Assembly: GCF_001429605.1 (NCBI RefSeq)
Contig: NZ_LMSS01000002.1
Span: 1 to 64,000 of the forward strand
Direction of reading: 5' to 3'
Origin: Phycicoccus sp. Soil802
GTDB lineage: Bacteria; Actinomycetota; Actinomycetes; Actinomycetales; Dermatophilaceae
DNA length: 64,000 nt
This document shows positions 1 to 64,000 of the stretch, piece by piece. The notes beneath the pieces are model-generated. The model was not told the origin of the DNA, did not search any database, and saw only the letters and a list, made by a program, of their open reading frames with translations. Numbering within the stretch: the stretch's first letter is position 1; each line of letters opens with the position of its first letter. Position numbers and translations under genes: made by a program.

Positions 1-104
1 GAACCTTCAGCAGTTCCACTCCACCGCGGGAGGCCCTCCCACGTCATCCCCTCAGATCGAGGAGTCACACTCCCTCAACCAACGTGCCCGGTCAGTACAC
101 CTAG
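1..104. mobile_element. possible insertion-sequence end interrupting efeB
   Basis: This stretch is visibly less GC-rich than everything to its right and holds no protein-like reading frame. It contains two short dyads, GGGAG-GCC-CTCCC (28-40) and GGAGT-CAC-ACTCC (60-72). Homology to EfeB stops at 102-104 and the sequence then reads GGTGTACTGACCGG on the minus strand, which could be the terminal inverted repeat of an IS. No transposase is visible because the window ends here. An assembly edge at a repeated element would look the same. Confidence 0.35.
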
Positions 105-1058
105 CGGGGCGCCCTCGCCCTTGTCGCGGCCGATGATGTCCTGCTGCTCCTGCAGCGGGGTGCGGTCCCAGATCTCGATGTGCATCCGGATCCGGCGGGC
201 GACCAGGTACGAGCCACCGGACATCCAGGCGCTGGCCCCGGGCACGTCCGCGGGCTGCACCCACACGTGCTCGTCGAGCGCGTCGGCATCCTCGGCCTTG
301 AGGTTGTTGGTGCCGTCCTTGAAGCCGAACATGTTGCGCGGGGTGACCTGGCTGCGGGTGGTGGACGACGTGCGCCCGAAGCCGAGCTGGCTCCACCGCA
401 CCGCCACCACGCCGAAGCCCATCCGCACCAGGTTGCGCACCGCGTGCACGGCGACCTGCGGGTCGTTGGCGCAGGCCTGGATGCAGAGGTCGCCGCCGCT
501 GCGAGCCGGGTCGAGGTCGTCGCCGACGAACCCGGGCAGCTCCTCGAGCGCGGCCGGCTTGCGGTCGGCGAGGCCGAACCGGTCGTCGAACAGGGAGGGG
601 CCGTAGCCGATGGTGATGGTGAGGTCGGAGGCGTCCAGGTCGTAGGCCTCTCCGGTGTCCTCGGGGGCGCGGTAGGGACCGCCACCCACGACCCCGCCCG
701 GAGCCGCCTCGGCGCCCGCGGTCATCCGCTCGGCCGCGCGGGTCCAGGCCTTGAGCATGGCCGCGAGGGCGGCGCGGTCCTGGGTGACCACGTCGAGCGC
801 GACGAAGTGCATCCGGTCCTGGGCCGGCGTGACGATGCCGGCCTGTCGCTCACCACGGAACGCCACCATGTCGTTGGTGGACTCAGCGTCCGTGCCGGTG
901 GGGTCACCCCCGGACCGGGCGTCGGCACGGTCGTGCGACACGGCATACGCACCTCCGACACCGGCCACGGCGCCGGCCACGGCGCCGGCCACGGCTGCGC
1001 CGGCGCCGACGCCGAGGAGGCGGCGGCGCGAGACCTGGCTGGTCGTCTCGTCGCTCAC
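75..1058 (-). pseudogene. efeB: Truncated EfeB-type Dyp peroxidase/deferrochelatase
   Basis: EfeB is a Tat-exported haem peroxidase of the DyP family and the third part of the EfeUOB iron importer. The reading frame has 327 codons against roughly 400-430 in the family. A twin-arginine signal (RRRLL at residues 11-15, then an Ala/Gly-rich helix) and the DyP motif GFKDG (245-249) are present. Homology ends after KGEGAPL at about residue 319, followed by eight to ten unrelated residues and a stop. The C-terminal part that normally supplies the proximal haem histidine is therefore missing, so the product is probably inactive. The GTG start overlaps the efeO stop by 4 bp (GTGA), so translation is coupled to efeO. 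Confidence 0.85.
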
Positions 1059-2188
1059 GAGGAGGCGACCACGCCGGCGACCTGCGAGATCGGCTCACTC
1101 AGGGCGTCGAGGGCCACGGTCAGGGACCGGACCTGGTCCTTCGACAGGGCGGTGTAGAGCACGAAGCCACCGTCGGTGCGGTGCGTGTCGAGCTCGGCGT
1201 CGAGCGCCGCGAAGCGGGCGTCGATGTCGGTGAGGAGCGCGGCGTCCCGGGCCTTGAGGACCGGGCGGAGGGCGTCGATCGCGGCCTTCGAGCCCTTGAC
1301 GTTCTCGTCGAAGTCGTAGAGGTCGGTGTGGCTGTAGCGGTCCTCCTCACCGGTGATCTTGCCGGTGGCCACCTCGTCGAGCAGTGCCTTGGAGCCGTTG
1401 GCGAGCTGGAGCGGGTTGAGCTTCACGGCCTTCGCCTTGGCGACGATCTCCTTGACGTCGACGAGGAGCTTGTCGGCGATCGCCGCGGAGTCGGGCTGGA
1501 GGCCGTCGACCCACAGGTCCTTCTCGAGGCGGTGGAAGCCGGTGAACTCCATGCCCTCCTCGACGACGTCCGCGCGGCCGTCGATCATCGGGTCGAGGTC
1601 GCCGAACGACTCGGCCACGGGTTCGATCCGCTCCCACGGGCCACGGGCCACAGGGAACGCCCGCTTCGCCTCGGCGACCTTGCCGGCCTTCACGAGGTCC
1701 ACGAACTCGGTCGTGCGGGCCAGCAGCTCGTCCGACTGGGCGGACACGAAGGACTGGTACTCGGTGACGGCCGCGGCCATCGCGGCGTCGGGTGCCTGGC
1801 TGGCCGCGGTGCCGGTGACGGTGAAGGCGGCGCGGATCCCCTTGCCCTTCATGCCCGGCTTGCAGGCGGTCTGGTAGGTGCCGGGCGTCGAGACGTCCAC
1901 GTGGAAGGCGCGGGTCAGGCCGGGGGTGATGTTCTCGACCTCACCCATGATCTGGTCGCCCTCGCCGTAGACGTAGAACTCGTTGACCTTGGAGCCGGTG
2001 TTGCGGACGGTGAACTGGATCGTGCCCGCGGCCGCCTCGGTGCGCTCGACCTTGCACGCCGTGTCCGTGGCCTCGACCGCGATCGGGCCCTTCGCGCTCG
2101 TGGTGGCGGTCTGGTCGGCGCCGCTGCAGGCTGCGGTGGCGAGGAGGACGGCCAGGCCGAGGCCGGCGTGGACGGGGGTGCTGCGCAT
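1055..2188 (-). CDS. efeO: EfeO iron-binding lipoprotein (cupredoxin + M75)
   Basis: This is the periplasm-side iron-binding component of the EfeUOB system. The 377-residue protein begins with a lipoprotein signal whose lipobox ends in Cys21 (LATAAC), then a cupredoxin-like domain (about 35-125) and an EfeO/M75 helical domain (about 135-370) with the HxxE metal motif HRLE at 219-222. The ATG at 2188 is preceded by AAGGAG. It lies 30 bp downstream of efeU and overlaps efeB by 4 bp, so the three genes form one operon. Expected control is by the iron box at 3117-3134. Confidence 0.95.
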   Translation of the reverse strand: MRSTPVHAGLGLAVLLATAACSGADQTATTSAKGPIAVEATDTACKVERTEAAAGTIQFTVRNTGSKVNEFYVYGEGDQIMGEVENITPGLTRAFHVDVSTPGTYQTACKPGMKGKGIRAAFTVTGTAASQAPDAAMAAAVTEYQSFVSAQSDELLARTTEFVDLVKAGKVAEAKRAFPVARGPWERIEPVAESFGDLDPMIDGRADVVEEGMEFTGFHRLEKDLWVDGLQPDSAAIADKLLVDVKEIVAKAKAVKLNPLQLANGSKALLDEVATGKITGEEDRYSHTDLYDFDENVKGSKAAIDALRPVLKARDAALLTDIDARFAALDAELDTHRTDGGFVLYTALSKDQVRSLTVALDALSEPISQVAGVVASS

Positions 2189-2218
2189 GAGGCTCCTTGG
2201 TGGGGCGGCTGGGGACGT

Positions 2219-3073
2219 TCAGCGGGAGGTGCCGGCGGTCGCGGCGGCGGGGCTGGCCGGGGCGGGTGCGGTCCGCGCCGGCCGGAGGAAGAGGGTCATC
2301 ACGACGACGAGGTAGAGCGTCCAGGCGATGGCCTGGAGCCAGGTCGTGTTGGGGGTGAAGTTCACCGTGCCCTTGAGGAGGGTGCCGTACCAGGAGTCGG
2401 GCGGGATCGCGCTGCTGACGTCGAACGCGAGGGTGTTCAGCCCGGGCAGGAAGGCCGCCTCCTGCAGGTCGTGGAGGCCGTAGGACAGGATCCCCGCCGC
2501 CACGACGATCAGCGCGACCCCGGTGTAGCGGAAGAACTTCGAGAGGTTGATCCGCACCGCCCCGCGGTAGATCAGGACGCCGAGGACGACGGCCACGGCG
2601 ATCCCGACGACGAAGCCGACCAGCGGCTGCGAGGTGCCGGCCCCCGCGGTCTGCACGCTCGCGTAGAAGAACAGCGCGGTCTCCAGTCCCTCCCGGCCGA
2701 CGCCGAGGAAGCCGACCAGGGCGACCGCCCAGCCGCCCACGGACAGGGCCTGGTCGAGCTTGCCCTTGAGCTCGCCGGAGATGGTGCGAGCCGCGGTGCG
2801 CATCCAGAACACCATCGCGGTGACGAAGGCGACGGCGAGGATCGAGGCGGACCCGCCGATCAGCTCCTGCGTCTCGAAGGAGAGCTGGCGGGTGCCGAAG
2901 GTGAGCACGGCGCCGATCGCCACGGAGAGCAGGACGGCCGCGGCCACCCCGGTCCAGACCTGCCTGAGCGCCCAGCGCCGGTCGGTCTTGACGAGGAACG
3001 CGACGAGGATGACGACGACGAGAGCAGCTTCGAGACCCTCACGGAGTCCGATGAGCGCATTGCTGACGAGCAC
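2219..3073 (-). CDS. efeU: EfeU/FTR1-family iron permease
   Basis: The 284-residue membrane protein is the permease of the EfeUOB importer. It has about seven hydrophobic segments and the two REGLE motifs characteristic of FTR1 permeases (residues 11-15 and 127-131), which bind iron during transport. The start is taken as GTG at 3073 because the first REGLE then sits in the first helix, as in homologues. It is the first gene of the operon and starts 44 bp downstream of the IdeR-like box. Confidence 0.95.
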   Translation of the reverse strand: MLVSNALIGLREGLEAALVVVILVAFLVKTDRRWALRQVWTGVAAAVLLSVAIGAVLTFGTRQLSFETQELIGGSASILAVAFVTAMVFWMRTAARTISGELKGKLDQALSVGGWAVALVGFLGVGREGLETALFFYASVQTAGAGTSQPLVGFVVGIAVAVVLGVLIYRGAVRINLSKFFRYTGVALIVVAAGILSYGLHDLQEAAFLPGLNTLAFDVSSAIPPDSWYGTLLKGTVNFTPNTTWLQAIAWTLYLVVVMTLFLRPARTAPAPASPAAATAGTSR

Positions 3074-3116
3074 GATGACCTGATTTCCGGCATACGGATC
3101 TTGCGTATTGGAACCA

Positions 3117-3134
3117 AGGTAAGCCTCACCTAAG
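3117..3134 (-). promoter_or_regulatory. IdeR/DtxR-type iron box upstream of efeU
   Basis: Read on the minus strand this is TTAGGTGAGGCTTACCTT, an almost perfect match to the actinobacterial IdeR/DtxR consensus TTAGGTTAGGCTAACCTAA. It lies 44 bp upstream of efeU, the first gene of the iron operon. Iron-loaded IdeR would repress the operon here. Repression is inferred from the family. Confidence 0.85.
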
Positions 3135-3251
3135 CCCCTGCGTCAAATCTGTGGTCCGGCTGTGCACCCGGCGCCGAGCCGGAGCGGCCCGCGGCCGCGC
3201 TGCACGGCATACCGGCTGGACACCTAGGTGCGGCCATGCACGCCCGGTGCC

Positions 3252-4772
3252 ATGATCGGGATCGTGCCCGAAGCCACGCCCCAGCGGCCCGCCCAGACGA
3301 TCTCGTATCCCGCGGCTGACGCGCGCAGCTCGCGGGGCGCCATCGAGAAGGCGGACCCGCACGTCATCGTGCTGTTCGGGGCCACCGGCGACCTGGCTCG
3401 TCGCAAGCTGCTCCCGGGCCTGGCGCACCTCGCGGCGTCCGAGCTGGCGCCGGCGATCCGGGTCGTGGGGACCTCGCTCGAGGAGATGACCGACGAGCAG
3501 TTCCGGGAGTTCGCCCGCAAGGCGTGCGCAGAGTTCGGTGCCCACTCGCTGACGCCCGAGCAGTGGGACAAGTTCGACGACAACCTCGTCTACATCCCGC
3601 AGTCCGCCGGTCCCGAACCCCTCGCAGCCGCGGTGAAGAGCGCCGAGGAGTCACTCGGGCCGGACACCCTGCGGCTGCACTACCTCTCGGTGCCGCCGAA
3701 GGCCGCGGTCGCCGTGATCCAGATGCTGCGCGACGCCGACTTGGTCGCGCGCTCGCGGGTGGTCATGGAGAAGCCGTTCGGCACCGACCTCGAGAGCGCG
3801 ATCGCGCTCAACAACACCGTCCACGAGACCTTCGACGAGAGCCAGGTCTTCCGGATCGACCACTTCCTCGGCAAGGAGGCGGCCCAGAACATCCTCGCGT
3901 TCCGGTTCGCCAACGGGCTGTTCGAGCCGATCTGGAACCGCAACTTCATCGACCACATCCAGATCGACATCCCCGAGACCCTCGGCCTGGACGAGCGGGC
4001 CAACTTCTACGAGGCCACCGGCGCCTACAAGGACATGGTCGTCACCCACCTGTTCCAGGTGCTGGCCTTCGTCGCGATGGAGCCCCCGACCGCCCTCGAG
4101 CCCCGGGCCATCTCCGAGGAGAAGAACAAGGTCTTCCGGTCGCTGCTGCCGATCGACCCCTCCGACGTCGTGCGCGGCCAGTTCGCCGGCTATACCGACC
4201 TCGACGGCGTCCCGAACGACTCCGACACCGAGACCTTCATCGCGCTCAAGGTCGGGCTGGACAACTGGCGCTGGGCCGGCGTGCCGTTCTACCTGCGCAC
4301 CGGCAAGAAGATGGCCGAGGGTGCGCGGATCATCTCGATCGCCTTCAAGGAGGCACCGCGGTCGATGTTCCCGACCCACTCGGGCGTCGGCAACGCCGGT
4401 CCCGACCACCTCACCTTCGACCTGGCCGACGAGTCGAAGGTGTCGCTGTCGTTCTACGGCAAGCGGCCCGGCCCCGGCATGCGGCTGGAGAAGCTGTCGA
4501 TGCAGTTCTCCACCCGCGAGACCGAGCGGGTCGGCGACGTCCTCGAGGCCTACGAGCGGCTGATCCTCGACGCCATGCGGGGCGACCACACGCTCTTCAC
4601 GACGGCCGAGGGCATCGAGTCGCTCTGGGAGCGCTCGCAGCCGCTACTCGACAACCCGCCGGAGGCCAAGCCCTACCCCGCCGGCTCGTGGGGCCCGAAC
4701 GCGATCCACCAGCTGATCGCGCCGCACGCGTGGCGGCTGCCGTTCGAGCGCGCCTGGCGCGAGAAGAAGTAG
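3252..4772 (+). CDS. zwf: Glucose-6-phosphate 1-dehydrogenase
   Basis: The enzyme oxidises glucose 6-phosphate to 6-phosphogluconolactone with NADP, the first step of the oxidative pentose phosphate route. About 506 residues; the nucleotide-binding motif GATGDLARRK starts near residue 43 and the active-site block RIDHFLGKE at 201-209 carries the catalytic His204. The start is uncertain: ATG 3252, an upstream GTG at 3228 and GTG 3264 are all in frame and none has a strong ribosome site. The gene stands alone, not in the usual tkt-tal-zwf-opcA cluster, so it may be a second copy in the genome. Confidence 0.93.
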   Translation: MIGIVPEATPQRPAQTISYPAADARSSRGAIEKADPHVIVLFGATGDLARRKLLPGLAHLAASELAPAIRVVGTSLEEMTDEQFREFARKACAEFGAHSLTPEQWDKFDDNLVYIPQSAGPEPLAAAVKSAEESLGPDTLRLHYLSVPPKAAVAVIQMLRDADLVARSRVVMEKPFGTDLESAIALNNTVHETFDESQVFRIDHFLGKEAAQNILAFRFANGLFEPIWNRNFIDHIQIDIPETLGLDERANFYEATGAYKDMVVTHLFQVLAFVAMEPPTALEPRAISEEKNKVFRSLLPIDPSDVVRGQFAGYTDLDGVPNDSDTETFIALKVGLDNWRWAGVPFYLRTGKKMAEGARIISIAFKEAPRSMFPTHSGVGNAGPDHLTFDLADESKVSLSFYGKRPGPGMRLEKLSMQFSTRETERVGDVLEAYERLILDAMRGDHTLFTTAEGIESLWERSQPLLDNPPEAKPYPAGSWGPNAIHQLIAPHAWRLPFERAWREKK

Positions 4773-4785
4773 CGGTAGGAGCGAC

Positions 4786-4807
4786 AACTTCCGGATATCC
4801 GGAAGTT
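4786..4807. terminator. 22-nt perfect palindrome between zwf and pheA
   Basis: The sequence AACTTCCGGAT is followed directly by its exact reverse complement, with the axis between 4796 and 4797. It lies between the convergent genes zwf and pheA and could end transcription from both sides. There is no T-run, so a protein-binding site is also possible. Confidence 0.5.
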
Positions 4808-4826
4808 TCGCTTCCAACGGACGGGG

Positions 4827-5765
4827 TCAGGCTCCGCGCAGGGAGTGCAGCCAGGCCCGGGCCTCGCCGAACGCCGCGTCGCTGGTGTGCGGCGTGACGC
4901 GGACCGCGGTGCCGTGCGCGGCGGGGTAGCTGCCGAGGAACCGGACGTCGGCGCACACCCGCTTGAGGCCGAGCAGCGCCTCACCGACCCGCTCGTCGAG
5001 CACGTGTCCCTCGATGTCGATCGAGAAGCAGTAGTCGCCCATCGACGACTTGGTCGGACGTGACTCCAGCCGCGACATGTTGATGCCGCGCACCGCGAAC
5101 TGCTCCAGGAGCTCGAGCAACCCACCCGCGTGGTCGTCGCGCTGGAACAGCACCAGCGTGGTCTTGTCGGCACCGGTGCGCTGGGGCAGCTGCCCGGGGC
5201 GGGCCACCGAGACGAACCGGGTCACCGCGGCGGCGTTGTCGCCGATGCCCTCGGCGAGCACCTCGAGCCCGTGGTTCAGCGCCGCGACCGGTGCACACAC
5301 CGCCGCCTGGTATGCCGCCTGCGCACCGTCGGGGCCGGCCAGCCCGGCCGCCGCGGCGGCCGTCGACAGCGTGGGGACGTAGGCCGCGTCGGGCAGGTGG
5401 GTGCTCATCCAGCCGCGGACCTGGGCCCACGCGTGGCTGTGGGTGCCGACGGCGCGGACCTGGCCGAGCGGCATACCGGCCGGCGCAGCCAGCACGAAGG
5501 TGATCGGGACCAGCACCTCACCCACGACGACCAGCGGCTCGCCGCTGGCGAGGGCGTCGAGGGTGGCACTCACGCCGCCCTCGACCGAGTTCTCGATCGG
5601 CACCATGGCGGCGTCGACGTCGCCCGCGCGCAGGGCGTTGAGGGCGGCCTCCACCGACGGGAGCGGCACGTGCTCCTGCCCCTGGGCAGGCCCCCAGGCC
5701 TGCAACGCCATCTGGGTGAAGGTGCCGGCGGGGCCGAAGTAGCCGTGTCTGGTCACGGAGGTCAT
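4827..5765 (-). CDS. pheA: Prephenate dehydratase
   Basis: This cytosolic enzyme converts prephenate to phenylpyruvate in phenylalanine synthesis. The 312-residue protein has a dehydratase domain (about 5-190) with the catalytic TRF motif at 182-184, and a C-terminal ACT domain (about 200-285) with the phenylalanine-sensing ESRP motif at 234-237, so feedback inhibition is expected. No chorismate mutase domain is present, as is normal in actinobacteria. The ATG at 5765 is preceded by AAGGAG and overlaps the stop of the upstream DUF4446 gene by 4 bp. Confidence 0.95.
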   Translation of the reverse strand: MTSVTRHGYFGPAGTFTQMALQAWGPAQGQEHVPLPSVEAALNALRAGDVDAAMVPIENSVEGGVSATLDALASGEPLVVVGEVLVPITFVLAAPAGMPLGQVRAVGTHSHAWAQVRGWMSTHLPDAAYVPTLSTAAAAAGLAGPDGAQAAYQAAVCAPVAALNHGLEVLAEGIGDNAAAVTRFVSVARPGQLPQRTGADKTTLVLFQRDDHAGGLLELLEQFAVRGINMSRLESRPTKSSMGDYCFSIDIEGHVLDERVGEALLGLKRVCADVRFLGSYPAAHGTAVRVTPHTSDAAFGEARAWLHSLRGA

Positions 5766-6178
5766 GCTCCTTGCGATCCGGTGCGGGCAGCGGCGAGTGC
5801 CTGCTGCTCCTCGGGAGTCAGGGTCGCGTCGGAGCCGCCACCCACGATCCCCTTGGCGTAGGTGCGGGACTCACCGCGGGCGTGGATCGAGGAGAACACC
5901 AGCCCGTCGCCGCGGTCGTCGACGACGGCGGCGCTGAACGAGAGCCGCCCACCCATGTCGCCGAAGGCGTCGTAGCGCACGACCGCGACGTGTCGCAGCG
6001 CCTGCGCGATGTCGGCGCGCAGGGCGGCGAGGTCGCCGGCGCCGACCGGACGCTGCCCTTCGAGCAGACGCAGCTGGCCGCGCACCCGGGTGAGGACGAC
6101 GACGACGAGCAGGGCCACCAGCAGCGCGAGGCCGGCCACGGCGAGCGCGGCCACGGCGAGGGTCTGGGGGTCGGACAC
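5762..6178 (-). CDS. DUF4446 family protein
   Basis: A 138-residue protein with one N-terminal membrane helix (about 8-30), a short coiled segment, and the conserved DUF4446 core around DAFGDMGGRLSFS and SSIHARGESR. Function is unknown. The GTG at 6178 was chosen because it places the membrane helix at the N-terminus and because the longer frame runs back over the divergent transporter gene. It overlaps pheA by 4 bp. Pairing of DUF4446 with pheA is a recurring arrangement in actinobacteria. Confidence 0.85.
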   Translation of the reverse strand: MSDPQTLAVAALAVAGLALLVALLVVVVLTRVRGQLRLLEGQRPVGAGDLAALRADIAQALRHVAVVRYDAFGDMGGRLSFSAAVVDDRGDGLVFSSIHARGESRTYAKGIVGGGSDATLTPEEQQALAAARTGSQGA

Positions 6179-6220
6179 CCCGTCAGCGTATTGGGGCGCC
6201 GCGGATACAGTCGACGCGAT

Positions 6221-6841
6221 ATGGATTTCGACCTCGCGACCATGGCCATCGTCTTCGGGGCGATCTTCCTCGTCGAGCTGCCCGACAAGACGTTCATCGC
6301 GACCCTGGTGCTGGCCACCCGGTTCCGGCCGCTGTACGTGTGGATCGGCGTGTGCCTGGCGTTCGCCGTCCAGACGATCGTCGCCGTGACGGTGGGTGGC
6401 CTGCTGGCCCAGCTGCCGAAGCGACCGGTGGAGGTCTTCGCGGCCGTGCTGTTCCTGGTCGGCGGAGTCATCCTCATCCGCGGCGCGGGCCAGGCCGACG
6501 AGGAGGAGGCCGAGACCGAGGAGGAGTTCTCCCACAAGGGGGCCGCGACCGCGGTCGGCCTCCGCGCGGTCGGTGTCTCGTTCGGCGTGCTCTTCCTCGC
6601 CGAGTGGGGTGACCTCTCGCAGCTGCTGACCGCCTCGATGGTGCTCCAGTTCAAGGAGCCCGTATCGGTCTTCATCGGAGCGTTCCTCGCCCTCGCCACG
6701 GTCTCGGCGCTCGCGGCGGTGCTCGGCCGGGCGCTCCTCGCCCGGGTCAGGCTGGCCACGATCCGCCGGATCGGCGGGGGCGTCTGCCTCCTCCTGGCGG
6801 CGCTGACCGTCCTGCAGGTCTTCGAGGTCATCTCGATCTGA
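6221..6841 (+). CDS. GDT1/TMEM165 family cation transporter
   Basis: The 206-residue protein has six predicted membrane segments in two homologous halves, each carrying a variant of the family motif E-x-G-D-(K/R)-(T/S): ELPDKT at 19-24 and EWGDLS at 128-133, with an acidic loop between (about 92-103). Eukaryotic and bacterial relatives exchange Mn2+ or Ca2+ for protons; the substrate here is not known. In the first motif Gly is replaced by Pro. A TANNNT box (TACAGT, 6206-6211) lies 9 nt before the ATG and no ribosome site is seen, so the mRNA may be leaderless. The gene is divergent from DUF4446-pheA. Confidence 0.88.
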   Translation: MDFDLATMAIVFGAIFLVELPDKTFIATLVLATRFRPLYVWIGVCLAFAVQTIVAVTVGGLLAQLPKRPVEVFAAVLFLVGGVILIRGAGQADEEEAETEEEFSHKGAATAVGLRAVGVSFGVLFLAEWGDLSQLLTASMVLQFKEPVSVFIGAFLALATVSALAAVLGRALLARVRLATIRRIGGGVCLLLAALTVLQVFEVISI

Positions 6842-6937
6842 GGCGGGCGCACGCGGTTCCGCGCTGCCCAACCCACGGACAGCCCGCGTCACTCATTCTC
6901 GCTCGACGTCTCTCTATCCCTTGAGCGAGCCGTCGTC

Positions 6938-6965
6938 ACGCGGTCATCAGGACCGGTGACCGCGT
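6938..6965. promoter_or_regulatory. inverted repeat upstream of the P-loop/CapA operon
   Basis: ACGCGGTCA (6938-6946) pairs exactly with TGACCGCGT (6957-6965) across a 10-nt loop, about 90 bp before the ribosome site of the next gene. A weaker dyad (CTCGCTC / GAGCGAG) lies just to its left at about 6900-6930. It could be an operator for the operon or a terminator of the transporter gene. Confidence 0.4.
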
Positions 6966-7053
6966 CGCTGGTGTCGTCGTGCCTGCTGCGGGCCGACGGG
7001 GGTCCGGAAGGCCTTGGGCCGGCGGGGGCTCGCAGCGAAACCAAGGAGGGGTC

Positions 7054-8286
7054 ATGTCTCGACAACACGTGTGGGTGCGACCGCTGGACGCCGGGACCAG
7101 CGCCCGGGCCCGGCAGAGCTTTGCCACCCGGCGGGTGCCTGCCTCGGCGATGCGGACGCTGGTCGGCGGTGCCGTCCGGCCGCGCTCGGGGGACGTCGTG
7201 CTGGCGCGGGTCGAGCGGCTGGGCCACCACCGCCGGATCGAGCAGCCGAACGGACGGCGCAGCGCGCTGCACCTGGACGACACGGTGGTCGTGGCGTACG
7301 CCGACCGCTACGCCACTGACCAGTTCGAGTCGCACGTGCCCCGCTCGCTCGGGCGGGTCCAGCTCGTGGCCTCCGGCGGGATCGCCTCGCAGGCCCTCTC
7401 CCAGAGCAGGTCGGTACGACGCGCCACCGACATCGTCCCCCTGGGGCTGGTCGGTGACGAGTTCGGCCGACCCCTCAACGTGTGGGACTTCCGGATGCCG
7501 GATGTCGTGCCGCCCGCCGAGCGCCCCCGGACCGTCGCCGTCATCGGCACCTCGATGAACGCCGGCAAGACGACGACCATGCACTACCTGCTGCACGGCC
7601 TGAGCAAGATCGGGGTCAACCCCGGCTCGGTCAAGGTCACCGGCACGGGGTCAGGCAACGACTACTGGGTGATGCTGGATGCCGGCGCGCACCGGATGCT
7701 CGACTTCACCGACGCCGGACTCGCCTCGACGTTCCGCCAGCCGATCCCCGTGCTCGAGTCGGTGATGACCCAGCTCGTGGCCCAGCTGACGACGGCCGGC
7801 TGTGGGGTGAACTTCGTCGAGATCGCGGACGGTGTCTTCCAGGACGACAACCGGATGCTGCTGACGTCGCCGGTCGTCCACGACCTGCTCGACGTGGTGG
7901 TGCTGGCCGCCTCCGACGCGATGGGTGCCGCCTACGGGGTCGCCCACCTGCGCGAGCTCGGGTTCGAGGTGGCGGCGGTCTCCGGCATGCTCACGCGCTC
8001 TCCGCTCGCGATCCGCGAGACCCAGGAGGCCACCGGCCTGCCGGTGTGGGGAATCCCCGAGCTCCAGGCACCCGAGCTGGTCATCCCGGTCCTGGGCATC
8101 GACCCGACGCTGGCCAGGCAGCCCGAGCCGCCGCCCCCGGCTGCCTGGCCGATCGAGCTGGAGGGCCTCGACCCCGAGCTCATCGAGCTGGCGGACGCCG
8201 AGCTGGTGGACGCTGAGCTGGCGGACGCCGAGCTGGTGGGCCCGGGCAGGCACGAGTCCGGCTCCCTGCTCCACCGGGCGGGCTGA
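7054..8286 (+). CDS. P-loop NTPase, unknown function, first gene of CapA-like operon
   Basis: A 410-residue soluble protein. The first 160 residues form a beta-rich domain without a recognised name. A Walker A motif GTSMNAGKTT (165-174, Lys172) opens a second domain that resembles the SIMIBI-type P-loop folds (BioD, MobB and the DUF1611 group); the closest family could not be fixed by eye. The C-terminus carries four tandem copies of an E-L-x-D-A type pentapeptide encoded by 15-bp repeats. ATG 7054 has an excellent AAGGAGG site; earlier in-frame starts do not. It is 2 bp from the ABC-like gene, so the products probably work together. Confidence 0.75.
   Translation: MSRQHVWVRPLDAGTSARARQSFATRRVPASAMRTLVGGAVRPRSGDVVLARVERLGHHRRIEQPNGRRSALHLDDTVVVAYADRYATDQFESHVPRSLGRVQLVASGGIASQALSQSRSVRRATDIVPLGLVGDEFGRPLNVWDFRMPDVVPPAERPRTVAVIGTSMNAGKTTTMHYLLHGLSKIGVNPGSVKVTGTGSGNDYWVMLDAGAHRMLDFTDAGLASTFRQPIPVLESVMTQLVAQLTTAGCGVNFVEIADGVFQDDNRMLLTSPVVHDLLDVVVLAASDAMGAAYGVAHLRELGFEVAAVSGMLTRSPLAIRETQEATGLPVWGIPELQAPELVIPVLGIDPTLARQPEPPPPAAWPIELEGLDPELIELADAELVDAELADAELVGPGRHESGSLLHRAG
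8185..8244 (+). repeat. 15-bp tandem repeat in the P-loop protein tail
   Basis: Four consecutive 15-bp units of the type GAGCTGGCGGACGCC begin at 8185, 8200, 8215 and 8230; the last is degenerate. They keep the frame and give an acidic Glu-Leu-Ala/Val-Asp-Ala tail. Such an array may vary in copy number between strains. Confidence 0.8.
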
Positions 8287-8288
8287 CC

Positions 8289-10085
8289 GTGGACGCACCA
8301 CCGCCCCACGCGCCGCCCACCGGCACCCCTCGCCGCGCCGACCTGAAGGTCCAGGGCGCCGGAGCCACCGCCGACCGGGACCGCTTCCGGGTCTCCCGCG
8401 TGGCGATCTGGGGGGTCGTGGCCCTCGGCCTGGCCCAGGGCGCCTGCCTGCTCTCCTTCATCCTGCTGCTGTCGAAGGTCGTCGAGCTGCTCGAGCCGAC
8501 CGGCGTGGGGTTCGCCGCCGAGCGCGAGTACCGCCAGTCGCTGGTGGCGTGTGCGGTCCTCGCCGGCCTCGGCGTCGCCCTGGGCGTCCTCCGGGCGGTC
8601 GAGTTCTCGGTCACCGAGCGGGCTGGCTACGCGGTGGTGCGCCGCCTCCGGATGGAGATGTACGCCCACCTCCAGCGGATGCTGCCCGCCCACCTGCTCC
8701 ACCGCGCTCGCGGTGGGTTGCTGCTCCGCCTCACCGGCGACCTGAGCATGCTGCGGATGTGGCTGAGCCGCGGTCAGCTGCAGGGGTGCTCGGCTGCCAT
8801 CACCCTGGCGGCCGGGCTCGTCGCGGCGTTCATCCTCAGCTGGCCGATGGCCTGCTCGTTGCTGGCGGTCCTGTCGCTCGGGGCGGTGGCCTCGCTCTCC
8901 AGCGGCCAGGCGATGCGCTCGGCCACCCGCACGATGCGGCGCCGGCGTTCGCTGGTCATCGGCAACATCGCCGAGCAGATCAACGCCCTGGCCGTGACGC
9001 AGGTGGCCGGTCGCACCGGGGGCGAGTTCGCGAGGCTGTCGCGGCAGAACGACTCCCTCAACCGCGCGCTCGTGCGGGTCGCGAACCTCCGAGGTCGGCT
9101 CCGTGGCCTGGCCACCGGCACCAGCATGGTCGCCACCGCCGCCGTGGTGGCCACCGGCGTCGTCGAGGCCCGGCGCGGCGAAGTCCTGCCGGCCACCGTG
9201 CTCCTCGAGGTCCTGGTCGCCCGGTTCCTCACCCGCTCGGTGCGCACCCTCGGGCTGATGCACGACTACTGGCACCGGGGCACCGTCTCCCGACAGAAGA
9301 TCCTCGACTTCCTCGCCAGCTCGAGCCGCGGCATCGAGAGCTCGCTGCTTGCTCCCCTGCGGGTCCGGCGCGGCGAGATCCGGTTCAACGACGTGACCGT
9401 CGAGGGAGCGCTGGACGGGCTGACCGTCCTGGCGGAGCCCGGGACGGTCGTGGCGATCACCGGCCGGGCCGGCTCGGGGGCGACCGCCGTCCTCGACGTG
9501 GTGGCCCGGCTCGTGGACCCGGACGGTGGCGCGGTCATCATCGACGACCAGGACCTGGCCGAGACGTCTCCCAGCTCCATCGGACGCGCCGTCGGGATGG
9601 TCGGCCCCGACCTTCCCCTGATGCGCGGGACGGTCACCCGCAACCTCACCTACTCCGCCAGGTCGTCGACGCCGGCGGAGGTCCAGCGCGTCGCCTTCGG
9701 GCTGGGTCTGCACCAGACCCTCGGCCGGGTGGGTGCCGACGGGGTGGACGAGTGGCTCGTCGAGGGCGGGCAGAACGTCTCGCCGGCCGACCGGCAGCTC
9801 ATCGCGGTGGGTCGGGCCCTCATGGGCAACCCGCCGATCCTGCTCCTCAACCGGCCCTTCGAAGGCCTCGACCCGGCCAGCCGGATCCTCGCGCGCGCCA
9901 TGGTGCTGCGCCACCGCGGCACGGTGCTGTGGTGCACGGAGGACCCGGAGGACCTCGCCGAGGCCGACGTCATCTGGGTGCTCGAGGGCGGCGTCCTCAC
10001 CGAGGTGAAGGCGGGCAGCGCCTACCGCGCAGAGCAGTGGACCACCCGAAACCACGAGGAGAGCCGATGGCCCGCCACCACCTGA
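8289..10085 (+). CDS. ABC-exporter-like protein with degenerate ATPase motifs
   Basis: The 598-residue protein has the layout of a type IV ABC exporter half: about six membrane helices (residues 35-330) followed by a nucleotide-binding-like domain (about 355-580). Every catalytic motif is altered. Walker A reads GRAGSGAT (392-399) with Ala398 in place of the Lys; the Q-loop glutamine is missing; the signature LSGGQ is VSPAD (497-501); Walker B ends in Asn521-Arg522 instead of Asp-Glu; the H-loop His is gone (CTEDPE). The frame is intact over 1.8 kb and lies in a coupled operon, so the protein is likely made but unable to hydrolyse ATP by itself. It could be a scaffold, a regulator or half of a heterodimer. 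Confidence 0.88.
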   Translation: MDAPPPHAPPTGTPRRADLKVQGAGATADRDRFRVSRVAIWGVVALGLAQGACLLSFILLLSKVVELLEPTGVGFAAEREYRQSLVACAVLAGLGVALGVLRAVEFSVTERAGYAVVRRLRMEMYAHLQRMLPAHLLHRARGGLLLRLTGDLSMLRMWLSRGQLQGCSAAITLAAGLVAAFILSWPMACSLLAVLSLGAVASLSSGQAMRSATRTMRRRRSLVIGNIAEQINALAVTQVAGRTGGEFARLSRQNDSLNRALVRVANLRGRLRGLATGTSMVATAAVVATGVVEARRGEVLPATVLLEVLVARFLTRSVRTLGLMHDYWHRGTVSRQKILDFLASSSRGIESSLLAPLRVRRGEIRFNDVTVEGALDGLTVLAEPGTVVAITGRAGSGATAVLDVVARLVDPDGGAVIIDDQDLAETSPSSIGRAVGMVGPDLPLMRGTVTRNLTYSARSSTPAEVQRVAFGLGLHQTLGRVGADGVDEWLVEGGQNVSPADRQLIAVGRALMGNPPILLLNRPFEGLDPASRILARAMVLRHRGTVLWCTEDPEDLAEADVIWVLEGGVLTEVKAGSAYRAEQWTTRNHEESRWPATT

Positions 10086-11170
10086 CCCGCGACCGACGCC
10101 TGATGGCCTGGTTCACCGCCCTCACCACCCTGTGCCTCGGGGCGGTCGGGTGGCAGCTGGCGGTGGCCGCCCCGGCCGACCCGGAGGTCATCACGCGCAC
10201 CGTCTCCGCAGGCGCGGACGGCCGCCTCGACCTGACCTTCACGGGCGACACGATGCTCGGCGACGGCGCCAAGCGGCTCATCGCGGCCGCGGGCTACGAC
10301 GCCCCGCTCAAGGGGGTCCGGCCGCTCCTGGGCGGCGACGTCACCATCGTCAACGCCGAAGGACCCATCACGACCGTGGCCGAACCGGCCAACCCCGGCG
10401 CCAAGTACTCCTACGCCGTCCCGCCCGAGGGGGCGAACGCCCTGGCGCGCGCAGGCGTCGACGTCCTGGGGCTGGGCAACAACCACGCCATGGACCGCGG
10501 CGCGGCGGGGCTGAGCCAGACCCAGCAGTTCGCGCAGGCCGCGGGGTTGTCCACGTTCGGGGCCGGCGCGGACCTCGCGCAGGCCATGCGGCCCCTGGTC
10601 CTCGCCTCTCCCCAGGAGACCATTGCCGTGATCGGCTTCGGTGAGAACTTCGGGCCACTGCACCGCAGCACCCAGACCACGCCGGGCATGGTGCCGCTGA
10701 GCATCGAGCGGGTCGAGCGCGGCGTGCTCACGGCCAGGGCGGCCGGGGCGACGAAGATCGTGGCGTTCGTCCACTGGGGCGACAACTACGCCGACGTCAA
10801 CGCCCAGCAGCGCTACTGGGCCGGCGTCCTCGTCGATGCCGGGTACGACGCGGTCATCGGCACCGGCGCGCACGTCCTCCAGCCGGTCGAGCTGGTGCGG
10901 GGCACCCCGGTCGCCTACGGCCTGGGCAACCTCGCCTTCGGTGCACCCGGCCGGTTCGCGAGCTACGGCAAGGTGGGGGTCGGCGCGGTCGCCCACCTCC
11001 GGTGGGACGCGACCGGGCGCGGCACGCTGCGCCTCGACTGCGTGCAGACCGACAACCTCCTCGACGGCTACGTCGCCCGTCCCTGCCCGCCCGTCACCCG
11101 GGCTGCCGCACAGCGCGTGCTCGGCACGACCGTGACGTGGACCAAAAACCAGGCGTCCCTCACGTTCTGA
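10067..11170 (+). CDS. CapA-family (poly-gamma-glutamate synthesis type) protein
   Basis: A 367-residue protein with an N-terminal membrane anchor (about 13-35) and a metallophosphoesterase-like CapA fold outside the membrane. Visible CapA landmarks in order are TGDTMLGD, NAEGPIT, GNNHAMD, HWGDNY, GTGAHVLQPVE and YGLGNLAFG, which hold the predicted metal ligands. CapA proteins take part in export or attachment of poly-gamma-glutamate capsules, but CapB/CapC ligase genes are not present here, so the substrate is open. ATG 10067 follows GAGGAG and overlaps the ABC-like gene by 19 bp; its stop shares one base with the next start. Confidence 0.85.
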   Translation: MARHHLTRDRRLMAWFTALTTLCLGAVGWQLAVAAPADPEVITRTVSAGADGRLDLTFTGDTMLGDGAKRLIAAAGYDAPLKGVRPLLGGDVTIVNAEGPITTVAEPANPGAKYSYAVPPEGANALARAGVDVLGLGNNHAMDRGAAGLSQTQQFAQAAGLSTFGAGADLAQAMRPLVLASPQETIAVIGFGENFGPLHRSTQTTPGMVPLSIERVERGVLTARAAGATKIVAFVHWGDNYADVNAQQRYWAGVLVDAGYDAVIGTGAHVLQPVELVRGTPVAYGLGNLAFGAPGRFASYGKVGVGAVAHLRWDATGRGTLRLDCVQTDNLLDGYVARPCPPVTRAAAQRVLGTTVTWTKNQASLTF

Positions 11171-12057
11171 TGCGAGCCAGCCTGATGCGACGCCCCCGAC
11201 TGACCTGGATGGTGCTCCTCGTGACGTTCGCCGTGAGCGCGGCCTGTGGCCACCCGACTGACGACCCGTGGGAGCCGGGCGACACGGGGTCGTTCGTGTT
11301 CGCGCCGCCCGGCCGCACCCCGATCAAGGTCTGGTATGCCGTGGGCTCGGGTGACGTGGCCAGTGGCCGTGTCGTCGTGGTCATGCACGGCACCAACCGC
11401 AACGCCGCCGACTACCGGGACTCGTGGGTCCCGCTGGTCCGGCACCGCCCGTGGGTCGTCGTCGCACCGGAGTTCGCCCGCGACGACTTCCCGGGAGTGG
11501 CCGCCTACAACCTCGGTGGCATGGTCGACGACTCCGGGGAGCCGGTGCCGCAGTCCGCGTGGACCTTCTCGTACCTCGAGCCGCTGGTCGAGCAGGCCCG
11601 CGCGATGAGTGGGGTCCGGGAGCGCCGCTTCGACCTGTTCGGCCACTCCGCCGGCGCGCAGTTCGTCCACCGCTACCTCGAGTTCGTCCCGACCGCGCCG
11701 GTGCGACGGGCGGTCGCCGCGAACGCCGGCTGGTACACCGAGCCGGACCCCGGCGTCGACTTCCCCTACGGCGTGCGGGACGCCCCTCGACCCGTCGACC
11801 TGCCCGCCCTCTTCGCCCGTGACCTCACCGTCCTGCTGGGAAGTGACGACGTCGAGGAGGAGAACCTGCGACAGGACGCCGGTGCGAGCCGTCAGGGACC
11901 CACGCGGATCGACCGCGGCGAACGGTTCCACCAGGTGGCCAGCGACGAGGCTCGCGACCTCGACACCCCGTTCCGCTGGACCCTGCAGGTCGTCCCCGGG
12001 GTGGCCCACGACCACTCGCCCATGTCGGCCGCCGCGGCCGAGATCCTCGCCCGGTAG
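11170..12057 (+). CDS. alpha/beta-hydrolase lipoprotein
   Basis: A 295-residue predicted lipoprotein (signal residues about 6-22, lipobox VSAAC) with an alpha/beta hydrolase fold. The nucleophile elbow is GHSAG and the catalytic His is in PGVAHDHSPM near the C-terminus. Its stop-start junction with the CapA gene is TGATG, so translation is coupled. The C-terminal blocks R-x-DRG-x-RFH and VVPGV-x-HD are shared with the next gene, showing that the two hydrolases are paralogues. It may cut an ester or amide bond in an extracellular polymer; this is inferred from context only. Confidence 0.82.
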   Translation: MRASLMRRPRLTWMVLLVTFAVSAACGHPTDDPWEPGDTGSFVFAPPGRTPIKVWYAVGSGDVASGRVVVVMHGTNRNAADYRDSWVPLVRHRPWVVVAPEFARDDFPGVAAYNLGGMVDDSGEPVPQSAWTFSYLEPLVEQARAMSGVRERRFDLFGHSAGAQFVHRYLEFVPTAPVRRAVAANAGWYTEPDPGVDFPYGVRDAPRPVDLPALFARDLTVLLGSDDVEEENLRQDAGASRQGPTRIDRGERFHQVASDEARDLDTPFRWTLQVVPGVAHDHSPMSAAAAEILAR

Positions 12058-12150
12058 TCGCCCGGCGGTCGTCCGCCAGCCGCTCGCCAGCCGCTCGGGA
12101 CGGCTTCGTAAGGCGAGCCGACCCCGCACCGTCTTTCGGGCACTCCCCCG

Positions 12151-13257
12151 ATGAGAAAGCAGGCGGTCGCCATGAGCACCACCCAGACCCCGAGAGTCCA
12201 CGACGCAGCCCACTCCGGGCACCACCGGGCCGGCCCCTCCGCAGCCCGGTCGCGCCGCAGGTGCCACACCCTCGCGCCCGCGCGGCGGCGGAAGCGGCCG
12301 GCGGCAGGTGTGCCGAGAGTGGGTGTGGCTCTGTGCCTCGTCGTCGGAGCCGGCCTGTCGGCGGACCAGGCCGACGCCGGCGTCGGCGCCACGCCGTCCA
12401 GCCGGACCTTCCGGATCGGCACCGCGCTCCTGGACTACTGCGGCAACGGCTCGGTGACGCACAAGGTCGGCTCGGTGCGTCGGGTCGTGTTCGTCGTCCA
12501 CGGCAGCTCCGGCAACTACTGCGACCACGCCCGGTACGCGATGGACGCCGCCGAGGCGGCCGGCGTCCTCGGCAGCACCCTCGTCGTCGCGCCGTTCTTC
12601 CGGACCGACCCCGCGGCGAGCGGCGACCCACACCTGACCTGGGGATCGGGGTGGCGGGAGGGAGACCTGAGCACCAACGTCGAGGGCCCCCGGGTCTCGA
12701 GCTTCGCCGCCGTCGACCAGCTCGCCGGGACGGTGCGCCAGACCTTCGGCCCGGGCGTGCGCCTGGTGATCGTCGGCCACTCCGCGGGCGGCCAGCTCGT
12801 GCAGCGCTATGCCGAGGGCAGCGACGCGCCCTTCGCTGCCTTCGTGCCGATGAACCCGTCCAGCTACGCCTACCTCGGCGCGCAGCGGTGGCCCGGGACG
12901 ACGACCCTCGACACCGTGGCGGGGTGCCCGGGCTACAACAGCTGGAAGTACGGTCTCGAGGACCTCAACACCTACATGAGCGGCCAGGGCGGCATCCGGG
13001 CGCGGTATGCCGGACACCGCGTCGCCCTCCTGCTCGGCAGCGCAGACACGGAGCGGGACGCCGACCTCGACACCGGGTGTTCAGCCGAGGCCCAGGGGCG
13101 CAACCGGCTGGACCGCGGGCAGCGGTTCCACGACCACCTCGCGGCCCAGCTGGGCTCCCAGCCGGCGGGCCACACCCTGGCGGTGGTGCCGGGAGTGGGC
13201 CACGACGGCCGGTCCATGATCGGCTCCGCCGCAGCCAGGGCCGTCCTCTTCCAGTAG
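12151..13257 (+). CDS. exported alpha/beta-hydrolase, paralogue of preceding gene
   Basis: A 368-residue protein with a basic N-terminus, a hydrophobic segment at about 55-70 that could be an anchor or signal, and an alpha/beta hydrolase domain. The nucleophile is in GHSAGGQ, an oxyanion-type HGSSGN follows strand three, and the catalytic His is in PGVGHDGRSM. Cysteines around residues 97, 120, 268 and 312 suggest an extracytoplasmic disulphide-bearing domain. Two in-frame starts (ATG 12151 and 12172) are possible and neither has a strong ribosome site. It lies 93 bp after the lipoprotein gene and probably belongs to the same functional group. Confidence 0.8.
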   Translation: MRKQAVAMSTTQTPRVHDAAHSGHHRAGPSAARSRRRCHTLAPARRRKRPAAGVPRVGVALCLVVGAGLSADQADAGVGATPSSRTFRIGTALLDYCGNGSVTHKVGSVRRVVFVVHGSSGNYCDHARYAMDAAEAAGVLGSTLVVAPFFRTDPAASGDPHLTWGSGWREGDLSTNVEGPRVSSFAAVDQLAGTVRQTFGPGVRLVIVGHSAGGQLVQRYAEGSDAPFAAFVPMNPSSYAYLGAQRWPGTTTLDTVAGCPGYNSWKYGLEDLNTYMSGQGGIRARYAGHRVALLLGSADTERDADLDTGCSAEAQGRNRLDRGQRFHDHLAAQLGSQPAGHTLAVVPGVGHDGRSMIGSAAARAVLFQ

Positions 13258-13274
13258 GCGGAAGGGGGCCCGGG

Positions 13275-14690
13275 TCAGCCCTCGGCGGCTCGCAACGGCA
13301 CGCGCACCCGCACCAGGGCGCCACCGCCGGCCCTCGGCTCGAGCGAGATCTCCCCACCGTGCCGCTCGACGATGATCCGGCGGGAGATGTCGAGCCCGAG
13401 CCCGGTGCCCTTGCCCACCTCCTTGGTCGTGAAGAACGGTTCGAACGCGTGCGCCGCCACGTCCTCGGGCACCCCCGGTCCGTCGTCGGCGACCTCGACC
13501 ACGACGCCCGACGCCTCGCCCGCCGGCCCCGGCTCGGCGATGCGGACGGTGAGCCACAGGGTGCCGGAGCCCTCCATGGCGTCGACGGCGTTGTCGATCA
13601 GGTTGGTCCACACCTGGTTGAGCTCGCCCGGGATGGCCTCGACCCGGGGCAGGTCCGGCGCGTAGTCGCGCACCACGGAGATGCCGCCGCGCAGCTTGTG
13701 GCCGAGCATGACCAGGGTGCTCTCCAGGCCCTCGGTGACCTCGGTCTGCTGCACCAGGGCTCGGTCGAGCTGGGAGTAGGACCGCACTGCCCCGATCAGC
13801 TCGGAGACGCGGTGGGTCGCCTCGCGGATCTCGCCCAGGAGGCCGTCGACGGCCAGCGAGCTGGCCATCCACTCCAGGGCCGGCGCCAGCTGGCCGGGCT
13901 CGAGCCCCGAGGCGGCCCGGTCGAGCATGGCCACGTCGGCCCCGGCCGCCGCGAACGGTGGGGCGATGACCCAGTCACGGTCGACGTCGTGCCGCACCAG
14001 CCAGTCGGACAGCTCCTCCTCACGGTCGGCCGCAGCCACCGGATCGAGCTCGGCCCCTGCCTCGGCGAGCGACCGGCGCAGGGTGTCGAGGGCCACGAAC
14101 TGCTCAGGCGTCGCGCCGCTCTCGGCCAGCCGCCGCAACGACGTCCCGAGCGTGTCGCTGGCCCGGTCGAGGGCGTCGACCGCCCGGGTCGCCGCCGACG
14201 CGGGGTTGTTGATCTCGTGCGCGAGGCCGGCGGCCAGGGTGCCGAGCGCCACCAGGGACTCGCGCTGGCGGGCCTTGGCCTCGATGCTGCGCACGGTGTT
14301 GACCAGCCCGGCGATCAGGTGGACGCCGAACGGGAACCACGCGCGGGCGGCCTCGCCCAGGGCCTTCGCAGGCACCTTGAGCATCCGGCCGGGGAGCACC
14401 CCGCGGGCGGTCGCCATGTAGACGCCGTGCGCGTCCCAGGCCTGGAAGCCACCGGCCCACTGACCGGGGTTGCTCATCACGCCCAGCTCGGTCTCCTGGT
14501 GGCCCACCCGGCGCCCGAGACTGAGCGACCCCTCGAGCAGCACCCACCAGAAGTCGGCCGGGGTCCCCTCGCGGAACGCGACGTCACCGGTGTCGAACGA
14601 CCACTCGGTCCCAGCCGTCCAGAGCCGCTCGCGCTGCTCGGCGGAGAGCCCGTCGAACAACCCGATCCGCGCCAGCTCCTCAGCGCTCAC
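13275..14690 (-). CDS. Sensor histidine kinase with cyclic-nucleotide-binding-like domain
   Basis: A 471-residue soluble kinase. Residues about 5-115 form a cNMP-binding-like beta barrel. The dimerisation/phosphoacceptor helix carries His158 in LAAGLAHEINNP, and the ATPase domain has the N box (NLIDNAVDAM), G1 (DDGPGVP) and G2 (GKGTGLGLDIS). No membrane segment is present, so it senses a cytosolic signal. The GTG start overlaps the stop of the receiver-reductase gene by 4 bp, which marks that protein as its likely partner. Confidence 0.92.
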   Translation of the reverse strand: MSAEELARIGLFDGLSAEQRERLWTAGTEWSFDTGDVAFREGTPADFWWVLLEGSLSLGRRVGHQETELGVMSNPGQWAGGFQAWDAHGVYMATARGVLPGRMLKVPAKALGEAARAWFPFGVHLIAGLVNTVRSIEAKARQRESLVALGTLAAGLAHEINNPASAATRAVDALDRASDTLGTSLRRLAESGATPEQFVALDTLRRSLAEAGAELDPVAAADREEELSDWLVRHDVDRDWVIAPPFAAAGADVAMLDRAASGLEPGQLAPALEWMASSLAVDGLLGEIREATHRVSELIGAVRSYSQLDRALVQQTEVTEGLESTLVMLGHKLRGGISVVRDYAPDLPRVEAIPGELNQVWTNLIDNAVDAMEGSGTLWLTVRIAEPGPAGEASGVVVEVADDGPGVPEDVAAHAFEPFFTTKEVGKGTGLGLDISRRIIVERHGGEISLEPRAGGGALVRVRVPLRAAEG

Positions 14691-16345
14691 GTCGTGGCCA
14701 GGAAGCGGTGCACGAGGTGGACGGCCATGCCACCCTCACCCACGGCCGAGGCGACCCGCTTCATCGAGTCGAGCCGCACGTCACCCGCCGCGAAGACACC
14801 CGGGACGCTCGTCTCCAGCGCGAAGGGGACCCGGTCCTCCGGCCACGACGACCGACCGGGTCGCTGCAGCAGCTCCGGCCCGGTGAGGACGAACCCGTGG
14901 TCGTCGCGCAGGACGTCGTCGCCCAGCCAGTCGGTGCGGGGCATCGCACCGATGAAGATGAACAGCCACGAGGTGTCGACCTCCTCCGTCGCGCCGGTGG
15001 CGCGGTCGCGCAGGGTCAGCGACTCGAGGTGCTCTTCCCCCCGGGCGGCGGCGACCTCGCACCCGACACGGACCTCGATGTTCGTGGCGGCCTCGATGCG
15101 GGCGACGAGGTACTGGGACATGGTGAGCTCGAGGCCGGCGCCGCGGACCAGCATCACCACCCGCTTGGCGTAGCGGGCGAGGTTGAGGGCCGCCTGCCCG
15201 GCGGAGTTGGCCGCCCCGACCAGGTAGACCTCCTCGCCCTCGCACTGGGCCGCCTCGCTGGCGGAGGCGCCGTAGTGCACTCCCCTCGCGCCCAGCTCGT
15301 CGAGCCCGGCGGCCTCGAGCCGCCGGTAGGAGACCCCCGTCGCGATGAGCACCGACCGGGCCTCCAGCTCATCCGCCCCGTCGATGACGACCGAGCGCAC
15401 CGGCCCCTTCACCCGCAGCCCCACGGCCTCCCTGGCGACCACCATCTCGGCCCCGAACCGCGCCACCTGCGCGACCGCCCGGTGCGTCAGGTCGGCCCCG
15501 GACAGCCCCTTGGGGAAGCCGAGGTAGTTCTCGATCGAGGCGCTCTGTCCGGCCTGGCCGCCGGGGGCGTCGCGTTCGACCACGACGGTCCGCAGCCCCT
15601 CCGAGGACGCGTAGACCGCGGCCGCGAGGCCGGCCGGACCACCACCCACGATGCACAGGTCGTAGAGGGGCGCGTCGGCGAGCGTGTGCAGACCCAGGGC
15701 CGCCGCCACCTCGCGGTTCGTGGGGCTGCGCAGCGGCTCACCGTCGGGCAGCAGCACGAGCGGCAGGTCGTCCGGTCGCGCCCCGGCCAGCTCCACGAGC
15801 TCGGCCGCGCCGTCGTCCCGCTCGACGTCGAGCCACGCGTAGGGCACGTGGTTGCGGGTCAGGAAGGTCTTGACCTCCTGGCTGCGGTCGGACCAGCGGT
15901 GGCCGACCACCCGCACCTGGTCGGCGCTGTCGCGATGACCTTCCTGCCAGTCGCCGAGCAGGTCCTCCACGACCGGGTAGAGCTTGTCCTGCGGCGGGTC
16001 CCAGGGCTTGAGCATGTAGTAGTCGAGCCCGATGTCGTTGATGGCCTTGATGGCGACGTCGGTATCGGCGTAGGCGGTGAGCAGCAGCAGCTTGGTGTCG
16101 GCACTGATGGTGCGCACCCGCTCGAGCAGCTCGATCCCGGTCATCCCGGGCATCCGCTGGTCCGACACCACGAGGGCGACGGCCCGGCCCCGCAGGGTGA
16201 ACTCGGTCAGCAGCTCCAGCGCCCCCGGGCCCGAGGTGGCACCGGCGACCCGGAAGTCCGCGCCGAACCGGTCGCGCAGGTCACGGGTGATCGCCTTGGA
16301 CACCACGGGGTCGTCGTCGACGGCCAGGATCGTCGGCTTCGCCAC
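14687..16345 (-). CDS. Fused response regulator / thioredoxin-reductase-like flavoprotein
   Basis: A 552-residue fusion. Residues 5-125 are a receiver domain with Asp62 as phosphoacceptor, Thr90 and Lys113. Residues about 145-215 form a small glutaredoxin-like domain without a CxxC. Residues 226-545 are an FAD/NAD(P)H domain of thioredoxin-reductase type (GGGPAG at 234-239, a second dinucleotide motif near 374, and GVFAAGD near the end). The CxxC that transfers electrons to thioredoxin is replaced by GASASEAAQ (359-367), so it cannot act as a normal thioredoxin reductase. It probably links phosphorylation by the adjacent kinase to a flavin redox output. Confidence 0.9.
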   Translation of the reverse strand: MAKPTILAVDDDPVVSKAITRDLRDRFGADFRVAGATSGPGALELLTEFTLRGRAVALVVSDQRMPGMTGIELLERVRTISADTKLLLLTAYADTDVAIKAINDIGLDYYMLKPWDPPQDKLYPVVEDLLGDWQEGHRDSADQVRVVGHRWSDRSQEVKTFLTRNHVPYAWLDVERDDGAAELVELAGARPDDLPLVLLPDGEPLRSPTNREVAAALGLHTLADAPLYDLCIVGGGPAGLAAAVYASSEGLRTVVVERDAPGGQAGQSASIENYLGFPKGLSGADLTHRAVAQVARFGAEMVVAREAVGLRVKGPVRSVVIDGADELEARSVLIATGVSYRRLEAAGLDELGARGVHYGASASEAAQCEGEEVYLVGAANSAGQAALNLARYAKRVVMLVRGAGLELTMSQYLVARIEAATNIEVRVGCEVAAARGEEHLESLTLRDRATGATEEVDTSWLFIFIGAMPRTDWLGDDVLRDDHGFVLTGPELLQRPGRSSWPEDRVPFALETSVPGVFAAGDVRLDSMKRVASAVGEGGMAVHLVHRFLATT

Positions 16346-16461
16346 GCTCGGAGGCTACCGGCAGCCCCCGTCGTGCGCCATGGTCCGGATGAGCCCTCGG
16401 GCGGACGTGGGTCGCGGCCATCGCTGGGGAATCCACGGCTCCAGCCCGGCGCACGCCTCGG

Positions 16462-17409
16462 TCAGACCACGTTCATCGGTGCTCCGGCGGCGAAGGCCAG
16501 GACCTGGTCGACGGCTGCGTCGTAGAGCCCCGCGATGACGTCGCGCTCGACGTAGCCGAGGTGGGGGGTCGCGGTGACCCCCGGAAGGGCCAGGAGCGGG
16601 TCGGCGGCGTCCAGCACCGGCTCGTGCTCGAAGACGTCCACCGCCGCTCGGCCGGGGCGCCCGGCCTCCAGCGCAGCCACCAGGGCGCCGGGCGCGACCA
16701 GGCCGGCCCGCGAGGTGTTCACGAACAGCGCGTCGGGCTTCATCAGGGCGAGGTCCTCGGCGGTGACCAGGCCGGTGGTGTCGGCGTTGAGCGGCAGGTG
16801 CACCGCCAGCACGTCGCACTCGCGGAAGAAGGCCTCGCGACTGGCCGCCGCGGCATACCCGGCCTGGGTCGCGCGCGTGCGCGAGCCCTCCCGCCCCCAC
16901 ACCACGACCCGCATGCCGAAGGCTCGCCCGACCTCGGCGACGAGGGCACCGATGCGGCCGAGGCCATAGACACCAAGGGTCTTGGCATGCAGGCCGACGC
17001 CGACCGTCGACTGCCACCGACCCTCGCGCAGCGCGGCGACCTCCTGCGGGAGCTGCCGCTGGGCGGCGAGGATGAGCGCCCAGGTCAGCTCGGCCGTCGC
17101 ATGCGGGCCGCCCACCCCACCGGCGCTCACGACGATGCCCCGCGCGGCGAGCGCGGTGAGGTCGAGGTGGCTGGTGTTGCGACCGGTCTGGCTCACCAGC
17201 CGCACCGTCGACAGCCGCTCGACCACCTCGCGGGGCAGCCCCGTGCGTTGCTGCAGCAGCACCACGGCGTCGAACCCGTCCAGCCGCTGCACGAGCGCGT
17301 CTCCGGCCACCGAGTCGGTGAAGGCGACCACCTCGTGACCGGCCAGCCGCTGGGCGCACGGCAACGAGCCGAACGCGTCGGCGTAGTCGTCGAGCACCGC
17401 GACCCTCAT
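16462..17409 (-). CDS. D-2-hydroxyacid dehydrogenase
   Basis: A 315-residue NAD-dependent dehydrogenase of the phosphoglycerate-dehydrogenase-like family. The Rossmann motif is VYGLGRIG, and the catalytic triad residues are visible as Arg in NTSRAGL, Glu in DVFEHEP and His in TPHLGYVE. It has no ACT or other C-terminal extension, so it is unlikely to be SerA; the substrate cannot be told from sequence. The ATG at 17409 overlaps the upstream glycosyltransferase stop by 4 bp (ATGA). Confidence 0.88.
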   Translation of the reverse strand: MRVAVLDDYADAFGSLPCAQRLAGHEVVAFTDSVAGDALVQRLDGFDAVVLLQQRTGLPREVVERLSTVRLVSQTGRNTSHLDLTALAARGIVVSAGGVGGPHATAELTWALILAAQRQLPQEVAALREGRWQSTVGVGLHAKTLGVYGLGRIGALVAEVGRAFGMRVVVWGREGSRTRATQAGYAAAASREAFFRECDVLAVHLPLNADTTGLVTAEDLALMKPDALFVNTSRAGLVAPGALVAALEAGRPGRAAVDVFEHEPVLDAADPLLALPGVTATPHLGYVERDVIAGLYDAAVDQVLAFAAGAPMNVV

Positions 17410-18650
17410 GCCGGTTGCTCGGCGTGGTCCGGCACCACCGACGGGGTATGCCGTGCGGGCGGCACCCGATGGAGCGCCCACCAGAGCAGGGCGAGGGCGA
17501 GCAGCGACCCGAAGGTGTCGGCGTTCTGGAGCACGCGGCCGATCCAGCGCGGCCAGTCGGGGTGGCTCAGCCAGGTGATGCCCCACCACGGCATCCGGCA
17601 GAGGAAGAACGCCGTGACGACCCCCGCCGCGAGCAGCCGTCGGCGGTCGCGCAGCGGGTCGGCGCCGAGCACGGCGAAGATCACCACGACCATCCAGTGC
17701 AGGTGGTGGATCCAGGCGACGGGTGACAGCAGCACCGCCATCAGGCCCACGGCGGCGACCTCGCTGATCGAGTCACCGGCCCGGTAGGCGCGGCGGGCGA
17801 GCTGGAACCCGACGAAACCGACCACGGCGACCAGCACCAGCCAGAGCGCGTCGCCGACCAGCCCGTCGGGTCCGACCCGCAGGAGGAAGCCGCGGATGCT
17901 CTGGTTCGAGGTGCCCGCGTTCGGACCCAGGCGGGCCGGGTCCTGCAGCGCGCCACCCCAGAACGCGAACGACGCCTCCGGGAGCAGCAGCCAGGACCCC
18001 ACGGTGACGGCGACGGCGGTCCCGACCGCGGTCGCCGCCTCCTTCCACCGCCGGTTCAGGAGGTAGTGGACGACGAAGACGCCGGGCGTGAGCTTGATCG
18101 ACATGGCCAGCCCGACCAGCACGCCGGGTGGGATGCGCCGGAGCAGACCGGGGCGCGGGCGGCGCAGGTCCATCAGGCAGGCCAGCACCATGAAGGCGTT
18201 CACCTGCCCGAACCTGATCCCGTCCGACACCGGGTGCAGCCACAGCATCGGCACGGTGAGCAGGGCCAAGGTGATCGGCGCGCGGGTGCCGGTGCGGTGG
18301 ATCAGGCGCCACCCGGCATACCAGACGATCGCGGCCGTGGCCGCGATCTGGGCGAGCGTCCACAGCCAGCCGACCGCGCCGAAGGGCAACAACGCCAAGG
18401 GAACCGCGAGGACGGCGGCGAACGGCGGGTAGGTGAACGGCAGCAGCTGGGGCGCCTCGGTCATCGCCGAGTAGATGGGTCGACCGGTGAGGATCGAGAC
18501 GCCCGCCTCGCGGTAGACCTCGACGTCGACCTGCCACTGGTCCAGCGGCCAGAAGACCAGGTAGCGCAGCACCGGGATGGCCGCCCCGGCGAGGACCACG
18601 ACCACCGCGAGCGCCCACCGGGCACGGGTGGGTGGGGTCGTGGTGGTCAC
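17406..18650 (-). CDS. GT87-family (DUF2029) membrane glycosyltransferase
   Basis: A 414-residue membrane protein with about ten helices and the GT87 pattern: an acidic pair after the first helix (QVDVEVYREAG), then FTYPPFAA and a later SIKLTPG loop. Relatives such as PimE and other alpha-1,2-mannosyltransferases use polyprenyl-phosphate mannose outside the membrane to build mannosides. The GTG at 18650 is preceded by GGAGG. It is divergent from the 732-residue membrane protein gene, with 41 bp between. Confidence 0.85.
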   Translation of the reverse strand: MTTTTPPTRARWALAVVVVLAGAAIPVLRYLVFWPLDQWQVDVEVYREAGVSILTGRPIYSAMTEAPQLLPFTYPPFAAVLAVPLALLPFGAVGWLWTLAQIAATAAIVWYAGWRLIHRTGTRAPITLALLTVPMLWLHPVSDGIRFGQVNAFMVLACLMDLRRPRPGLLRRIPPGVLVGLAMSIKLTPGVFVVHYLLNRRWKEAATAVGTAVAVTVGSWLLLPEASFAFWGGALQDPARLGPNAGTSNQSIRGFLLRVGPDGLVGDALWLVLVAVVGFVGFQLARRAYRAGDSISEVAAVGLMAVLLSPVAWIHHLHWMVVVIFAVLGADPLRDRRRLLAAGVVTAFFLCRMPWWGITWLSHPDWPRWIGRVLQNADTFGSLLALALLWWALHRVPPARHTPSVVPDHAEQPA

Positions 18651-18691
18651 GCCTCCATTCTGTCCTGCTGGCCGACCCGTAGCCTGTACGG

Positions 18692-20890
18692 GTGACCCGC
18701 CGCGCCAAGCACTCCCTCGTCGGCCTGTTCGCAACCCTCTTCGTCACAGTGCTGGCAGCGGTGCTGCCGGGGGCCAGCGCGAGCGCGGTGCCGAGCGCGG
18801 TCGACCCGAACCCGATCATCATCCTCGGCACCGGCGGGCTCACCTGGAGCGATGTCAGCGCCAAGGGCACGCCGTCGTTGTGGACGTTCCTGCGCGACGG
18901 GTCGACGGCCGCGGTCTCGGTGCGGTCGGTCTTCACCAACACCTGCCCGGTCGACGGCTGGCTCAGCCTATCGGCCGGCAACCGCGCGGCTGCCCCGGGC
19001 CCGGGCAAGAACGGCTCCCGCAAGACCACCGACCCGTGCCCGCCGATCCCGGTCGTGGACAGCGGGGTCGTGCCCGGCTGGAACGACTACGTCGCGGCCG
19101 CGGACGCCCTGAAGTTCGACTCGACGCTGGGCACCCTGGGCGAGCAGCTCGCCAGCAACAAGCAGTGCATCCAGGCGGTGGGCCCGGGGGCCGGACTCGG
19201 CGCCGCCTACCAGTCCGGCGCGGTCCCCCGGTATGCCGCGTACGACGCCTCCGCCCTCACCGGCCTCCTCACGGGGTGCCGGGTGACGCTGGTGGACGTC
19301 GGCTCGCTGCGCGACCCGGGCGACCTCCCCGCCAGCGAGGCCAGGTCCACGGCGGGGAGCCGGGCCGAGCAGGCCGCGGCGATCGACCAGCGCATCGGCG
19401 AGGTGCTGGCGGCCGCCCCGAGCGGCTCGGACCTCGTGGTGGCGAGCCTGTCCGACGCCGGGAGCAGCGAGCGGCTGCGGCTGGTCGCCGCCAAGGGCCC
19501 GCGCTTCGGCTCCGGCACGCTCTACTCCCCCTCGACCCGGCAGGACGGGCTGGTGCAGTCGGCCGACCTGACGGTCACCGCCCTGACCGCCGCGGGCGTG
19601 CCGATCCCCGACTCGCTCGGCGGGACCGCGCTGCGGCGGGGCGACGCCGACGGCGGGGAGGCCAGCAACTCCGACGCCGCCGCACAGGACCGCCTGCGCC
19701 AGCTGCTCGACTTCGACGAGGCCAGCCACGAGGTGCATCCACTGGTCCCGCCGTTCTTCAACGGAGTGGTCTACACCCAGATCGCGATCTACCTGTTGGC
19801 CGCGGTGGTCTGGCGGCGCGACTTCGGGTCGACCGACCTGCGGCTGCGGATGCTGCGGATCACCCGCCGGGTCGCGGTCGTGGCCTCGACGGTCCCCGCA
19901 TCCACCTTCCTGGCGAACCTCATCCCGTGGTGGCGCTTCCCCATCCCGATGATCGCGGTCGTGCTCAGCGTCGGGCTGTTCGTGGCGATCATCTCGGCGG
20001 TCGCCCTGCTGGGCCCCTGGAGCCGCCGGCTGACCGGGCCGCTGGTCGTCGTGGCCCTCGCCACCCTGCTCGTGCTCGGCGGCGACGTGATGCTCGGGTC
20101 GCACCTGCAGATCTCGTCGCTGATGGGGCTGCAGCCCGTCGTCGGCGGGCGGTTCTACGGCATGGGCAACGTGACCTTCGCGCTCTTCGCGACCGCCGCC
20201 CTGCTGCTCTGCATCGCCGTCTCGAGCTACTACGTCAAGCGCGGCCAGCCCAAGCTCGCCGCCGTCGCCGCACTGGTGATCGGGCTGGCCGCGGTGGTCG
20301 TCGACGGCTACCCCGGGTGGGGCGCCGACGGCGGTGGCCCGCCCGCGCTGCTGCCCGGCCTGGCCTACCTCGTCCTGGCCATCCTCGGCATCAAGATGAC
20401 GTGGAAGCGTGGCGCCATCCTGGCCGCCGCGACCGTCGGGCTGTTCCTGCTGGTCGGCTTCCTCGACTCGCTGCGTGGCGTCGAGAACCAGTCGCACCTG
20501 GGCCGGTTCTTCCGCTCGATCTTCGACGGTGGGGCGCTCGACATCATCACCCGCAAGCTGCAGCAGAACATCGACATCCTGTTCGGCAACTACCGGCTGT
20601 CGCTGCTCGTGCCGATCGCCCTGGTGTTCGTCATCTACATCCTGGCCCGGCCCACGTCGTGGGGCTCGCGGTCGCTGCAGCGGTCCTACGAGGCGTGCCC
20701 GACCCTGCGGCCGGGGCTCATCGCGCTGCTGGTCACGCTCACGATCGGCTTCGCCATCAACGACTCCGGGGTCGCGATCCCGGCCAACGGCGCCATCATC
20801 GCGGTGCCGCTGATCATCGCCGTCAGCGTCCGGGTGCTGGAGGACGAGGCTCGCTCGTCCGCGACGACCCGCGCGTCGCGGCGAGGGTGA
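18692..20890 (+). CDS. Large actinobacterial membrane protein with exported N-terminal domain
   Basis: A 732-residue protein. After a signal-type segment (about 8-32) there is a roughly 330-residue exported domain with an alkaline-phosphatase-like feel (strand IIILGTGGL, SLWTFL, later VVASLSDAG), then about ten to twelve membrane helices from residue 355 onward. The family is found next to mannosyltransferase genes in actinobacteria; the function is unknown and a role in envelope glycan handling is inference. A TANNNT box (TAGCCT, 18680-18685) lies 6 nt before the GTG start, so the transcript may be leaderless. The 3' end overlaps the convergent mannosyltransferase by 68 bp. Confidence 0.8.
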   Translation: MTRRAKHSLVGLFATLFVTVLAAVLPGASASAVPSAVDPNPIIILGTGGLTWSDVSAKGTPSLWTFLRDGSTAAVSVRSVFTNTCPVDGWLSLSAGNRAAAPGPGKNGSRKTTDPCPPIPVVDSGVVPGWNDYVAAADALKFDSTLGTLGEQLASNKQCIQAVGPGAGLGAAYQSGAVPRYAAYDASALTGLLTGCRVTLVDVGSLRDPGDLPASEARSTAGSRAEQAAAIDQRIGEVLAAAPSGSDLVVASLSDAGSSERLRLVAAKGPRFGSGTLYSPSTRQDGLVQSADLTVTALTAAGVPIPDSLGGTALRRGDADGGEASNSDAAAQDRLRQLLDFDEASHEVHPLVPPFFNGVVYTQIAIYLLAAVVWRRDFGSTDLRLRMLRITRRVAVVASTVPASTFLANLIPWWRFPIPMIAVVLSVGLFVAIISAVALLGPWSRRLTGPLVVVALATLLVLGGDVMLGSHLQISSLMGLQPVVGGRFYGMGNVTFALFATAALLLCIAVSSYYVKRGQPKLAAVAALVIGLAAVVVDGYPGWGADGGGPPALLPGLAYLVLAILGIKMTWKRGAILAAATVGLFLLVGFLDSLRGVENQSHLGRFFRSIFDGGALDIITRKLQQNIDILFGNYRLSLLVPIALVFVIYILARPTSWGSRSLQRSYEACPTLRPGLIALLVTLTIGFAINDSGVAIPANGAIIAVPLIIAVSVRVLEDEARSSATTRASRRG

Positions 20891-22331
20891 GCCACCCCCA
20901 GACCAGCAGCCCGGCATACGGGACGGGGGTGCGCCGCACCCACAGCGACACCCGCTCGACCGTCGGGGTCATGCCCACCACCCGACCCGGCACGTAGGCG
21001 ACGGCCATCGCCGCGAGGCGCACCAGGAGGATCGTGTCGAGCACGCTCGCGGCGAGCACCGGCAGGGTCGCCCAGGTGAGCAGGTCGTACCACGGCAGGG
21101 AGTAGGGGGCCGCGAGCGTGTAGGCCGTGCTGAGGACGAGCGTCCACCGGACCGCCGCGCCGGTGGAGGTCCCGGGCGCCAGGCCACGGGTGAGGCGGGC
21201 GAGCAGGACGACGAGCAGCAGCGCCACGGCAACGGCCAGCCAGGTGACCACGGTCCGGGCATCGCCGGAGGTGAGTGGCCCGGTGAGCAGCTCGTAGAGC
21301 AGCCGCCACGGGGTGGCGAACGAGATCGACCGGCGGGCCCGGTCGAGCTGGTCGAACACGTGCGGGCCGGCCCAGAGGTGCAGGGGCGCGACCACGACGA
21401 CCGCCGCGGCGACGAACGTCAGGGCGCGACGGGTGAAGCTCGCCCGCTCGTGGGCCCACCACCCGACGAGGACGGCCAGGCCGACCACGCCGTAGGTGAC
21501 CTTGCACGAGACCGCCAGCCCGGCGAACAGGCCGGCCGCGAGGGGGTTGCGGGCCGCCAGCACGAGGGCGGCCACGCCCAGCGCGGCAGCGACGAGGTCG
21601 ACGTGGGCGCCCAGCACCCCGATGCCGAAGACGAGGGGGTTGAGGGTCCAGAGGGTGTCGACCCGACGCGCGGTCGCGCCCGAGCGCAGGAGCAGGAACC
21701 GCACCCCCAGCCAGGCCAGGACGACCAGGACCTGCCAGCACCAGACCGTCTCGCGCACGTTCGACCCGCCGAGGTGGGAGGTCAGGGTCTGCAGCAGGGT
21801 GGCGAACGGGCCGTAGACGCTGACCGTGTCGGTCCACGGCGGCTCGACCCCGGAGACCACGGGATCGGCGGGTGACCAGGCGCTCGGCGGGGTGAGGTAG
21901 GGGTCGCCGCCGAGGGCCGAGATCCGGCCGTAGGCGGCGTAGTTGGTGTGGTCGGCGGACCCGAACGGCCCGGTGAGCAGGGCCAGCACCCCGAGCGCGA
22001 CCGGCACGGCCCAGCCACCAGGGGCGAGGCGGCGACGCGACCGCGCCGCGACCGCGCCGAGCATCCCGACCCCCGACACCACGGAGGGCTCTCCCTGGAG
22101 GCGGAGCCAGACCGCGACCGCGCCGAGCAGGTAGGCGGCCCACAGCAGGCCGGTGACCAGCGCCGGTGCCGGCGCCCACGCGAGGTCGCCCGGCGCCCAG
22201 CCACGCGGCCCGAGCCCGGGCTTGGCGGCGCTCTCCCCGGCCACCCCGACGAGGAGCAGCAGCCCGAACGACACGACCAGGGCGGGCGTCGCCACGCGGT
22301 CGCGGACGACGACCAGCCGGGGGGTGGTCAT
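20823..22331 (-). CDS. Polyprenol-phosphate-mannose-dependent mannosyltransferase (MptA/MptB type)
   Basis: A 502-residue membrane enzyme with about twelve helices. It shows the MptA/MptB features: SADHTNYAAYGR after an early helix with the acidic residue, GGDPYLTPP, YGPFATLLQ and NPLVFGIGVLGAHVD. These enzymes extend the alpha-1,6-mannan core of lipomannan-like glycans outside the membrane. The start codon is 7 bp after the GT2 stop, so both are co-transcribed. The C-terminal tail runs 68 bp into the convergent gene. Confidence 0.86.
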   Translation of the reverse strand: MTTPRLVVVRDRVATPALVVSFGLLLLVGVAGESAAKPGLGPRGWAPGDLAWAPAPALVTGLLWAAYLLGAVAVWLRLQGEPSVVSGVGMLGAVAARSRRRLAPGGWAVPVALGVLALLTGPFGSADHTNYAAYGRISALGGDPYLTPPSAWSPADPVVSGVEPPWTDTVSVYGPFATLLQTLTSHLGGSNVRETVWCWQVLVVLAWLGVRFLLLRSGATARRVDTLWTLNPLVFGIGVLGAHVDLVAAALGVAALVLAARNPLAAGLFAGLAVSCKVTYGVVGLAVLVGWWAHERASFTRRALTFVAAAVVVVAPLHLWAGPHVFDQLDRARRSISFATPWRLLYELLTGPLTSGDARTVVTWLAVAVALLLVVLLARLTRGLAPGTSTGAAVRWTLVLSTAYTLAAPYSLPWYDLLTWATLPVLAASVLDTILLVRLAAMAVAYVPGRVVGMTPTVERVSLWVRRTPVPYAGLLVWGWLTLAATRGSSRTSEPRPPAPGR

Positions 22332-22338
22332 GACCCGG

Positions 22339-23079
22339 TCAGCGCAGCCCGCGACGGACCCGGCGGCGGGCCAGGGCGAGGGCGACGTCGCGGTACTGCT
22401 TGGCGCGGTGCACCTGCCCGCGCCAGTCGGCGCCGCTGACCCGGTGGTGCAGCTCGCACGGCACCTCCTCCACGCGCAGCCCGGCCATCAGGACGTCGAC
22501 GGTGAGGCCGACCTCCACGCCCCACCCACGGGCCAGCGGGCTGGCGGCGTCGAACGCCGGGCGGGAGATGCACCGCATGCCCGACAACGGCTGCTGGGGG
22601 ACGAACCCGGTGAGGTCCTCGATGCCCTTGCGGGCCAGCCGCACCACGAACCCGTGTCCGCCGCCCGCCGTCTTCTGGGGCGGCAGGGTGGCGATCGTCA
22701 TGTCGGCGCGGCCCTCGAGCACGGGTGGCACGAGCACCCCGAGGTTCGCGGCGGTGCCCTCGAGGTCGCCGTCGACGAAGAGCAGCGGGCGTCGGCCGTC
22801 GGAGCCCCCCACCCGGCCCTCGACCCCTTCGTGGCGGGCGACGTAGCCGGCACCCGTGGTCATCGCGGCGGCCTTGCCCCGGTTGCGGGCGTGCCGCACC
22901 ACCTCGGCGCCCGCTGCACGGGCGATCTCGGCGGTGTCGTCGGAGCTCCCGTCGTCGACGACGACGACCAGGTCCACGCCCGGTATGCCGCGCACCGCCC
23001 GGACCGTCGCGGCGATCCGGTCGGCCTCGTCCTTGGCCGGGATCACCGCGGCGACGGCCGGGGCCGGGTGCGCGGTCAT
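22339..23079 (-). CDS. GT2-family glycosyltransferase
   Basis: A 246-residue cytosolic GT-A fold enzyme. The nucleotide-sugar site VDDGSSDDTAE and the metal-binding FVDGDLEG are clear. No C-terminal membrane helices are present, unlike many dolichyl-phosphate mannose synthases. Relatives include glucosyl-3-phosphoglycerate synthase and polyprenyl-phosphate mannose synthase; either would fit beside an MptB-type enzyme, and the donor cannot be read from the sequence. Confidence 0.85.
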   Translation of the reverse strand: MTAHPAPAVAAVIPAKDEADRIAATVRAVRGIPGVDLVVVVDDGSSDDTAEIARAAGAEVVRHARNRGKAAAMTTGAGYVARHEGVEGRVGGSDGRRPLLFVDGDLEGTAANLGVLVPPVLEGRADMTIATLPPQKTAGGGHGFVVRLARKGIEDLTGFVPQQPLSGMRCISRPAFDAASPLARGWGVEVGLTVDVLMAGLRVEEVPCELHHRVSGADWRGQVHRAKQYRDVALALARRRVRRGLR

Positions 23080-23108
23080 GTCGGGTTCGCGGTCATGGGA
23101 GCGGCTGG

Positions 23109-23999
23109 TCAGCGCAGCGTGACCTGGCGGCTGAGCAGGCCGGACCGGGCCCGGCGCTCCTCCGCGGTGAGGGGCGCCTCGGACGCCGCGGCGGCGGCAT
23201 ACCGGGTGATGAACTCGCCCAGCGCGGTCTCGTAGTCATCGGCGGACTTGGCGGCATCGAGGTCCCACACCGGGACCAGCAGCCCACAGGCGCGGAACGC
23301 CCCGAGCAGGCGGGTCTGGTCACCGAGGCCACTGCCACCTGCGGCGTGCAACCGGGCGAGCGCGTCGGTGGCGACGTCCTCGTCCTGCGGCAGGACCAGG
23401 CGGATGTGGGTGCGCTCGCCGATGCGGCACCAGTAGGCCGAGTCGGTGGCGGACATCTTGACCGTGGGGATGACGGACTCGTTCGCGCGGTCGAGCGAGG
23501 CCTTGGCGTCGTCGTCGAGCTCGCTGTCGCCGACCCAGAAGCCGAAACCCTCGTGGACGGTCACCTCGAACGGCGCCGAGGTGTCGAGCAGGTCCTGCAG
23601 CCGCGGGGTGTCGGCGGTGGCCGCCGGGGTGCCGGTGATCGGGGTGCCCTGCTCGGCGGAGGCGGCGGCCAGCAGCGAGGTCGCCAGGTCGCGCGAGGCA
23701 TCGCCGGAGATCGAGCCCGACTGGGAGCCGACGAAGACGGTGCCGTCGGCGCGGTGCAGGCCGGGCCAGGCGAGCGGCAGCACGGTCGCGATGGTCACCT
23801 CGCTCGGCGCGCCCTCGGGCGCCTGACCTTTGGCGAAGGCCACCGTCGCGGTGGCCGACGGCAGGATCTCGCGCATCGCGACCCAGTCGGTCTCACCCGG
23901 CAGGCCCTCGAACGGACGAGCGACGAACGGTGCGGGCTCGACGCGCGCGGTGGCGGAGCCGTGGTCTGCGCCCTTGCGGCGACGTGTTGCCTTACCCAT
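23109..23999 (-). CDS. DUF5926 family protein
   Basis: A 296-residue soluble protein beginning MGKATRRRKG, the typical basic start of the DUF5926 family of actinobacteria. No catalytic motif or known domain was recognised. The longer frame lacks a sensible upstream start, and ATG 23999 matches the family's N-terminus. It lies 29 bp upstream of the GT2 gene on the same strand. Confidence 0.75.
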   Translation of the reverse strand: MGKATRRRKGADHGSATARVEPAPFVARPFEGLPGETDWVAMREILPSATATVAFAKGQAPEGAPSEVTIATVLPLAWPGLHRADGTVFVGSQSGSISGDASRDLATSLLAAASAEQGTPITGTPAATADTPRLQDLLDTSAPFEVTVHEGFGFWVGDSELDDDAKASLDRANESVIPTVKMSATDSAYWCRIGERTHIRLVLPQDEDVATDALARLHAAGGSGLGDQTRLLGAFRACGLLVPVWDLDAAKSADDYETALGEFITRYAAAAASEAPLTAEERRARSGLLSRQVTLR

Positions 24000-24036
24000 G
24001 ACGAGAACCCTATTGCCTCGGGTGACCGGGGATTCC

Positions 24037-24522
24037 TCAGTGGCTGCGGCGGCGGGAGGGTCCGCCGAGCGAGGCCCAGACGGTCGAGCCACTGCGGTCC
24101 TCGGTCACGCCCCACTCGTGGGCGAGGCTGCGGACGATCCGCAGGCCCCGGCCCGACGGGGCCCAGATCGTGCGCGGCGCCGGGCGCGGGGTGCTCTCGC
24201 TGCCGCCGTCGGTCACCTCGACCTCGACGACCCCGGCCTTGACCTTCCAGTGCACGCGCAGGTTGCCGTCGGCGAGGGGCCGGGCGTGGCGGATCGAGTT
24301 GGAGACCAGTTCGGAGACGACGATCTCGGCCTCGTCGACCACGGCTGCGGACACGTCCCTGGCCTCGAGGTCGTCGACGAGGGCCTTGCGCACCTGGGCC
24401 ACGGAGGTGGCCCGCCACGGGACGCGGACGGTGCGGGAGGAGTCCCGAAGCCGACCACCCGAGGGCGGTTCGGAGCGCGGGGAGCGTTCTCCCAGCGGTG
24501 CAGCTGCCATGCGCGGGCCCAT
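24037..24522 (-). CDS. RsbW/SpoIIAB-like ATP-binding regulatory protein
   Basis: A protein of about 161 residues with a GHKL ATPase domain of the anti-sigma-factor kinase type: the N box appears as EIVVSELVSNSIRHA and the G2 region as GRGLRIVRSLAHEWG. Such proteins bind or phosphorylate anti-anti-sigma factors in general stress signalling. No partner gene is adjacent. ATG 24522 and ATG 24510 are both possible starts. Confidence 0.8.
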   Translation of the reverse strand: MGPRMAAAPLGERSPRSEPPSGGRLRDSSRTVRVPWRATSVAQVRKALVDDLEARDVSAAVVDEAEIVVSELVSNSIRHARPLADGNLRVHWKVKAGVVEVEVTDGGSESTPRPAPRTIWAPSGRGLRIVRSLAHEWGVTEDRSGSTVWASLGGPSRRRSH

Positions 24523-24550
24523 GTCCGATCTATCCGTGTCCGGTCGGAGA

Positions 24551-25402
24551 CTACCGACTGGCTTCGAGAGCGTCGAGAACCGCGCGGGGGCGGTTGGTGA
24601 TGATGGCGTCGACGCCGAGGTCGAGACAGAGGTCGATGTCCTCCGGCTCGTCGACGGTCCAGACGTAGACCTCGTGCCCGTGACGATGCTGTCTGGCCAC
24701 CGTCTGGGGGTAGCGGCGGACGATCTTGACGTCCAGCCCGACCGTGTGGATCCCCTTCGGCAGCGACCCGTCGCGGAACCGCAGGGGCATCGAGTCCTCG
24801 ACCAGGTAGACCGCGGGGACGTCGGGGCAGAGCTGGCGCATCCGCTGGACCGCCAGCTGCGAGAACGACATGACCCTGACCCAGTGCCGGCCCTCGCGCC
24901 GCGGGCCGGTGAGGTCGAACTCCTGCAGCACCCGGGCCAGCTGCCGCTCCACCAGCCCGGCATAGCGCGTGGGGTGCTTGGTCTCGATCACCAGGCCCAC
25001 CGGGCGCTCGGACTCCAGCACGTTGGTGAGCAGGTTGCGCAACGTGAGCAGCCGGTTGCGGTCGCGGTCCGGCAGCTCGAGGTCGCGCGGGTGGTCCTGC
25101 TTCCACGATCCCCAGTCGAGGCCCTCGAGCTCGGCCAGCTCGAGGGTCGAGACGATGCCGCGCCCGTTCGACGTGCGGTTGACCCGCCGGTCGTGCACGC
25201 AGACCAGGTGGGAGTCGGCGGTGAGCCGGACGTCGCACTCGAGGGCGTCCGCGCCCTCCTCGATCGCGCGCACGTAGGCGCGCAGCGTGTGCTCGGGCTC
25301 CGCGAGGCTCGACCCCCGGTGCGCGATGACGAGCGGACCATGCCGCGCGGGATCAGGGCGGGCGGGTCCGGCCACAGGCGCTGGGACGCCGTCGTCGAGC
25401 AC
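24551..25402 (-). CDS. Glycerophosphodiester phosphodiesterase
   Basis: About 283 residues with a GDPD TIM barrel. The signature is visible near the start: VIAHRGSS, then EPEHTLRAY, EGADALECDVRLTAD and VCVHD, which supply the general acid/base His and the metal-binding Glu, Asp and Asp. The enzyme hydrolyses glycerophosphodiesters to glycerol 3-phosphate and an alcohol. No signal peptide is seen. The start is uncertain; GTG 25402 and GTG 25420 fit, while a longer frame would run into the divergent sigma-factor promoter. Confidence 0.87.
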   Translation of the reverse strand: MLDDGVPAPVAGPARPDPARHGPLVIAHRGSSLAEPEHTLRAYVRAIEEGADALECDVRLTADSHLVCVHDRRVNRTSNGRGIVSTLELAELEGLDWGSWKQDHPRDLELPDRDRNRLLTLRNLLTNVLESERPVGLVIETKHPTRYAGLVERQLARVLQEFDLTGPRREGRHWVRVMSFSQLAVQRMRQLCPDVPAVYLVEDSMPLRFRDGSLPKGIHTVGLDVKIVRRYPQTVARQHRHGHEVYVWTVDEPEDIDLCLDLGVDAIITNRPRAVLDALEASR

Positions 25403-25548
25403 CCGACCATGGTTCCACACGACGAGCCGAAGCACCCGTGACCGGGCCGGTGCCGCGAGGTGCCTTGATGCGGCACGATGGCCACCGCCCGGCGGCGCGG
25501 CCGGGGGCTCGACCAGGCGGCTCACAGGACCGGGAGGTGCGGCGTTCC

Positions 25549-26034
25549 ATGGGTGTGAAACTGCCCGCCTTCCAGACCCTCGTCGACGCCCACTGGCGCG
25601 ACGTCGCCCGCCTCGCCCACGCCCTCGCCGGCCCGGTCGACGGGGACGACGTGGCCCAGCAGGCGTGGACGCAGGCGCTCGCGGCCTACCCGTCGCTGCG
25701 CTCGGCCACGAACCTGCGGGGCTGGCTGCTCACGATCACGCACCGGTGCGCCATGGACGTGCACCGGGGACGGGCCCGCCGCGCGGTGCCCCACGACGAC
25801 CCGGCCTCCTTGTCCGAGGGGCCGGCCGCACCACCCGCTGACGCGGGGCTGCCCGACGGCCCGCTCTGGGCCTCGGTCGCGGCCCTGCCCCCACGACAAC
25901 GCGAGGCCGTCGTCCTCAAGTACGTCGCCGACCTCGACCACCCCACCATCGCCGCCGCGCTGGGCACCTCGCCCGCGATGAGCCGGCGCCTCGTGAGCGA
26001 TGCGCTCGCGACCTTGCGCAAGGAGCTGCCATGA
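25549..26034 (+). CDS. ECF-type RNA polymerase sigma factor
   Basis: A 161-residue ECF sigma factor: region 2 (about 8-75, with DDVAQQAWTQAL and NLRGWLLTI) and region 4 (about 110-158, with LPPRQREAVVLKYVADL and a helix-turn-helix ending in SRRLVSDAL). ATG 25549 is preceded by GGGAGG. It overlaps the ogt gene by 4 bp (ATGA). The sigma-Ogt pairing recurs in actinobacteria, so it may control an alkylation response; no anti-sigma gene is adjacent. Confidence 0.87.
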   Translation: MGVKLPAFQTLVDAHWRDVARLAHALAGPVDGDDVAQQAWTQALAAYPSLRSATNLRGWLLTITHRCAMDVHRGRARRAVPHDDPASLSEGPAAPPADAGLPDGPLWASVAALPPRQREAVVLKYVADLDHPTIAAALGTSPAMSRRLVSDALATLRKELP

Positions 26035-26621
26035 CCGACCCCACCACCCGCCTCGCGGAGTTCGCGCCCAGCCCGTCCCACCTCCGCCCGCCGGTGCTCC
26101 CCCCGAGCGACGTGTCCTACGTCGTGGAGGACACCGTGATCGGCCGAATGCTGCTGGCCCGCAACGACTCTGGCGCGATGGTCGCCTCCGCGTTCGTGCC
26201 CACGGCGGAGGACGAGGAGCACGTGCTCACCCGCCTGAGCGAGCGCATCTCGCCCCGCGTCCTGCGGCAGCCGCGCGATCTCGACGAGGCCCGCACCGAG
26301 CTCGAGTCGTTCCTCGCCGGCCGCACCCGGGCGTTCTCGCTGCGCACCGACCTGGCCCTCGCCTCCGACTTCCAGCGGTCGGTGCTCCCCCGCCTCGCGG
26401 CGACCGTCGGCTACGGCGACCGCGCCACCTACGGCGAGCTCGCCGCCCGCGTCGACCGACCGAAGGCCGCGCGCGCGGTCGGGGCCGCGCTGGGCGCGAA
26501 CCCGTTGTGCGTCGTGCTGCCCTGTCACCGGATCGTGGCGTCCAATGGCGCGCTCACCGGGTATGCCGGAGGGCTGGCCGCCAAGCGCTACCTGCTCGAG
26601 CTCGAGGCCGGGGTTAAATGA
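26031..26621 (+). CDS. ogt: Methylated-DNA--protein-cysteine methyltransferase
   Basis: A 196-residue suicide DNA-repair protein that moves the alkyl group from O6-methylguanine to its own cysteine. The active site PCHR is at 164-167 (Cys165), preceded by the DNA-binding helix with GYGDRATYGELAARV and the Arg finger region RAVGAALGANP. The N-terminal ribonuclease-like domain is present. It is coupled to the ECF sigma gene by a 4-bp overlap and followed after 4 bp by the deaminase gene. Confidence 0.94.
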   Translation: MTDPTTRLAEFAPSPSHLRPPVLPPSDVSYVVEDTVIGRMLLARNDSGAMVASAFVPTAEDEEHVLTRLSERISPRVLRQPRDLDEARTELESFLAGRTRAFSLRTDLALASDFQRSVLPRLAATVGYGDRATYGELAARVDRPKAARAVGAALGANPLCVVLPCHRIVASNGALTGYAGGLAAKRYLLELEAGVK

Positions 26622-26625
26622 CTCC

Positions 26626-27117
26626 ATGGCTCTCTCCGACGTCGACCTGACCCACCTGCGCCGGTGCGTGGACCTGGCCCGCGGAGGCCTCGACGCCGGT
26701 GACGAACCGTTCGGCTCGGTGCTGGTCGACGGCGCCGGGCAGGTCCGCTTCGCCGACCGCAACCGGGTGCAGGACGGTGACCAGACCCGGCACCCGGAGT
26801 TCGAGGCGGCCAAGTGGGCCGCCCTGAACCTGCCGGCCGACGAGCGGGGCGCGTGCACCGTCTACACCTCCGGCGAGCACTGTGCGATGTGCTCCGCCGC
26901 GCACGCGTGGGTCGGCCTGGGCCGCATCGTGTATGCCGTGTCGACCGACCAGCTCGTCGGCTGGCTCCGCGCGTGGGGCGTGCCGCCGGGACCGGTGAAC
27001 CCCCTTCCCGTCCAGGCCGTCGCGCCGGGACTGCCCGTGGACGGGCCGGCACCCGAGCTCGAGCAGGAGGTGCGGGAGCTGCACCGGCGACTGCACGGCA
27101 TACCGGAGGGGCGGTAG
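26626..27117 (+). CDS. Nucleoside/base deaminase of the CDA fold
   Basis: A 163-residue zinc deaminase. The motif HPE (56-58, with Glu58 as proton shuttle) replaces the usual HAE, and the second motif CAMC (86-89) provides two zinc ligands. It resembles guanine deaminase/TadA-like proteins, but the substrate is not certain. The stop region carries one copy of the dispersed octamer (27095-27102) in the frame GGC-ATA-CCG. It is the third gene of the sigma-ogt operon. Confidence 0.83.
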   Translation: MALSDVDLTHLRRCVDLARGGLDAGDEPFGSVLVDGAGQVRFADRNRVQDGDQTRHPEFEAAKWAALNLPADERGACTVYTSGEHCAMCSAAHAWVGLGRIVYAVSTDQLVGWLRAWGVPPGPVNPLPVQAVAPGLPVDGPAPELEQEVRELHRRLHGIPEGR

Positions 27118-27199
27118 CCGCCCGTCGCAGGGTCGCGCGCGGGCCGGCCGGTGGTGGCGCGGAACTGTGTTAGACAGGGCAGAAACCAAGGAGCCCTCG

Positions 27200-28345
27200 A
27201 TGGACCAGCTCAGCGTCGGACTCGTCGGCACCTCGCGCAAGGAGAACGAGCGTCGGCTGCCGATCCACCCGCTCCACTTCGGCCGGATCGGGGCGGACCT
27301 GCGCCCGCGGATCTTCCTCGAGGAGGGCTACGGCCGGCAGTTCGGGGTCAGCGATGCCGAGCTGGCGCCCCAGGTCGGCGGCATCCTGACGCGGGCCGAG
27401 CTGGTCGCGCGGTGCGACGTCGTCACGATGCCCAAGCCGACCCCTGCCGACGTCGCGGAGCTGCGGGACGGCCAGGTCCTGTGGGGCTGGCCGCACTGTG
27501 TCCAGGACGGTGCGATCACCCAGCTCGCGATCGACAAGCGGCTGACGATGATCGCCTTCGAGGCGATGAACCTCTGGGGCAGCGACGGCTCCTTCAAGCT
27601 GCACGTGCTGCACAAGAACAACGAGATCGCCGGCTACGCCTCGGTGCTGCACGCGCTGGCGCTGGTGGGCTCCACGGGTGACTACGGCCGCCGACTCAGC
27701 GCGGCCGTGATCGGCTTCGGGGCCACCGCCCGGGGCGCCGTGACCGCCTTGAGCGCGTTGGGGGTCAACCAGGTCGACATCCTCACCCAGCGTGACACCA
27801 CTGCTGTCGCGTCGCCGATCCACTCGGCCCGGATCGTGCAGTTCGACCGGGGCGAGGCGGACGTGCGGCCGCTGGAGGTCTTCCTCGAAGAGGGCAACGA
27901 GACGATGCCCGGTTTCCTCGCGTCGCACGACATCATCGTCAACTGCGTGCTCCAGGACCCACTGCGGCCGATGATGTTCCTCGAGGACGAGGACCTGCCC
28001 GCCCTGGCCCCGGGGACCTTGGTCATCGACGTGTCCTGCGACGAGGGCATGGGGTTTGCCTGGGCCCGGCCGACGACGTTCGAGGCGCCGATGTTCGTCG
28101 TCGGGGACAACGTGCAGTACTACGGCGTCGACCACAGCCCGTCCTACCTCTGGAACTCCGCCACGTGGGAGATCAGTGAATCGCTGCTCCCGCACCTGGC
28201 CACGGTGATGGGAGGACCCGAGTCCTGGGCGGCTGACGACACGGTCCGCCGGGCGATCGAGATCCAGGACGGGATGGTCCGCAACGAGGACATCCTGGCC
28301 TTCCAGTCGCGCGAGCCGGAGTACCCCTACGCCGTCAGGGCCTAG
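27200..28345 (+). CDS. AlaDH/PNT-fold dehydrogenase, N5-(carboxyethyl)ornithine synthase-like
   Basis: A 381-residue NAD(P)-dependent enzyme of the alanine dehydrogenase/transhydrogenase fold. The N-terminal block VGTSRKENERRLPIHP matches the CeoS-like branch, in which ornithine or lysine is reductively joined to pyruvate; saccharopine dehydrogenase relatives are an alternative. The Rossmann motif is in AVIGFGATARGAVTAL. ATG 27200 has AAGGAG; a TTAGACA box at about 27170 may be its -10. Its stop and the stop of the convergent DUF421 gene share the palindrome CTAG at 28342-28345. Confidence 0.78.
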   Translation: MDQLSVGLVGTSRKENERRLPIHPLHFGRIGADLRPRIFLEEGYGRQFGVSDAELAPQVGGILTRAELVARCDVVTMPKPTPADVAELRDGQVLWGWPHCVQDGAITQLAIDKRLTMIAFEAMNLWGSDGSFKLHVLHKNNEIAGYASVLHALALVGSTGDYGRRLSAAVIGFGATARGAVTALSALGVNQVDILTQRDTTAVASPIHSARIVQFDRGEADVRPLEVFLEEGNETMPGFLASHDIIVNCVLQDPLRPMMFLEDEDLPALAPGTLVIDVSCDEGMGFAWARPTTFEAPMFVVGDNVQYYGVDHSPSYLWNSATWEISESLLPHLATVMGGPESWAADDTVRRAIEIQDGMVRNEDILAFQSREPEYPYAVRA

Positions 28346-28947
28346 CCACGGGCGGGGCCGCTGCCCTGCGCCTCGAGGCGCGCGGTGAGGGCCTCGACCG
28401 CACGACGCAGGTCGCCGATCGTGGCGGTGCGGGCGTCGGGCTGGAGCTCGACCGTGACCGAGCCACCGGGCTCGACGGCCACCCGGCGCACCTGGCTCAG
28501 CGAGTCGGCGCCCTGGGCCTGGATGGCGTTGTCGAGCTCCTCCGGCGTCATCCCGAGGTGCAGCAGCGCGCGGTCGTCGAGGAGCCCGTCCGTGACCACC
28601 ACGGTGGGACGACCGTCGAGCAGCCAGGCGAGCCACGGGATGCGCAGGGTCAGGCGGTCCAGGCCGGCGTTGACGAGGACGAGCACCGCAGCGCCGAGCA
28701 GCCCGCCGACCAGCGAGTTGTCCTCACCGATGATGGCGTTCTGGACCACGTTGGACAGCAGCAGCACCACGACGAGGTCCTGCGAGTTCATCTGTCCCAT
28801 CAGGCGTTTGCCTGCGATCCGGATGACGATCAGGATCCCGAGGTAGACCGCGACCGTGCGGATGACCTTCTCGGCCGGGGGCATCGGCAGGTGGAGGAGG
28901 TCGTCGACGACCCCCTGCTGTGCCGCGGCGACGACGTGCTGGACCAT
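28342..28947 (-). CDS. DUF421 (YetF-type) membrane protein
   Basis: A 201-residue protein with three N-terminal membrane helices (about 25-105) and a cytosolic C-terminal DUF421 domain. The conserved GKRLMGQMNSQDLVVV segment after the first helix is typical of the YetF group. Function is unknown. The ribosome site GAGGAG lies within the first unit of a tandem repeat upstream of the gene. Confidence 0.85.
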   Translation of the reverse strand: MVQHVVAAAQQGVVDDLLHLPMPPAEKVIRTVAVYLGILIVIRIAGKRLMGQMNSQDLVVVLLLSNVVQNAIIGEDNSLVGGLLGAAVLVLVNAGLDRLTLRIPWLAWLLDGRPTVVVTDGLLDDRALLHLGMTPEELDNAIQAQGADSLSQVRRVAVEPGGSVTVELQPDARTATIGDLRRAVEALTARLEAQGSGPARG

Positions 28948-28953
28948 GGCTGG

Positions 28954-29016
28954 CTCCTCGGGCTGATGGCTTCCCGGGCAGGTGGCTGCTCGGGCTGGTG
29001 GCCGCTCGGGTGGTGG
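28954..29016. repeat. 16-bp tandem repeat array between DUF421 and aldo-keto reductase genes
   Basis: Four successive units of the form CTGCTCGGGCTGGTGG occur at 28954-28969, 28970-28985, 28986-29001 and 29002-29016 (the last one base short), with a partial fifth unit running into the reductase stop. The array fills the whole gap between the reductase stop and the DUF421 start and includes the DUF421 ribosome site, so copy-number change would alter the spacing of the two genes. Confidence 0.75.
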
Positions 29017-30087
29017 CTACTCGCGCCCGGAGGAGATCCAGGCCGGGTCCTTGCTCAGGTTGCGGTCGCCCTCGGCGAGCGCCGCGGCCGCGTCGAGCCG
29101 GGCCAGGTGGTCGGCGCCGAGCCGGACGTCGAGGGCACCGAGGTTCTCGTCGACGCGCTCCGCTCGGCGGGTGCCGGGGATCGGGACGACGGGTAGGCCG
29201 AGCCGCTCGCCCTGGGCGTAGAGCCAGGCCAGCGCCACCTGCGCGGGGGTGGCCCCGACCTCGGTGGCCACCTCGGTCACGACCTGCACGACCCGCTGGT
29301 TGGCGTCGAAGCCGGCGTCGAACCTCGGGTGGCCCTTGAGCATCGACCCGGCGACGGCCTCCTTGGTCATCGCACCGGTGAGGAACCCCCGGCCCAGCGG
29401 CGAGTACGGCACGAACCCGGCGCCCACCTCGACGGCGGCCGGGACGACCTGCGCCTCGACGTCCCGCGACCAGATGCTCCACTCGCTCTGCACCGCGCTG
29501 ATCGCGTGCACCGCGGCCGCCGCGCGCAGCTCGGTCGCCGTGACCTCGGAGAGGCCGAGGTGTCGCACCTTGCCCGCTGCGACGAGCTCGGCCATCGCCC
29601 CGACCGTCTCCTCGATCGGCACGCTGACGTCGCGGCGGTGCAGGTAGTACAGGTCGATGACGTCGGTGCCGAGCCGCCGCAGCGACGCCTCGGCCGCACT
29701 GCGCACGTAGGCCGCGTCGCCCCGGACCCCGGTCGCGCCGGGCCCCTGGTTGGGGACACCGGTGATGCCGAACTTCGTGGCGAGCTGCACCTCGTCGCGG
29801 CGGTCGCGCAGCAGCTGGGCCACCAGCTCCTCGTTGGTGCCGGCCGGGCCCTCGACGCCTTCGCGGGGCTGGCCGTAGACGTCGGCGGTGTCGATGAAGG
29901 TGACTCCGGCATCCACCGCGTGGTGCAGGGTGCGCAGCCCCTCGGCGGGGTCGGTCTCGCCGTACACGTGGGTGATCGCCATCCCGCCGAACCCGAGTCG
30001 GCTGACCTCGAGCCCGTGCCCGAGGTCGACCCGTCGCGCTCCGCCGGTGGCACCCACGTCCTGGCCACCCACGACCTGGCCGCTCAC
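29017..30087 (-). CDS. Aldo/keto reductase
   Basis: A 356-residue NADPH-dependent (alpha/beta)8 reductase. The catalytic tetrad is visible: Asp66 (FIDTAD), Tyr71 (DVYG), Lys105 (LATKFG) and His150 (YYLHR). The C-terminal cofactor-binding block VVPIPGTRRAERVDEN is intact. The GTG start at 30087 overlaps the stop of the DHFR-like gene by 4 bp, so both are co-translated. Substrate unknown. Confidence 0.9.
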   Translation of the reverse strand: MSGQVVGGQDVGATGGARRVDLGHGLEVSRLGFGGMAITHVYGETDPAEGLRTLHHAVDAGVTFIDTADVYGQPREGVEGPAGTNEELVAQLLRDRRDEVQLATKFGITGVPNQGPGATGVRGDAAYVRSAAEASLRRLGTDVIDLYYLHRRDVSVPIEETVGAMAELVAAGKVRHLGLSEVTATELRAAAAVHAISAVQSEWSIWSRDVEAQVVPAAVEVGAGFVPYSPLGRGFLTGAMTKEAVAGSMLKGHPRFDAGFDANQRVVQVVTEVATEVGATPAQVALAWLYAQGERLGLPVVPIPGTRRAERVDENLGALDVRLGADHLARLDAAAALAEGDRNLSKDPAWISSGRE

Positions 30088-30653
30088 GCCTGGTCCTGGG
30101 AGGCTGCGGCTGCGGGGCCGTAGGACAGGTGGACCACACCGTTGGCGTAGACGTCGCTGTCCAGGAGGGCGAGCCTGGTCGGGCTGCTGCCCTCGGTGAA
30201 CAGCCGCTCCCCCGCGCCGAGCGCGATCGGGTAGACGAACAGGTGCAGCTCGTCGACCAGCCCGTCGGCGAGCAGCCCGCGCACGAGCTGGCCGCTGCCC
30301 GAGACGTAGATGGTGCCGTCGGTGTCGTCCTTCAGCCGTCGGATGGCGTCGGCGTCGTAGCCGCCGAGTCGTTCGCTCGGGCCCCACTCCTCGGTCGGCG
30401 CCCCCTTCCCCACGACGTACTTGGTGGTCTCGTTGAAGAACGGTGCACCCGGGTCCTGCTCCACCGTGCGGTCCCGCCAGGCGGGAGCGAACATGTCGAA
30501 CGTCGTGCGCCCCAGCAGGATCGCGGTGGCACCACCGGTGACGCCGGCGAGGGTCTCCCCCATCGCCGGGTCGAAACCGAACTCGAAGGTCCAGCTCGGC
30601 GACTCGAAGACGCCGTCGAGGGAGATGAACTCGTGGACTGCGATCTGACCCAT
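30084..30653 (-). CDS. Dihydrofolate reductase-fold (RibD C-terminal) protein
   Basis: A 189-residue protein of the RibD-C/DHFR-like superfamily: EFISLDGVFESP at the start, GRTTFDMFAPAW, and a late block YVSGSGQLVRGLLADGLVDELHLFVYP. These are NADPH-binding reductases of mostly unknown substrate, usually linked to stress or sigma-factor operons rather than to folate. A relative lies at 33534-34082. Confidence 0.87.
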   Translation of the reverse strand: MGQIAVHEFISLDGVFESPSWTFEFGFDPAMGETLAGVTGGATAILLGRTTFDMFAPAWRDRTVEQDPGAPFFNETTKYVVGKGAPTEEWGPSERLGGYDADAIRRLKDDTDGTIYVSGSGQLVRGLLADGLVDELHLFVYPIALGAGERLFTEGSSPTRLALLDSDVYANGVVHLSYGPAAAASQDQA

Positions 30654-30674
30654 GGAGCCGACCCTGCCACGCCG

Positions 30675-33269
30675 TCAGGAGGTCGTCACCTCCAGGGTGT
30701 GCGTTCCTGCCTTGGTCGGGACGGTCACCTCGAGGCCGCGGTTGGTCGTGCGGCTGGTCCAGCTGGACAGCACCTGACCGTCGAGCACGACCCGCGTCAC
30801 GGTGCTGCCGCGCGGGACGGTGTGCCCGATCCAGACCTTGTCGGCGCCCACGGCCGAGCCGACCGTGACCGTCGTCGTGTAGCGCGACCCGGCCACGGAG
30901 GCCGACACGTCGGCGAAGCCACCGCCGAGCCGGATGTGCGCACCGGAGACCGACGGCTGACCGGCCGGCACCTGCGGGACCACGACCAGCTGGCCGTTGC
31001 CGAGGTCGGGCTGCAGGCCGAGCCACTGGTGCACCACCGCCCACGCGGTGCCGTAGTTGCCCCAGGCCTGCATGAACATCGAGCGGCAGGTCCAGCAGCG
31101 GTCGATGTTCGCGCCCTGGTCCGGCGAGGGGAAGATCTCCGGCATGGCACCGGGCTGCTCGTCCGGCGTCCCGCCGGTGGCGGGCTCGGCGAACATCGGG
31201 TCGGCCAGCGCGTGGGTGTAGCGCTGCTGCTGTCCGGCGCCGAGCCGGCCGTAGTTGCCCTCACCGATCGACTGGATCGACGTGGTCAGGCCGAAGACGA
31301 CCTTCTCGCCCTGGCCGGTCGCGCCACCGCCACACCCGGTGTGGAAGAGGCCGGTGGACAGCGGCGCGGTCCCGCTGTAGCAGGGGTCCTCACGACCGGC
31401 GAGCGCCGCCGTCCCGTGGGCGTACGGCGCGAGCCCGGGCGCGGTGCGGTCGTTGACCTGGAGCTCGGCCTCCATCGGGGTCTGTCCGATCCAGTGCTTC
31501 TGGAAGGACTGGACGTTGCCGGGATCGGCGAGCGAGTCGGCGTACTGGGACGCCGCGGCATACCACCACGCCGTGTCGAAGCGGTCGTGCACCTGGCGGG
31601 CCAGGGTGCTGGCCCAGGCGAAGGTGGTGCCGTCGTGCTTGGCCTTGGCCATGGTGGCCAGGTCGTAGAGCCCGCGGACGTAGTAGACGGTGTTGTCGAG
31701 CTTCTCGGTGCCCATCCCGCCGCGCTCGACGTTGCCGAGGCCCTCGGGGAAGCCGTCGTGGTCGGCGTCGAGGGTGCGCGTGACGTACCTGAGGTTGCGC
31801 ACCGAGAAGTCGTACAGCTCGTCGCGGAACCGGTCGTCCCCGGTCCAGCGCCACAGGAGCGCCACCGTGCTCGGGAACTTCACCGTCTCGTCGGTGTTGA
31901 AGTTGTAGGTCGTGGAGCCGTCCGGGTTGGTGCTGCGCGAGTCCTGGCCGTACCAGATCGAGCCGTCCGAGATGACCTCGTGGGTCACGACACCCGAGCG
32001 GTTGTTGAGGATGTCGGAGACGTCGCGCAGGGCCCGCAGGTGGTCCTTGATCGCCTCGAACTGCCCGACCGACACCGACGCGAACGCGGTGTACTCGGCA
32101 TCGGTCCCGAAGAGCCACGGGTAGTCGGGGAAGCCGGCCCCGATCCAGGTCGCCTTGGCAACCGTCCCCGACGGTGCCGGGAACTGCTTGCCCTGGTTGG
32201 TCCAGCGGATCTGCAGGTCGGTCGCCGTCTGGGTGAGGTCGGCGATGTTCTGCTTGCCCCACTGGACCGCCTCCTGCACCAGCGGGTCACCCGGCAGGGA
32301 CAGCTGGGTCAGCTGCGCGAGCGCCTGGCGCGAGGCCTTCTTGGCGGCCAGCGCGGCAGCCGGGTCGGCCAGCGCCTTGGCGAGCTCGTCGCGGGCGGAG
32401 GTCAGCCCCTGGTCGGAGCCGGCGACGGCGAGCCAGATGGTCTGCGAGCCACCCGCCGGCAGGTCGAGGCTGTAGGTCAGCCGGCCGCCGGTGCCCTTGC
32501 CGAAGGGTCCGTCGTCACAGGCCGAGGGCTTGGGGTCCGCCGGGGCGCCGGTCTCGGTGCCGGTGCAGCGGTGGCCGGCCTGGGGTCCGTAGAACTGGGT
32601 GCCGATCTGTCCCGTGGTCGGGGTGGCCGACGTCCCGACGACGGCGGCGTAGTGGTGGACCGGTGCCCCGGGCAGGGCGCCGTCGTCGGTGAAGACCAGG
32701 CTCTTGCCGTCGTAGGCCCCGGTGTCCGGGAGGTTGTCGCTCGCGTTGGGCGTCACCCCGCCGAAGCCCCACGGGTACTGGCCCATCAGCTCGGAGTGGG
32801 CGTCGACCGCGAGCGTGGCGGTCCGGGCGGCACCCGGGTTGGTCACGGTCAGGCCGAAGAGTGCGCCGCGGACGCCGTCAGGAACGAAGTCGGTCCGGGC
32901 GACCTTGAGGCCCGCGGTGTCGGGCAGGTCGTAGCGGCTGTAGCCCCACCCGCTCGTGAACGTGGTCGCCGGACCCACCCACTGGTCGTCGAGGCCGAAC
33001 CACACGCCGTCGACCAGCTTCAGCGGCGGGGTCCAGACCCCACCCATCTCACCGGTGATGTGCCAGCCGTTCGCGTAGAACCGACCGTCCTCGAACCCGA
33101 CCGAGTAGGCCCGGGTCCCCGCCGAGACCTCCCGCCGGTCGGCGAGCCGGGTGCTCACCGACAGCTCGTCGCCGGCCGCGGCGGCGGCTGCCGTGACGGG
33201 GAGCTGGGTCGCCATGACGGCCGCTCCGAGGATGAGCGCGGTGGCACCGGCAACGTGAGATCGAGACAT
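30675..33269 (-). CDS. Exported (alpha/alpha)6-barrel glycosidase
   Basis: An 864-residue secreted protein. A signal peptide (about 1-32, ending in an Ala run) is followed by a beta-sandwich-like N-domain (about 40-330) and a helical (alpha/alpha)6 domain (about 330-760) with WLFGTDAEYTAF, DHDGFPEG and LDNTVYYVRGLYDLA, which resemble glycogen-debranching, trehalase and GH63/GH15-type enzymes. The last 120 residues form another beta domain. The exact GH family was not settled. ATG 33269 is preceded by GGAGGACGACG. Other in-frame sequence upstream is noise because it has no signal peptide and runs across the convergent genes. Confidence 0.8.
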   Translation of the reverse strand: MSRSHVAGATALILGAAVMATQLPVTAAAAAAGDELSVSTRLADRREVSAGTRAYSVGFEDGRFYANGWHITGEMGGVWTPPLKLVDGVWFGLDDQWVGPATTFTSGWGYSRYDLPDTAGLKVARTDFVPDGVRGALFGLTVTNPGAARTATLAVDAHSELMGQYPWGFGGVTPNASDNLPDTGAYDGKSLVFTDDGALPGAPVHHYAAVVGTSATPTTGQIGTQFYGPQAGHRCTGTETGAPADPKPSACDDGPFGKGTGGRLTYSLDLPAGGSQTIWLAVAGSDQGLTSARDELAKALADPAAALAAKKASRQALAQLTQLSLPGDPLVQEAVQWGKQNIADLTQTATDLQIRWTNQGKQFPAPSGTVAKATWIGAGFPDYPWLFGTDAEYTAFASVSVGQFEAIKDHLRALRDVSDILNNRSGVVTHEVISDGSIWYGQDSRSTNPDGSTTYNFNTDETVKFPSTVALLWRWTGDDRFRDELYDFSVRNLRYVTRTLDADHDGFPEGLGNVERGGMGTEKLDNTVYYVRGLYDLATMAKAKHDGTTFAWASTLARQVHDRFDTAWWYAAASQYADSLADPGNVQSFQKHWIGQTPMEAELQVNDRTAPGLAPYAHGTAALAGREDPCYSGTAPLSTGLFHTGCGGGATGQGEKVVFGLTTSIQSIGEGNYGRLGAGQQQRYTHALADPMFAEPATGGTPDEQPGAMPEIFPSPDQGANIDRCWTCRSMFMQAWGNYGTAWAVVHQWLGLQPDLGNGQLVVVPQVPAGQPSVSGAHIRLGGGFADVSASVAGSRYTTTVTVGSAVGADKVWIGHTVPRGSTVTRVVLDGQVLSSWTSRTTNRGLEVTVPTKAGTHTLEVTTS

Positions 33270-33332
33270 CGTCGTCCTCCGACCGGGAAGGGGCAGCGAC
33301 GTCGGGCGGCGTCGCCTGGGTGGTCGGGACCG

Positions 33333-33419
33333 TTCGTCCGCGGGTTCACGGACGAATTGTCCGGACCTTCGGACGTTACACCCGCCCCGCCGGTATGCCG
33401 CGTGGAAAATTCTCGAGAA
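33333..33419. promoter_or_regulatory. Divergent promoter region with three dyads
   Basis: The 264-bp gap between the glycosidase and the DHFR-like gene holds TTCGTCCG (33333-33340) paired with CGGACGAA (33349-33356), the overlapping dyad CGGAC-GAATT-GTCCG (33349-33363), one octamer copy (33393-33400), and a perfect 10-bp palindrome TTCTCGAGAA (33410-33419) inside a longer imperfect dyad. The last has the central CG of LacI-type operators and could control the glycosidase gene. No regulator gene is adjacent. The rest of the gap shows nothing further. Confidence 0.4.
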
Positions 33420-33533
33420 ATCTTCCGGAGGCTGTCGAAACCGCGGTGCGCCGTTCGGCGAAGGGGGTGAAGGCACCGAGAGGCGGTGCCGCCGGGACGG
33501 TCGGGAGACCACCCACTCACCGAGGAGCACACC

Positions 33534-34082
33534 ATGGGATCCATCAAGGCAAGCCTGTTCATCTCCCTCGACGGCGTCATCGAGTCGCCGGAGAGCTGGC
33601 ACTTCCCCTACTTCAACGACGAGATGGGCGCCGTGGTCGGTGCCCAGATGGCGGCTGCGGACGCGACCCTGCTGGGCCGCACCACCTACGACGCGTTCGC
33701 CGGCTACTGGCCGGGCGCCGACCCGGCCGACCCGTTCACCGCGGCGATGAACGGGGCCCGCAAGTACGTCGTGTCCTCGACCCTCACCGAGGCCACCTGG
33801 GAGAACTCCACCGTCGTGAGCGGCGACGTGGCCGCCGAGCTCACCGCGCTCAAGCAGGACACCGACCTCGGCACCACCGGCAGCGCGACGCTCGTGCGGT
33901 GGCTGCTCGAGCAGGGGCTGGTCGACGAGCTGCACCTGCTGGTGCACCCCATCGTCGTCGGACACGGGAAGAAGCTCTTCGAGGACGGCGCGACCGTCCC
34001 GCTGCAGCTGGTCTCGTCGCAGACCTTCGAGACCGGGGTGGTCTACCTCGTCTACGGCCCGGCTGCCGCAGCCGAGGCCTGA
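33534..34082 (+). CDS. Dihydrofolate reductase-fold (RibD C-terminal) protein
   Basis: A 182-residue RibD-C/DHFR-like protein: ASLFISLDGVIESPESW at the N-terminus, LLGRTTYDAFAGYW, and GSATLVRWLLEQGLVDELHL near the end. ATG 33534 follows GAGGAG. It precedes the DGPF and ECF42 sigma genes on the same strand and is probably part of that set; reductases of this fold and DGPF proteins often accompany ECF42 sigma factors. Confidence 0.88.
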   Translation: MGSIKASLFISLDGVIESPESWHFPYFNDEMGAVVGAQMAAADATLLGRTTYDAFAGYWPGADPADPFTAAMNGARKYVVSSTLTEATWENSTVVSGDVAAELTALKQDTDLGTTGSATLVRWLLEQGLVDELHLLVHPIVVGHGKKLFEDGATVPLQLVSSQTFETGVVYLVYGPAAAAEA

Positions 34083-34121
34083 GGAAGAATGCGACGGAAG
34101 ACCGACCGAGGAGGCACGACC

Positions 34122-34496
34122 GTGCGCTACATGGTGATGCACTACCAGACCCAGGCGATGGAGGACGGCATCCCGCCGACCGCGCAGGAGCAGGCCGCCA
34201 TCGGGGAGTACATGAAGGAGGCGGCGATGTCCGGCGTCCTGCTCTCCGGCGAAGGAGTCGCCTCGAGCGCCAAGGGCGCCCGCATCGAGGTGCAGGACGG
34301 CGCGACCCGGGTGATCGACGGGCCGTTCGCCGAGGCCAAGGAGCTGATCGCCGGCTTCGCGATCCTCGACGTGGGCTCGCTGGACGAGGCGATCGAGCAC
34401 GCGCGACGGTTCGCGCTGCTCGTGGGCAGCGACCGGGTGGACGTCCGCAAGGTCATCGAGGTGGAGGACCTCGTCCTCCCCGAGCAGCAGCGCTGA
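34122..34496 (+). CDS. YCII/DGPF-domain protein
   Basis: A 124-residue protein with the YCII-related ferredoxin-like fold and the signature DGPF at 66-69 (VIDGPFAEAKE). DGPF proteins are the hallmark neighbours of ECF42 sigma factors; their biochemical role is not known. GTG 34122 is preceded by GAGGAGG, and an upstream in-frame ATG at 34089 lacks a ribosome site. Confidence 0.88.
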   Translation: MRYMVMHYQTQAMEDGIPPTAQEQAAIGEYMKEAAMSGVLLSGEGVASSAKGARIEVQDGATRVIDGPFAEAKELIAGFAILDVGSLDEAIEHARRFALLVGSDRVDVRKVIEVEDLVLPEQQR

Positions 34497-34521
34497 CCGC
34501 GCCGACACCGGGGACGAGGCG

Positions 34522-35784
34522 GTGGGCACCGAGGTCGACCGGCGGGTGGCGGCCCTGTGGCGGGTGGAGTCGCCACGGGTGACCGCCCGCCTGGCCCGCC
34601 TCGTCGGCGACCTCGACACCGCCGAGGAGCTCGCCCAGGACGCCTTCGTGGCCGCCCTCGAACGGTGGCGCCGCGACGGCATACCGGACAACCCGGCGGC
34701 ATGGCTCACGAAGACCGCACGCGACCTCGCCGTCGATCGGCTCCGCCGGCGCGACACCGGGCGGGCGAAGTACCAGGTGGTGGCGGCGAGCACGCCCCTG
34801 ACGGTGGAGCACGACCTCGACGAGGTGGTCGACGGCGCCCTCGCGGACGACCTGCTCGGGCTGGTCTTCATGTCGTGCCACCCGATCCTGTCGGCCGACG
34901 CGCGCTCGGCCCTGACCCTCAAGCTGGTCTGCGGGCTGCGCACCGAGGACCTCGCCCGCGCGTTCCTCGCCCCCGAGGCGACCATCGCCCAGCGGATCGT
35001 GCGGGCCAAGCGGACTCTGGCCGCGGCCAACGTCCGGTTCGAGCTGCCGGGCCCGAAGGAGCGGCCGGCCCGGCTCGACGCCGTGCGCGAGGTCATCTAC
35101 CTCGTCTTCAACGAGGGGCACACGGCCACGACCGGCGACAACTGGATCACTCCCGAGCTGTGCGCGGAGGCCCTGCGCCTGGGGCGGATGCTGGCCACCC
35201 TCACCCCGGGTGACACCGAGACCCTCGGCCTGCTGGCGCTGATGGAGATCCAGGCCTCCCGGCTCCCGGCCCGCCTCGCCGCGGACGGGTCCCCCGTGCT
35301 GCTGATGGACCAGGACCGCAGCCGGTGGGACCAGCTGCTGGTGCGCAGCGGGCTGACCCATGTCGAGCAGGTCGACGCCCTCGGCGGAACGGTGGGCCCC
35401 TACGCGCTCCAGGCTGCGATCGCAGCGTGCCACGCGCGGGCCCGCGTCGCCGAGGACACCGACTGGGAGCGCATCACCGCCCTCTACGACGGGTTGGCCC
35501 AGATCAGCCCCTCACCGGTCGTCGAGCTCAACCGGGGCGTGGCGACCGCCCAGGCCTTCGGGCCGGAGGCCGGGCTGGAGATCGTGCGGCCGCTGCTCGA
35601 GCGGGCCGACCTCCGCGGCTACCACCTCCTGCCGGCAGTCGTCGGAGACCTCTTGTGCCGCAATGGATCCCACGAGGAAGCCCGGGAGCACTTCCTGAGG
35701 TCCGCTGCCCTGACGAAGAACACCCGCGAGCGCGCCACGATGCAGGACCGCGCGGCGCAGTGCGCGTCGGGCCACGGAGCCTGA
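34522..35784 (+). CDS. ECF42-type sigma factor with C-terminal extension
   Basis: A 420-residue sigma factor. Regions 2 and 4 occupy about 5-175 (LARLVGDLDTAEELAQDAFVAAL; LVCGLRTEDLARAFLAPEATIAQRIVRAKRTL). The 240-residue C-terminal part is the SnoaL-free, TPR-like extension found in ECF42 proteins, with INLVFNEGH-like YLVFNEGHTA and LNRGVATAQAFGPEAGL. ECF42 factors have no anti-sigma partner; the extension is thought to control activity. It starts 25 bp after the DGPF gene. Confidence 0.9.
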   Translation: MGTEVDRRVAALWRVESPRVTARLARLVGDLDTAEELAQDAFVAALERWRRDGIPDNPAAWLTKTARDLAVDRLRRRDTGRAKYQVVAASTPLTVEHDLDEVVDGALADDLLGLVFMSCHPILSADARSALTLKLVCGLRTEDLARAFLAPEATIAQRIVRAKRTLAAANVRFELPGPKERPARLDAVREVIYLVFNEGHTATTGDNWITPELCAEALRLGRMLATLTPGDTETLGLLALMEIQASRLPARLAADGSPVLLMDQDRSRWDQLLVRSGLTHVEQVDALGGTVGPYALQAAIAACHARARVAEDTDWERITALYDGLAQISPSPVVELNRGVATAQAFGPEAGLEIVRPLLERADLRGYHLLPAVVGDLLCRNGSHEEAREHFLRSAALTKNTRERATMQDRAAQCASGHGA

Positions 35785-35832
35785 GACGGCGGGCGACCAG
35801 GACCGGGTGGTGGGTGGAGACCGCCCGCCGTC
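35785..35832. terminator. hairpin between convergent sigma and HxlR genes
   Basis: GACGGCGGGC (35785-35794) pairs exactly with GCCCGCCGTC (35823-35832). It starts right after the sigma-factor stop and lies between two convergent genes. There is no T-run, as is common for terminators in high-GC actinobacteria. Confidence 0.6.
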
Positions 35833-35872
35833 CACGTGGAGGACGCCGCCGGCGTCGGTTGGTGACGCGCGG

Positions 35873-36277
35873 TCAGGCGACCTGGTGGGCGCAGGCACGG
35901 TCCGGGTCCGCCCCCGGAGCCCCGGACCGCTCCAGGTGCGCGGTGCCCCAGAGCCGGACACCCTCGACCAGCGGGAGCGCGGTCTCGCCGTAGGGGGTGA
36001 GCCGGTAGACGACCGGCGCAGGCACCGGGCCGGTCTCGACCCGTTCCACGAGCCCGTCGGCCTGGAGCTCGCGCAGCTGCTCGGCCAGCACCTTGGCCGA
36101 GATCGGCGCGGCGCGGAGGCGCAGCCCGGCGAAGTGGGTCTCGTCGTGCGCGAGCCAGTAGAGCAGGGTCAGCTTCCACTTCCCACCGACCGCGGCGAAG
36201 GCCGCAGCCATCGGGCAGCCCGGCAACGGGTTGGGGCGCGCCGCCGAGCGGTTACCTGAAGGTGCCCTCTTGTCCAT
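35873..36277 (-). CDS. HxlR-family winged-helix regulator
   Basis: A 134-residue HxlR protein: the DNA-binding core includes GGKWKLTLLYWLAHDETHFAGL, ISAKVLAEQLREL and the wing VVYRLTPYGE. A Cys in GCPMAAAFAAVGG near the N-terminus is in the position used by thiol-sensing family members. ATG 36277 is preceded by GGAGGA. Only 27 bp separate it from the divergent DUF1579-like gene, which is the obvious target. Confidence 0.88.
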   Translation of the reverse strand: MDKRAPSGNRSAARPNPLPGCPMAAAFAAVGGKWKLTLLYWLAHDETHFAGLRLRAAPISAKVLAEQLRELQADGLVERVETGPVPAPVVYRLTPYGETALPLVEGVRLWGTAHLERSGAPGADPDRACAHQVA

Positions 36278-36304
36278 CCACCTGCTCCTCCGGATAGTCA
36301 CGGC

Positions 36305-36805
36305 ATGACCACTCACTCGACCACGTCATCGCCTGGCGGGCAAGGCGACTTCGACTGGGAGCTGGGCAGCTGGCACACCAGCGTCACGGTGCTGGCCGAC
36401 CCGCTGTCGGACAGCGAGGAACGGTGGCTGGAGTTCGAGGGGACCAGCATCGTCCGACCGCTCCTGGAGGGTCGCGCCAACGTCGTCGAGCTCCGGGTGT
36501 CCGGTCCGGACGGCCAGATCGACGGCCTCAACCTGAGGCTCTACGAACCGGAGCACCAGCGCTGGAGCGCGACCTTCGCCAGCCTGCGCGACGGGATGCT
36601 GACTCCCTCGGTGTTCGGCCGGTTCCGGGACGGCGTCGGCGAGTTCCACGGCGAGGACCAGCTGGCCGGACGTCCGATCCGGGTCCGGTTCGTGATCGAG
36701 CGGGACGGGGACGACCGGGCGAGGTTCACCCAGGCCTTCTCGGACGACGACGGGGCGACCTGGGAGACCAACTGGGTCGCCACCGACACCCGCGCCGGCT
36801 CCTGA
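36305..36805 (+). CDS. DUF1579-like small beta-barrel protein
   Basis: A 166-residue soluble protein opening with the family pattern FDWELGSWHTSVTVL and continuing as alternating strands (EERWLEFEGTSIVRPLLEG, LRLYEPEHQRWSATFA). This resembles the DUF1579/lipocalin-like group, of unknown function. It is divergent from the HxlR gene and probably regulated by it. Confidence 0.7.
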   Translation: MTTHSTTSSPGGQGDFDWELGSWHTSVTVLADPLSDSEERWLEFEGTSIVRPLLEGRANVVELRVSGPDGQIDGLNLRLYEPEHQRWSATFASLRDGMLTPSVFGRFRDGVGEFHGEDQLAGRPIRVRFVIERDGDDRARFTQAFSDDDGATWETNWVATDTRAGS

Positions 36806-36812
36806 TCCGCGC

Positions 36813-37250
36813 TCAGCCCTTCTGCAGCTCCTCGGCGAGCATCACGATGATGCCGCTGGGCCCGCGGACGTAGGTGAGGCGGTAGATGTCCTCGTACGTC
36901 CCGACCCCCCGCAGCGGGTAACACCCGTGCCGGGCCGCGACCTCCAGCGCCTCGTCGAGGTCGTCGACCGAGAAGGCCACCCGGTGCATGCCGATCTCGT
37001 TGGGCAGGGTGGGCTCGGTCTCGATCGCGTCGGGGTGGAGGTACTCGAACAGCTCGAGCCGGCCGGTGCCGTCCGGCGTCTGGAGCATGGCGATCTTGGC
37101 GTGGTTGCCGTCGAGGCCCACCGCCGTGTCGGTCCACTCGCCGCTGACCGTGTCGCGGCCCAGGACGGTCAGGCCGAGGTCGGTGAAGAAGGCGATGGTC
37201 GCCTCGAGGTCGCGGACGGCGATGGCAACGTTCTCGAGCTTGATGGGCAT
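36813..37250 (-). CDS. VOC/glyoxalase-superfamily protein
   Basis: A 145-residue protein with two VOC beta-alpha-beta modules: KLENVAIAVRDLEATIAFF at the start and GMHRVAFSVDDLDEALE in the middle. Metal ligands are probably His at the start of the second module and the Glu in RLELFEYL. It resembles methylmalonyl-CoA epimerase-like and lactoylglutathione lyase-like proteins; the substrate is open. ATG 37250 is favoured over GTG 37259 because a TANNNT box (TAGCGT) lies 7 nt upstream of it, as expected for a leaderless transcript. Confidence 0.83.
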   Translation of the reverse strand: MPIKLENVAIAVRDLEATIAFFTDLGLTVLGRDTVSGEWTDTAVGLDGNHAKIAMLQTPDGTGRLELFEYLHPDAIETEPTLPNEIGMHRVAFSVDDLDEALEVAARHGCYPLRGVGTYEDIYRLTYVRGPSGIIVMLAEELQKG

Positions 37251-37299
37251 GCGAAGCACGCTATCGACTCGTCGCCGCCGTGTGGTGGTTCCCGAGCGG

Positions 37300-38511
37300 T
37301 CAGCCCTGGGTGCGCAGGTAGCGGCCGAAGTGGGGGACGGTGAACGCGATCCGACCGCGCTCGCCCGAGTAGATGAGCCCCTTCTTCAGGAGCGCATCCC
37401 TTGCGGGAGAGAGGGATTGGGGCTTGCGGTCGAGCACCGTGGCGACGGCCGACGTCGGCACCGACTCGGTCTCGTCGACCCCCTCGCCGCTCTCGGCGAG
37501 GCTCTGCGCCGCATCGGCCATCGCCCGCAGGTACTCGCGTTCGGCCGGCGTCGCCCGCTCGAACCGTGAGCCGAAGAACCCCACGGCCAGCTCCGCCTCC
37601 GCCTCGGGTGCGGCGACCGCGATGTCCTCGGCGGTGATCGGCGACCGGGGCGCGACGTCCCACGCGACCTTGCCGTAGGCCTGCACGAAGTAGGGGTAGC
37701 CGGCGGTCGCGGCATACATCGCATCCAACGCCTCCGGCGTGAACCCGGCGTCCTCGTCACCGGCCGGCGCCACGAGCGCGAGGTCGGCCGCGGCGCGGTC
37801 GAGCCGGTCGATCCGTTGGTAGCGGAACAGCCTCTCGGAGTAGGACTTCGAGGCGGACAGGACGGCTGGCAGGTGGGGCAGGCCGGCCCCGACGACGATG
37901 ACGGGCAGCCCCGACTGCGAGATCTCGTGGCACGCGGCGCAGACGGCCGAGACGTCGTCGGCCGACAGGTCCTGCATCTCGTCGACGAAGACCGCGACCC
38001 CGCGGCCGACGTCCGCGGCGAGACCGCCCACGTCGGTGAGCAGCTCGACCAGGTCGATCTCGATGTCGCCGGAGTCCGCGCGCCCGGTGGCGGCCGGTGC
38101 GTCGATGCCCGGGTTCCACTTCTCCCGCAGCTTCGCGCCGGGGGCCGCGTTACGCTGGGCGAAGGCCTTGATCACACCGAGGACGTGGTCGACCTGGTCG
38201 CCGGCCGGGTGGCCGAGCTCGCGGACGGCGACGTGGAGGGCCGCGGACAGCGGGCGGCGCAGGCCCTGGTCGGGCCGCGCCTCCAGCTTGCCGGTGCCCC
38301 AGTGGGCGCGGACCGCCGCCGAGCGCAGCGCGTTGAGCAGGACGGTCTTGCCGACACCCCGGAGCCCGGTGAGCACGATCGAGCGCTCCGGGCGGCCTCG
38401 GGCGATCCGTTCGAGCACGACGTCGAAGGCGTGCAGCTGCTCGTCCCGTCCGGCCAGCTCGGGCGGGCGCTGGCCGGCTCCGGGGGCGTACGGGTTGCGT
38501 ATCGGGTCCAC
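37300..38511 (-). CDS. AAA/STAND-like ATPase with C-terminal winged helix
   Basis: A 403-residue ATPase with Walker A GLRGVGKT (49-56) and Walker B VAVFVDEMQDL, in the Orc1/Cdc6-like AAA_16 style, followed by a helical lid and a C-terminal winged-helix segment ending VPHFGRYLRTQG. Such proteins are scattered in actinobacteria as stand-alone genes of unknown role. No partner is visible beside it. The GTG start at 38511 is the first codon of the conserved N-terminus. Confidence 0.8.
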   Translation of the reverse strand: MDPIRNPYAPGAGQRPPELAGRDEQLHAFDVVLERIARGRPERSIVLTGLRGVGKTVLLNALRSAAVRAHWGTGKLEARPDQGLRRPLSAALHVAVRELGHPAGDQVDHVLGVIKAFAQRNAAPGAKLREKWNPGIDAPAATGRADSGDIEIDLVELLTDVGGLAADVGRGVAVFVDEMQDLSADDVSAVCAACHEISQSGLPVIVVGAGLPHLPAVLSASKSYSERLFRYQRIDRLDRAAADLALVAPAGDEDAGFTPEALDAMYAATAGYPYFVQAYGKVAWDVAPRSPITAEDIAVAAPEAEAELAVGFFGSRFERATPAEREYLRAMADAAQSLAESGEGVDETESVPTSAVATVLDRKPQSLSPARDALLKKGLIYSGERGRIAFTVPHFGRYLRTQG

Positions 38512-38530
38512 GATCGCAGCGTATGGGTCT

Positions 38531-38622
38531 CTCTAGTGTTTCCCTGAGATTTGGCGATACGCCGTGATCGTGTCGGCCGTGGACGATCTGGGCGTCTGGG
38601 GCTGTCTAGCGAATGCCTGAGA
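38531..38622. repeat. pair of 19-bp imperfect direct repeats upstream of AAA ATPase gene
   Basis: The segments at 38531-38549 and 38604-38622 match at 14 of 19 positions and share CTAG and CCTGAGA blocks. They lie in the 138-bp gap between the ATPase start and the DUF3806 stop, where a promoter for the ATPase gene is expected. They could be operator half-sites. Nothing else was recognised in the gap. Confidence 0.35.
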
Positions 38623-38649
38623 AAGCCCGAGACGGAGCGAGCGGCAGGC

Positions 38650-39168
38650 TCAGCGGCGGCTGCGGCGCTTGACGATGTGGCCGACGACCGCGGGGACCCA
38701 GCCGGTCTCGCCACGCATCCAGCGACCGGCCACGAGGTTGTGCGGCACCACGACGAACGACCCCTTGTAGCCCTCGGTCAGCGACAGGTCAGTCCCGAAG
38801 ACGTCGGTCACCACCTGCCAGTCGAGGTCGGTGTTGCGGTCGAGGTACTCGCCGATCCCGATGGCGTAACGCTCGACGATGGCGGCGTGGTCGGGGCGGT
38901 CGTCCTCGGGGGAGGCCGACCACGCGGCATACGCCCGGTCGAGGCCGGCACCGAGGGAGGCGAGGTCGTCGACGTCGACGCCGTCCTCCGTGAGGGACTC
39001 GAGGGCGGCACGGATCCGCGCCCGCTCCTCGTCACCGAGCGGGTCGACGAGCGGGCGCAGCGAGGCGTTGGGGTCGAGCGTGTCGCCAGCGCTGGGGAGA
39101 GTGCGCTCCTCGACCTGCGGCTCCGGGACCGCGTCGTCGTCGTCACGGCGCCGTCCGAACCACGCCAT
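38650..39168 (-). CDS. DUF3806-domain protein
   Basis: A 172-residue soluble protein: an acidic disordered N-terminus (about 1-35) followed by a DUF3806 domain with YAIGIGEYLDRNTDLDWQVV and a short C-terminal basic tail (VKRRSRR). Function unknown. It lies 10 bp after the rhodanese stop-proximal region on the same strand, and the two may be co-transcribed. Confidence 0.75.
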   Translation of the reverse strand: MAWFGRRRDDDDAVPEPQVEERTLPSAGDTLDPNASLRPLVDPLGDEERARIRAALESLTEDGVDVDDLASLGAGLDRAYAAWSASPEDDRPDHAAIVERYAIGIGEYLDRNTDLDWQVVTDVFGTDLSLTEGYKGSFVVVPHNLVAGRWMRGETGWVPAVVGHIVKRRSRR

Positions 39169-39178
39169 GTCGGCAGCC

Positions 39179-39505
39179 CTACTTGACCGTGGCCGAGCCG
39201 GAGTCGGCGACGAGCGGCTTGCCCGCGCCCTCCCAGGCCTTCATGCCGCCGTGCAGGTTGGCCACGTCGAAGCCCTGCTGCGAGAGCCACGCGACGGCTC
39301 GCGACGAGCGGCCACCACCGCGGCAGGCCACCGCGAGGACGCCGTCGTCGGTGTCGGGCAGCTCGTCGAGTCGCGACGGGAGCTCACCCAGCGGGATGTG
39401 CACGGCGCCCGGCGCGTGCCCGGCGTCCCACTCGTCCTGCTCGCGGACGTCGAGCACGAGGGCGTGGTCGTGGACGTCGGTGACGGGCACCTGGGGAATG
39501 CTCAT
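39179..39505 (-). CDS. Single-domain rhodanese-like protein
   Basis: A 108-residue rhodanese domain. The active-site loop is CRGGGRS with Cys61, and the conserved DVREQDEWDAGH and HIPLGELPSRL blocks are present. Such single domains shuttle sulfane sulfur. ATG 39505 was chosen because it gives exactly one domain; the frame continues upstream without sense. Next gene downstream is DUF3806. Confidence 0.88.
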   Translation of the reverse strand: MSIPQVPVTDVHDHALVLDVREQDEWDAGHAPGAVHIPLGELPSRLDELPDTDDGVLAVACRGGGRSSRAVAWLSQQGFDVANLHGGMKAWEGAGKPLVADSGSATVK

Positions 39506-39587
39506 GTGCCCATGTAACCACCCAGCCGCCGCTACCCCTAAACCAAAACGAGTGGGCAGGAGTCCCGCCAGGCGGCACAGTGTCGGC

Positions 39588-40529
39588 ATGACGGGTCCGG
39601 ACGAGCAGATCGCGCGGGTGGTGGCCACTGCCCGCGCCCAGGTGGGTGACCATCCTGTGCTCACGCCCGTCCTCGACGGCCTGGGCGAGCTGCTCGCCGA
39701 CCTCGTGCAGCGGTGGTCGCTCACCCTCGGCGAGGTCTACGGCGAGGGTCTCGGGGTGCCGGTGGTGGCCGTCGACGCCGACGGCCGCCCGGCCGTCCTC
39801 AAGATCGACCGGGCCGGCCCCGCCTTCTCGGCGCAGGTCGCCACCCTCGAGGCGGCCCGGGGCCGGGGGTATGCCGCGGTGCTGGCTTCCGACGTCCCAC
39901 GCGGCGCGGTCCTGATGGAGCGGCTCGGCGCCAGCCTCGCGTCGTCGCGGCTCGCGCCGTCGGCGCAGGTCGACCACCTGACGGCGGCGCTGCGCCTCGC
40001 GTGGGAGCTGCCGGTCGACCTGGCCCCGGTCATCGCACCCGGTGACGACAAGGCGGCGCAGCTCGCGGGGATCGTCCGGCGCTTCAGGCGGGGCGACGAC
40101 GACCGCTGGGGGCCGGCGCTCGACCGGGCCCACGAGCTGGCCCGCCACCTGTCCGCCACCCGCGACCCACGCCGCGACGTGCTCTGCCACGGCGACCCGC
40201 ATCCGGGCAACGCGTTGCAGGCCAACGGGATCCCGCGCTACAAGCTCGTCGACCCCGACGGCTTCCGGTGCGAGCCCGAGTACGACGTCGGGGTGACCGT
40301 GCGTGACTTCAGCCGCGAGGTGCTGGCCAGCCGCGACCACCGGACCGCCCGGGCGAGGCACGACGCGCTCTGCGACCTGGCCGCCGACCTCACCGACACC
40401 GATGCCGAGCGGGTGCGGCAGTGGGCATTCGTGGAGCGCGTCACGACTGGGCTCTACCTGCGGTGGTTCCACGACGAGGAGACCGCCGAGTCCTTCCTCG
40501 ACGCAGCGACCGTGCTGCTCCCCGACTGA
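39588..40529 (+). CDS. APH(6)/hydroxyurea-type aminoglycoside kinase family protein
   Basis: A 313-residue small-molecule kinase of the APH(6)/hydroxyurea-resistance group. Visible are an N-lobe with AVLKIDR (phosphate-binding Lys), the catalytic loop CHGDPHPGN (His201, Asp203) and the metal-binding LVDPDG. Family members phosphorylate streptomycin or hydroxyurea; whether this chromosomal copy gives resistance is not known. ATG 39588 is the first start after the divergent rhodanese gene. Confidence 0.85.
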   Translation: MTGPDEQIARVVATARAQVGDHPVLTPVLDGLGELLADLVQRWSLTLGEVYGEGLGVPVVAVDADGRPAVLKIDRAGPAFSAQVATLEAARGRGYAAVLASDVPRGAVLMERLGASLASSRLAPSAQVDHLTAALRLAWELPVDLAPVIAPGDDKAAQLAGIVRRFRRGDDDRWGPALDRAHELARHLSATRDPRRDVLCHGDPHPGNALQANGIPRYKLVDPDGFRCEPEYDVGVTVRDFSREVLASRDHRTARARHDALCDLAADLTDTDAERVRQWAFVERVTTGLYLRWFHDEETAESFLDAATVLLPD

Positions 40530-40545
40530 ACGAGAGATCGCCGCA

Positions 40546-40578
40546 TGCATCCCATTCCGGGATGCACTGCGGTAGACT
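40546..40578 (+). promoter_or_regulatory. mazEF operator palindrome and -10 box
   Basis: TGCATCCC (40546-40553) and GGGATGCA (40559-40566) form a perfect 8-bp inverted repeat with a 5-bp spacer. A TANNNT box (TAGACT, 40573-40578) follows, and the antitoxin GTG is only 7 nt further on. The dyad covers the -35 region, fitting autorepression by the antitoxin, and the spacing implies a leaderless mRNA. Confidence 0.65.
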
Positions 40579-40585
40579 GGGTCGG

Positions 40586-40819
40586 GTGAGCATCCAGATC
40601 GCCGTGCGCCTCCCCGACCAGATGGTCGCCTTCCTCGACAGCAGCGTCGCTTCGGGCAAGGCACCGAGCAGGGCCGCCCTCGTGGCGTCGGCCTTGGAGC
40701 GGGAGATGCGCCGACTGGCCGCCGAGCAGGACGCACAGATCCTTCGGACGCACGGCCCGGCAGATGAGCTCGACGTCCTCGTCGAGTGGACCGGCACGCA
40801 CGCCGTGGTCCAGGACTGA
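40586..40819 (+). CDS. Ribbon-helix-helix antitoxin (MazE-like)
   Basis: A 77-residue protein beginning with a ribbon-helix-helix DNA-binding fold (IQIAVRLPDQMVAFLDSSVASG, then SRAALVASALERE) and ending in an acidic toxin-binding tail. It is followed after 4 bp by a MazF-like gene, the standard toxin-antitoxin order. GTG 40586 is supported by the -10 box 7 nt upstream. Confidence 0.85.
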   Translation: MSIQIAVRLPDQMVAFLDSSVASGKAPSRAALVASALEREMRRLAAEQDAQILRTHGPADELDVLVEWTGTHAVVQD

Positions 40820-40823
40820 TCGG

Positions 40824-41138
40824 GTGCGGGAAATCTGCCTGGCCCGCCTCGACAAGACCCGACCGGTGCTGGTCCTCACGCGAGAAGCTGCCCGGAGTGC
40901 GATGACGAAGGTGACGGTGGCCCCGATCACCACGACGATCAAGGGCCTGTCCAGCGAGGTCGCCGTCGGACCGGACAACGGACTCGAGGCCGACAGCGTG
41001 ATCTCACTGGACAACGTCCTGACGGTCCCGGTCGCCGTCCTCGGACGAACCGTCGGCTACCTCACCGTCGACCAAGAACGCCGACTGGCACGAGCCGTGG
41101 TCCTGGCCTACGACCTGGAGCTCCCCCTGCTCGACTGA
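40824..41138 (+). CDS. MazF/PemK-family endoribonuclease toxin
   Basis: A 104-residue protein of the PemK/MazF fold. It shows the usual features: an N-terminal Arg-rich strand (ICLARLDKTRPVLVLTRE), the loop VTVAPITTTIKGLSSEV with the catalytic Thr/Arg region, and the late block ADSVISLDNVLTVP. These toxins cleave mRNA at short motifs when the antitoxin is degraded. GTG 40824 gives the family's normal length and spacing from the antitoxin. Confidence 0.87.
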   Translation: MREICLARLDKTRPVLVLTREAARSAMTKVTVAPITTTIKGLSSEVAVGPDNGLEADSVISLDNVLTVPVAVLGRTVGYLTVDQERRLARAVVLAYDLELPLLD

Positions 41139-41208
41139 CCAGGGATCGGCCTCGTGCCGCACCGATCTGCCGACGACGACGGACCAGTCACGGGAGGATG
41201 ATCGGTGC

Positions 41209-44181
41209 ATGGATCCCCCACGACCACTGGTGGGACGCACAGCCGAGCAGGCGCACCTGCGCGGCGCACTCGACCGAGCGGTCGCCGGGGAGCCGACGGC
41301 GACGCTCCTCCACGGCGAGCCCGGCATCGGCAAGACCACCCTGCTCAGGGACATGGTCGACCAGGCGACAGCTCGGGGGTTCCACGTCCTGTTCGGCCAG
41401 TGCCTTCGCTTCGGCGCCGAGGTGACCACGCACCTCCCGTTCACCCAGGCGTTCGATCGGTGGGCGCGTGGCGTGGGATCAGAGACCGTTGATCGGGTGT
41501 TTCCCGGGGCAGCGTCCGGCCGCGGGTCGCCGCACTCTCTGGGCCACACCCTGGGCCTGGCTGCCGAGACAGGATCGCAGGGCATGTTGTTCCGGCTGTC
41601 CGGGGCCGTCGACCAGCTGGCCGACGACGGGCCCACGTTGGTCGTGGTTGACGACCTGCAATGGGCCGACCCGAGCTCCCTCGATGTCCTCTCCTTCATC
41701 GTCGCCGGCCTGCAACGGTCGCAGCACCTCGTCCTCGCGCTCGCGTACCGGGACACCGAGCTGGGCGATGGCCACCCGCTGCACTCGTGGCTGGCGGACC
41801 TGCGCCGCGTGAAGGGGATCGCCCGCTTCCAGCTGGCGCGCCTCAGCTTCAGCGAGACGGAGCAGCTCGTGGTCGGGCTCTCGGGCGTCCCCTTCGACCT
41901 GGCGATGAGCGAGAGGGTGTTCGCGCGGTCGGAGGGAAACCCCTACCTGTCGGAGCTGATGGCAGAGGGAGGCGGTGACGCCGATGGGCGCCAGGGCGGG
42001 CTCGCCGAGGCGCTGCTCGCCTCCTGGCACCGTCTCGGCCCCACCGCGAGGGCGGTCACCCAGCTGGTTTCCGTCGCCGGGCGTCCCGTCGCGTTCCGGG
42101 TCCTGCAGGACCTGGCCGTTCGGCGAGGTCTGGCCGGCGAGGAGGTGGCAGCGGCGGTGAGCGAGTCAGTCGGTGAAGGCATCACGATCCTCCAGGGCCA
42201 CGGCGACGTCTGGTTCCGCCACCCCCTGCTGGCCGAGGTGATCGTGACGACGCTGCTGCCGTGGCAGCTGCCCGAGGTCCACCGGGCCTTCGCCGCGGTC
42301 TGGGAGGAGGCCGAGGATGTCAGCGATGACGAGCGGGCCACCCACCTCGCCCTGCACTACCGCGCGGCCGGGGACGCCGAACCGGCCTTCCGATGGGCCC
42401 TTCGGGCTGCGGACGCAGCCCTCCGTCTCCGCGCGATCAGCGAGGAGGCAACGCACCTCGCGACGGCTGCCGAGCTGGTCGAGGCCGTACCGGCCGAGGC
42501 GCGGCCAGCCACGCCCGAGCTACTCACGCGGGCGGGGCGGTGTCTCATCGCAGCGGGTAGGCCGGCTCTCGCCCTGGAGCTCTACGCCCGGGCCCTCTCG
42601 GCCGTTGATCCGCAGGAAGAGCCCTTGCGCGCCTGCCGCGTCCTGATGGCGCTGAACTTCGCGCTCGGCACGAACGTGACGGGCACCGCATCGGCGTCAG
42701 TCTCTGATTTCCAGCGTGCCGTGGCCCTGACCGAGCTGTTCCCGCACTCGAGGGAGCGTGTCCTGGCACTGGCCCACCTGGCCAACTTCGAGGTTTTCGA
42801 GGGCATCGACTCCGGGATGCACCACGCTGAGGAGGCCGTGCGCCTCGCCGAGGAGCTCGGCGAGGACGATGCCCTCGCTTGGGCCCTGGTGGTGCGAGCG
42901 CAGACGCGCTGGGGCACCCGCGCAGGCGTCGTCGACGCAGAACGAGCCTGGGCACGGGCTCGGGCGGTCGACGACACGGAGCTGCTCATCCGGGTGTCGG
43001 TCAATGTCTGCAACAGCTACGAGTCGGTGGGACAGCTCGCGGCGTCGGCGGCGCTGTCCCGCGAGGTCCATGCACTCATGCGAGAGCGGGGCAGCGCCCA
43101 GGGCATCTCGTGCACGGGGGCGCGGGCAGCCCTGACGCTGGTCCAGCTCGGGGGGTGGGATGAGGCGAGGTCCGTCATCCGCGAGACGCTGGCCCTGCGA
43201 CTGGACACCCGGTGGGGTGCAGCCGCCCGCTGCGGGGCCGCCGTGCTCAGCGCGCTGGAGGGTGACGTCGCCGCGGCCGAGGCGCACCTGTCCCGGGCCA
43301 AGGAGCTGATGCCGGTCAGCAGCATGGGTGACGAGTTCAACCTGTGCGAGATGATCGTCGCCATCGAGCTGGGGCGGCCTCGACGTGCCCTCGAGCTCGT
43401 GGAGCGGTGGATGACGCCGTCGGTGGCCCTCGATCCCGCAGCCGCCGATCAGCTCCTCCAACTCGCAGCGCGGGCCGCCGCCGATCTTGCCGAGGGCGCC
43501 GAGGGCGCCTCCGACGCGCCAGGTCCCACGGCGATCGCCTGGCTGCAGCGGATCGAGTCGCTTCGTGGCGACTCGCCACCGCGGTATGTGCCGTCGGGGC
43601 CAGACGACGCGCTGCATCCGGCGTGGGGCGCGCTCTTCGCTGCCGACCGCGCGAGGTGCCACGCGGAAGACCGCATGATGGTGCCGCTCTGGCAGGCGGC
43701 GGCCGAGGCCACCCATGACGCCGGCCTTCGGCTCGAGCACGCCCGTTCGCTGTACCTCCTTGGTCGGTCGCTGCTGGGGGAGCCGAAGGGTCGCGAGCAG
43801 GCCGCCGACGCCTTGGGCCGGGCGATGGCCGTGGCGAAGGAGCTCGGAGCAGCGCCGGTGGTGGCACTGATCGAGCAGCTGGCCCTCCAGGCCCACCTCG
43901 TGGTGCTCACGCCGGATGTGGGTGAGCCGTCCGGCGACGGGTCGCGCGACGTGCTGGCGGGCGTCACCCTGACCCGCCGCGAGGCTGAGGTGCTGGACCA
44001 TCTCGTGGCGGGCGAGACCTACGCGCAGGTGGCGCGCCGACTGTTCATCAGCGAGAAGACGGTGAGCTCCCACGTCTCCAGCCTGCTCCGCAAGACCGGC
44101 ACGACGAGCCGCATCGCGCTCGCCGCTCTCGCGGTGCAGTCGAGGAGCACGCCGAGCGATCGCCTCGACCGGGCTACTTGA
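41209..44181 (+). CDS. LuxR-family LAL regulator (AAA + TPR + HTH)
   Basis: A 990-residue regulator. An N-terminal AAA domain has Walker A GEPGIGKT (36-43) and Walker B LVVVDDLQWAD, a long TPR-like helical middle spans about 330-900, and the C-terminal LuxR helix-turn-helix (about 922-985) reads TLTRREAEVLDHLVAGETY and SEKTVSSHVSSLLRKTG. LAL proteins activate secondary-metabolite or catabolic genes; no obvious target is adjacent. The gene has no copy of the dispersed octamer and looks slightly less GC-rich than its neighbours, a weak hint of later arrival. Confidence 0.9.
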   Translation: MDPPRPLVGRTAEQAHLRGALDRAVAGEPTATLLHGEPGIGKTTLLRDMVDQATARGFHVLFGQCLRFGAEVTTHLPFTQAFDRWARGVGSETVDRVFPGAASGRGSPHSLGHTLGLAAETGSQGMLFRLSGAVDQLADDGPTLVVVDDLQWADPSSLDVLSFIVAGLQRSQHLVLALAYRDTELGDGHPLHSWLADLRRVKGIARFQLARLSFSETEQLVVGLSGVPFDLAMSERVFARSEGNPYLSELMAEGGGDADGRQGGLAEALLASWHRLGPTARAVTQLVSVAGRPVAFRVLQDLAVRRGLAGEEVAAAVSESVGEGITILQGHGDVWFRHPLLAEVIVTTLLPWQLPEVHRAFAAVWEEAEDVSDDERATHLALHYRAAGDAEPAFRWALRAADAALRLRAISEEATHLATAAELVEAVPAEARPATPELLTRAGRCLIAAGRPALALELYARALSAVDPQEEPLRACRVLMALNFALGTNVTGTASASVSDFQRAVALTELFPHSRERVLALAHLANFEVFEGIDSGMHHAEEAVRLAEELGEDDALAWALVVRAQTRWGTRAGVVDAERAWARARAVDDTELLIRVSVNVCNSYESVGQLAASAALSREVHALMRERGSAQGISCTGARAALTLVQLGGWDEARSVIRETLALRLDTRWGAAARCGAAVLSALEGDVAAAEAHLSRAKELMPVSSMGDEFNLCEMIVAIELGRPRRALELVERWMTPSVALDPAAADQLLQLAARAAADLAEGAEGASDAPGPTAIAWLQRIESLRGDSPPRYVPSGPDDALHPAWGALFAADRARCHAEDRMMVPLWQAAAEATHDAGLRLEHARSLYLLGRSLLGEPKGREQAADALGRAMAVAKELGAAPVVALIEQLALQAHLVVLTPDVGEPSGDGSRDVLAGVTLTRREAEVLDHLVAGETYAQVARRLFISEKTVSSHVSSLLRKTGTTSRIALAALAVQSRSTPSDRLDRAT

Positions 44182-45034
44182 GGAGGCGGGACATCCGGCG
44201 GTCGGCGAGCGGCTTGCCGCCGGTCTGGCAGGTCGCGCAGTACTGCAGCGACGAGTCGGCGAACGACACCTCGCGCACGGTGTCGCCGCAGACCGGGCAG
44301 ATCTGGCCGGTGCGGCCGTGCACCCGCATGCCGGCGCGCTTGGCGTCCTTGAGCTCCTTGGCCGGCTTTCCAGACGCGGTCGCGACGGCGGCAGCGAGCG
44401 TTTCGCGCAACGCGGCATACAGGCGGTCGGTGGCCTCGGCATCGAGGCTGGACGCCATCGCGAACGGCGACATCTTCGCGACGTGCAGGATCTCGTCGGA
44501 GTAGGCGTTGCCGACACCGGCGATGAAGGCCTGGTCACGAAGCAGGCCCTTGATCTGGGAGCGCCGACCGGCGAGCAGCGCTCCGAACGCCTCGCGGGTG
44601 AACTCCTCGGCCAGCGGGTCGGGGCCGAGCGAGGCGATGCCGGGCACGTCATGAGGGTCGCGCACGAGGTAGGCGGCGAGCCGCTTCTTGGTGCCGGCCT
44701 CGGTGAGGTCGAAGCCCGAGCCGTCGGAGAACCGGGTGCGCAGCGCGATCGGCGACTTGCCCGGTCGCAGCACGGTGTTGGGCACGGCATCGGACCAGCG
44801 CAGCCACCCGGCGCGGGCCAGGTGGAAGATCAGGTGGACGCCGTCGCAGTCGATGTCGACGAACTTGCCGTGCCGAGAGACGCCGTCGACCGGGGCGCCG
44901 GTGAGCGCCTGCGGTGGGGGGTCGAAGGTCTTGAGCACCGAGAACGACCCGAGCTCGACACCGGTCACGGCCAGCCCGACGGTGCGCTCGGCGAGGAAGT
45001 CGACGAGCGCCTGGACCTCGGGCAGCTCCGGCAC
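44174..45034 (-). CDS. Fpg/Nei-family DNA glycosylase
   Basis: A 286-residue bifunctional glycosylase/AP lyase for oxidised bases. The catalytic N-terminus is Met-Pro2-Glu3 (PELPEVQ), the H2TH region contains VGNAYSDEIL, and the C-terminal zinc finger has Cys246, Cys249, Cys266 and Cys269. GTG 45034 is required to place Pro2 at the processed N-terminus. It overlaps the LuxR stop by 8 bp, tail to tail. Confidence 0.92.
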   Translation of the reverse strand: MPELPEVQALVDFLAERTVGLAVTGVELGSFSVLKTFDPPPQALTGAPVDGVSRHGKFVDIDCDGVHLIFHLARAGWLRWSDAVPNTVLRPGKSPIALRTRFSDGSGFDLTEAGTKKRLAAYLVRDPHDVPGIASLGPDPLAEEFTREAFGALLAGRRSQIKGLLRDQAFIAGVGNAYSDEILHVAKMSPFAMASSLDAEATDRLYAALRETLAAAVATASGKPAKELKDAKRAGMRVHGRTGQICPVCGDTVREVSFADSSLQYCATCQTGGKPLADRRMSRLLK

Positions 45035-45099
45035 CCGCCCAAGTCTGGCAGACCGCCGGTCACGGAGCCGGACTTCCGTTGCGGTGCGACGATGTGCCC

Positions 45100-45120
45100 A
45101 TGACGACAGCGGCAGCATGA
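45100..45120 (+). other. six-codon upstream ORF overlapping MFS start
   Basis: ATG-ACG-ACA-GCG-GCA-GCA-TGA codes for the peptide MTTAAA; its stop overlaps the MFS start at 45117 as ATGA. The first codons duplicate the start of the MFS gene itself (ATGACGACA). It could couple or tune translation, or be a by-product of a short duplication. Confidence 0.4.
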
Positions 45121-46562
45121 CGACAGAAGTGGCCCCGCACGAGCTGCTGCGACTGAAGTCGCACGGTGGACGCCTGGCCCTCGCGACCACGGTCCTCGGC
45201 AGCGGGATCGCCCTGCTCGACGGGACGATCGTCAACGTCGCGCTCCCCACGATCGGCCGCGACCTCGACGCCGACCTCGCCGGGCTCCAGTGGGTGGTCA
45301 ACGCCTACGCCCTGACGCTGGCCGCGTTCATCCTGCTCGGCGGCTCCCTGGGTGACCGGTTCGGGCGACGGGCGATGTATGCCGTGGGCGTGGCCGGCTT
45401 CGGCGTCGCCTCCGCGCTCTGCGCGCTGTCACCCAGCGTGGAGGTGCTGGTCGCCGCCCGGGCCGTGCAGGGACTGTGCGCGGCCCTGCTGGTGCCCGGC
45501 AGCCTGGCCATCCTCCAGGCCTCCTTCCACCGGGACGACCGGATGGCGGCCATCGGCGCGTGGACCGGCCTGCTCGGGGTGGCGTCGGCGTCGGGCCCCG
45601 TCGTCGGCGGCTGGCTCGTCGAGCACGACTGGCGGTGGGCCTTCTGGCTCAACGTGCCGCTCGCCGTGGTGGTGGTCGCGCTGGCGGTGAAGTTCGTGCC
45701 CGAGTCGCGGAACCCGTTGGCCAGCAAGCACATCGACCTCATCGGCATCGCCCTCGCGGTGGTCGGGCTGGCTGCGCTCACCTACGGCCTCACCGCCCTG
45801 TCGGACGGGGTGAGTGTGCGTGCCGTGGTGGTCGGCGTCCTCGGCCTGCTCGCCCTCGCCGCCTTCGCCTGGGCCGAGGTCCACGCCCGGGCGCCGATGG
45901 TCCCACCCTCGCTGTTCGCCAACCGCGTCTTCACGACGATCAACCTGGTCACGCTGCTCGTCTACGCGGGGCTGTCGGCCGCGCTGCTCTTCCTCGTGCT
46001 CTTCCTGCAGACCGTGGCCGGCTGGTCGGCGCTCGAGGCCGGGGCCGCGACGCTGCCCCTGAGCATCATCATGCTGGTGCTCGCGCGACGGTTCGGCACG
46101 ATGGCTGCACGGTCCGCCCCCCGCCCCTTCATGATCGGCGGAACCCTCGTCGCCGCAGCGGGATTCGCCCTCCTCGCCGTCGCCCCGCGTGACCCGTCGT
46201 TCGTCCTGCACGTGCTGCCCGGCATCTCGCTGGTGGGCCTCGGCCTGTCGATGACGGTGGCACCCCTGACCGGCACCGTGCTGGCCGCAGCACCCGACGA
46301 GCTCGCCGGAACGGCCAGCGGGGTCAACAACGCGGTGGCGCGGACGGCCGGTCTCCTGGCCGTCGCGGCGCTGCCCCCGCTGGTCGGGCTCGGTGGGGCC
46401 GACTACGCGTCCGCCGACGCGCTCGCGCCCTCCTACCGCGTCGCGATGATCGTGTGCGCCGGACTGCTCGTCGGCGGCGCCGCGCTGACCGCGGTCGGTC
46501 TGCCCTCGCGCGAGCGCACCCCCTGCGCAGAGACGCCCCACCTCGACCACGCCGCCCGCTGA
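45117..46562 (+). CDS. MFS drug:H+ antiporter, DHA2 (14-helix) type
   Basis: A 481-residue transporter with about fourteen helices. Motif A appears as GGSLGDRFGRR after the second helix, and the N-terminal LDGTIVNVALPTIGRDL with the conserved Asp is diagnostic of DHA2 exporters; motif C (GASGPVVGGWL-like, SASGPVVGGWLVE) is in helix five. Substrate unknown. ATG 45117 overlaps a six-codon upstream ORF. Confidence 0.92.
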   Translation: MTTEVAPHELLRLKSHGGRLALATTVLGSGIALLDGTIVNVALPTIGRDLDADLAGLQWVVNAYALTLAAFILLGGSLGDRFGRRAMYAVGVAGFGVASALCALSPSVEVLVAARAVQGLCAALLVPGSLAILQASFHRDDRMAAIGAWTGLLGVASASGPVVGGWLVEHDWRWAFWLNVPLAVVVVALAVKFVPESRNPLASKHIDLIGIALAVVGLAALTYGLTALSDGVSVRAVVVGVLGLLALAAFAWAEVHARAPMVPPSLFANRVFTTINLVTLLVYAGLSAALLFLVLFLQTVAGWSALEAGAATLPLSIIMLVLARRFGTMAARSAPRPFMIGGTLVAAAGFALLAVAPRDPSFVLHVLPGISLVGLGLSMTVAPLTGTVLAAAPDELAGTASGVNNAVARTAGLLAVAALPPLVGLGGADYASADALAPSYRVAMIVCAGLLVGGAALTAVGLPSRERTPCAETPHLDHAAR

Positions 46563-46581
46563 CCCGCGGACCCCGGTGCGG

Positions 46582-47670
46582 TCAGGCGTCCGGCGCGGTG
46601 GTCTGACCCAGGGCCACGCGCAGGAGCCGCACCAGCCCGTAGCCGTCGCCGGCGCGGCATACCGGCACTTCCTTCTCGTGCCGCCCGCGGGCCGGCGTGA
46701 ACTCCTCCAACGACACCGGTATGCCGTGGGACAGCACCTGCTCGCTCGGTGTCAGCTCGCGGATCGCAATGGCCGCAACGGTGTCGGGCCGCTGCTCGAC
46801 GAAGTCGCCGTAGATCTTGGGGTCGTGCTGGCCGTCGTCGCCGACGAGGACCCAGCGGATGTGGGGGAACTCGTTGGCCAGCCGGTGCAGGCAGGCGCGC
46901 TTGTGGTCCTGGCCCGACCGGAACCAGCCGGTGTTGGTCGGGCCCCAGTCGGTGAGCAGCAGCGGGCCGGGCGGGTAGCCGTGACGGCGCAGGAAACGAG
47001 TCAGGGTCGGCGCGGTGTTCCAGGCGCCGGTCGACACGTAGAACATCGGGGCGTTCGGGTGCTCGGCCAGCAGCTCCCGGTACATCGTCGCCATGCCGGG
47101 CACGACGTGGCGGGCGTTCTCGCTCTTCACGAAGGTGTTCCAGGCCGCGATCATCGGGCGCGGCAGCGAGGTCGAGATGACGGTGTCGTCGATGTCGCTG
47201 ATCAGGCCGAACGTCTCGTCGGTCCCGACCACCATCACCGCGGCGGTCGTCTCCTCGGCGTCCACCGACGTCAGCGTCGCCTCGTGCCAGCCGGGCGTGA
47301 GCCCGTGGCCGCGCACCTTGGTGTCGATGTAGCCGCTGCGGTCGGTGCGGGTGTGGACAGTCTTGTGGCCCAGGGTGATCGTGACCGGGACGTTCATCGC
47401 CGGTGCCGTGATGAAGGCGCGCCACCCCCGGCGCTCGTCCTCGGCCGACCGCAGCTCGGCGGTCGAGGCACCCGCGTCGGCCCGCTCGCCGCCCTCGCTC
47501 CGGTCCGCGCGGCGGGTGAGCAGGACGCGTCCGAGGACACGCGCGAACTCCTCCGAGCCGTAGCCGGTGTGCGCCACGATGCGGGTCTGCCACCCGCGGC
47601 TGCGCAGCACCGAGTCGACCTGGCGGTGCCAGGCGTCCTCGACGATGGAGGCGGCGTGGGGTCTGGCCAT
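46582..47670 (-). CDS. App1/DUF2183 phosphatidate-phosphatase-like HAD protein
   Basis: A 362-residue protein with an N-terminal beta domain (about 25-150) and a HAD-like phosphatase domain starting at DIDDT (159-163; Asp159 nucleophile, Asp161 acid) and continuing with STGAWNT and the lysine/aspartate segments QDHKR and LVGDDGQHD. Yeast App1 dephosphorylates phosphatidate; bacterial members are poorly studied. Two octamer copies (46655-46662 and 46719-46726) lie inside the gene. Confidence 0.85.
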   Translation of the reverse strand: MARPHAASIVEDAWHRQVDSVLRSRGWQTRIVAHTGYGSEEFARVLGRVLLTRRADRSEGGERADAGASTAELRSAEDERRGWRAFITAPAMNVPVTITLGHKTVHTRTDRSGYIDTKVRGHGLTPGWHEATLTSVDAEETTAAVMVVGTDETFGLISDIDDTVISTSLPRPMIAAWNTFVKSENARHVVPGMATMYRELLAEHPNAPMFYVSTGAWNTAPTLTRFLRRHGYPPGPLLLTDWGPTNTGWFRSGQDHKRACLHRLANEFPHIRWVLVGDDGQHDPKIYGDFVEQRPDTVAAIAIRELTPSEQVLSHGIPVSLEEFTPARGRHEKEVPVCRAGDGYGLVRLLRVALGQTTAPDA

Positions 47671-47679
47671 GAACAGACC

Positions 47680-48330
47680 CTATGGCCTCGTGAGCACCGT
47701 CCTGAACTGGTCGACCAGTCGGTCCCCGCTCGCGCCGGGACCGTCGAACTCGAAGACCTGCTCGCCGCGACTGGCCAGCAGCAGCGGACCGCCGCCCAGG
47801 GCGAGGTCGCGAGCCAGCTCGAAGTCGTCCGACGCGAGCTCCCGGGCCCGGGGGCTGCGGGCGAAGATCTCGATGGCCGGACCGTCCAGCCCGAGGTCGT
47901 TCGCGATCGAGCCCAGGACGCCGGGTGCGTCGAGGGGCAGGCCCCCGACGAAGTACTGGTGCTGCACCGCGCCCAGGACCGTCGACACGGGGAGGTCGGC
48001 GGCGGCCAGCAGCGCGATCAGGCAGGCGGCCGGTGAGCCGGCGGCGAACCGTCCGGACTGGACGACCTCGACGTCCACCAGTGAGCAGGCGGCGCTCAGC
48101 ACCGCGCTCACCGACGGGAGGTAGGCCCACGACTCGGGGTCGTAGATGTCCATGACGTAGACCAGCAGCGTCGACGAGTCAGCGGTCGACGGCGGGGCCA
48201 ACGGGTTCCCGCCGGCCGTGCGCCGGGACCCTTGTCGGGGCTCGTGGGTGCACCGGGCACCGAGACCCGGAGAGGTCCGCCGGTCGCAGTCGATGACGCC
48301 GGCCCGGCAACGGTGGGGGGCACCTCGCAT
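47680..48330 (-). CDS. DsbA/FrnE-like thioredoxin-fold protein lacking CxxC
   Basis: A 216-residue protein. After a disordered 60-residue N-terminus with three cysteines (8, 15 and 27) comes a DsbA/FrnE-type thioredoxin fold: LVYVMDIYDPESWAYLPSV occupies the place of the usual D-P-x-C-x-W-C active site, so both redox cysteines are missing. It may bind rather than oxidise its target. ATG 48330 is chosen because AGGAGG lies 7 nt upstream; a longer frame would begin inside the terminator T-run of the preceding gene. Confidence 0.65.
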   Translation of the reverse strand: MRGAPHRCRAGVIDCDRRTSPGLGARCTHEPRQGSRRTAGGNPLAPPSTADSSTLLVYVMDIYDPESWAYLPSVSAVLSAACSLVDVEVVQSGRFAAGSPAACLIALLAAADLPVSTVLGAVQHQYFVGGLPLDAPGVLGSIANDLGLDGPAIEIFARSPRARELASDDFELARDLALGGGPLLLASRGEQVFEFDGPGASGDRLVDQFRTVLTRP

Positions 48331-48350
48331 GTCGAATCCTCCTGGGCAAC

Positions 48351-48391
48351 AAAAAAGCAACCGAGTGGCCAGCTGGCCGACCCGGTTGCTT
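48351..48391 (-). terminator. Rho-independent terminator after the GAF-ANTAR gene
   Basis: On the minus strand AGCAACCG (48390-48383) pairs with CGGTTGCT (48363-48356), with an inner GGCCAGCTGGCC dyad, and is followed directly by a run of six T (48356-48351). It lies 21 bp after the stop of the ANTAR gene. This is the clearest intrinsic terminator in the window. Confidence 0.9.
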
Positions 48392-48411
48392 CAGGTGCTT
48401 CGGAGACTAGC

Positions 48412-49191
48412 TCAGATTGCCTCCGAACGGGAAGATCGGGCCTCGGCAACCAGCTGGGCGGCCAGCACGCGCAGCTTGAGGTTCTGCTCCTGCGACTGGC
48501 GGCGGAGCAGCTCGAAGGCCACCATCTCGTCGATCTGGTGCCGCCCCATGAGCAGTCCCTTGGCCTGCTCGATGACGGCGCGGCTGGCCATCGCGTGCTC
48601 CATCTGTCCGGCCACCTCGCGCGCCCCGGAAAGATCGACGGCCGCTGCCAAGGCGTCCGCGGCGCGCTGGGCCGCCATCCGCACGAGCGCAAGATCGGTG
48701 TGGTCAAAGGCATTTCGCGCATAGCCGTAGAGGTTGAGCGCGCCGAAGCGGCGCCCGTCCGACTCGAGCGGAAGGGCCAGCAGGGTCTGCACGTCGCCCG
48801 GGTCGCAACCCTCCATGAAGGCCGGCCAGCGCTCCTCGCCACCGGCGAAGTCGACGAGGTTCTCCCGGCCGTTGCGAAACGCGTCGAGGCACGGTCCGTC
48901 GCCCACGGCATACTGCACCGCGTCGATCTCGAGGGTCCCGGCGGTCGTGTAGGCGGCGGTGCGCGGACGGTCCTCCATGACGACGGTGACGCCCACGCAG
49001 TCGCACCCGTCGATGTTGGCGTTGACCGACTGGACGAGCCGTTCGAGGTAGGGCGTGAGGTCGTCGAGCCCCTCGAGGTTGCCGGCCAGGTCGTCCATCA
49101 GGCGGGCCGCAGCACCGAGTCCACGCTGACCTGCGTCGTCGTACAAGGCCTCCGCCTCGCGCGCGTCCTCGTCGGTGGTGTCGATACTCAC
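48412..49191 (-). CDS. GAF-ANTAR antitermination regulator
   Basis: A 259-residue signalling protein: GAF domain (about 45-190) with a Cys-rich strand GCDCVGVTVVM, then an ANTAR RNA-binding domain (about 195-250) containing SRAVIEQAKGLLMGRHQID and AFELLRRQSQEQNLKL. ANTAR proteins bind paired hairpins in leader RNA and prevent termination. No such tandem hairpin pair was found nearby. The GTG start at 49191 lacks a strong ribosome site. Confidence 0.9.
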   Translation of the reverse strand: MSIDTTDEDAREAEALYDDAGQRGLGAAARLMDDLAGNLEGLDDLTPYLERLVQSVNANIDGCDCVGVTVVMEDRPRTAAYTTAGTLEIDAVQYAVGDGPCLDAFRNGRENLVDFAGGEERWPAFMEGCDPGDVQTLLALPLESDGRRFGALNLYGYARNAFDHTDLALVRMAAQRAADALAAAVDLSGAREVAGQMEHAMASRAVIEQAKGLLMGRHQIDEMVAFELLRRQSQEQNLKLRVLAAQLVAEARSSRSEAI

Positions 49192-49245
49192 GGATACACG
49201 GTACCCGCAGGTCAGCGGCCCAGCTGAGGCTTTGTCGCGAGGTGG

Positions 49246-50415
49246 TCACGGCCAGATCGAGGAGACCCACTCGGGGTGGTCGACGAACGGGTTCCGGTTG
49301 TGTTGCCAGGTGTCGTAGATGACCTGGTTTCGACGCTTCTCGAAGGCGTCCGGCGGGTCGCCCGCGCTCCACACCTTGAGCACCGTGAGCTTGCCGATGT
49401 AGGGGGCGGTGCCGTTGGCGACCGAGTTGTTGGGCTCGAGGTCCGGCCAGCCGTCGTCGCCCTCGTAGCGGATCGCCATGTAGAGGATCATCCGCGCCAC
49501 GTCGCCCTTGACCGCGTCGCGCGGCTCGAACGAGTCGGCGTCGCGCCAGCAGTCGGAGCACTGGTTGACCGCGGAGCCGCCGTTGTCGAAGTCGAGGTTG
49601 CCGCGGTCGCTGTTGACCGTGACGTCCTCGGGGCGCAGGTGATGGACGTCGGTGCCCGGACCGTTGGCGGTGCCGAAGTCGCCGTGGCTCTTGGCCCAGA
49701 CGTGCTCGCGGTTCCACTGGTCGACACCACCGCCGTTGTCGGACTTGGCGATCGAGCGACCGGAGTAGATCTCGATGACGTTGCTGCTGTTGGCCGGGTC
49801 CTGGTCGGTGTCCTTGAGCGCGTCCCAGACCTGGTCGTAGGTCAGCACGGTCTGGTTCCTGATGATCGCGTGCAGCGAGCTGCGCAGCGCCGAGCCGGAC
49901 TTGCCGAGGGCGCTGGCGTAGTAGGTGTCCGTCGGCGAGCTGGTCGTGGACGTCGGCGGCGGGGTGGTGGTGGTCGGGTCGGGGTCGGGGGTGCCGCCGG
50001 TGATCACGGTGGGCGACTTCTGGCCGGGGTGGGCGAAGTACGCCGTCAGCTGGCCGGTGACCGTGACCTTGGTGCCGAGCTTGGCCGGGTTGGTCTTCAG
50101 CCCCCATGCCGCGCGCCACTGCGTCGTCAGCTGCACGTAGAGCATCCGCGAGGTGCCCGTCTCGGCGGCGTTGTCCGCCACCGCGATCGCCAGGTCACCG
50201 GTGAAGCCGGAGCGGTTCACGGTGTTCGTGGCGACCGGCTCACCGACGATGTAGCCGGTGACCGCCTGGCTCGAGCCGTCCTGGGTGGCGATGGCCTGGG
50301 CCACCGTCAGGGGCGTGGCGGCGAGGGCGCTGCGCGCCGTGGTGGCGAGGAAGGCGACGAGCAGGAGGGCGGCGATGGCCGCCAGACGGGGACGCACCCG
50401 GATCGTGAGCTGCAT
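49246..50415 (-). CDS. Secreted endonuclease I-type nuclease with N-terminal OB-like domain
   Basis: A 389-residue exported nuclease. A signal peptide (about 1-33, ending ALAA) leads to a DUF6359/OB-like domain (about 36-135), a Thr/Pro-rich linker (142-162) and an endonuclease I (EndA) domain. The beta-beta-alpha metal site is visible: REHVW with His238, VHHLRPED with His258-His259, and NSDRGNLDFDN. A pair CSDC near residue 287 may form a disulphide. It probably degrades extracellular DNA. ATG 50415 is chosen because it starts the signal peptide. Confidence 0.9.
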   Translation of the reverse strand: MQLTIRVRPRLAAIAALLLVAFLATTARSALAATPLTVAQAIATQDGSSQAVTGYIVGEPVATNTVNRSGFTGDLAIAVADNAAETGTSRMLYVQLTTQWRAAWGLKTNPAKLGTKVTVTGQLTAYFAHPGQKSPTVITGGTPDPDPTTTTPPPTSTTSSPTDTYYASALGKSGSALRSSLHAIIRNQTVLTYDQVWDALKDTDQDPANSSNVIEIYSGRSIAKSDNGGGVDQWNREHVWAKSHGDFGTANGPGTDVHHLRPEDVTVNSDRGNLDFDNGGSAVNQCSDCWRDADSFEPRDAVKGDVARMILYMAIRYEGDDGWPDLEPNNSVANGTAPYIGKLTVLKVWSAGDPPDAFEKRRNQVIYDTWQHNRNPFVDHPEWVSSIWP

Positions 50416-50428
50416 GCAGGCACCGTGC

Positions 50429-50505
50429 CAGCCGCGCGGCATACAGCGGGCGAACGGTGCGTATGCCGTGCGGCTGGGCTTGGCAAAGATCCGGTATGCC
50501 GCGCG
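50429..50505. repeat. hairpin built from inverted octamers plus a third copy
   Basis: The 16-nt arm at 50429-50444 pairs with 50461-50476 with a single mismatch across a 16-nt loop; each arm contains one copy of GTATGCCG. A third copy sits at 50494-50501 within CGGTATGCCGCGCG. The cluster lies in the 160-bp divergent gap between the nuclease and fructosamine kinase genes, so it is more likely a regulatory or uptake-type element than a terminator. Confidence 0.75.
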
Positions 50506-50575
50506 AGCGGCTCGGTGCCCCCACGCGGTTAGATGTCGGGATGGCCGGCGTGCGCCCCCGGAGGGGGTTCCCCTC

Positions 50576-51361
50576 GTGAGCGAGCAGCTGCCCGCCGCCG
50601 TCTTTCGCAAGGGCAGCCGCTCGGCGCCCCCCGGCTACTTCCGCTGGGAGGCCGCGGGTCTCGCGTGGCTGGGCGATGCGCCGGGTGGGGCCGCGGTGGT
50701 GAAGGTGCTCGGCGTGGGGGACCAGCACCTCGACCTGGAGAAGCTGTCCTTCGCCAACCCGGACCCCGCGATGGCCGAGGCGTTCGGGGCGGCCCTGGCG
50801 AAGACGCACGACGCCGGCGCACCGGCCTTCGGCAGCCCGCCGCAGGGGTGGGCGGGCGACGGGTTCCTCGGCCCGGCCACGCAGCTGCTGCCGCTGGGGC
50901 TGACGCCCGACGAGTCGTGGGGGTCGTTCTACGCCGAGCAGCGGCTCCTGCCCATGCTGACGGCAGCCGTGGACCGGGGGCTCTTCCACCGGCACGACCG
51001 GGCCGTCTTCGAGCGGGTGGCGCGACGGCTGCACGACGGGGAGTTCGACGACGGGTCTGCGCCGGCGCGGATCCACGGCGACCTCTGGTCGGGCAACATC
51101 GCCTGGACGCCGAGCGGCGCCGTGCTCATCGACCCGGCTGCGCACGGTGGGCACCGCGAGACCGACCTGGCGATGCTGGCGTTGTTCGGCTGCCCGCACT
51201 GGGACTTCGTGGTGGGCGGCTACCTGGGCCAGCACCGCCTGGATGCGCAGTGGCACGAACGGGTCGCGCTGCACCAGCTGCACCCGTTGCTGGTGCACGC
51301 GGTGCTCTTCGGGGCCGACTACCCGCAGCGGGCCCTCGAGCTGGCCCGCCGCTACCGCTGA
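50576..51361 (+). CDS. Fructosamine kinase family protein
   Basis: A 261-residue kinase of the fructosamine-3-kinase/ketosamine family, which repairs glycated amines by phosphorylating the sugar. The catalytic loop IHGDLWSGN (His167, Asp169) and the metal-binding LIDPAAHGGHRETDLAM are diagnostic. The family is slightly longer (about 285-300) elsewhere. GTG 50576 lies 8 nt after GGAGGGGG. It is divergent from the nuclease gene. Confidence 0.9.
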   Translation: MSEQLPAAVFRKGSRSAPPGYFRWEAAGLAWLGDAPGGAAVVKVLGVGDQHLDLEKLSFANPDPAMAEAFGAALAKTHDAGAPAFGSPPQGWAGDGFLGPATQLLPLGLTPDESWGSFYAEQRLLPMLTAAVDRGLFHRHDRAVFERVARRLHDGEFDDGSAPARIHGDLWSGNIAWTPSGAVLIDPAAHGGHRETDLAMLALFGCPHWDFVVGGYLGQHRLDAQWHERVALHQLHPLLVHAVLFGADYPQRALELARRYR

Positions 51362-51403
51362 TCCCGCAACCCGGGCGCCCCCGGGGGTGCTCAGGTTGCG
51401 GGA
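51362..51403. terminator. hairpin between fructosamine kinase and DinB genes
   Basis: TCCCGCAACC (51362-51371) pairs exactly with GGTTGCGGGA (51394-51403), with a further GC-rich dyad in the loop. It immediately follows the kinase stop and precedes the convergent DinB stop, so it can serve both genes. Confidence 0.7.
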
Positions 51404-51411
51404 CCAGGCGG

Positions 51412-51915
51412 CTAGGTGACCAGCCCGCGGACGAAGGCGGCCTGGCCGACGTGCTGCTGGTCGTCGTTGACGACACTCACCAGCCGCACCCCGAGGGTGA
51501 CCGGCGGGTCCCAGCGCTCGTCGACGACGCGGCCGAGGTCCTCGGGCGTGAGTGGTCGGACGAAGTCCACGGTCACCGCGTGCACCGCCTCGAGGTAGCC
51601 GACCAGGTCGTCGGGGGTCAGGCCGCGCACCTGCGCGACCTGCTCGCTGGTGTGGCCGTAGCCGGTGTCCTCGGCGTCGAACGGCAACCCGAACCGCTCG
51701 TGCCACCCCTCGCGGGTCCAGACCTGCTCGCGGTCCGCCACCGCCGCGACGTGGTCGTCCTGGACCCGCGCGAGGTGCCAGACCAGCCACCCGATCGAGT
51801 TGGCCCGGTCGCTGGGACGCTCGGCCAGCTGGTCGGGGGTCAGTCCGTCGACGGCGTCCTGCGCGCCCTCCCGGATCCGGTCGAAGGCGTCGACGAGCAG
51901 CTCACCCAGGGTCAT
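51412..51915 (-). CDS. DinB/DUF664 four-helix protein
   Basis: A 167-residue DinB-superfamily protein. The three histidine metal ligands are visible in HLARVQDDH and DDQQHVGQA. Several relatives are mycothiol-dependent isomerases or transferases, the actinobacterial counterpart of BstA/DinB proteins; the substrate is unknown. It stands alone between the fructosamine kinase and the QueA-like gene. Confidence 0.85.
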   Translation of the reverse strand: MTLGELLVDAFDRIREGAQDAVDGLTPDQLAERPSDRANSIGWLVWHLARVQDDHVAAVADREQVWTREGWHERFGLPFDAEDTGYGHTSEQVAQVRGLTPDDLVGYLEAVHAVTVDFVRPLTPEDLGRVVDERWDPPVTLGVRLVSVVNDDQQHVGQAAFVRGLVT

Positions 51916-51960
51916 GGTCCGGATCCTAGGCAGATCACGCTCCCGGCGCGCCGGGATCGG

Positions 51961-53055
51961 TCACCGGGGAGCCGGCCCGGGGAGCAGGAGGGCGGAGTCG
52001 CCGAACTCGTGCCACAGGTAGCCGCCCCGGGCCGCCCCGTCGTAGGCCCGCTGGGTCAGGTCCCGCCCCGCGACCGCCTCCACGAGGAGCAGGTGCGAGG
52101 CCTGCGGGTCGTGCCAGCCGGTGACCAGCCCCGTCACCACCCGGGGCGGGTCGTCGCGCGAGACGACCCGCGCCGTCCAGCCGGTGCGGGGGACGACGAC
52201 GGGTTCGTCGGACGGCGAGAGCTGCACTGCGGACTCGAGCGCCCGCGTGACGGTGGTGCCCACGGCCACGACCCGGCCACCCTCGGCGCGGGTCGCGTTG
52301 ACCAGCCGCGCCGTCAGGGCCGAGACCTCGAACCACTCCGGCTGCGGCGCCTCCCCGGCCTCCTGCGACGACACCCCGGTGTGCAGCGTGACGACCGCCA
52401 GGCCGATGCCGTGCGAGACCAGGTCGGTCACCAGCTCGTGGGTGAACGGCCTTGCGGCACTGGGCATCTCAGCGCTTCCGGGTCGGCTGGCGAAGACCGT
52501 CTGGTAGGCGGACAGGGGGTAGGCCCGGTCGAGGTAGCCGTAGGCGATCGGACGTCCGTACCGGACCAGGTGCTGCTCGAGGGGTCGAGGTCCGCTGACC
52601 GCCGCCCTCCAGAGCCGGTTGCCCCGACCGGTCGGGGAGGAGAGTGGCCGGGGATACGGCGCGACGAGGGTGAGCCGTCCACCGCCGGGCAGGTCGAGCT
52701 CCGCCCCGGAGTCGGCGTCGAGCACGGAGCGCGCAGCGTCGGGAGCGGACCGCAGCTCGACCACCCAGGTGCCGTCGTCGAGCCTCGTCGCCGCGTGCAC
52801 GACCACCGGCGCGCGGCCGCGCAGCACGGCGTCGAACTCGGCCGCGAGGGTCGCCGAGTTGTTCACGACCACGAGGTCACCGGGCGTGAGGTATGCCGCG
52901 AGGTCCCGGAAGTGGGCGTGCGCCACGCCTTCGTCGGTCGCCACGAGCATCCGCACCCCGTCGCGGGCCAGCCCGCGCTCCTCGGGTGGGGCCGGGGCCG
53001 TGGTGTCGCCCGGGCTCGCGAACCGGGTCGACGGCACGACGGACAGGCGGGTCAC
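51961..53055 (-). CDS. Divergent QueA-like (SAM:tRNA ribosyltransferase-isomerase) protein
   Basis: A 364-residue protein with recognisable QueA architecture: HFRDLAAYLTPGDLVVVNNS, the middle PIAYGYLDRAYPLSAYQTVFA, VTLHTGVSS and late RVVAVGTTVTRALES. The family block that normally reads PTAGLHFT is PSAARPFTHE, and the N-terminal NDTRVIPAR-type motif is NNSATLAAEF, so substrate contacts are changed. No tgt or other queuosine gene is near. It is translationally coupled (GTGA) to an SDR gene opposite soxR, which suggests a role other than queuosine synthesis. Confidence 0.8.
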   Translation of the reverse strand: MTRLSVVPSTRFASPGDTTAPAPPEERGLARDGVRMLVATDEGVAHAHFRDLAAYLTPGDLVVVNNSATLAAEFDAVLRGRAPVVVHAATRLDDGTWVVELRSAPDAARSVLDADSGAELDLPGGGRLTLVAPYPRPLSSPTGRGNRLWRAAVSGPRPLEQHLVRYGRPIAYGYLDRAYPLSAYQTVFASRPGSAEMPSAARPFTHELVTDLVSHGIGLAVVTLHTGVSSQEAGEAPQPEWFEVSALTARLVNATRAEGGRVVAVGTTVTRALESAVQLSPSDEPVVVPRTGWTARVVSRDDPPRVVTGLVTGWHDPQASHLLLVEAVAGRDLTQRAYDGAARGGYLWHEFGDSALLLPGPAPR

Positions 53056-53786
53056 GCCGTCACCACGTGCGCCGACGAGCCGACCGGGCCGGCTGGACCG
53101 GCTGTGCCGGCGGCGAACTCCGCCGCCCGGTAGCGACCGGTGGCCGGACGGGTGCGCAGCAGGGTGCGCAGGGCGGGCAGCACGGACTCCGGGAGCGGCC
53201 GGTCGCTGATGTCCTCGCCCGGGAAGGCGGCCTGGTGCATGGCGGTGCGCATGTCACCGGGGTCCACCGCGTAGGCAGCGATCTGGGGGTTCTCCGCCCC
53301 GAGCGTGAGGACGACCTGGTCGAGCGCGGCCTTCGACGCGGCATACGCACCCCACCCCTCGTAGTGCTCGACGGCGGCGTCCGAGGAGATCCCCACCAGG
53401 ATCCCGCCGGCGTCCCGCAGCGCGGCAAGCACCAGCTGGGTCAGGGCGAGCGGGGCCACCACGTTGGTCAGCCACGCGTCGTCGAAGCCTGCCAGGTCGA
53501 GGTCCGAGAGCGGCGGCAGCGGCGTGGGGCCGAGCGTGCTGGCGTTGTGGACGAGCAGGTCGAGGCGACCGGTGGCCAGGGCTCGGGCCGCCAGGGCCTC
53601 GCGGTGGGCCGGGTCGGTGACGTCGCCCGCGACCGCGGTGACCGTGCCCTGGAGCGGCCCGACCGCGGCGGCCAGCCGTTCCGCGTCCCGGGCGTCGACC
53701 ACGACGTGCCAGCCGTCGGCGGCGAGGTCCCGGGCGAGGGCCAGGCCGAGCCCGGCCGAGCCACCGGTGACGAGTGCGGTGTGCAT
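53052..53786 (-). CDS. Short-chain dehydrogenase/reductase
   Basis: A 244-residue classical SDR. The cofactor motif TGGSAGLG starts at residue 7, NAS is at 81-83, and the catalytic Ser134/Ser135, Tyr148 and Lys152 (YAASK) are in place. Arg33 after the second strand suggests NADP(H). ATG 53786 has GGAAGG 7 nt upstream. The gene is divergent from soxR and shares the promoter region at 53825-53856. Confidence 0.92.
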   Translation of the reverse strand: MHTALVTGGSAGLGLALARDLAADGWHVVVDARDAERLAAAVGPLQGTVTAVAGDVTDPAHREALAARALATGRLDLLVHNASTLGPTPLPPLSDLDLAGFDDAWLTNVVAPLALTQLVLAALRDAGGILVGISSDAAVEHYEGWGAYAASKAALDQVVLTLGAENPQIAAYAVDPGDMRTAMHQAAFPGEDISDRPLPESVLPALRTLLRTRPATGRYRAAEFAAGTAGPAGPVGSSAHVVTA

Positions 53787-53824
53787 GTGGGTGCCTTCCG
53801 TTGCGATCACGATCCGATTCCCCC

Positions 53825-53856
53825 ATCCTTGAAGTTAAAGTGAAGTTGAAGTCAAG
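53825..53856 (-). promoter_or_regulatory. MerR/SoxR-type promoter of the SDR gene
   Basis: On the minus strand TTGACT (53855-53850) and AAGGAT (53830-53825) are separated by 19 bp, the over-long spacer typical of promoters activated by MerR-family proteins. CTTGA and TCAAG border the spacer symmetrically (53828-53832 and 53852-53856), and GAAGT is repeated four times inside. This AT-rich island lies between SDR and soxR. The -10 match is weak. Confidence 0.5.
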
Positions 53857-53878
53857 CCCCGGAACAGAGGAGGAGATC

Positions 53879-54346
53879 GTGGACACCACGGACGTGCTCA
53901 CGGTGTCGGAGGTCGCCGCCCGCAGCGGCTTCGCCCCGTCCGCGCTGCGCTTCTACGAGCGTGAGGGGCTCGTCGAGGCGTCGCGGACCACCGGGGGACA
54001 GCGCCGCTACCAACGCAGCGTGCTGCGCCGGCTGGCCTTCATCCGCGCGGCCAGCAACGTCGGGCTCACCCTGGAGGAGATCCGCCGCGAGCTGGGTTCG
54101 CTGCCCGCCAACCGCACCCCCACCAAGTCCGACTGGCACCGCATCTCGGCGCACTGGCGCACCCGCCTCGACGAGCAGGTCGCGGCCCTCGAGGCGCTGC
54201 GCGACAAGCTCGACTCGTGCATCGGGTGCGGGTGCCTGTCGCTGAAGCAGTGCGGCATCTCCAACCCCGCCGACACGGCGGCCACCACCGACGACGCCCC
54301 GGGCGCGGCCTACCTCCCGCCGCTGCTGCGGCGCCCAGCCCACTGA
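53879..54346 (+). CDS. soxR: Redox-sensing MerR-family regulator SoxR
   Basis: A 155-residue MerR-family protein with an N-terminal winged helix (TVSEVAARSGFAPSALRFYE) and a C-terminal [2Fe-2S] site. The four ligands have SoxR spacing: Cys114, Cys117, Cys119 and Cys125 (CIGCGCLSLKQC). In actinobacteria SoxR answers to redox-active metabolites and controls a few oxidoreductases and transporters. The divergent SDR is the likely target. GTG 53879 is preceded by GAGGAGGAG. Confidence 0.94.
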   Translation: MDTTDVLTVSEVAARSGFAPSALRFYEREGLVEASRTTGGQRRYQRSVLRRLAFIRAASNVGLTLEEIRRELGSLPANRTPTKSDWHRISAHWRTRLDEQVAALEALRDKLDSCIGCGCLSLKQCGISNPADTAATTDDAPGAAYLPPLLRRPAH

Positions 54347-54353
54347 GGCACCC

Positions 54354-55076
54354 GTGCACCTGACCTTGCTCAGCTACAACATCCACGGCGGCGTCGGGCT
54401 CGACGGCGCCCTCGACCTCGAGCGGATCGCCGAGGTCGTCGACGACAGCGGCGCCGACGTCGTGGCGCTGCAGGAGGTCGACCGGTTCCGTCGCGAGCAG
54501 AGCGCATTCGAGGACCAGCCCGGCCGGCTCGCCCAGCGGCTGGGGATGCACCTCGCGTATGCCGCGAACCTCGACGACGAGCCCGCTCACCCGGGCGCCC
54601 CGCGGGCGCAGTACGGGACGGCCCTGCTCAGCCGGCTGCCGCTCGAGTCATCGACGAACGCCCTGCTGCCGTGCTTCGAGGGCAGCGAGCAGCGCGGGCT
54701 GCTGGAGAGCACCGTGGTGGTCGACGGCCAGCCGCTCAGGGTGCTGGGCACGCACCTGCAGTGGGACAGCGAGACCGAGCGGACCCGGCAGGCCGAGGCC
54801 ATCGTCGCCGCCCTCGACGACCGCCCGGTCGTGCTCCTCGGTGACCTGAACACGACACCCGGCTCACCGGCATACCGCTGTCTCGCAGCCCGGCTCGAGG
54901 ACGCCTGGACCCTCGTCGGGGAAGGCGAGGGGCACACCTTCGACGCCGACCCGCCGCCCCGTCGCATCGACTACGTGTGGGTGGGTGGGGGAGTGCGGGC
55001 GGTCACCGCGCAGGTGCTGCCTTCGGTCGCCTCCGACCACAGCGCCCTGCGGGTGGAGGTCTCCGTCCCCGGCTGA
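54354..55076 (+). CDS. Endonuclease/exonuclease/phosphatase family hydrolase
   Basis: A 240-residue EEP-fold protein without a signal peptide. The family pattern is complete: SYNIHGG at the start, ALQEVD (metal-binding Glu), GTHLQW, LGDLNTTPGS and the final SDHSALRVEV with the catalytic His. Substrate may be nucleic acid, phospholipid or inositol phosphate. It follows soxR by 7 bp and may be read with it. Confidence 0.87.
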   Translation: MHLTLLSYNIHGGVGLDGALDLERIAEVVDDSGADVVALQEVDRFRREQSAFEDQPGRLAQRLGMHLAYAANLDDEPAHPGAPRAQYGTALLSRLPLESSTNALLPCFEGSEQRGLLESTVVVDGQPLRVLGTHLQWDSETERTRQAEAIVAALDDRPVVLLGDLNTTPGSPAYRCLAARLEDAWTLVGEGEGHTFDADPPPRRIDYVWVGGGVRAVTAQVLPSVASDHSALRVEVSVPG

Positions 55077-55096
55077 GTCCCGGGGTGGGGAGGCAC

Positions 55097-55125
55097 CCCA
55101 AGTCAGTCCCAAGTGGCGCACAAGC
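55097..55125 (+). promoter_or_regulatory. SARP-type triple heptamer operator of the MMPL gene
   Basis: Three heptamers stand in direct repeat with a strict 11-bp period: CCCAAGT (55097-55103), CCCAAGT (55108-55114) and CACAAGC (55119-55125). The array ends 56 nt before the MMPL ATG. The same array occurs before the flavin oxidase gene at 63213-63185. Heptamers at 11-bp spacing are how SARP-type winged-helix regulators bind; a SARP gene lies between the two targets. Confidence 0.75.
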
Positions 55126-55181
55126 AGGTGAGCCGACGCTGGTCCCGACCAGTTCACCTCCGCACCACTCGAAGGACCACC

Positions 55182-57425
55182 ATGCCTGCCCTGCTCAGCC
55201 GGCCCACGCTGCGGACCGCAGCCCCCCGCCGACCCCTCCTCTACCGCCTCGGCCACGGTGCCGCCGCCCACCCGTGGCGCACCCTCGGTGCCTGGGTGGT
55301 CCTCGCCCTCGTCGTCGTCGGCCTCGCGGCCACGATCGGCGGCACCCCGCAGGACGACTACAACGTCCCCGGCGCGCGCTCCCAGGTCGGCATCGACCAG
55401 CTGCGCGCCCACCTGCCCGGCGCCGGCAACACCGCCGCCCGCGTCGTCGTGCACGACCGCAGCGGCGGACGACCCAGCGACGCCTCGCTCGCGCAGCTGT
55501 CGAGCCGGCTGCAGGCCATGCCCCACGTCGTCCAGGTCTTCCCGGCCGAGCGGTCGGCCGACGGCGACACCGCGGTCGTCAACGTCAGCTACGACGCCCC
55601 CGTCACGGACCCCGACCTGATGGGCAACCTCGACCCGATCGAGGCTGCCGTCGCCCCGCTGCGGGCCACCGGTGTCCAGGTCGAGCTGGGCGGCGAGCTG
55701 CCCGAGAGCGCGGCCGCCCCGATGGAGGGTCGCGGGGAGATCATCGGCATCGTCGCCGCCCTGGTCATCCTGGTCTTCGCGTTCGGGTCCGTGGTCAGCG
55801 CCGGCCTGCCGATCGGCACCGCGCTGGTCGGGCTCGGCGTCGGCAGCGCAGGCATCACCCTGCTCGCCGCCGCCACCGACGTCAGCACCGCCGCCCCGAT
55901 GGTCGCGACCATGGTCGGGCTCGGCGTGGGCATCGACTACGCGCTGCTGTTGGTCACCCGGCACGCCGAGTACCTCGCCCAGGGGTTCAGCGTCTCCGAG
56001 TCGGCCGGTCGCGCTGCCGCGACGGCAGGACGCTCGGTCGTCTTCGCGGCCAGCACCGTGCTGGTCTCGCTGATGGGGCTGCGCCTCGCGGGCCTGCCGG
56101 TCTACAGCTCGTTCGGCTTCTCGACCGGCATCGCGGTGCTGAGCGTGATGGCCGCCTCGCTGACCCTGGTGCCGGTGCTGTGCCGGTTCGCCGGTCGCCG
56201 TCTCCTGCCCCGCGCAGTCCGTCGGGCCGGCCGTGGCGCAGGCCGTCGCTCCGCCGCTGGCGACGTCGTCGCCAAGCCGCTGCGTATGCCGCTCACGGCC
56301 CGGTGGGCGGTCAAGGTCGCCAAGCGTCCGCTCCTGTGGGCGGTGTCGGCCGCGATCGTGATGCTCACCCTGGCGGTGCCGGCGCTCGACATGCGCACCT
56401 GGCCGCAGGACCCGAGCAGCCAGTCCACCGAGCTCACCACGCGGCGGGCCTACGACCTGGTCAGCGCCGAGTTCGGCGCCGGCAGCAACGGTCCCCTCAC
56501 GGTGGTGGTCGACCGCGCCCGGCTCGACGAGTCGGCCGTGGCAGGCCTGGCTCGCGACCTCGGGGCGCGCCCCGACATCGTGGCCGTCACCCCGGCCGTC
56601 ACGTCGCCGGACTCGGCGATCACCGTGTTCGACGCGATCCCGGCCTTCGGGCCCACCGACGAGCGCACCGCCGGCCTGGTCCGCGCAGTGCGGGCCCAGC
56701 TGCCCGCCGGGGCCGAGCTCACCGGTGGCACGGCCTTCTTCGCCGACATCGCCGAGATGCTCGCCGGCCGGCTGTGGATCGTCATCGCCTTCGTGGTGGC
56801 CGTCTCGGTGCTGCTGCTGGCCATGGTGTTCCGGTCGGTCGTGATCCCGGTCAAGGCCGCGGTCATGAACCTGCTGAGCATCGGCGCGGCCTACGGCGTC
56901 CTCACCGCGGTCTTCCAGTGGGGTTGGGCCACCGACCTGCTCGGCCTCGACCACCCGCTGGCCGTGTCGAGCTGGGTGCCGATCCTGATGTTCGCCATCC
57001 TGTTCGGCCTGTCCATGGACTACGAGGTGTTCCTCCTGTCCCGCATCCGCGAGGACTGGGCGCGCACCGGCGACTCGCACGGCAGCGTCGTGCGGGGGCT
57101 GTCGGCCACCGGCCGGGTGATCTCGAGTGCGGCGGCGATCATGGTCGCGGTCTTCCTCGGGTTCGCCAGCGAGGTCGACGTCGTGGTCAAGCAGCTCGGC
57201 GTCGGCATGGCCGTCGCGATCCTGCTCGACGCCACCGTCGTCCGCATGGTCCTGGTCCCGGCCACCATGTCCCTGCTCGGCGACTGGAACTGGTGGGTGC
57301 CGCGCTGGCTCGACCGCGTCCTCCCGCACGTCCGTGCCGAGGTGGAGGACGACGACGTCGAGCTGTGGGACGAGGAGCTGCGCGACGACGAGCTCCGCGA
57401 CCACGAGACCGTCGGCACGCACTGA
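55182..57425 (+). CDS. MMPL/RND-family transporter
   Basis: A 747-residue proton-driven exporter with twelve predicted helices in two halves and two large extracytoplasmic loops. The proton-relay pairs are visible as GIDY (250-253) and SMDY (611-614), each followed by a conserved basic loop. The acidic C-terminal tail (about 720-745) is cytosolic. MMPL proteins export lipids, siderophores or toxic compounds; the substrate is unknown. ATG 55182 follows GAAGGA. The upstream operator and the hemerythrin gene 52 bp downstream place it in the SARP-linked set. Confidence 0.92.
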   Translation: MPALLSRPTLRTAAPRRPLLYRLGHGAAAHPWRTLGAWVVLALVVVGLAATIGGTPQDDYNVPGARSQVGIDQLRAHLPGAGNTAARVVVHDRSGGRPSDASLAQLSSRLQAMPHVVQVFPAERSADGDTAVVNVSYDAPVTDPDLMGNLDPIEAAVAPLRATGVQVELGGELPESAAAPMEGRGEIIGIVAALVILVFAFGSVVSAGLPIGTALVGLGVGSAGITLLAAATDVSTAAPMVATMVGLGVGIDYALLLVTRHAEYLAQGFSVSESAGRAAATAGRSVVFAASTVLVSLMGLRLAGLPVYSSFGFSTGIAVLSVMAASLTLVPVLCRFAGRRLLPRAVRRAGRGAGRRSAAGDVVAKPLRMPLTARWAVKVAKRPLLWAVSAAIVMLTLAVPALDMRTWPQDPSSQSTELTTRRAYDLVSAEFGAGSNGPLTVVVDRARLDESAVAGLARDLGARPDIVAVTPAVTSPDSAITVFDAIPAFGPTDERTAGLVRAVRAQLPAGAELTGGTAFFADIAEMLAGRLWIVIAFVVAVSVLLLAMVFRSVVIPVKAAVMNLLSIGAAYGVLTAVFQWGWATDLLGLDHPLAVSSWVPILMFAILFGLSMDYEVFLLSRIREDWARTGDSHGSVVRGLSATGRVISSAAAIMVAVFLGFASEVDVVVKQLGVGMAVAILLDATVVRMVLVPATMSLLGDWNWWVPRWLDRVLPHVRAEVEDDDVELWDEELRDDELRDHETVGTH

Positions 57426-57477
57426 CGCCACGGCATACCTGGCACCTGAAACCCATTGACCTGAAAGGCAACTCACC

Positions 57478-58203
57478 ATGACCACGACGACCACGACGCT
57501 CTGGCCGGAGCAGCTCACCTTCCCCGGCCAGACCGCGGCCCACCCGGGGCCGGTCGACATGACGATGATGTACGTGATGCACCACGGCTTCCGCCGCGAC
57601 CTGGCGGCCTTCGCCGCGGCGGCCAGCGCCACCCCGACCGAGGCCCGCAGCACCTGGCGCGCCCTGGCGGCCCGGTGGGAGCTGTTCGCGGAGGTGCTGC
57701 ACCACCACCACTCGGGCGAGGACGCCGGGCTCTGGCCGACGCTCCTCGACCGGGCCGACGAGGCGGAGCGCCGGGTCCTCGAGGCGATGGAGGCCGAGCA
57801 CGCCGAGATCGACCCGATCCTGACGGCGTGTGCCGCCGGGTTCGAGCGGCTCGCGCACCACGCCGACGAGGACGCCCGGGCCGCGCTGGCGGTGCGGCTG
57901 TGTGCCGCACGGGAGAGCCTCGGCCGCCACCTGCGGCACGAGGAGACCGAGGCGATCGCCGTCATCCAGCGGGTGATGACGAACGAGGAGTGGGAGCAGG
58001 TCGAGGAGGAGCACTTCCGCAAGGACGTGGCCTTCGCGCAGGTCCTCGCGCTGGTGCCGTGGGCCGCCCACGACGTCCCCGGACCGTTGCGCCGACAGGT
58101 GTTCGCGAAGACCGGCCGGCCCAACCACATCCTGTGGCTGCTCACCCGCCGCGGCTTCGAGCGGCGCGAGGCGCTCGCCTTCCGCTACCTCGACCGCGAC
58201 TGA
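57478..58203 (+). CDS. Hemerythrin HHE-domain protein
   Basis: A 241-residue protein with a four-helix HHE domain (about 25-170). Candidate diiron ligands are His35/His36, the cluster HHHHSGED (about 75-82), Glu/His in EAEHAEID, and HLRHEETE. Such proteins bind O2, NO or iron in stress response. It lies 52 bp after the MMPL gene and its start follows AAAGG at a short distance. An octamer copy sits in the gap (57431-57438). It ends 19 bp before the convergent SARP gene. Confidence 0.88.
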   Translation: MTTTTTTLWPEQLTFPGQTAAHPGPVDMTMMYVMHHGFRRDLAAFAAAASATPTEARSTWRALAARWELFAEVLHHHHSGEDAGLWPTLLDRADEAERRVLEAMEAEHAEIDPILTACAAGFERLAHHADEDARAALAVRLCAARESLGRHLRHEETEAIAVIQRVMTNEEWEQVEEEHFRKDVAFAQVLALVPWAAHDVPGPLRRQVFAKTGRPNHILWLLTRRGFERREALAFRYLDRD

Positions 58204-58222
58204 TCCCCGTTCTGCGGGTGGG

Positions 58223-61200
58223 TCAGAAGGAGTGGCGGGTCCGCTCACCGCGCAGCCACTGCGCGGCGAGCGGGATCTGCCACTGCTCGCACAGCTCGAG
58301 CGCGCGGTCGGCGTGCGTGCCGGCCAGCTCACGCTCGCCGACCGCCGCCGCCGCGAGCGCGAGGAACGCGTCGACCGGACCCATGGCGATGCCCGAACCC
58401 GCCGTGCACGAGTGCCCGGCGAACGGAGCCAGCCGGTCGTAGGCGGCGGAGGCCAGCGCGTGGTCGTCCAGCCCGAGGGCCGCCTCGGCCGCGGCACACC
58501 AGTTGAGCATCGAGAACCAGTCGTCGTCCGCCACGCTGATCGGGTGCGACGCGGCATACGCCGTGGCCCTGTCCACCTCCCCGGCCCGCAGCCAGAACAC
58601 CACCATGGTCGAGGTCACGGGGAGCACGCTGTGCTGGGCGAACTGCTCGAGGATCGGGGCCACCTCGGCCGAGCGGCCCTGCCACAGCCGCAGCGACATC
58701 AGCGCGCCGGCGGTCGCGTCCTCGGTCTGGCCCAGGGTCATCTCCTGGTCGAGCCGCACGATGTCGGCCATCCGTCGCTCGCAGTCGTCGAACCGCCCGG
58801 CCATCGCGAGCCACGGCAGCTCCAGGCTGTCGAGGACGATCAGGCCGTAGGGCAGTCGCAACCGCTTGGCCCAGTCGCGGGCCACGACGGCGTGCTCCCA
58901 CATCTCCTCGACGAGGCCCAGCTCACCGGCCACGACCGCCCGCAGCGTCGTGGTGACCACATAGGCGCGCTCGTCGCCGAGGCGGTGCGCCAGCTCCATC
59001 CCCTCGCTCACGAGGTCCCGCCGCAGCTCCGCGGTCGCGCTGCGCCACAGGGCGACGTAGGCGAGCTGGCAGGCGTCGAGCAGGAGCGCCTCGTCGCCGA
59101 TCCGCCGGGCCATCGCGATGCCCTCCTCCACCAGCGCGCTGCGCTCCTCGACGGTGGAGCCGTAGTAGATCTCGAGCGCCAGCGCGAGCATCGCCCGGCA
59201 CCGCAGCGCGCCATCGGTGGTCGGCAGACCCTGCAGGACCCGGCGCAGGGCACCGACCACGACCTCGTTGACCGACCCGTGCGGCCCGGACTGCCAGAGC
59301 GCCCCGACCGAGGTCGCGGTGGCGGCCCGGCCGAGGAGCACGACGTCACCGATCTCGTCGGCGACGGCGATGGCCTGCTCGGCGGTGCCGACCAGCCCCT
59401 CCCAGTCACCCGACCACCGCTGCGCGTCCGCGAGGTCCATCAGCACGTCGTAGCGCTCACCGAGGGTGGCGTCAGGGTCACCCGGCAGCGCGTCGAGGGC
59501 TGAGCGCAGCAGGTCGGCCGACTCCTCGTAGGCGTGCAGCCGCCGCGCCACGGTCGCGGCCCGCACGCAGGCCAGCCAGGCCCGGGCGGCGTGCGCCGGA
59601 CCGGCGGACAGCCAGTGCCGCGCCACCTCGTGCTCGCGGCCCGCGATGCCCGACAGTGCCTCCGCGACGCGGGCGTGCGCCCTGGCCCGGCGGGTGGTGG
59701 GGATCGCCGCGTAGATGGTGTCGCGCACGAGGGCGTGACCGAAGAGGAACCGGTCGATGCCGTCGTCCCGCACCAGGCCTGCCTCGAGCGCCGGGTCGAG
59801 GTGGTCGAGCAGGTCGTCCTCGTCGAGGCGCGAGACCGCGGCCAGCGTGGCGAGGTCGAACTGCCGCCCGACCAGCGCGGCCCACCGCAGAGTCGAGACC
59901 GCCTCCTCCGGGAGCCGCTGCAGGCGCCGCGCGAGGACGTCGTGGACCGCCGCCGGTGGGTGCGCCTCGGCGACCAGCGCCGACAGGTCGCCACCCTCGC
60001 GGGCCAGCCTGGCGTACTCGACCAGGAAGAACGGGTTGCCGTCGGTGCGCTGCCGCAGGGCTCGCGCCTCGCCGTCGGACGGGGTCGACTCGCTGACCGC
60101 CTCCACCACCCGCGACGCGTCGTCGGCACTGAGGCCCTGCAGGTCGAGGCGCACGGCGTGCCTGCGGGCGAAGGTCTCCACCGCGTCGAGCAGCGCGTCG
60201 GTGGGTTCGGGGTGGCTGCGCCAGGTGCCGAGCACCAGCAGCCGGCCCTGCTGCACGGTCTCGCCGAGCAGTCGCAGCACCCGCAACGACGCGACGTCGG
60301 CCCAGTGCAGGTCGTCGAGCAGCACGACGATCGTGCGCTCCGACGCCGCCTCGGCCACCGCGCCCGCGATCGCCTCCCAGGTCCGGAACCGGCCACCGCC
60401 GTCCTCGTCGCCCTCGGTCTCCTCCGGCAGGTCGCGACCGAGCGCGCGCAACACCTGCTGCCACGGCCACAGCGGTGGGGCTCCGTCGTCCTGCGAGCAC
60501 CGACCCAGCAGCACCGTGGCGCCGCGCTCGCCGGCCACCTTGGCCAGCTCGCCGGCCAACCGGCTCTTGCCGATGCCCGGCTCGCCGACCAGCGCCGCCA
60601 GGGCGACCGACCCCGACTCGGCCTGCTCGAGGGCGCCGACGAGGTCGGCCAGCTGGTCTTCGCGCCCGACGAGCGGCCAGGGCGGCAGGGTCGGGACGAA
60701 CGACTGGATGCGGGCCGTGGTCGTCGCGCGGGACGGCTGCGGGGCAGGGGAGGAGGTCCCGGGCTGCCAGTCCAGGGTGGGGTCCTGGCGCAGCACGGCC
60801 GACTGGAGGTCGCGCAGCTCCTGACCGGGTTCGAGGCCGAGCTCGTCGGCGAGGACGTCGCGCACCTCGCGCAGCGCGTCGAGGGCCTCGGCCTGGCGGC
60901 CGGCCCGGGTGAGCGCCAGGGCTCGCAGCCCCCACAACCGCTCGCGCAACGGGTATGCCGTGGTGAGCGACTCGAGCTCGCCCGCCACGGTCGCGTGCTG
61001 CCCGAGCTCGAGCGACGCGACCGCGCGGTCCTCCAGGGCGACGACGCGCAGCTCCTCCAGCCTGGCGCGCTCGGCGACCGCGGAGGGGGCGTCCTCCAGC
61101 TCGAGGTAAGGCGTGCCCCGCCAGAGCGACAGCGCCTCGTCCAGCTCGGCGACGACCGCCGTGAGCTCCTCGGTCGAGAGGCCGCTCGGCTGGTGGAGCG

Positions 61201-61567
61201 CGGCCAGCTGGCCGATGCGGCGGTGCGCCCGGCTGACCGCCCGGTCGAAGCGCGCCGCGTCGAGGGCGTCGTCCCCGACCCGCAGGGCGTACCCCGGCGC
61301 GACCGTCACGAGCACGTTCGACGGGGCGCGAGCGGCCCGGTCCGGCTCGAGGGAGCGGCGCAACCCCGCGACGTACGCCTGCAGGGTGCCGCTCACCCCG
61401 GGTGGCGCACCGTCGGGCCACAGCAGGTCGACGAGGGCGTCGACCGAGACCGGCCGCCCGTGGTTCATGGCGAGGGCAGCGACCAGGGCACGCTGCTTGC
61501 GCGTGCCCAGGTCGACGGGGCCGTCGCCCAGGGACGCCTGCACGGCACCGAGGACACCCACTCTCAC
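58223..61567 (-). CDS. SARP-family regulator with BTAD, AAA and TPR-like domains
   Basis: A 1114-residue regulator. An OmpR-type winged helix (about 15-98, with LGTRKQRALVAALAMN and GTLQAYVAGLRRSLEP) is followed by a BTAD domain (about 105-255), an AAA domain with Walker A GEPGIGKS (328-335) and Walker B VVLLDDLHWAD, and a long helical C-terminus. Large SARPs of this kind activate secondary-metabolite genes by binding 11-bp-spaced heptamers. Exactly such arrays stand before the MMPL gene and the flavin oxidase gene on either side, which makes this protein their likely controller. GTG 61567 begins the conserved first strand. Confidence 0.92.
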   Translation of the reverse strand: MRVGVLGAVQASLGDGPVDLGTRKQRALVAALAMNHGRPVSVDALVDLLWPDGAPPGVSGTLQAYVAGLRRSLEPDRAARAPSNVLVTVAPGYALRVGDDALDAARFDRAVSRAHRRIGQLAALHQPSGLSTEELTAVVAELDEALSLWRGTPYLELEDAPSAVAERARLEELRVVALEDRAVASLELGQHATVAGELESLTTAYPLRERLWGLRALALTRAGRQAEALDALREVRDVLADELGLEPGQELRDLQSAVLRQDPTLDWQPGTSSPAPQPSRATTTARIQSFVPTLPPWPLVGREDQLADLVGALEQAESGSVALAALVGEPGIGKSRLAGELAKVAGERGATVLLGRCSQDDGAPPLWPWQQVLRALGRDLPEETEGDEDGGGRFRTWEAIAGAVAEAASERTIVVLLDDLHWADVASLRVLRLLGETVQQGRLLVLGTWRSHPEPTDALLDAVETFARRHAVRLDLQGLSADDASRVVEAVSESTPSDGEARALRQRTDGNPFFLVEYARLAREGGDLSALVAEAHPPAAVHDVLARRLQRLPEEAVSTLRWAALVGRQFDLATLAAVSRLDEDDLLDHLDPALEAGLVRDDGIDRFLFGHALVRDTIYAAIPTTRRARAHARVAEALSGIAGREHEVARHWLSAGPAHAARAWLACVRAATVARRLHAYEESADLLRSALDALPGDPDATLGERYDVLMDLADAQRWSGDWEGLVGTAEQAIAVADEIGDVVLLGRAATATSVGALWQSGPHGSVNEVVVGALRRVLQGLPTTDGALRCRAMLALALEIYYGSTVEERSALVEEGIAMARRIGDEALLLDACQLAYVALWRSATAELRRDLVSEGMELAHRLGDERAYVVTTTLRAVVAGELGLVEEMWEHAVVARDWAKRLRLPYGLIVLDSLELPWLAMAGRFDDCERRMADIVRLDQEMTLGQTEDATAGALMSLRLWQGRSAEVAPILEQFAQHSVLPVTSTMVVFWLRAGEVDRATAYAASHPISVADDDWFSMLNWCAAAEAALGLDDHALASAAYDRLAPFAGHSCTAGSGIAMGPVDAFLALAAAAVGERELAGTHADRALELCEQWQIPLAAQWLRGERTRHSF

Positions 61568-61648
61568 CCGCCCGAGAGTACGCGCGAGCGGTCACTTCCC
61601 ACTCGTGCTTTCGGGCGAGACCGGGGTTGCGGTCCAGCACGCGGCCGA

Positions 61649-61685
61649 GCCGGTATGCCGCGTGGTCACCACGCGGCATACCGGC
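61649..61685. terminator. 37-nt perfect palindrome made of two inverted octamers
   Basis: The arms 61649-61666 and 61668-61685 are exact reverse complements around the single base 61667, and each arm contains one GTATGCCG. It lies 16 bp beyond the stop of the flavin oxidase and before the SARP start, both on the minus strand, in the place of a terminator. Paired inverted signature words at gene ends are typical of DNA uptake sequences in Neisseria and Pasteurellaceae. Confidence 0.75.
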
Positions 61686-61700
61686 CCCCCTCAGGACGTG

Positions 61701-63131
61701 TCAGTCGGTGACCCGGCCGTGCTCCACGAGCCGCGGGATGCGGTGGTTGCCCACGAACAGTCCGTGCGGGTCGACCGCAGAGCGAATTCCCTTGAGCTGC
61801 AACCACGCCCGCTCGTCGTAGGCGGTGCGCGGGTCGACGGCGCTCTCGGCGAAGTTGAGGTAGCTGCGACCATTGGCCCACGGGGACAGCACCTTGGTGA
61901 GGCGGTGCGCGTCGTGCTCACCTTGCGCTGCCATCTCGGGCGTGAGGGCCATCGCGCCGGCGAAGGTGACGAACGCGGCGTCGAGCTTCTTCAGTGCGCC
62001 GCCACCCTCGTGCTCCCGACCCAGGGCCCCACCGAGCTGCCGCAGCTCGGCCATCAGCAACGACGACGACGAGCCCGGCCCGACCTCGGACAGGAACGCG
62101 TCGACCGCCTCGTCGGGCATCCCGCCGAGCATCGCGGAATCGGACACCACGGGCGTGGGTCCTTCGGGGTCCATGTGCAGCCGCACGAGTGAGCGCGCAG
62201 GCACCCGCCCGAAGGTGTCGATCTCCGGTGACAGGGCGCGCAGGTCGGCGATGGCCGCTGCGCCTGCCTCGTCCGAGCCGAGGACCGCCCCGTCGATCAC
62301 GACGACCGACCGGCCACGGAGCAGCTCGGGGATGTCCGGGATCGGGGGCAGGTTGAGGACCCGGAACGACGTGGTGACGTCGTCGGGTGCACCGGGAGCC
62401 CACTGGGCCCAGCGCCGCAGCACCGGCTCCGCGACCTCGCGGTCCCAGATGAGCATGCCGGCGTAGGCCGTTTCGATGGCGTAGAGCCGGAACTCGAGGG
62501 CCGTGACGACGCCGAAGCTGCCGCCACCGCCGCGCAGCGCCCAGAACAGCTCGGCGTTGCGGTGGGCGTCAGCGCGCAGGTGCTCGCCGTCGGCGGTGAC
62601 GAGCTCGACCGCGGTGAGGCTGTTGGTGGCCAGGCCGAGGCGCCGGGCGTACCAGCCGATGCCTCCGCCGAGGGAGTAGCCGGCGATGCCGACGTCGGGG
62701 GAGCTCCCGTGCAGCGCGGCCAGGCCGTGGTCACCGGCGGGCTCGGTCGCGTGCATCCACAGCGCACCGCCCTCCACGCGGGCGATCCGGCGCACCGGGT
62801 CGATGGTGACGCCGGTCATCGCCGAGGTGCGCAGCACGACGACGTCGTCGAGACCCTGCGCGACGAGAGGGCCGGCGTTGTGCCCGGTGCTCTGCGGGGC
62901 GATCCGCAGGTCCGCCGCGGCGGCCGCACGGACCACCTCCTGCACCTGGGCGACGGTCCGCGGCTGGGCCACGGCGGCCGGGCGCTGGTCGAGGGCGGCG
63001 TTCCACGGGAGGCGCGCTGCGTCGTACCCCGGGTCGCCGGGAAGGTGGACCCCACCGTCGCAGAGGCCGCGCAGGGCTTCGGCGCGCCGCTGGTCAGGTC
63101 GCAGGCTGGTGGGGGTGGTCTGGCTGGTCAT
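61701..63131 (-). CDS. FAD-dependent BBE-type oxidase
   Basis: A 476-residue flavoprotein of the berberine-bridge/PCMH family: FAD domain (about 45-220) and a C-terminal BBE segment (YLNFAESAVDP, then LKGIRSAVDPHGLFVGNHRIP). His84 in STGHNAG is in place for 8-alpha-histidyl FAD attachment, but the second covalent site, usually a Cys, is Ser144 (HGSSPDVGIAG), so attachment would be single. Related enzymes oxidise sugars or natural-product intermediates. No signal peptide. ATG 63131 follows AAGGAG. It carries the same upstream operator as the MMPL gene. Confidence 0.9.
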   Translation of the reverse strand: MTSQTTPTSLRPDQRRAEALRGLCDGGVHLPGDPGYDAARLPWNAALDQRPAAVAQPRTVAQVQEVVRAAAAADLRIAPQSTGHNAGPLVAQGLDDVVVLRTSAMTGVTIDPVRRIARVEGGALWMHATEPAGDHGLAALHGSSPDVGIAGYSLGGGIGWYARRLGLATNSLTAVELVTADGEHLRADAHRNAELFWALRGGGGSFGVVTALEFRLYAIETAYAGMLIWDREVAEPVLRRWAQWAPGAPDDVTTSFRVLNLPPIPDIPELLRGRSVVVIDGAVLGSDEAGAAAIADLRALSPEIDTFGRVPARSLVRLHMDPEGPTPVVSDSAMLGGMPDEAVDAFLSEVGPGSSSSLLMAELRQLGGALGREHEGGGALKKLDAAFVTFAGAMALTPEMAAQGEHDAHRLTKVLSPWANGRSYLNFAESAVDPRTAYDERAWLQLKGIRSAVDPHGLFVGNHRIPRLVEHGRVTD

Positions 63132-63184
63132 GGGTGACTCCTTGTTCCGCTTCAGTTGGTGTGCGGAACACGGTGCAGCCACCC

Positions 63185-63213
63185 GCTTGGGCACCACTTG
63201 GTGCCGACTTGGG
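63185..63213 (-). promoter_or_regulatory. SARP-type triple heptamer operator of the flavin oxidase gene
   Basis: Read on the minus strand the heptamers are CCCAAGT (63213-63207), ACCAAGT (63202-63196) and CCCAAGC (63191-63185), each starting 11 bp after the previous one. The array ends 53 nt before the oxidase ATG and has the same orientation towards its gene as the array before the MMPL transporter. Confidence 0.75.
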
Positions 63214-63246
63214 GTCAGTCGCACCCGAGTTGTTGCGTCGCGGTGG

Positions 63247-63945
63247 TCACCGACCCGCGGAAACCGCCCGCACCTGCCCACCAGAGGGCAACACGGGGGT
63301 GGAGGCTTCGTGCTGCGGGCGCCCGACGCGACCGGCGACATCGGCCACGACCTCCTCGAGGAGGTGGACGAGCCGGTCCGCGACGTCGGGGACGCAGGCC
63401 ACGGCGATGCCCTCCACGGCATACGCGACGGTGTGCGGGGCGGTCTGGCGGCGGTAGGTGCGCTCGCTGACGACCGCACCGCGGGCATAGCGCTCGGCCC
63501 AGGCGTGCGCCTCCGGGACCGCCGCGAACGCCGCACCACACAGGTCGTCGACGAGGTCGCGGACGCCGGGCCGCCCCGCCGCGAGCCGCTGGGCGGTCAG
63601 CAGGCCGACCGCGAGCACGCTCTGGCGGGTGGCCGGGGCCACCGGGAGAGCCGCCGCGGCGGCGCGGGTGGCGATCGCGAGGTCGAGGTCGAGGTCCGAC
63701 CCGGTCAGCCCCACGACGTCGGGGATCAGCATGACCAGCCGCCCCCGGTCGGCGTCACCCAGCGAGTCGTTGACCAGCCGGGCCAGCGACGCGAGCAGGG
63801 GGTGGGTGCAGGCCGGGTGGTCGCTCCAGCGCTCGCCGGCGAGGAAGGAGGCCAGCTCCATGAAGCAGGCACCCTTGCGCGGGTTGCGGTGCCGTCCCGC
63901 GGACAGCACGGGCACCAGCTCTGGCAGGGTCGTCACGCGGCTCAT
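63247..63945 (-). CDS. Conserved actinobacterial protein, unknown function
   Basis: A 232-residue soluble protein, mostly helical. Its N-terminal part contains NPRKGACFMELASFLAGE and SDHPACTHPLLASLARLVND, a conserved Cys/His-bearing stretch seen in actinobacterial hypotheticals, but no catalytic motif or named domain was recognised. ATG 63945 is preceded by GGGAGG. An octamer copy lies near the 3' end (63417-63424). Confidence 0.7.
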   Translation of the reverse strand: MSRVTTLPELVPVLSAGRHRNPRKGACFMELASFLAGERWSDHPACTHPLLASLARLVNDSLGDADRGRLVMLIPDVVGLTGSDLDLDLAIATRAAAAALPVAPATRQSVLAVGLLTAQRLAAGRPGVRDLVDDLCGAAFAAVPEAHAWAERYARGAVVSERTYRRQTAPHTVAYAVEGIAVACVPDVADRLVHLLEEVVADVAGRVGRPQHEASTPVLPSGGQVRAVSAGR

Positions 63946-64000
63946 GGCACCTCCCGGCGGGGCAGTCAGGGCCATTGCTCGTCGCGGCAGCGGCCCTGGT

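Follow-up and report, generated by a model that had tools for sequence, protein, structure and literature searches.

A SARP–STAND regulator gene lies between matching triple-heptamer operators of a candidate two-promoter regulon in Phycicoccus sp. Soil802

Results

Two rare, matching operators on either side of a regulator gene

In the window, the 64,000-nucleotide stretch of Phycicoccus sp. Soil802 DNA analyzed here, two promoters carry matching operators of three direct heptamers, and a gene for a SARP–STAND regulator is located between them. As judged from the sequence, this activator very probably binds both triplets and controls the two local operons by means of a PimR-like operator. Operator 1 (55097..55125, + strand; heptamers at 55097-55103, 55108-55114 and 55119-55125) reads CCCAAGT-cagt-CCCAAGT-ggcg-CACAAGC, and operator 2 (63185..63213, − strand; heptamers at 63213-63207, 63202-63196 and 63191-63185) reads CCCAAGT-cggc-ACCAAGT-ggtg-CCCAAGC. 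The first-pass annotation had described CCCAAGT-like triplets with an 11-bp period, oriented with their genes and placed 56 nt before the ATG of an MMPL-family transporter gene (55182) and 53 nt before that of an FAD-dependent oxidase gene (63131), with a 1114-residue SARP encoded between the two; we confirmed each of these features, the SARP gene occupying 58223..61567 on the − strand. Direct heptamers with a specific 11-bp period are characteristic of operators of the SARP family, and the CAAG core and 4-nt spacers are those of SARP-LAL heptamers.

The same annotation had suggested a genome-wide search for the triplet. When up to 3 mismatches were allowed in the 21 fixed bases, the whole 4,294,604-base genome contained 2 matches, against 0 for the backward control; these are the only strong sites, both belong to the module, and in this genome the pattern is not common at unrelated promoters. 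A looser triplet pattern (at most 2 mismatches) added 2 weak matches to the genome against 7 in the control, and a pattern that included the −10 element (at most 3 mismatches) gave 8 matches against 14, with only the two module sites perfect. Across 58 genomes the first pattern at 3 mismatches is not rare (23 matches against 18 in the backward control); the module sites are set apart by fewer mismatches, by their pairing and by their place, not by the 3-mismatch pattern alone. Specificity for core and period was evident among 58 loci, where a CAAGT triplet with an 11-bp period scored at least 13 of 15 at 36 places, while each of 11 control patterns (the reversed pattern, five other cores and five other periods) did so at 0 to 2. 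Using the three patterns, we found no members of a wider regulon in the Soil802 genome beyond the module's two promoters, to which the regulon appears to be confined. One 2-mismatch match, at G000:C7:118738, lies 156 nt upstream of an open reading frame that by eye resembles an ECF sigma factor and does not rise above the control; single or overlapping first-pattern matches in G023, G035 and G036 look by eye like other repeats.

Target genes

Operator 1 precedes the MMPL-family transporter gene (747 aa, 55182..57425, + strand), and 52 nt downstream of this gene begins one for a hemerythrin HHE-domain protein (241 aa, 57478..58203, + strand), so that the two genes probably form one operon. Operator 2 precedes the oxidase gene (476 aa, 61701..63131, − strand). 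The best solved relatives of its product, although distant homologs, are mitomycin radical oxidase (PDB 9r43, E 7e-68) and EncM (E 1e-55), both matched over nearly the full length, and no NCBIfam cut-off was reached. Homology to mitomycin radical oxidase (McrA), an enzyme that re-oxidises reduced mitomycin, is accompanied by a conserved Gly-His at position 84, and we take His84 to be the site of the flavin link. The two flanking genes tested, one for an endonuclease/exonuclease/phosphatase-family protein and one for a protein without a family, are not recognisably biosynthetic. From these assignments it is plausible that the module makes, exports or detoxifies an oxidised small molecule.

The regulator and its promoter

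The regulator combines an OmpR-type DNA-binding domain, a BTAD, an AAA_16 ATPase and a long helical C-terminal region. Trans_reg_C (residues 22-94) followed by BTAD (130-259), both above the Pfam cut-offs, place it in the SARP family. Its modelled SARP domain superimposes on DNA-bound AfsR of Streptomyces coelicolor with a TM score of 0.89 on target (2.5 Å). AfsR likewise carries further ATPase and helical C-terminal parts (PMC10936776), but its NOD-type ATPase and TPR parts differ from what the module SARP matches (AAA_16, with no match to a TPR model in the domain search). Thr88 and Arg92, which contact bases in AfsR, align with Ala and Gly in the module SARP, and AfsR's DNA contacts therefore cannot be transferred directly. 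Against the AfsR equivalog model the protein reached 169.8 bits (cut-off 1430; best stretch residues 2-346), which does not make it an AfsR orthologue. Its C-terminal half combines AAA_16 with a partial TOMM kinase/cyclase match below that model's cut-off. At E ≤ 0.001 the protein matched neither a LuxR HTH nor a cyclase model, and fold matches include a STAND-TPR protein and the maltose-system entry 8bob, at low TM.

The SARP promoter has no CAAGT triplet. We had initially assumed that the regulator is autoregulated by co-transcription with the oxidase gene, which would close a positive feedback loop by way of operator 2. In the window 133 nt separate the two genes, which share a strand, and the genus keeps this gene order; in genome G578 five repeats are found about 0.9 kb upstream of a SARP gene. 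Within the family of the window this assumption was set aside on account of a −10-like hexamer, TACTCT (61575..61580, − strand), 7 nt upstream of the SARP GTG start, as in a leaderless-type promoter, and of a strong hairpin between the two genes (61647..61687, − strand; −41.5 kcal/mol in a 45-base window), a possible terminator lacking a T run. All 10 family-level orthologues examined likewise show TANNNT 6-7 nt upstream of the SARP start codon, and in 8 of the 10 a 45-base window of at most −31.7 kcal/mol falls within the 190 nt upstream of that codon (−19 and −24 in the others; values taken without a shuffle control). In other genomes the SARP and oxidase genes are arranged divergently or convergently. 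A feedback loop is consequently improbable, if the least so of the alternatives to control of two operons by a separately expressed SARP; in Soil802 autoregulation is not indicated, and the regulator would instead be expressed from its own leaderless-type promoter behind the hairpin. The candidate regulon proposed in the first-pass annotation thus keeps the MMPL–hemerythrin and oxidase promoters, appears to stop at these two here, and leaves the SARP gene with a promoter of its own.

Conservation within the genus and across the class

Paired sites are present in 8 of 11 genus genomes, namely seven with the module and G009, which retains both sites with module remnants. An oxidase orthologue was found in 7 of the 11, and the three genomes without strong sites also lack one (no match at 1e-40 in G002 and G005; only a 35% relative in G006). 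The operator accompanies whichever target gene is present: G004, in which no MMPL gene was found, has the site directly before hemerythrin; in a 19-kb stretch of Knoellia sinensis, where neither oxidase nor hemerythrin was found, it precedes MMPL; and in G039 and G057, which have only the SARP (about 34% identical) and the oxidase, it precedes the oxidase gene. At L054, L055 and L056, which encode SARP relatives of about 40% identity within the family of the window, no triplet scored 13 or more. SARP loci of one Streptomyces plasmid and one Nonomuraea replicon have none, and that of a second Streptomyces plasmid has only a weak triplet (12.0), before a methyltransferase gene. On the Rhodococcus qingshengii plasmid pLP337 the SARP gene is followed by a triplet (12.5), CATCCT at the −10 place and a gene for an FAD-dependent oxidoreductase, but no MMPL or hemerythrin relative was found in the 17.8 kb examined.

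An exact search with a generalised pattern, blind to genes, returned 17 matches from 394 genomes of the class, against 1 for the backward control. Thirteen lie upstream of an oxidase, MMPL or hemerythrin gene; the matches in G578, G725 and G709 precede other or unclear genes. For 14 of the 17 a BTAD (SARP) gene is no more than 6.2 kb away, where 0.31 would be expected, the 6.2-kb limit, like the score limits of 12.5 and 11, having been set after the data were seen. In genomes outside motif building, closeness to a BTAD gene held for 7 of 8 matches, or 4 of 5 when one per genus was counted (P about 1e-6); for one genome, G544, a second stretch was among the fetched loci before its blind match emerged, and that stretch held no site scoring at least 13.

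These matches bear on whether the sites could be bound by another SARP of the genome or by an unrelated regulator, the SARP between them being a bystander. Such a reading would accommodate the 10 BTAD matches carried by the Soil802 genome (G000), the absence of a nearby SARP at the G725 match, and the triplets (at least 12.5) kept by 4 of 29 class oxidase genes that have no SARP within 4.5 kb (L145 among them, with a SARP about 5.7 kb off). Four of the genomes in which a match is close to a BTAD gene have just 2 BTAD matches apiece, and the link between SARP and site persists as gene order and orientation change among convergent, divergent and tandem arrangements; we therefore consider another regulator unlikely. 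Operators and regulator may also be unlinked: in G618 one contig, of 138 kb, has operators at MMPL and hemerythrin genes and no BTAD match, and another carries SARP, oxidase and operator. Among class oxidase genes with a SARP, 8 of 16 score below 12.5.

Promoter geometry and leader inverted repeats

In all 33 aligned sites, which include orthologues and are thus not independent, a −10-like NANNNT element follows the triplet at a constant distance (A40 and T44 each in 33 of 33). This count takes 36 rows less three, namely one overlapping register in L049 and the rows L058 and L155; in the wider set of 49 sites, which retains all three, the element is at that place in 45. In the MMPL promoter the hexamer is GACGCT (55135..55140, + strand), with A at 55136 and T at 55140 on the invariant columns, and in the aligned oxidase promoter it is CACCGT (63170..63175, − strand). 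Nine bases separate the third heptamer from the hexamer in the register used (8 if shifted by one base), in keeping with the spacing of about 8 bp expected of SARP sites, and repeat 2 lies at −39 to −33 as counted on the predicted −10. Because of this fixed distance, repeats 2 and 3 fall where AfsR binds; the afs box has its 11-bp direct repeats between −40 and −19, ahead of a weak −10 (CACTGT), and AfsR uses two repeats where the module operators have three (PMC10936776). In G490, G636 and G700 the hemerythrin ATG comes 6 nt past the −10-like hexamer, an arrangement like that of leaderless mRNAs.

Both leaders also contain an inverted repeat at or near the last −10 base: TGGTCC (55140-55145) with GGACCA (55174-55179) on the + strand (55140..55179), and TGTTCCGC (63170-63163) with GCGGAACA (63150-63143) on the − strand (63143..63170). 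Over 49 sites the mean best arm is 3.55, against 1.56 in shuffles, and in some relatives the arms co-vary in sequence, as would be expected if these repeats were the main control, through a second repressor or an RNA element, with the SARP sites providing no more than basal activation. This is improbable to about the degree of a different binding regulator, as the repeat occurs mainly in the family of the window, is absent from most class-level sites and has variable arm spacing. A simple RNA hairpin was rejected, the left arm being upstream of the predicted transcription start and hence outside the transcript. That the likeness reflects mere duplication or gene conversion of promoter DNA, to which the −10 spacing and the leader inverted repeat (of differing sequence) common to both promoters might point, is very hard to credit when the heptamers stay constant while spacers and flanks differ across several genera and three gene types.

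Discussion

The sites, their spacing, their rarity, their conservation and the genes that they accompany are directly established. Rarity, co-occurrence in the genus, recurrence in the class, closeness to BTAD genes and −10 spacing all strengthen the operator and regulon reading of the first-pass annotation, in which scope and SARP promoter are amended and binding is putative. In the circuit that we propose, two or three SARP protomers would sit side by side on one DNA face, one per heptamer, from about −50 to −22, with repeat 2 where a −35 element would be; the two downstream protomers would stand where AfsR does at the promoter it targets, and would recruit RNA polymerase. The STAND ATPase and helical domains may sense a ligand and gate DNA binding, and the regulator would be made separately, from the leaderless-type promoter. 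Two convergent units, the FAD oxidase and MMPL with hemerythrin, would then be turned on together. We infer in this way SARP binding, activation, a ligand and a role in redox detoxification and export.

The closest parallel is PimR, the SARP-LAL activator of pimM. The PimR operator, TGGCAAG-AAAG-CGGCAGG-TGTT-CGGCAAG, shares with the module three heptameric direct repeats, 4-nt spacers and the CAAG core (PMC5930380). In PimR the SARP domain is joined to a large ATPase half that lacks a LuxR HTH, an architecture that the module SARP may share. The C-terminal half of SARP-LAL proteins has an ATPase akin to those of LAL regulators and guanylate cyclases, and no LuxR HTH or cyclase signature. The PimR operator lies clear of the −35, and the sole target of PimR is another regulator in a polyene cluster (PMC5930380); in the module, the −35 region is overlapped by repeats 2 and 3, and the regulon takes in oxidase, MMPL and hemerythrin genes. 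The module thus departs from the PimR subtype, with its operator outside the −35 box and its secondary-metabolite cluster, the gene context here being judged from two flanking genes. A literature search by terms found no paper in which a SARP is described as controlling oxidase, MMPL and hemerythrin genes together.

Taken together, these findings point to a small control circuit whose general type is already known, and seemingly to an old one, because the same operator is found at relatives of the module genes in other actinobacteria. More tentatively, and with the odds somewhat against it, a redox-defence regulon may extend across the actinobacterial class, in which a SARP–STAND sensor outside antibiotic clusters uses one code, NANNNT preceded by three NNCAAGT boxes with an 11-bp period, to drive varying sets of flavin oxidases, hemerythrins and MMPL exporters, even when these are unlinked from the regulator. 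The module offers a SARP for which a complete local regulon is predicted and an operator defined, and this away from the antibiotic clusters that are the usual setting of SARP studies; the split, reduced and decayed copies in relatives amount to a natural experiment. With the operator code, targets can be predicted in other genomes with no need of functional data, and the association of oxidase, hemerythrin and MMPL suggests a common function. Should the STAND part sense a compound, a reporter for finding it would be at hand in the two promoters; and if the class-wide regulon is real, SARPs would be ligand-gated stress regulators as well as activators of antibiotic synthesis.

A pair of candidate operators in Phycicoccus sp. 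Soil802

The module is made up of two convergent transcription units, with genes for an MMPL transporter (55182-57425) and a hemerythrin HHE protein (57478-58203) facing those for an FAD_binding_4 oxidase (61701-63131, minus strand) and a 1114-aa SARP (58223-61567, minus strand; domains Trans_reg_C, BTAD and AAA_16). The first-pass annotation had placed three CCCAAGT-like heptamers before the MMPL gene (55097-55125) and three before the oxidase gene (63213-63185, minus strand); inspection confirmed the triplets, their exact 11-bp period, their shared gene-relative direction and start codons 56 and 53 nt away. The genome-wide search that it had proposed was made in the 4.29-Mb genome with CCCAAGT-N4-CCCAAGT-N4-CCCAAGT (21 fixed bases, at most 3 mismatches) and returned 2 matches, both at the module, and 0 with the reversed pattern as backward control. 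Since extra matches to looser patterns were no commoner in this genome than in controls, the candidate regulon here is two promoters. A 242-aa protein is encoded at 63247-63975 (minus strand); Pfam and NCBIfam gave no match to it at E <= 0.001, and several members of the genus have a relative beside the oxidase operator.

Gene-blind search of the class

Sites in orthologous loci are not independent of one another, nor do counts within the genus amount to replicate events; the independent weight of the evidence lies in a search of 394 class genomes that used no gene information. The exact pattern CAAGT-N6-CAAGT-N6-CAAGY-N10-ANNNT gave 17 matches in 14 genomes (backward control, 1). The genes behind them were oxidase (5), hemerythrin (5), MMPL (3), other or unclear (3) and, in the remaining case, one for a protein that looks secreted, next to a SARP–oxidase locus. 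A BTAD domain, which marks SARP genes, lay within 6.2 kb of 14 of the 17 matches (expected, 0.31). The motif had been shaped in part by six of these 14 genomes; in the eight independent of it, 7 of 8 matches were near a BTAD domain, or 4 of 5 with one per genus (P about 1e-6). In four genomes of one genus, which have only 2 BTAD matches each, one of the two lies 3.3-3.7 kb from a site at a hemerythrin gene whose product shares about 30% identity with the window's. In genome G618, a 138-kb contig without a BTAD match carries the MMPL gene and the hemerythrin gene, each behind its own operator, and the SARP, the oxidase and one more operator are on a different contig; the putative operator is present even where genes are unlinked from the regulator.

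Conservation of the sites with the module

Across 58 genomes, the window's own among them, the first pattern with at most 3 mismatches had 23 matches in 14 genomes versus 18 in 11 for the backward control; because the control nearly equals it, the pattern is not decisive by itself at this looseness, and the place of the candidate sites is. A pair of sites facing inward occurs in 8 of 11 genus genomes, and in 7 of these it flanks the module, including G004, which lacks MMPL and has the hemerythrin gene directly behind the site. The eighth shows a natural deletion at locus L049 (G009:C30:28000-46000), where the oxidase and hemerythrin genes are truncated, SARP and MMPL genes were not found, and both operators are recognisable, facing the remnants, with the hemerythrin-side third repeat altered. 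Strong sites are absent from 3 of the 11 genomes, none of which has an oxidase orthologue; the oxidase search gave no match at 1e-40 in G002 and G005, and in G006 only a 35% relative. The whole module is kept in two further genera of the family (G031, G073), a Knoellia sinensis stretch has only SARP, MMPL and the MMPL-side site, and in another family SARP, oxidase and site persist in two genomes (G039, G057), with SARPs only about 34% identical. Among 396 order genomes, a refined pattern at up to 1 mismatch had 14 matches in 9 genomes, all in the module (backward control, 8). Family SARP relatives about 40% identical (loci L054, L055, L056) are without a CAAGT triplet scoring 13 or more.

An oxidase relative (E <= 1e-60) is present in 70 of 197 class genomes, and 40 stretches were taken around the oxidase matches listed, mostly the best ones. 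CAAGT triplets scoring at least 12.5 (maximum 15) lay upstream of 8/16 oxidase genes with a SARP within 4.5 kb versus 4/29 without (Fisher P 0.014); at 11 or more, the counts were 12/16 and 6/29 (Fisher P 0.001). In 58 loci, triplets of at least 13 stood at 36 places, and eleven control patterns at 0 to 2 each. The site is missing from loci on one Streptomyces plasmid and one Nonomuraea replicon, and another Streptomyces plasmid has a weak one only; given these loci and the four sited oxidases without a close SARP, the SARP-site link is not universal. Plasmid pLP337 of Rhodococcus qingshengii (L201) carries a SARP, an operator-like triplet and an FAD oxidoreductase, with a second BTAD gene nearby.

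Promoter anatomy and comparison with AfsR and PimR

In 33 aligned sites chosen by heptamers alone, numbered from the first base of the first heptamer, column 40 is A and column 44 is T in 33/33; they form a NANNNT hexamer resembling a -10, always equally far from the heptamers, which span -50 to -44, -39 to -33 and -28 to -22 relative to this hexamer. The afs box of AfsR, as described in PMC10936776, has two 11-bp repeats from -40 to -19 and CACTGT as its -10, so that repeats 2 and 3 of the present operators fall at AfsR's binding place, with repeat 1 additional. The PimR operator, in the account of PMC5930380, has three heptamers with a CAAG core and 4-nt spacers, but differs in position, being outside the -35 box. 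The SARP structure model (mean pLDDT 87, pTM 0.59) shares the fold of the AfsR SARP domain (TM on target 0.89, 2.5 A). Thr88 and Arg92, given as base-touching residues of AfsR in PMC10936776, align with Ala and Gly in the window's SARP, and the helix is unlike AfsR's also in related SARPs aligned; from this alignment, the recognition contacts must differ.

In three loci (L192, L194 and L195, from G490, G636 and G700), the hemerythrin ATG starts 6 nt past the -10-like hexamer behind the operator, the spacing expected of leaderless transcripts, provided that this hexamer serves as the -10. In the window, inverted repeats (55140-55179 and 63143-63170) start at the last -10 base and reach to the ribosome-binding site or stop just short of it; they are unlike in sequence between the two promoters, and their arms covary in some relatives.

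The SARP gene itself has TANNNT 6-7 nt upstream of its start codon in 10/10 family-level orthologues, and in 8/10 a 45-base window within 190 nt before the start folds at -31.7 kcal/mol or lower (others -19 and -24; without shuffle control). These counts leave out G039 and G057, which are folded too and whose start codons are not established. No CAAGT triplet of at least 13 was found in the SARP upstream region of the ten orthologous loci. Given the hexamer, the hairpins and the missing triplet, the SARP probably has a leaderless mRNA of its own, with no sign here of feedback through operator 2. In genome G578, by contrast, repeats do stand upstream of a SARP gene; its locus L198 (G578:C1:4608000-4626000) has five successive 11-bp-spaced repeats at 8683-8733, the first imperfect, with the SARP gene ~0.9 kb downstream. 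The window's hairpin in the oxidase–SARP gap (61647-61687) is very strong, with a stem of about 19 bp and no T run; those of the 8/10 orthologues are strong and of other sequence. A GAAAAG-N-CGAGTG-like stretch (61600-61612, minus strand) recurs, as judged by eye, upstream of the SARP start codon in several members of the genus and could be an upstream element of its promoter.

A model for regulation and function

We propose that the SARP is a ligand-gated activator, a STAND ATPase and helical domain presumably serving as sensor. Matches to this remainder of the model include, at low TM-scores, helical-repeat STAND ATPases such as a STAND-TPR protein and 8bob, a maltose-system entry. Active SARP would occupy all three heptamers and bring RNA polymerase to both promoters. 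The nearest solved structures to the oxidase are mitomycin radical oxidase and EncM, and its Gly-His 83-84 is invariant in 16 homologues aligned. Mitomycin radical oxidase, McrA, is a drug-inactivating enzyme. The presence of a McrA-related oxidase together with a hemerythrin-type protein and an MMPL exporter suggests that the module handles a small molecule by redox chemistry and exports it; there is about an even chance that it serves detoxification rather than biosynthesis.
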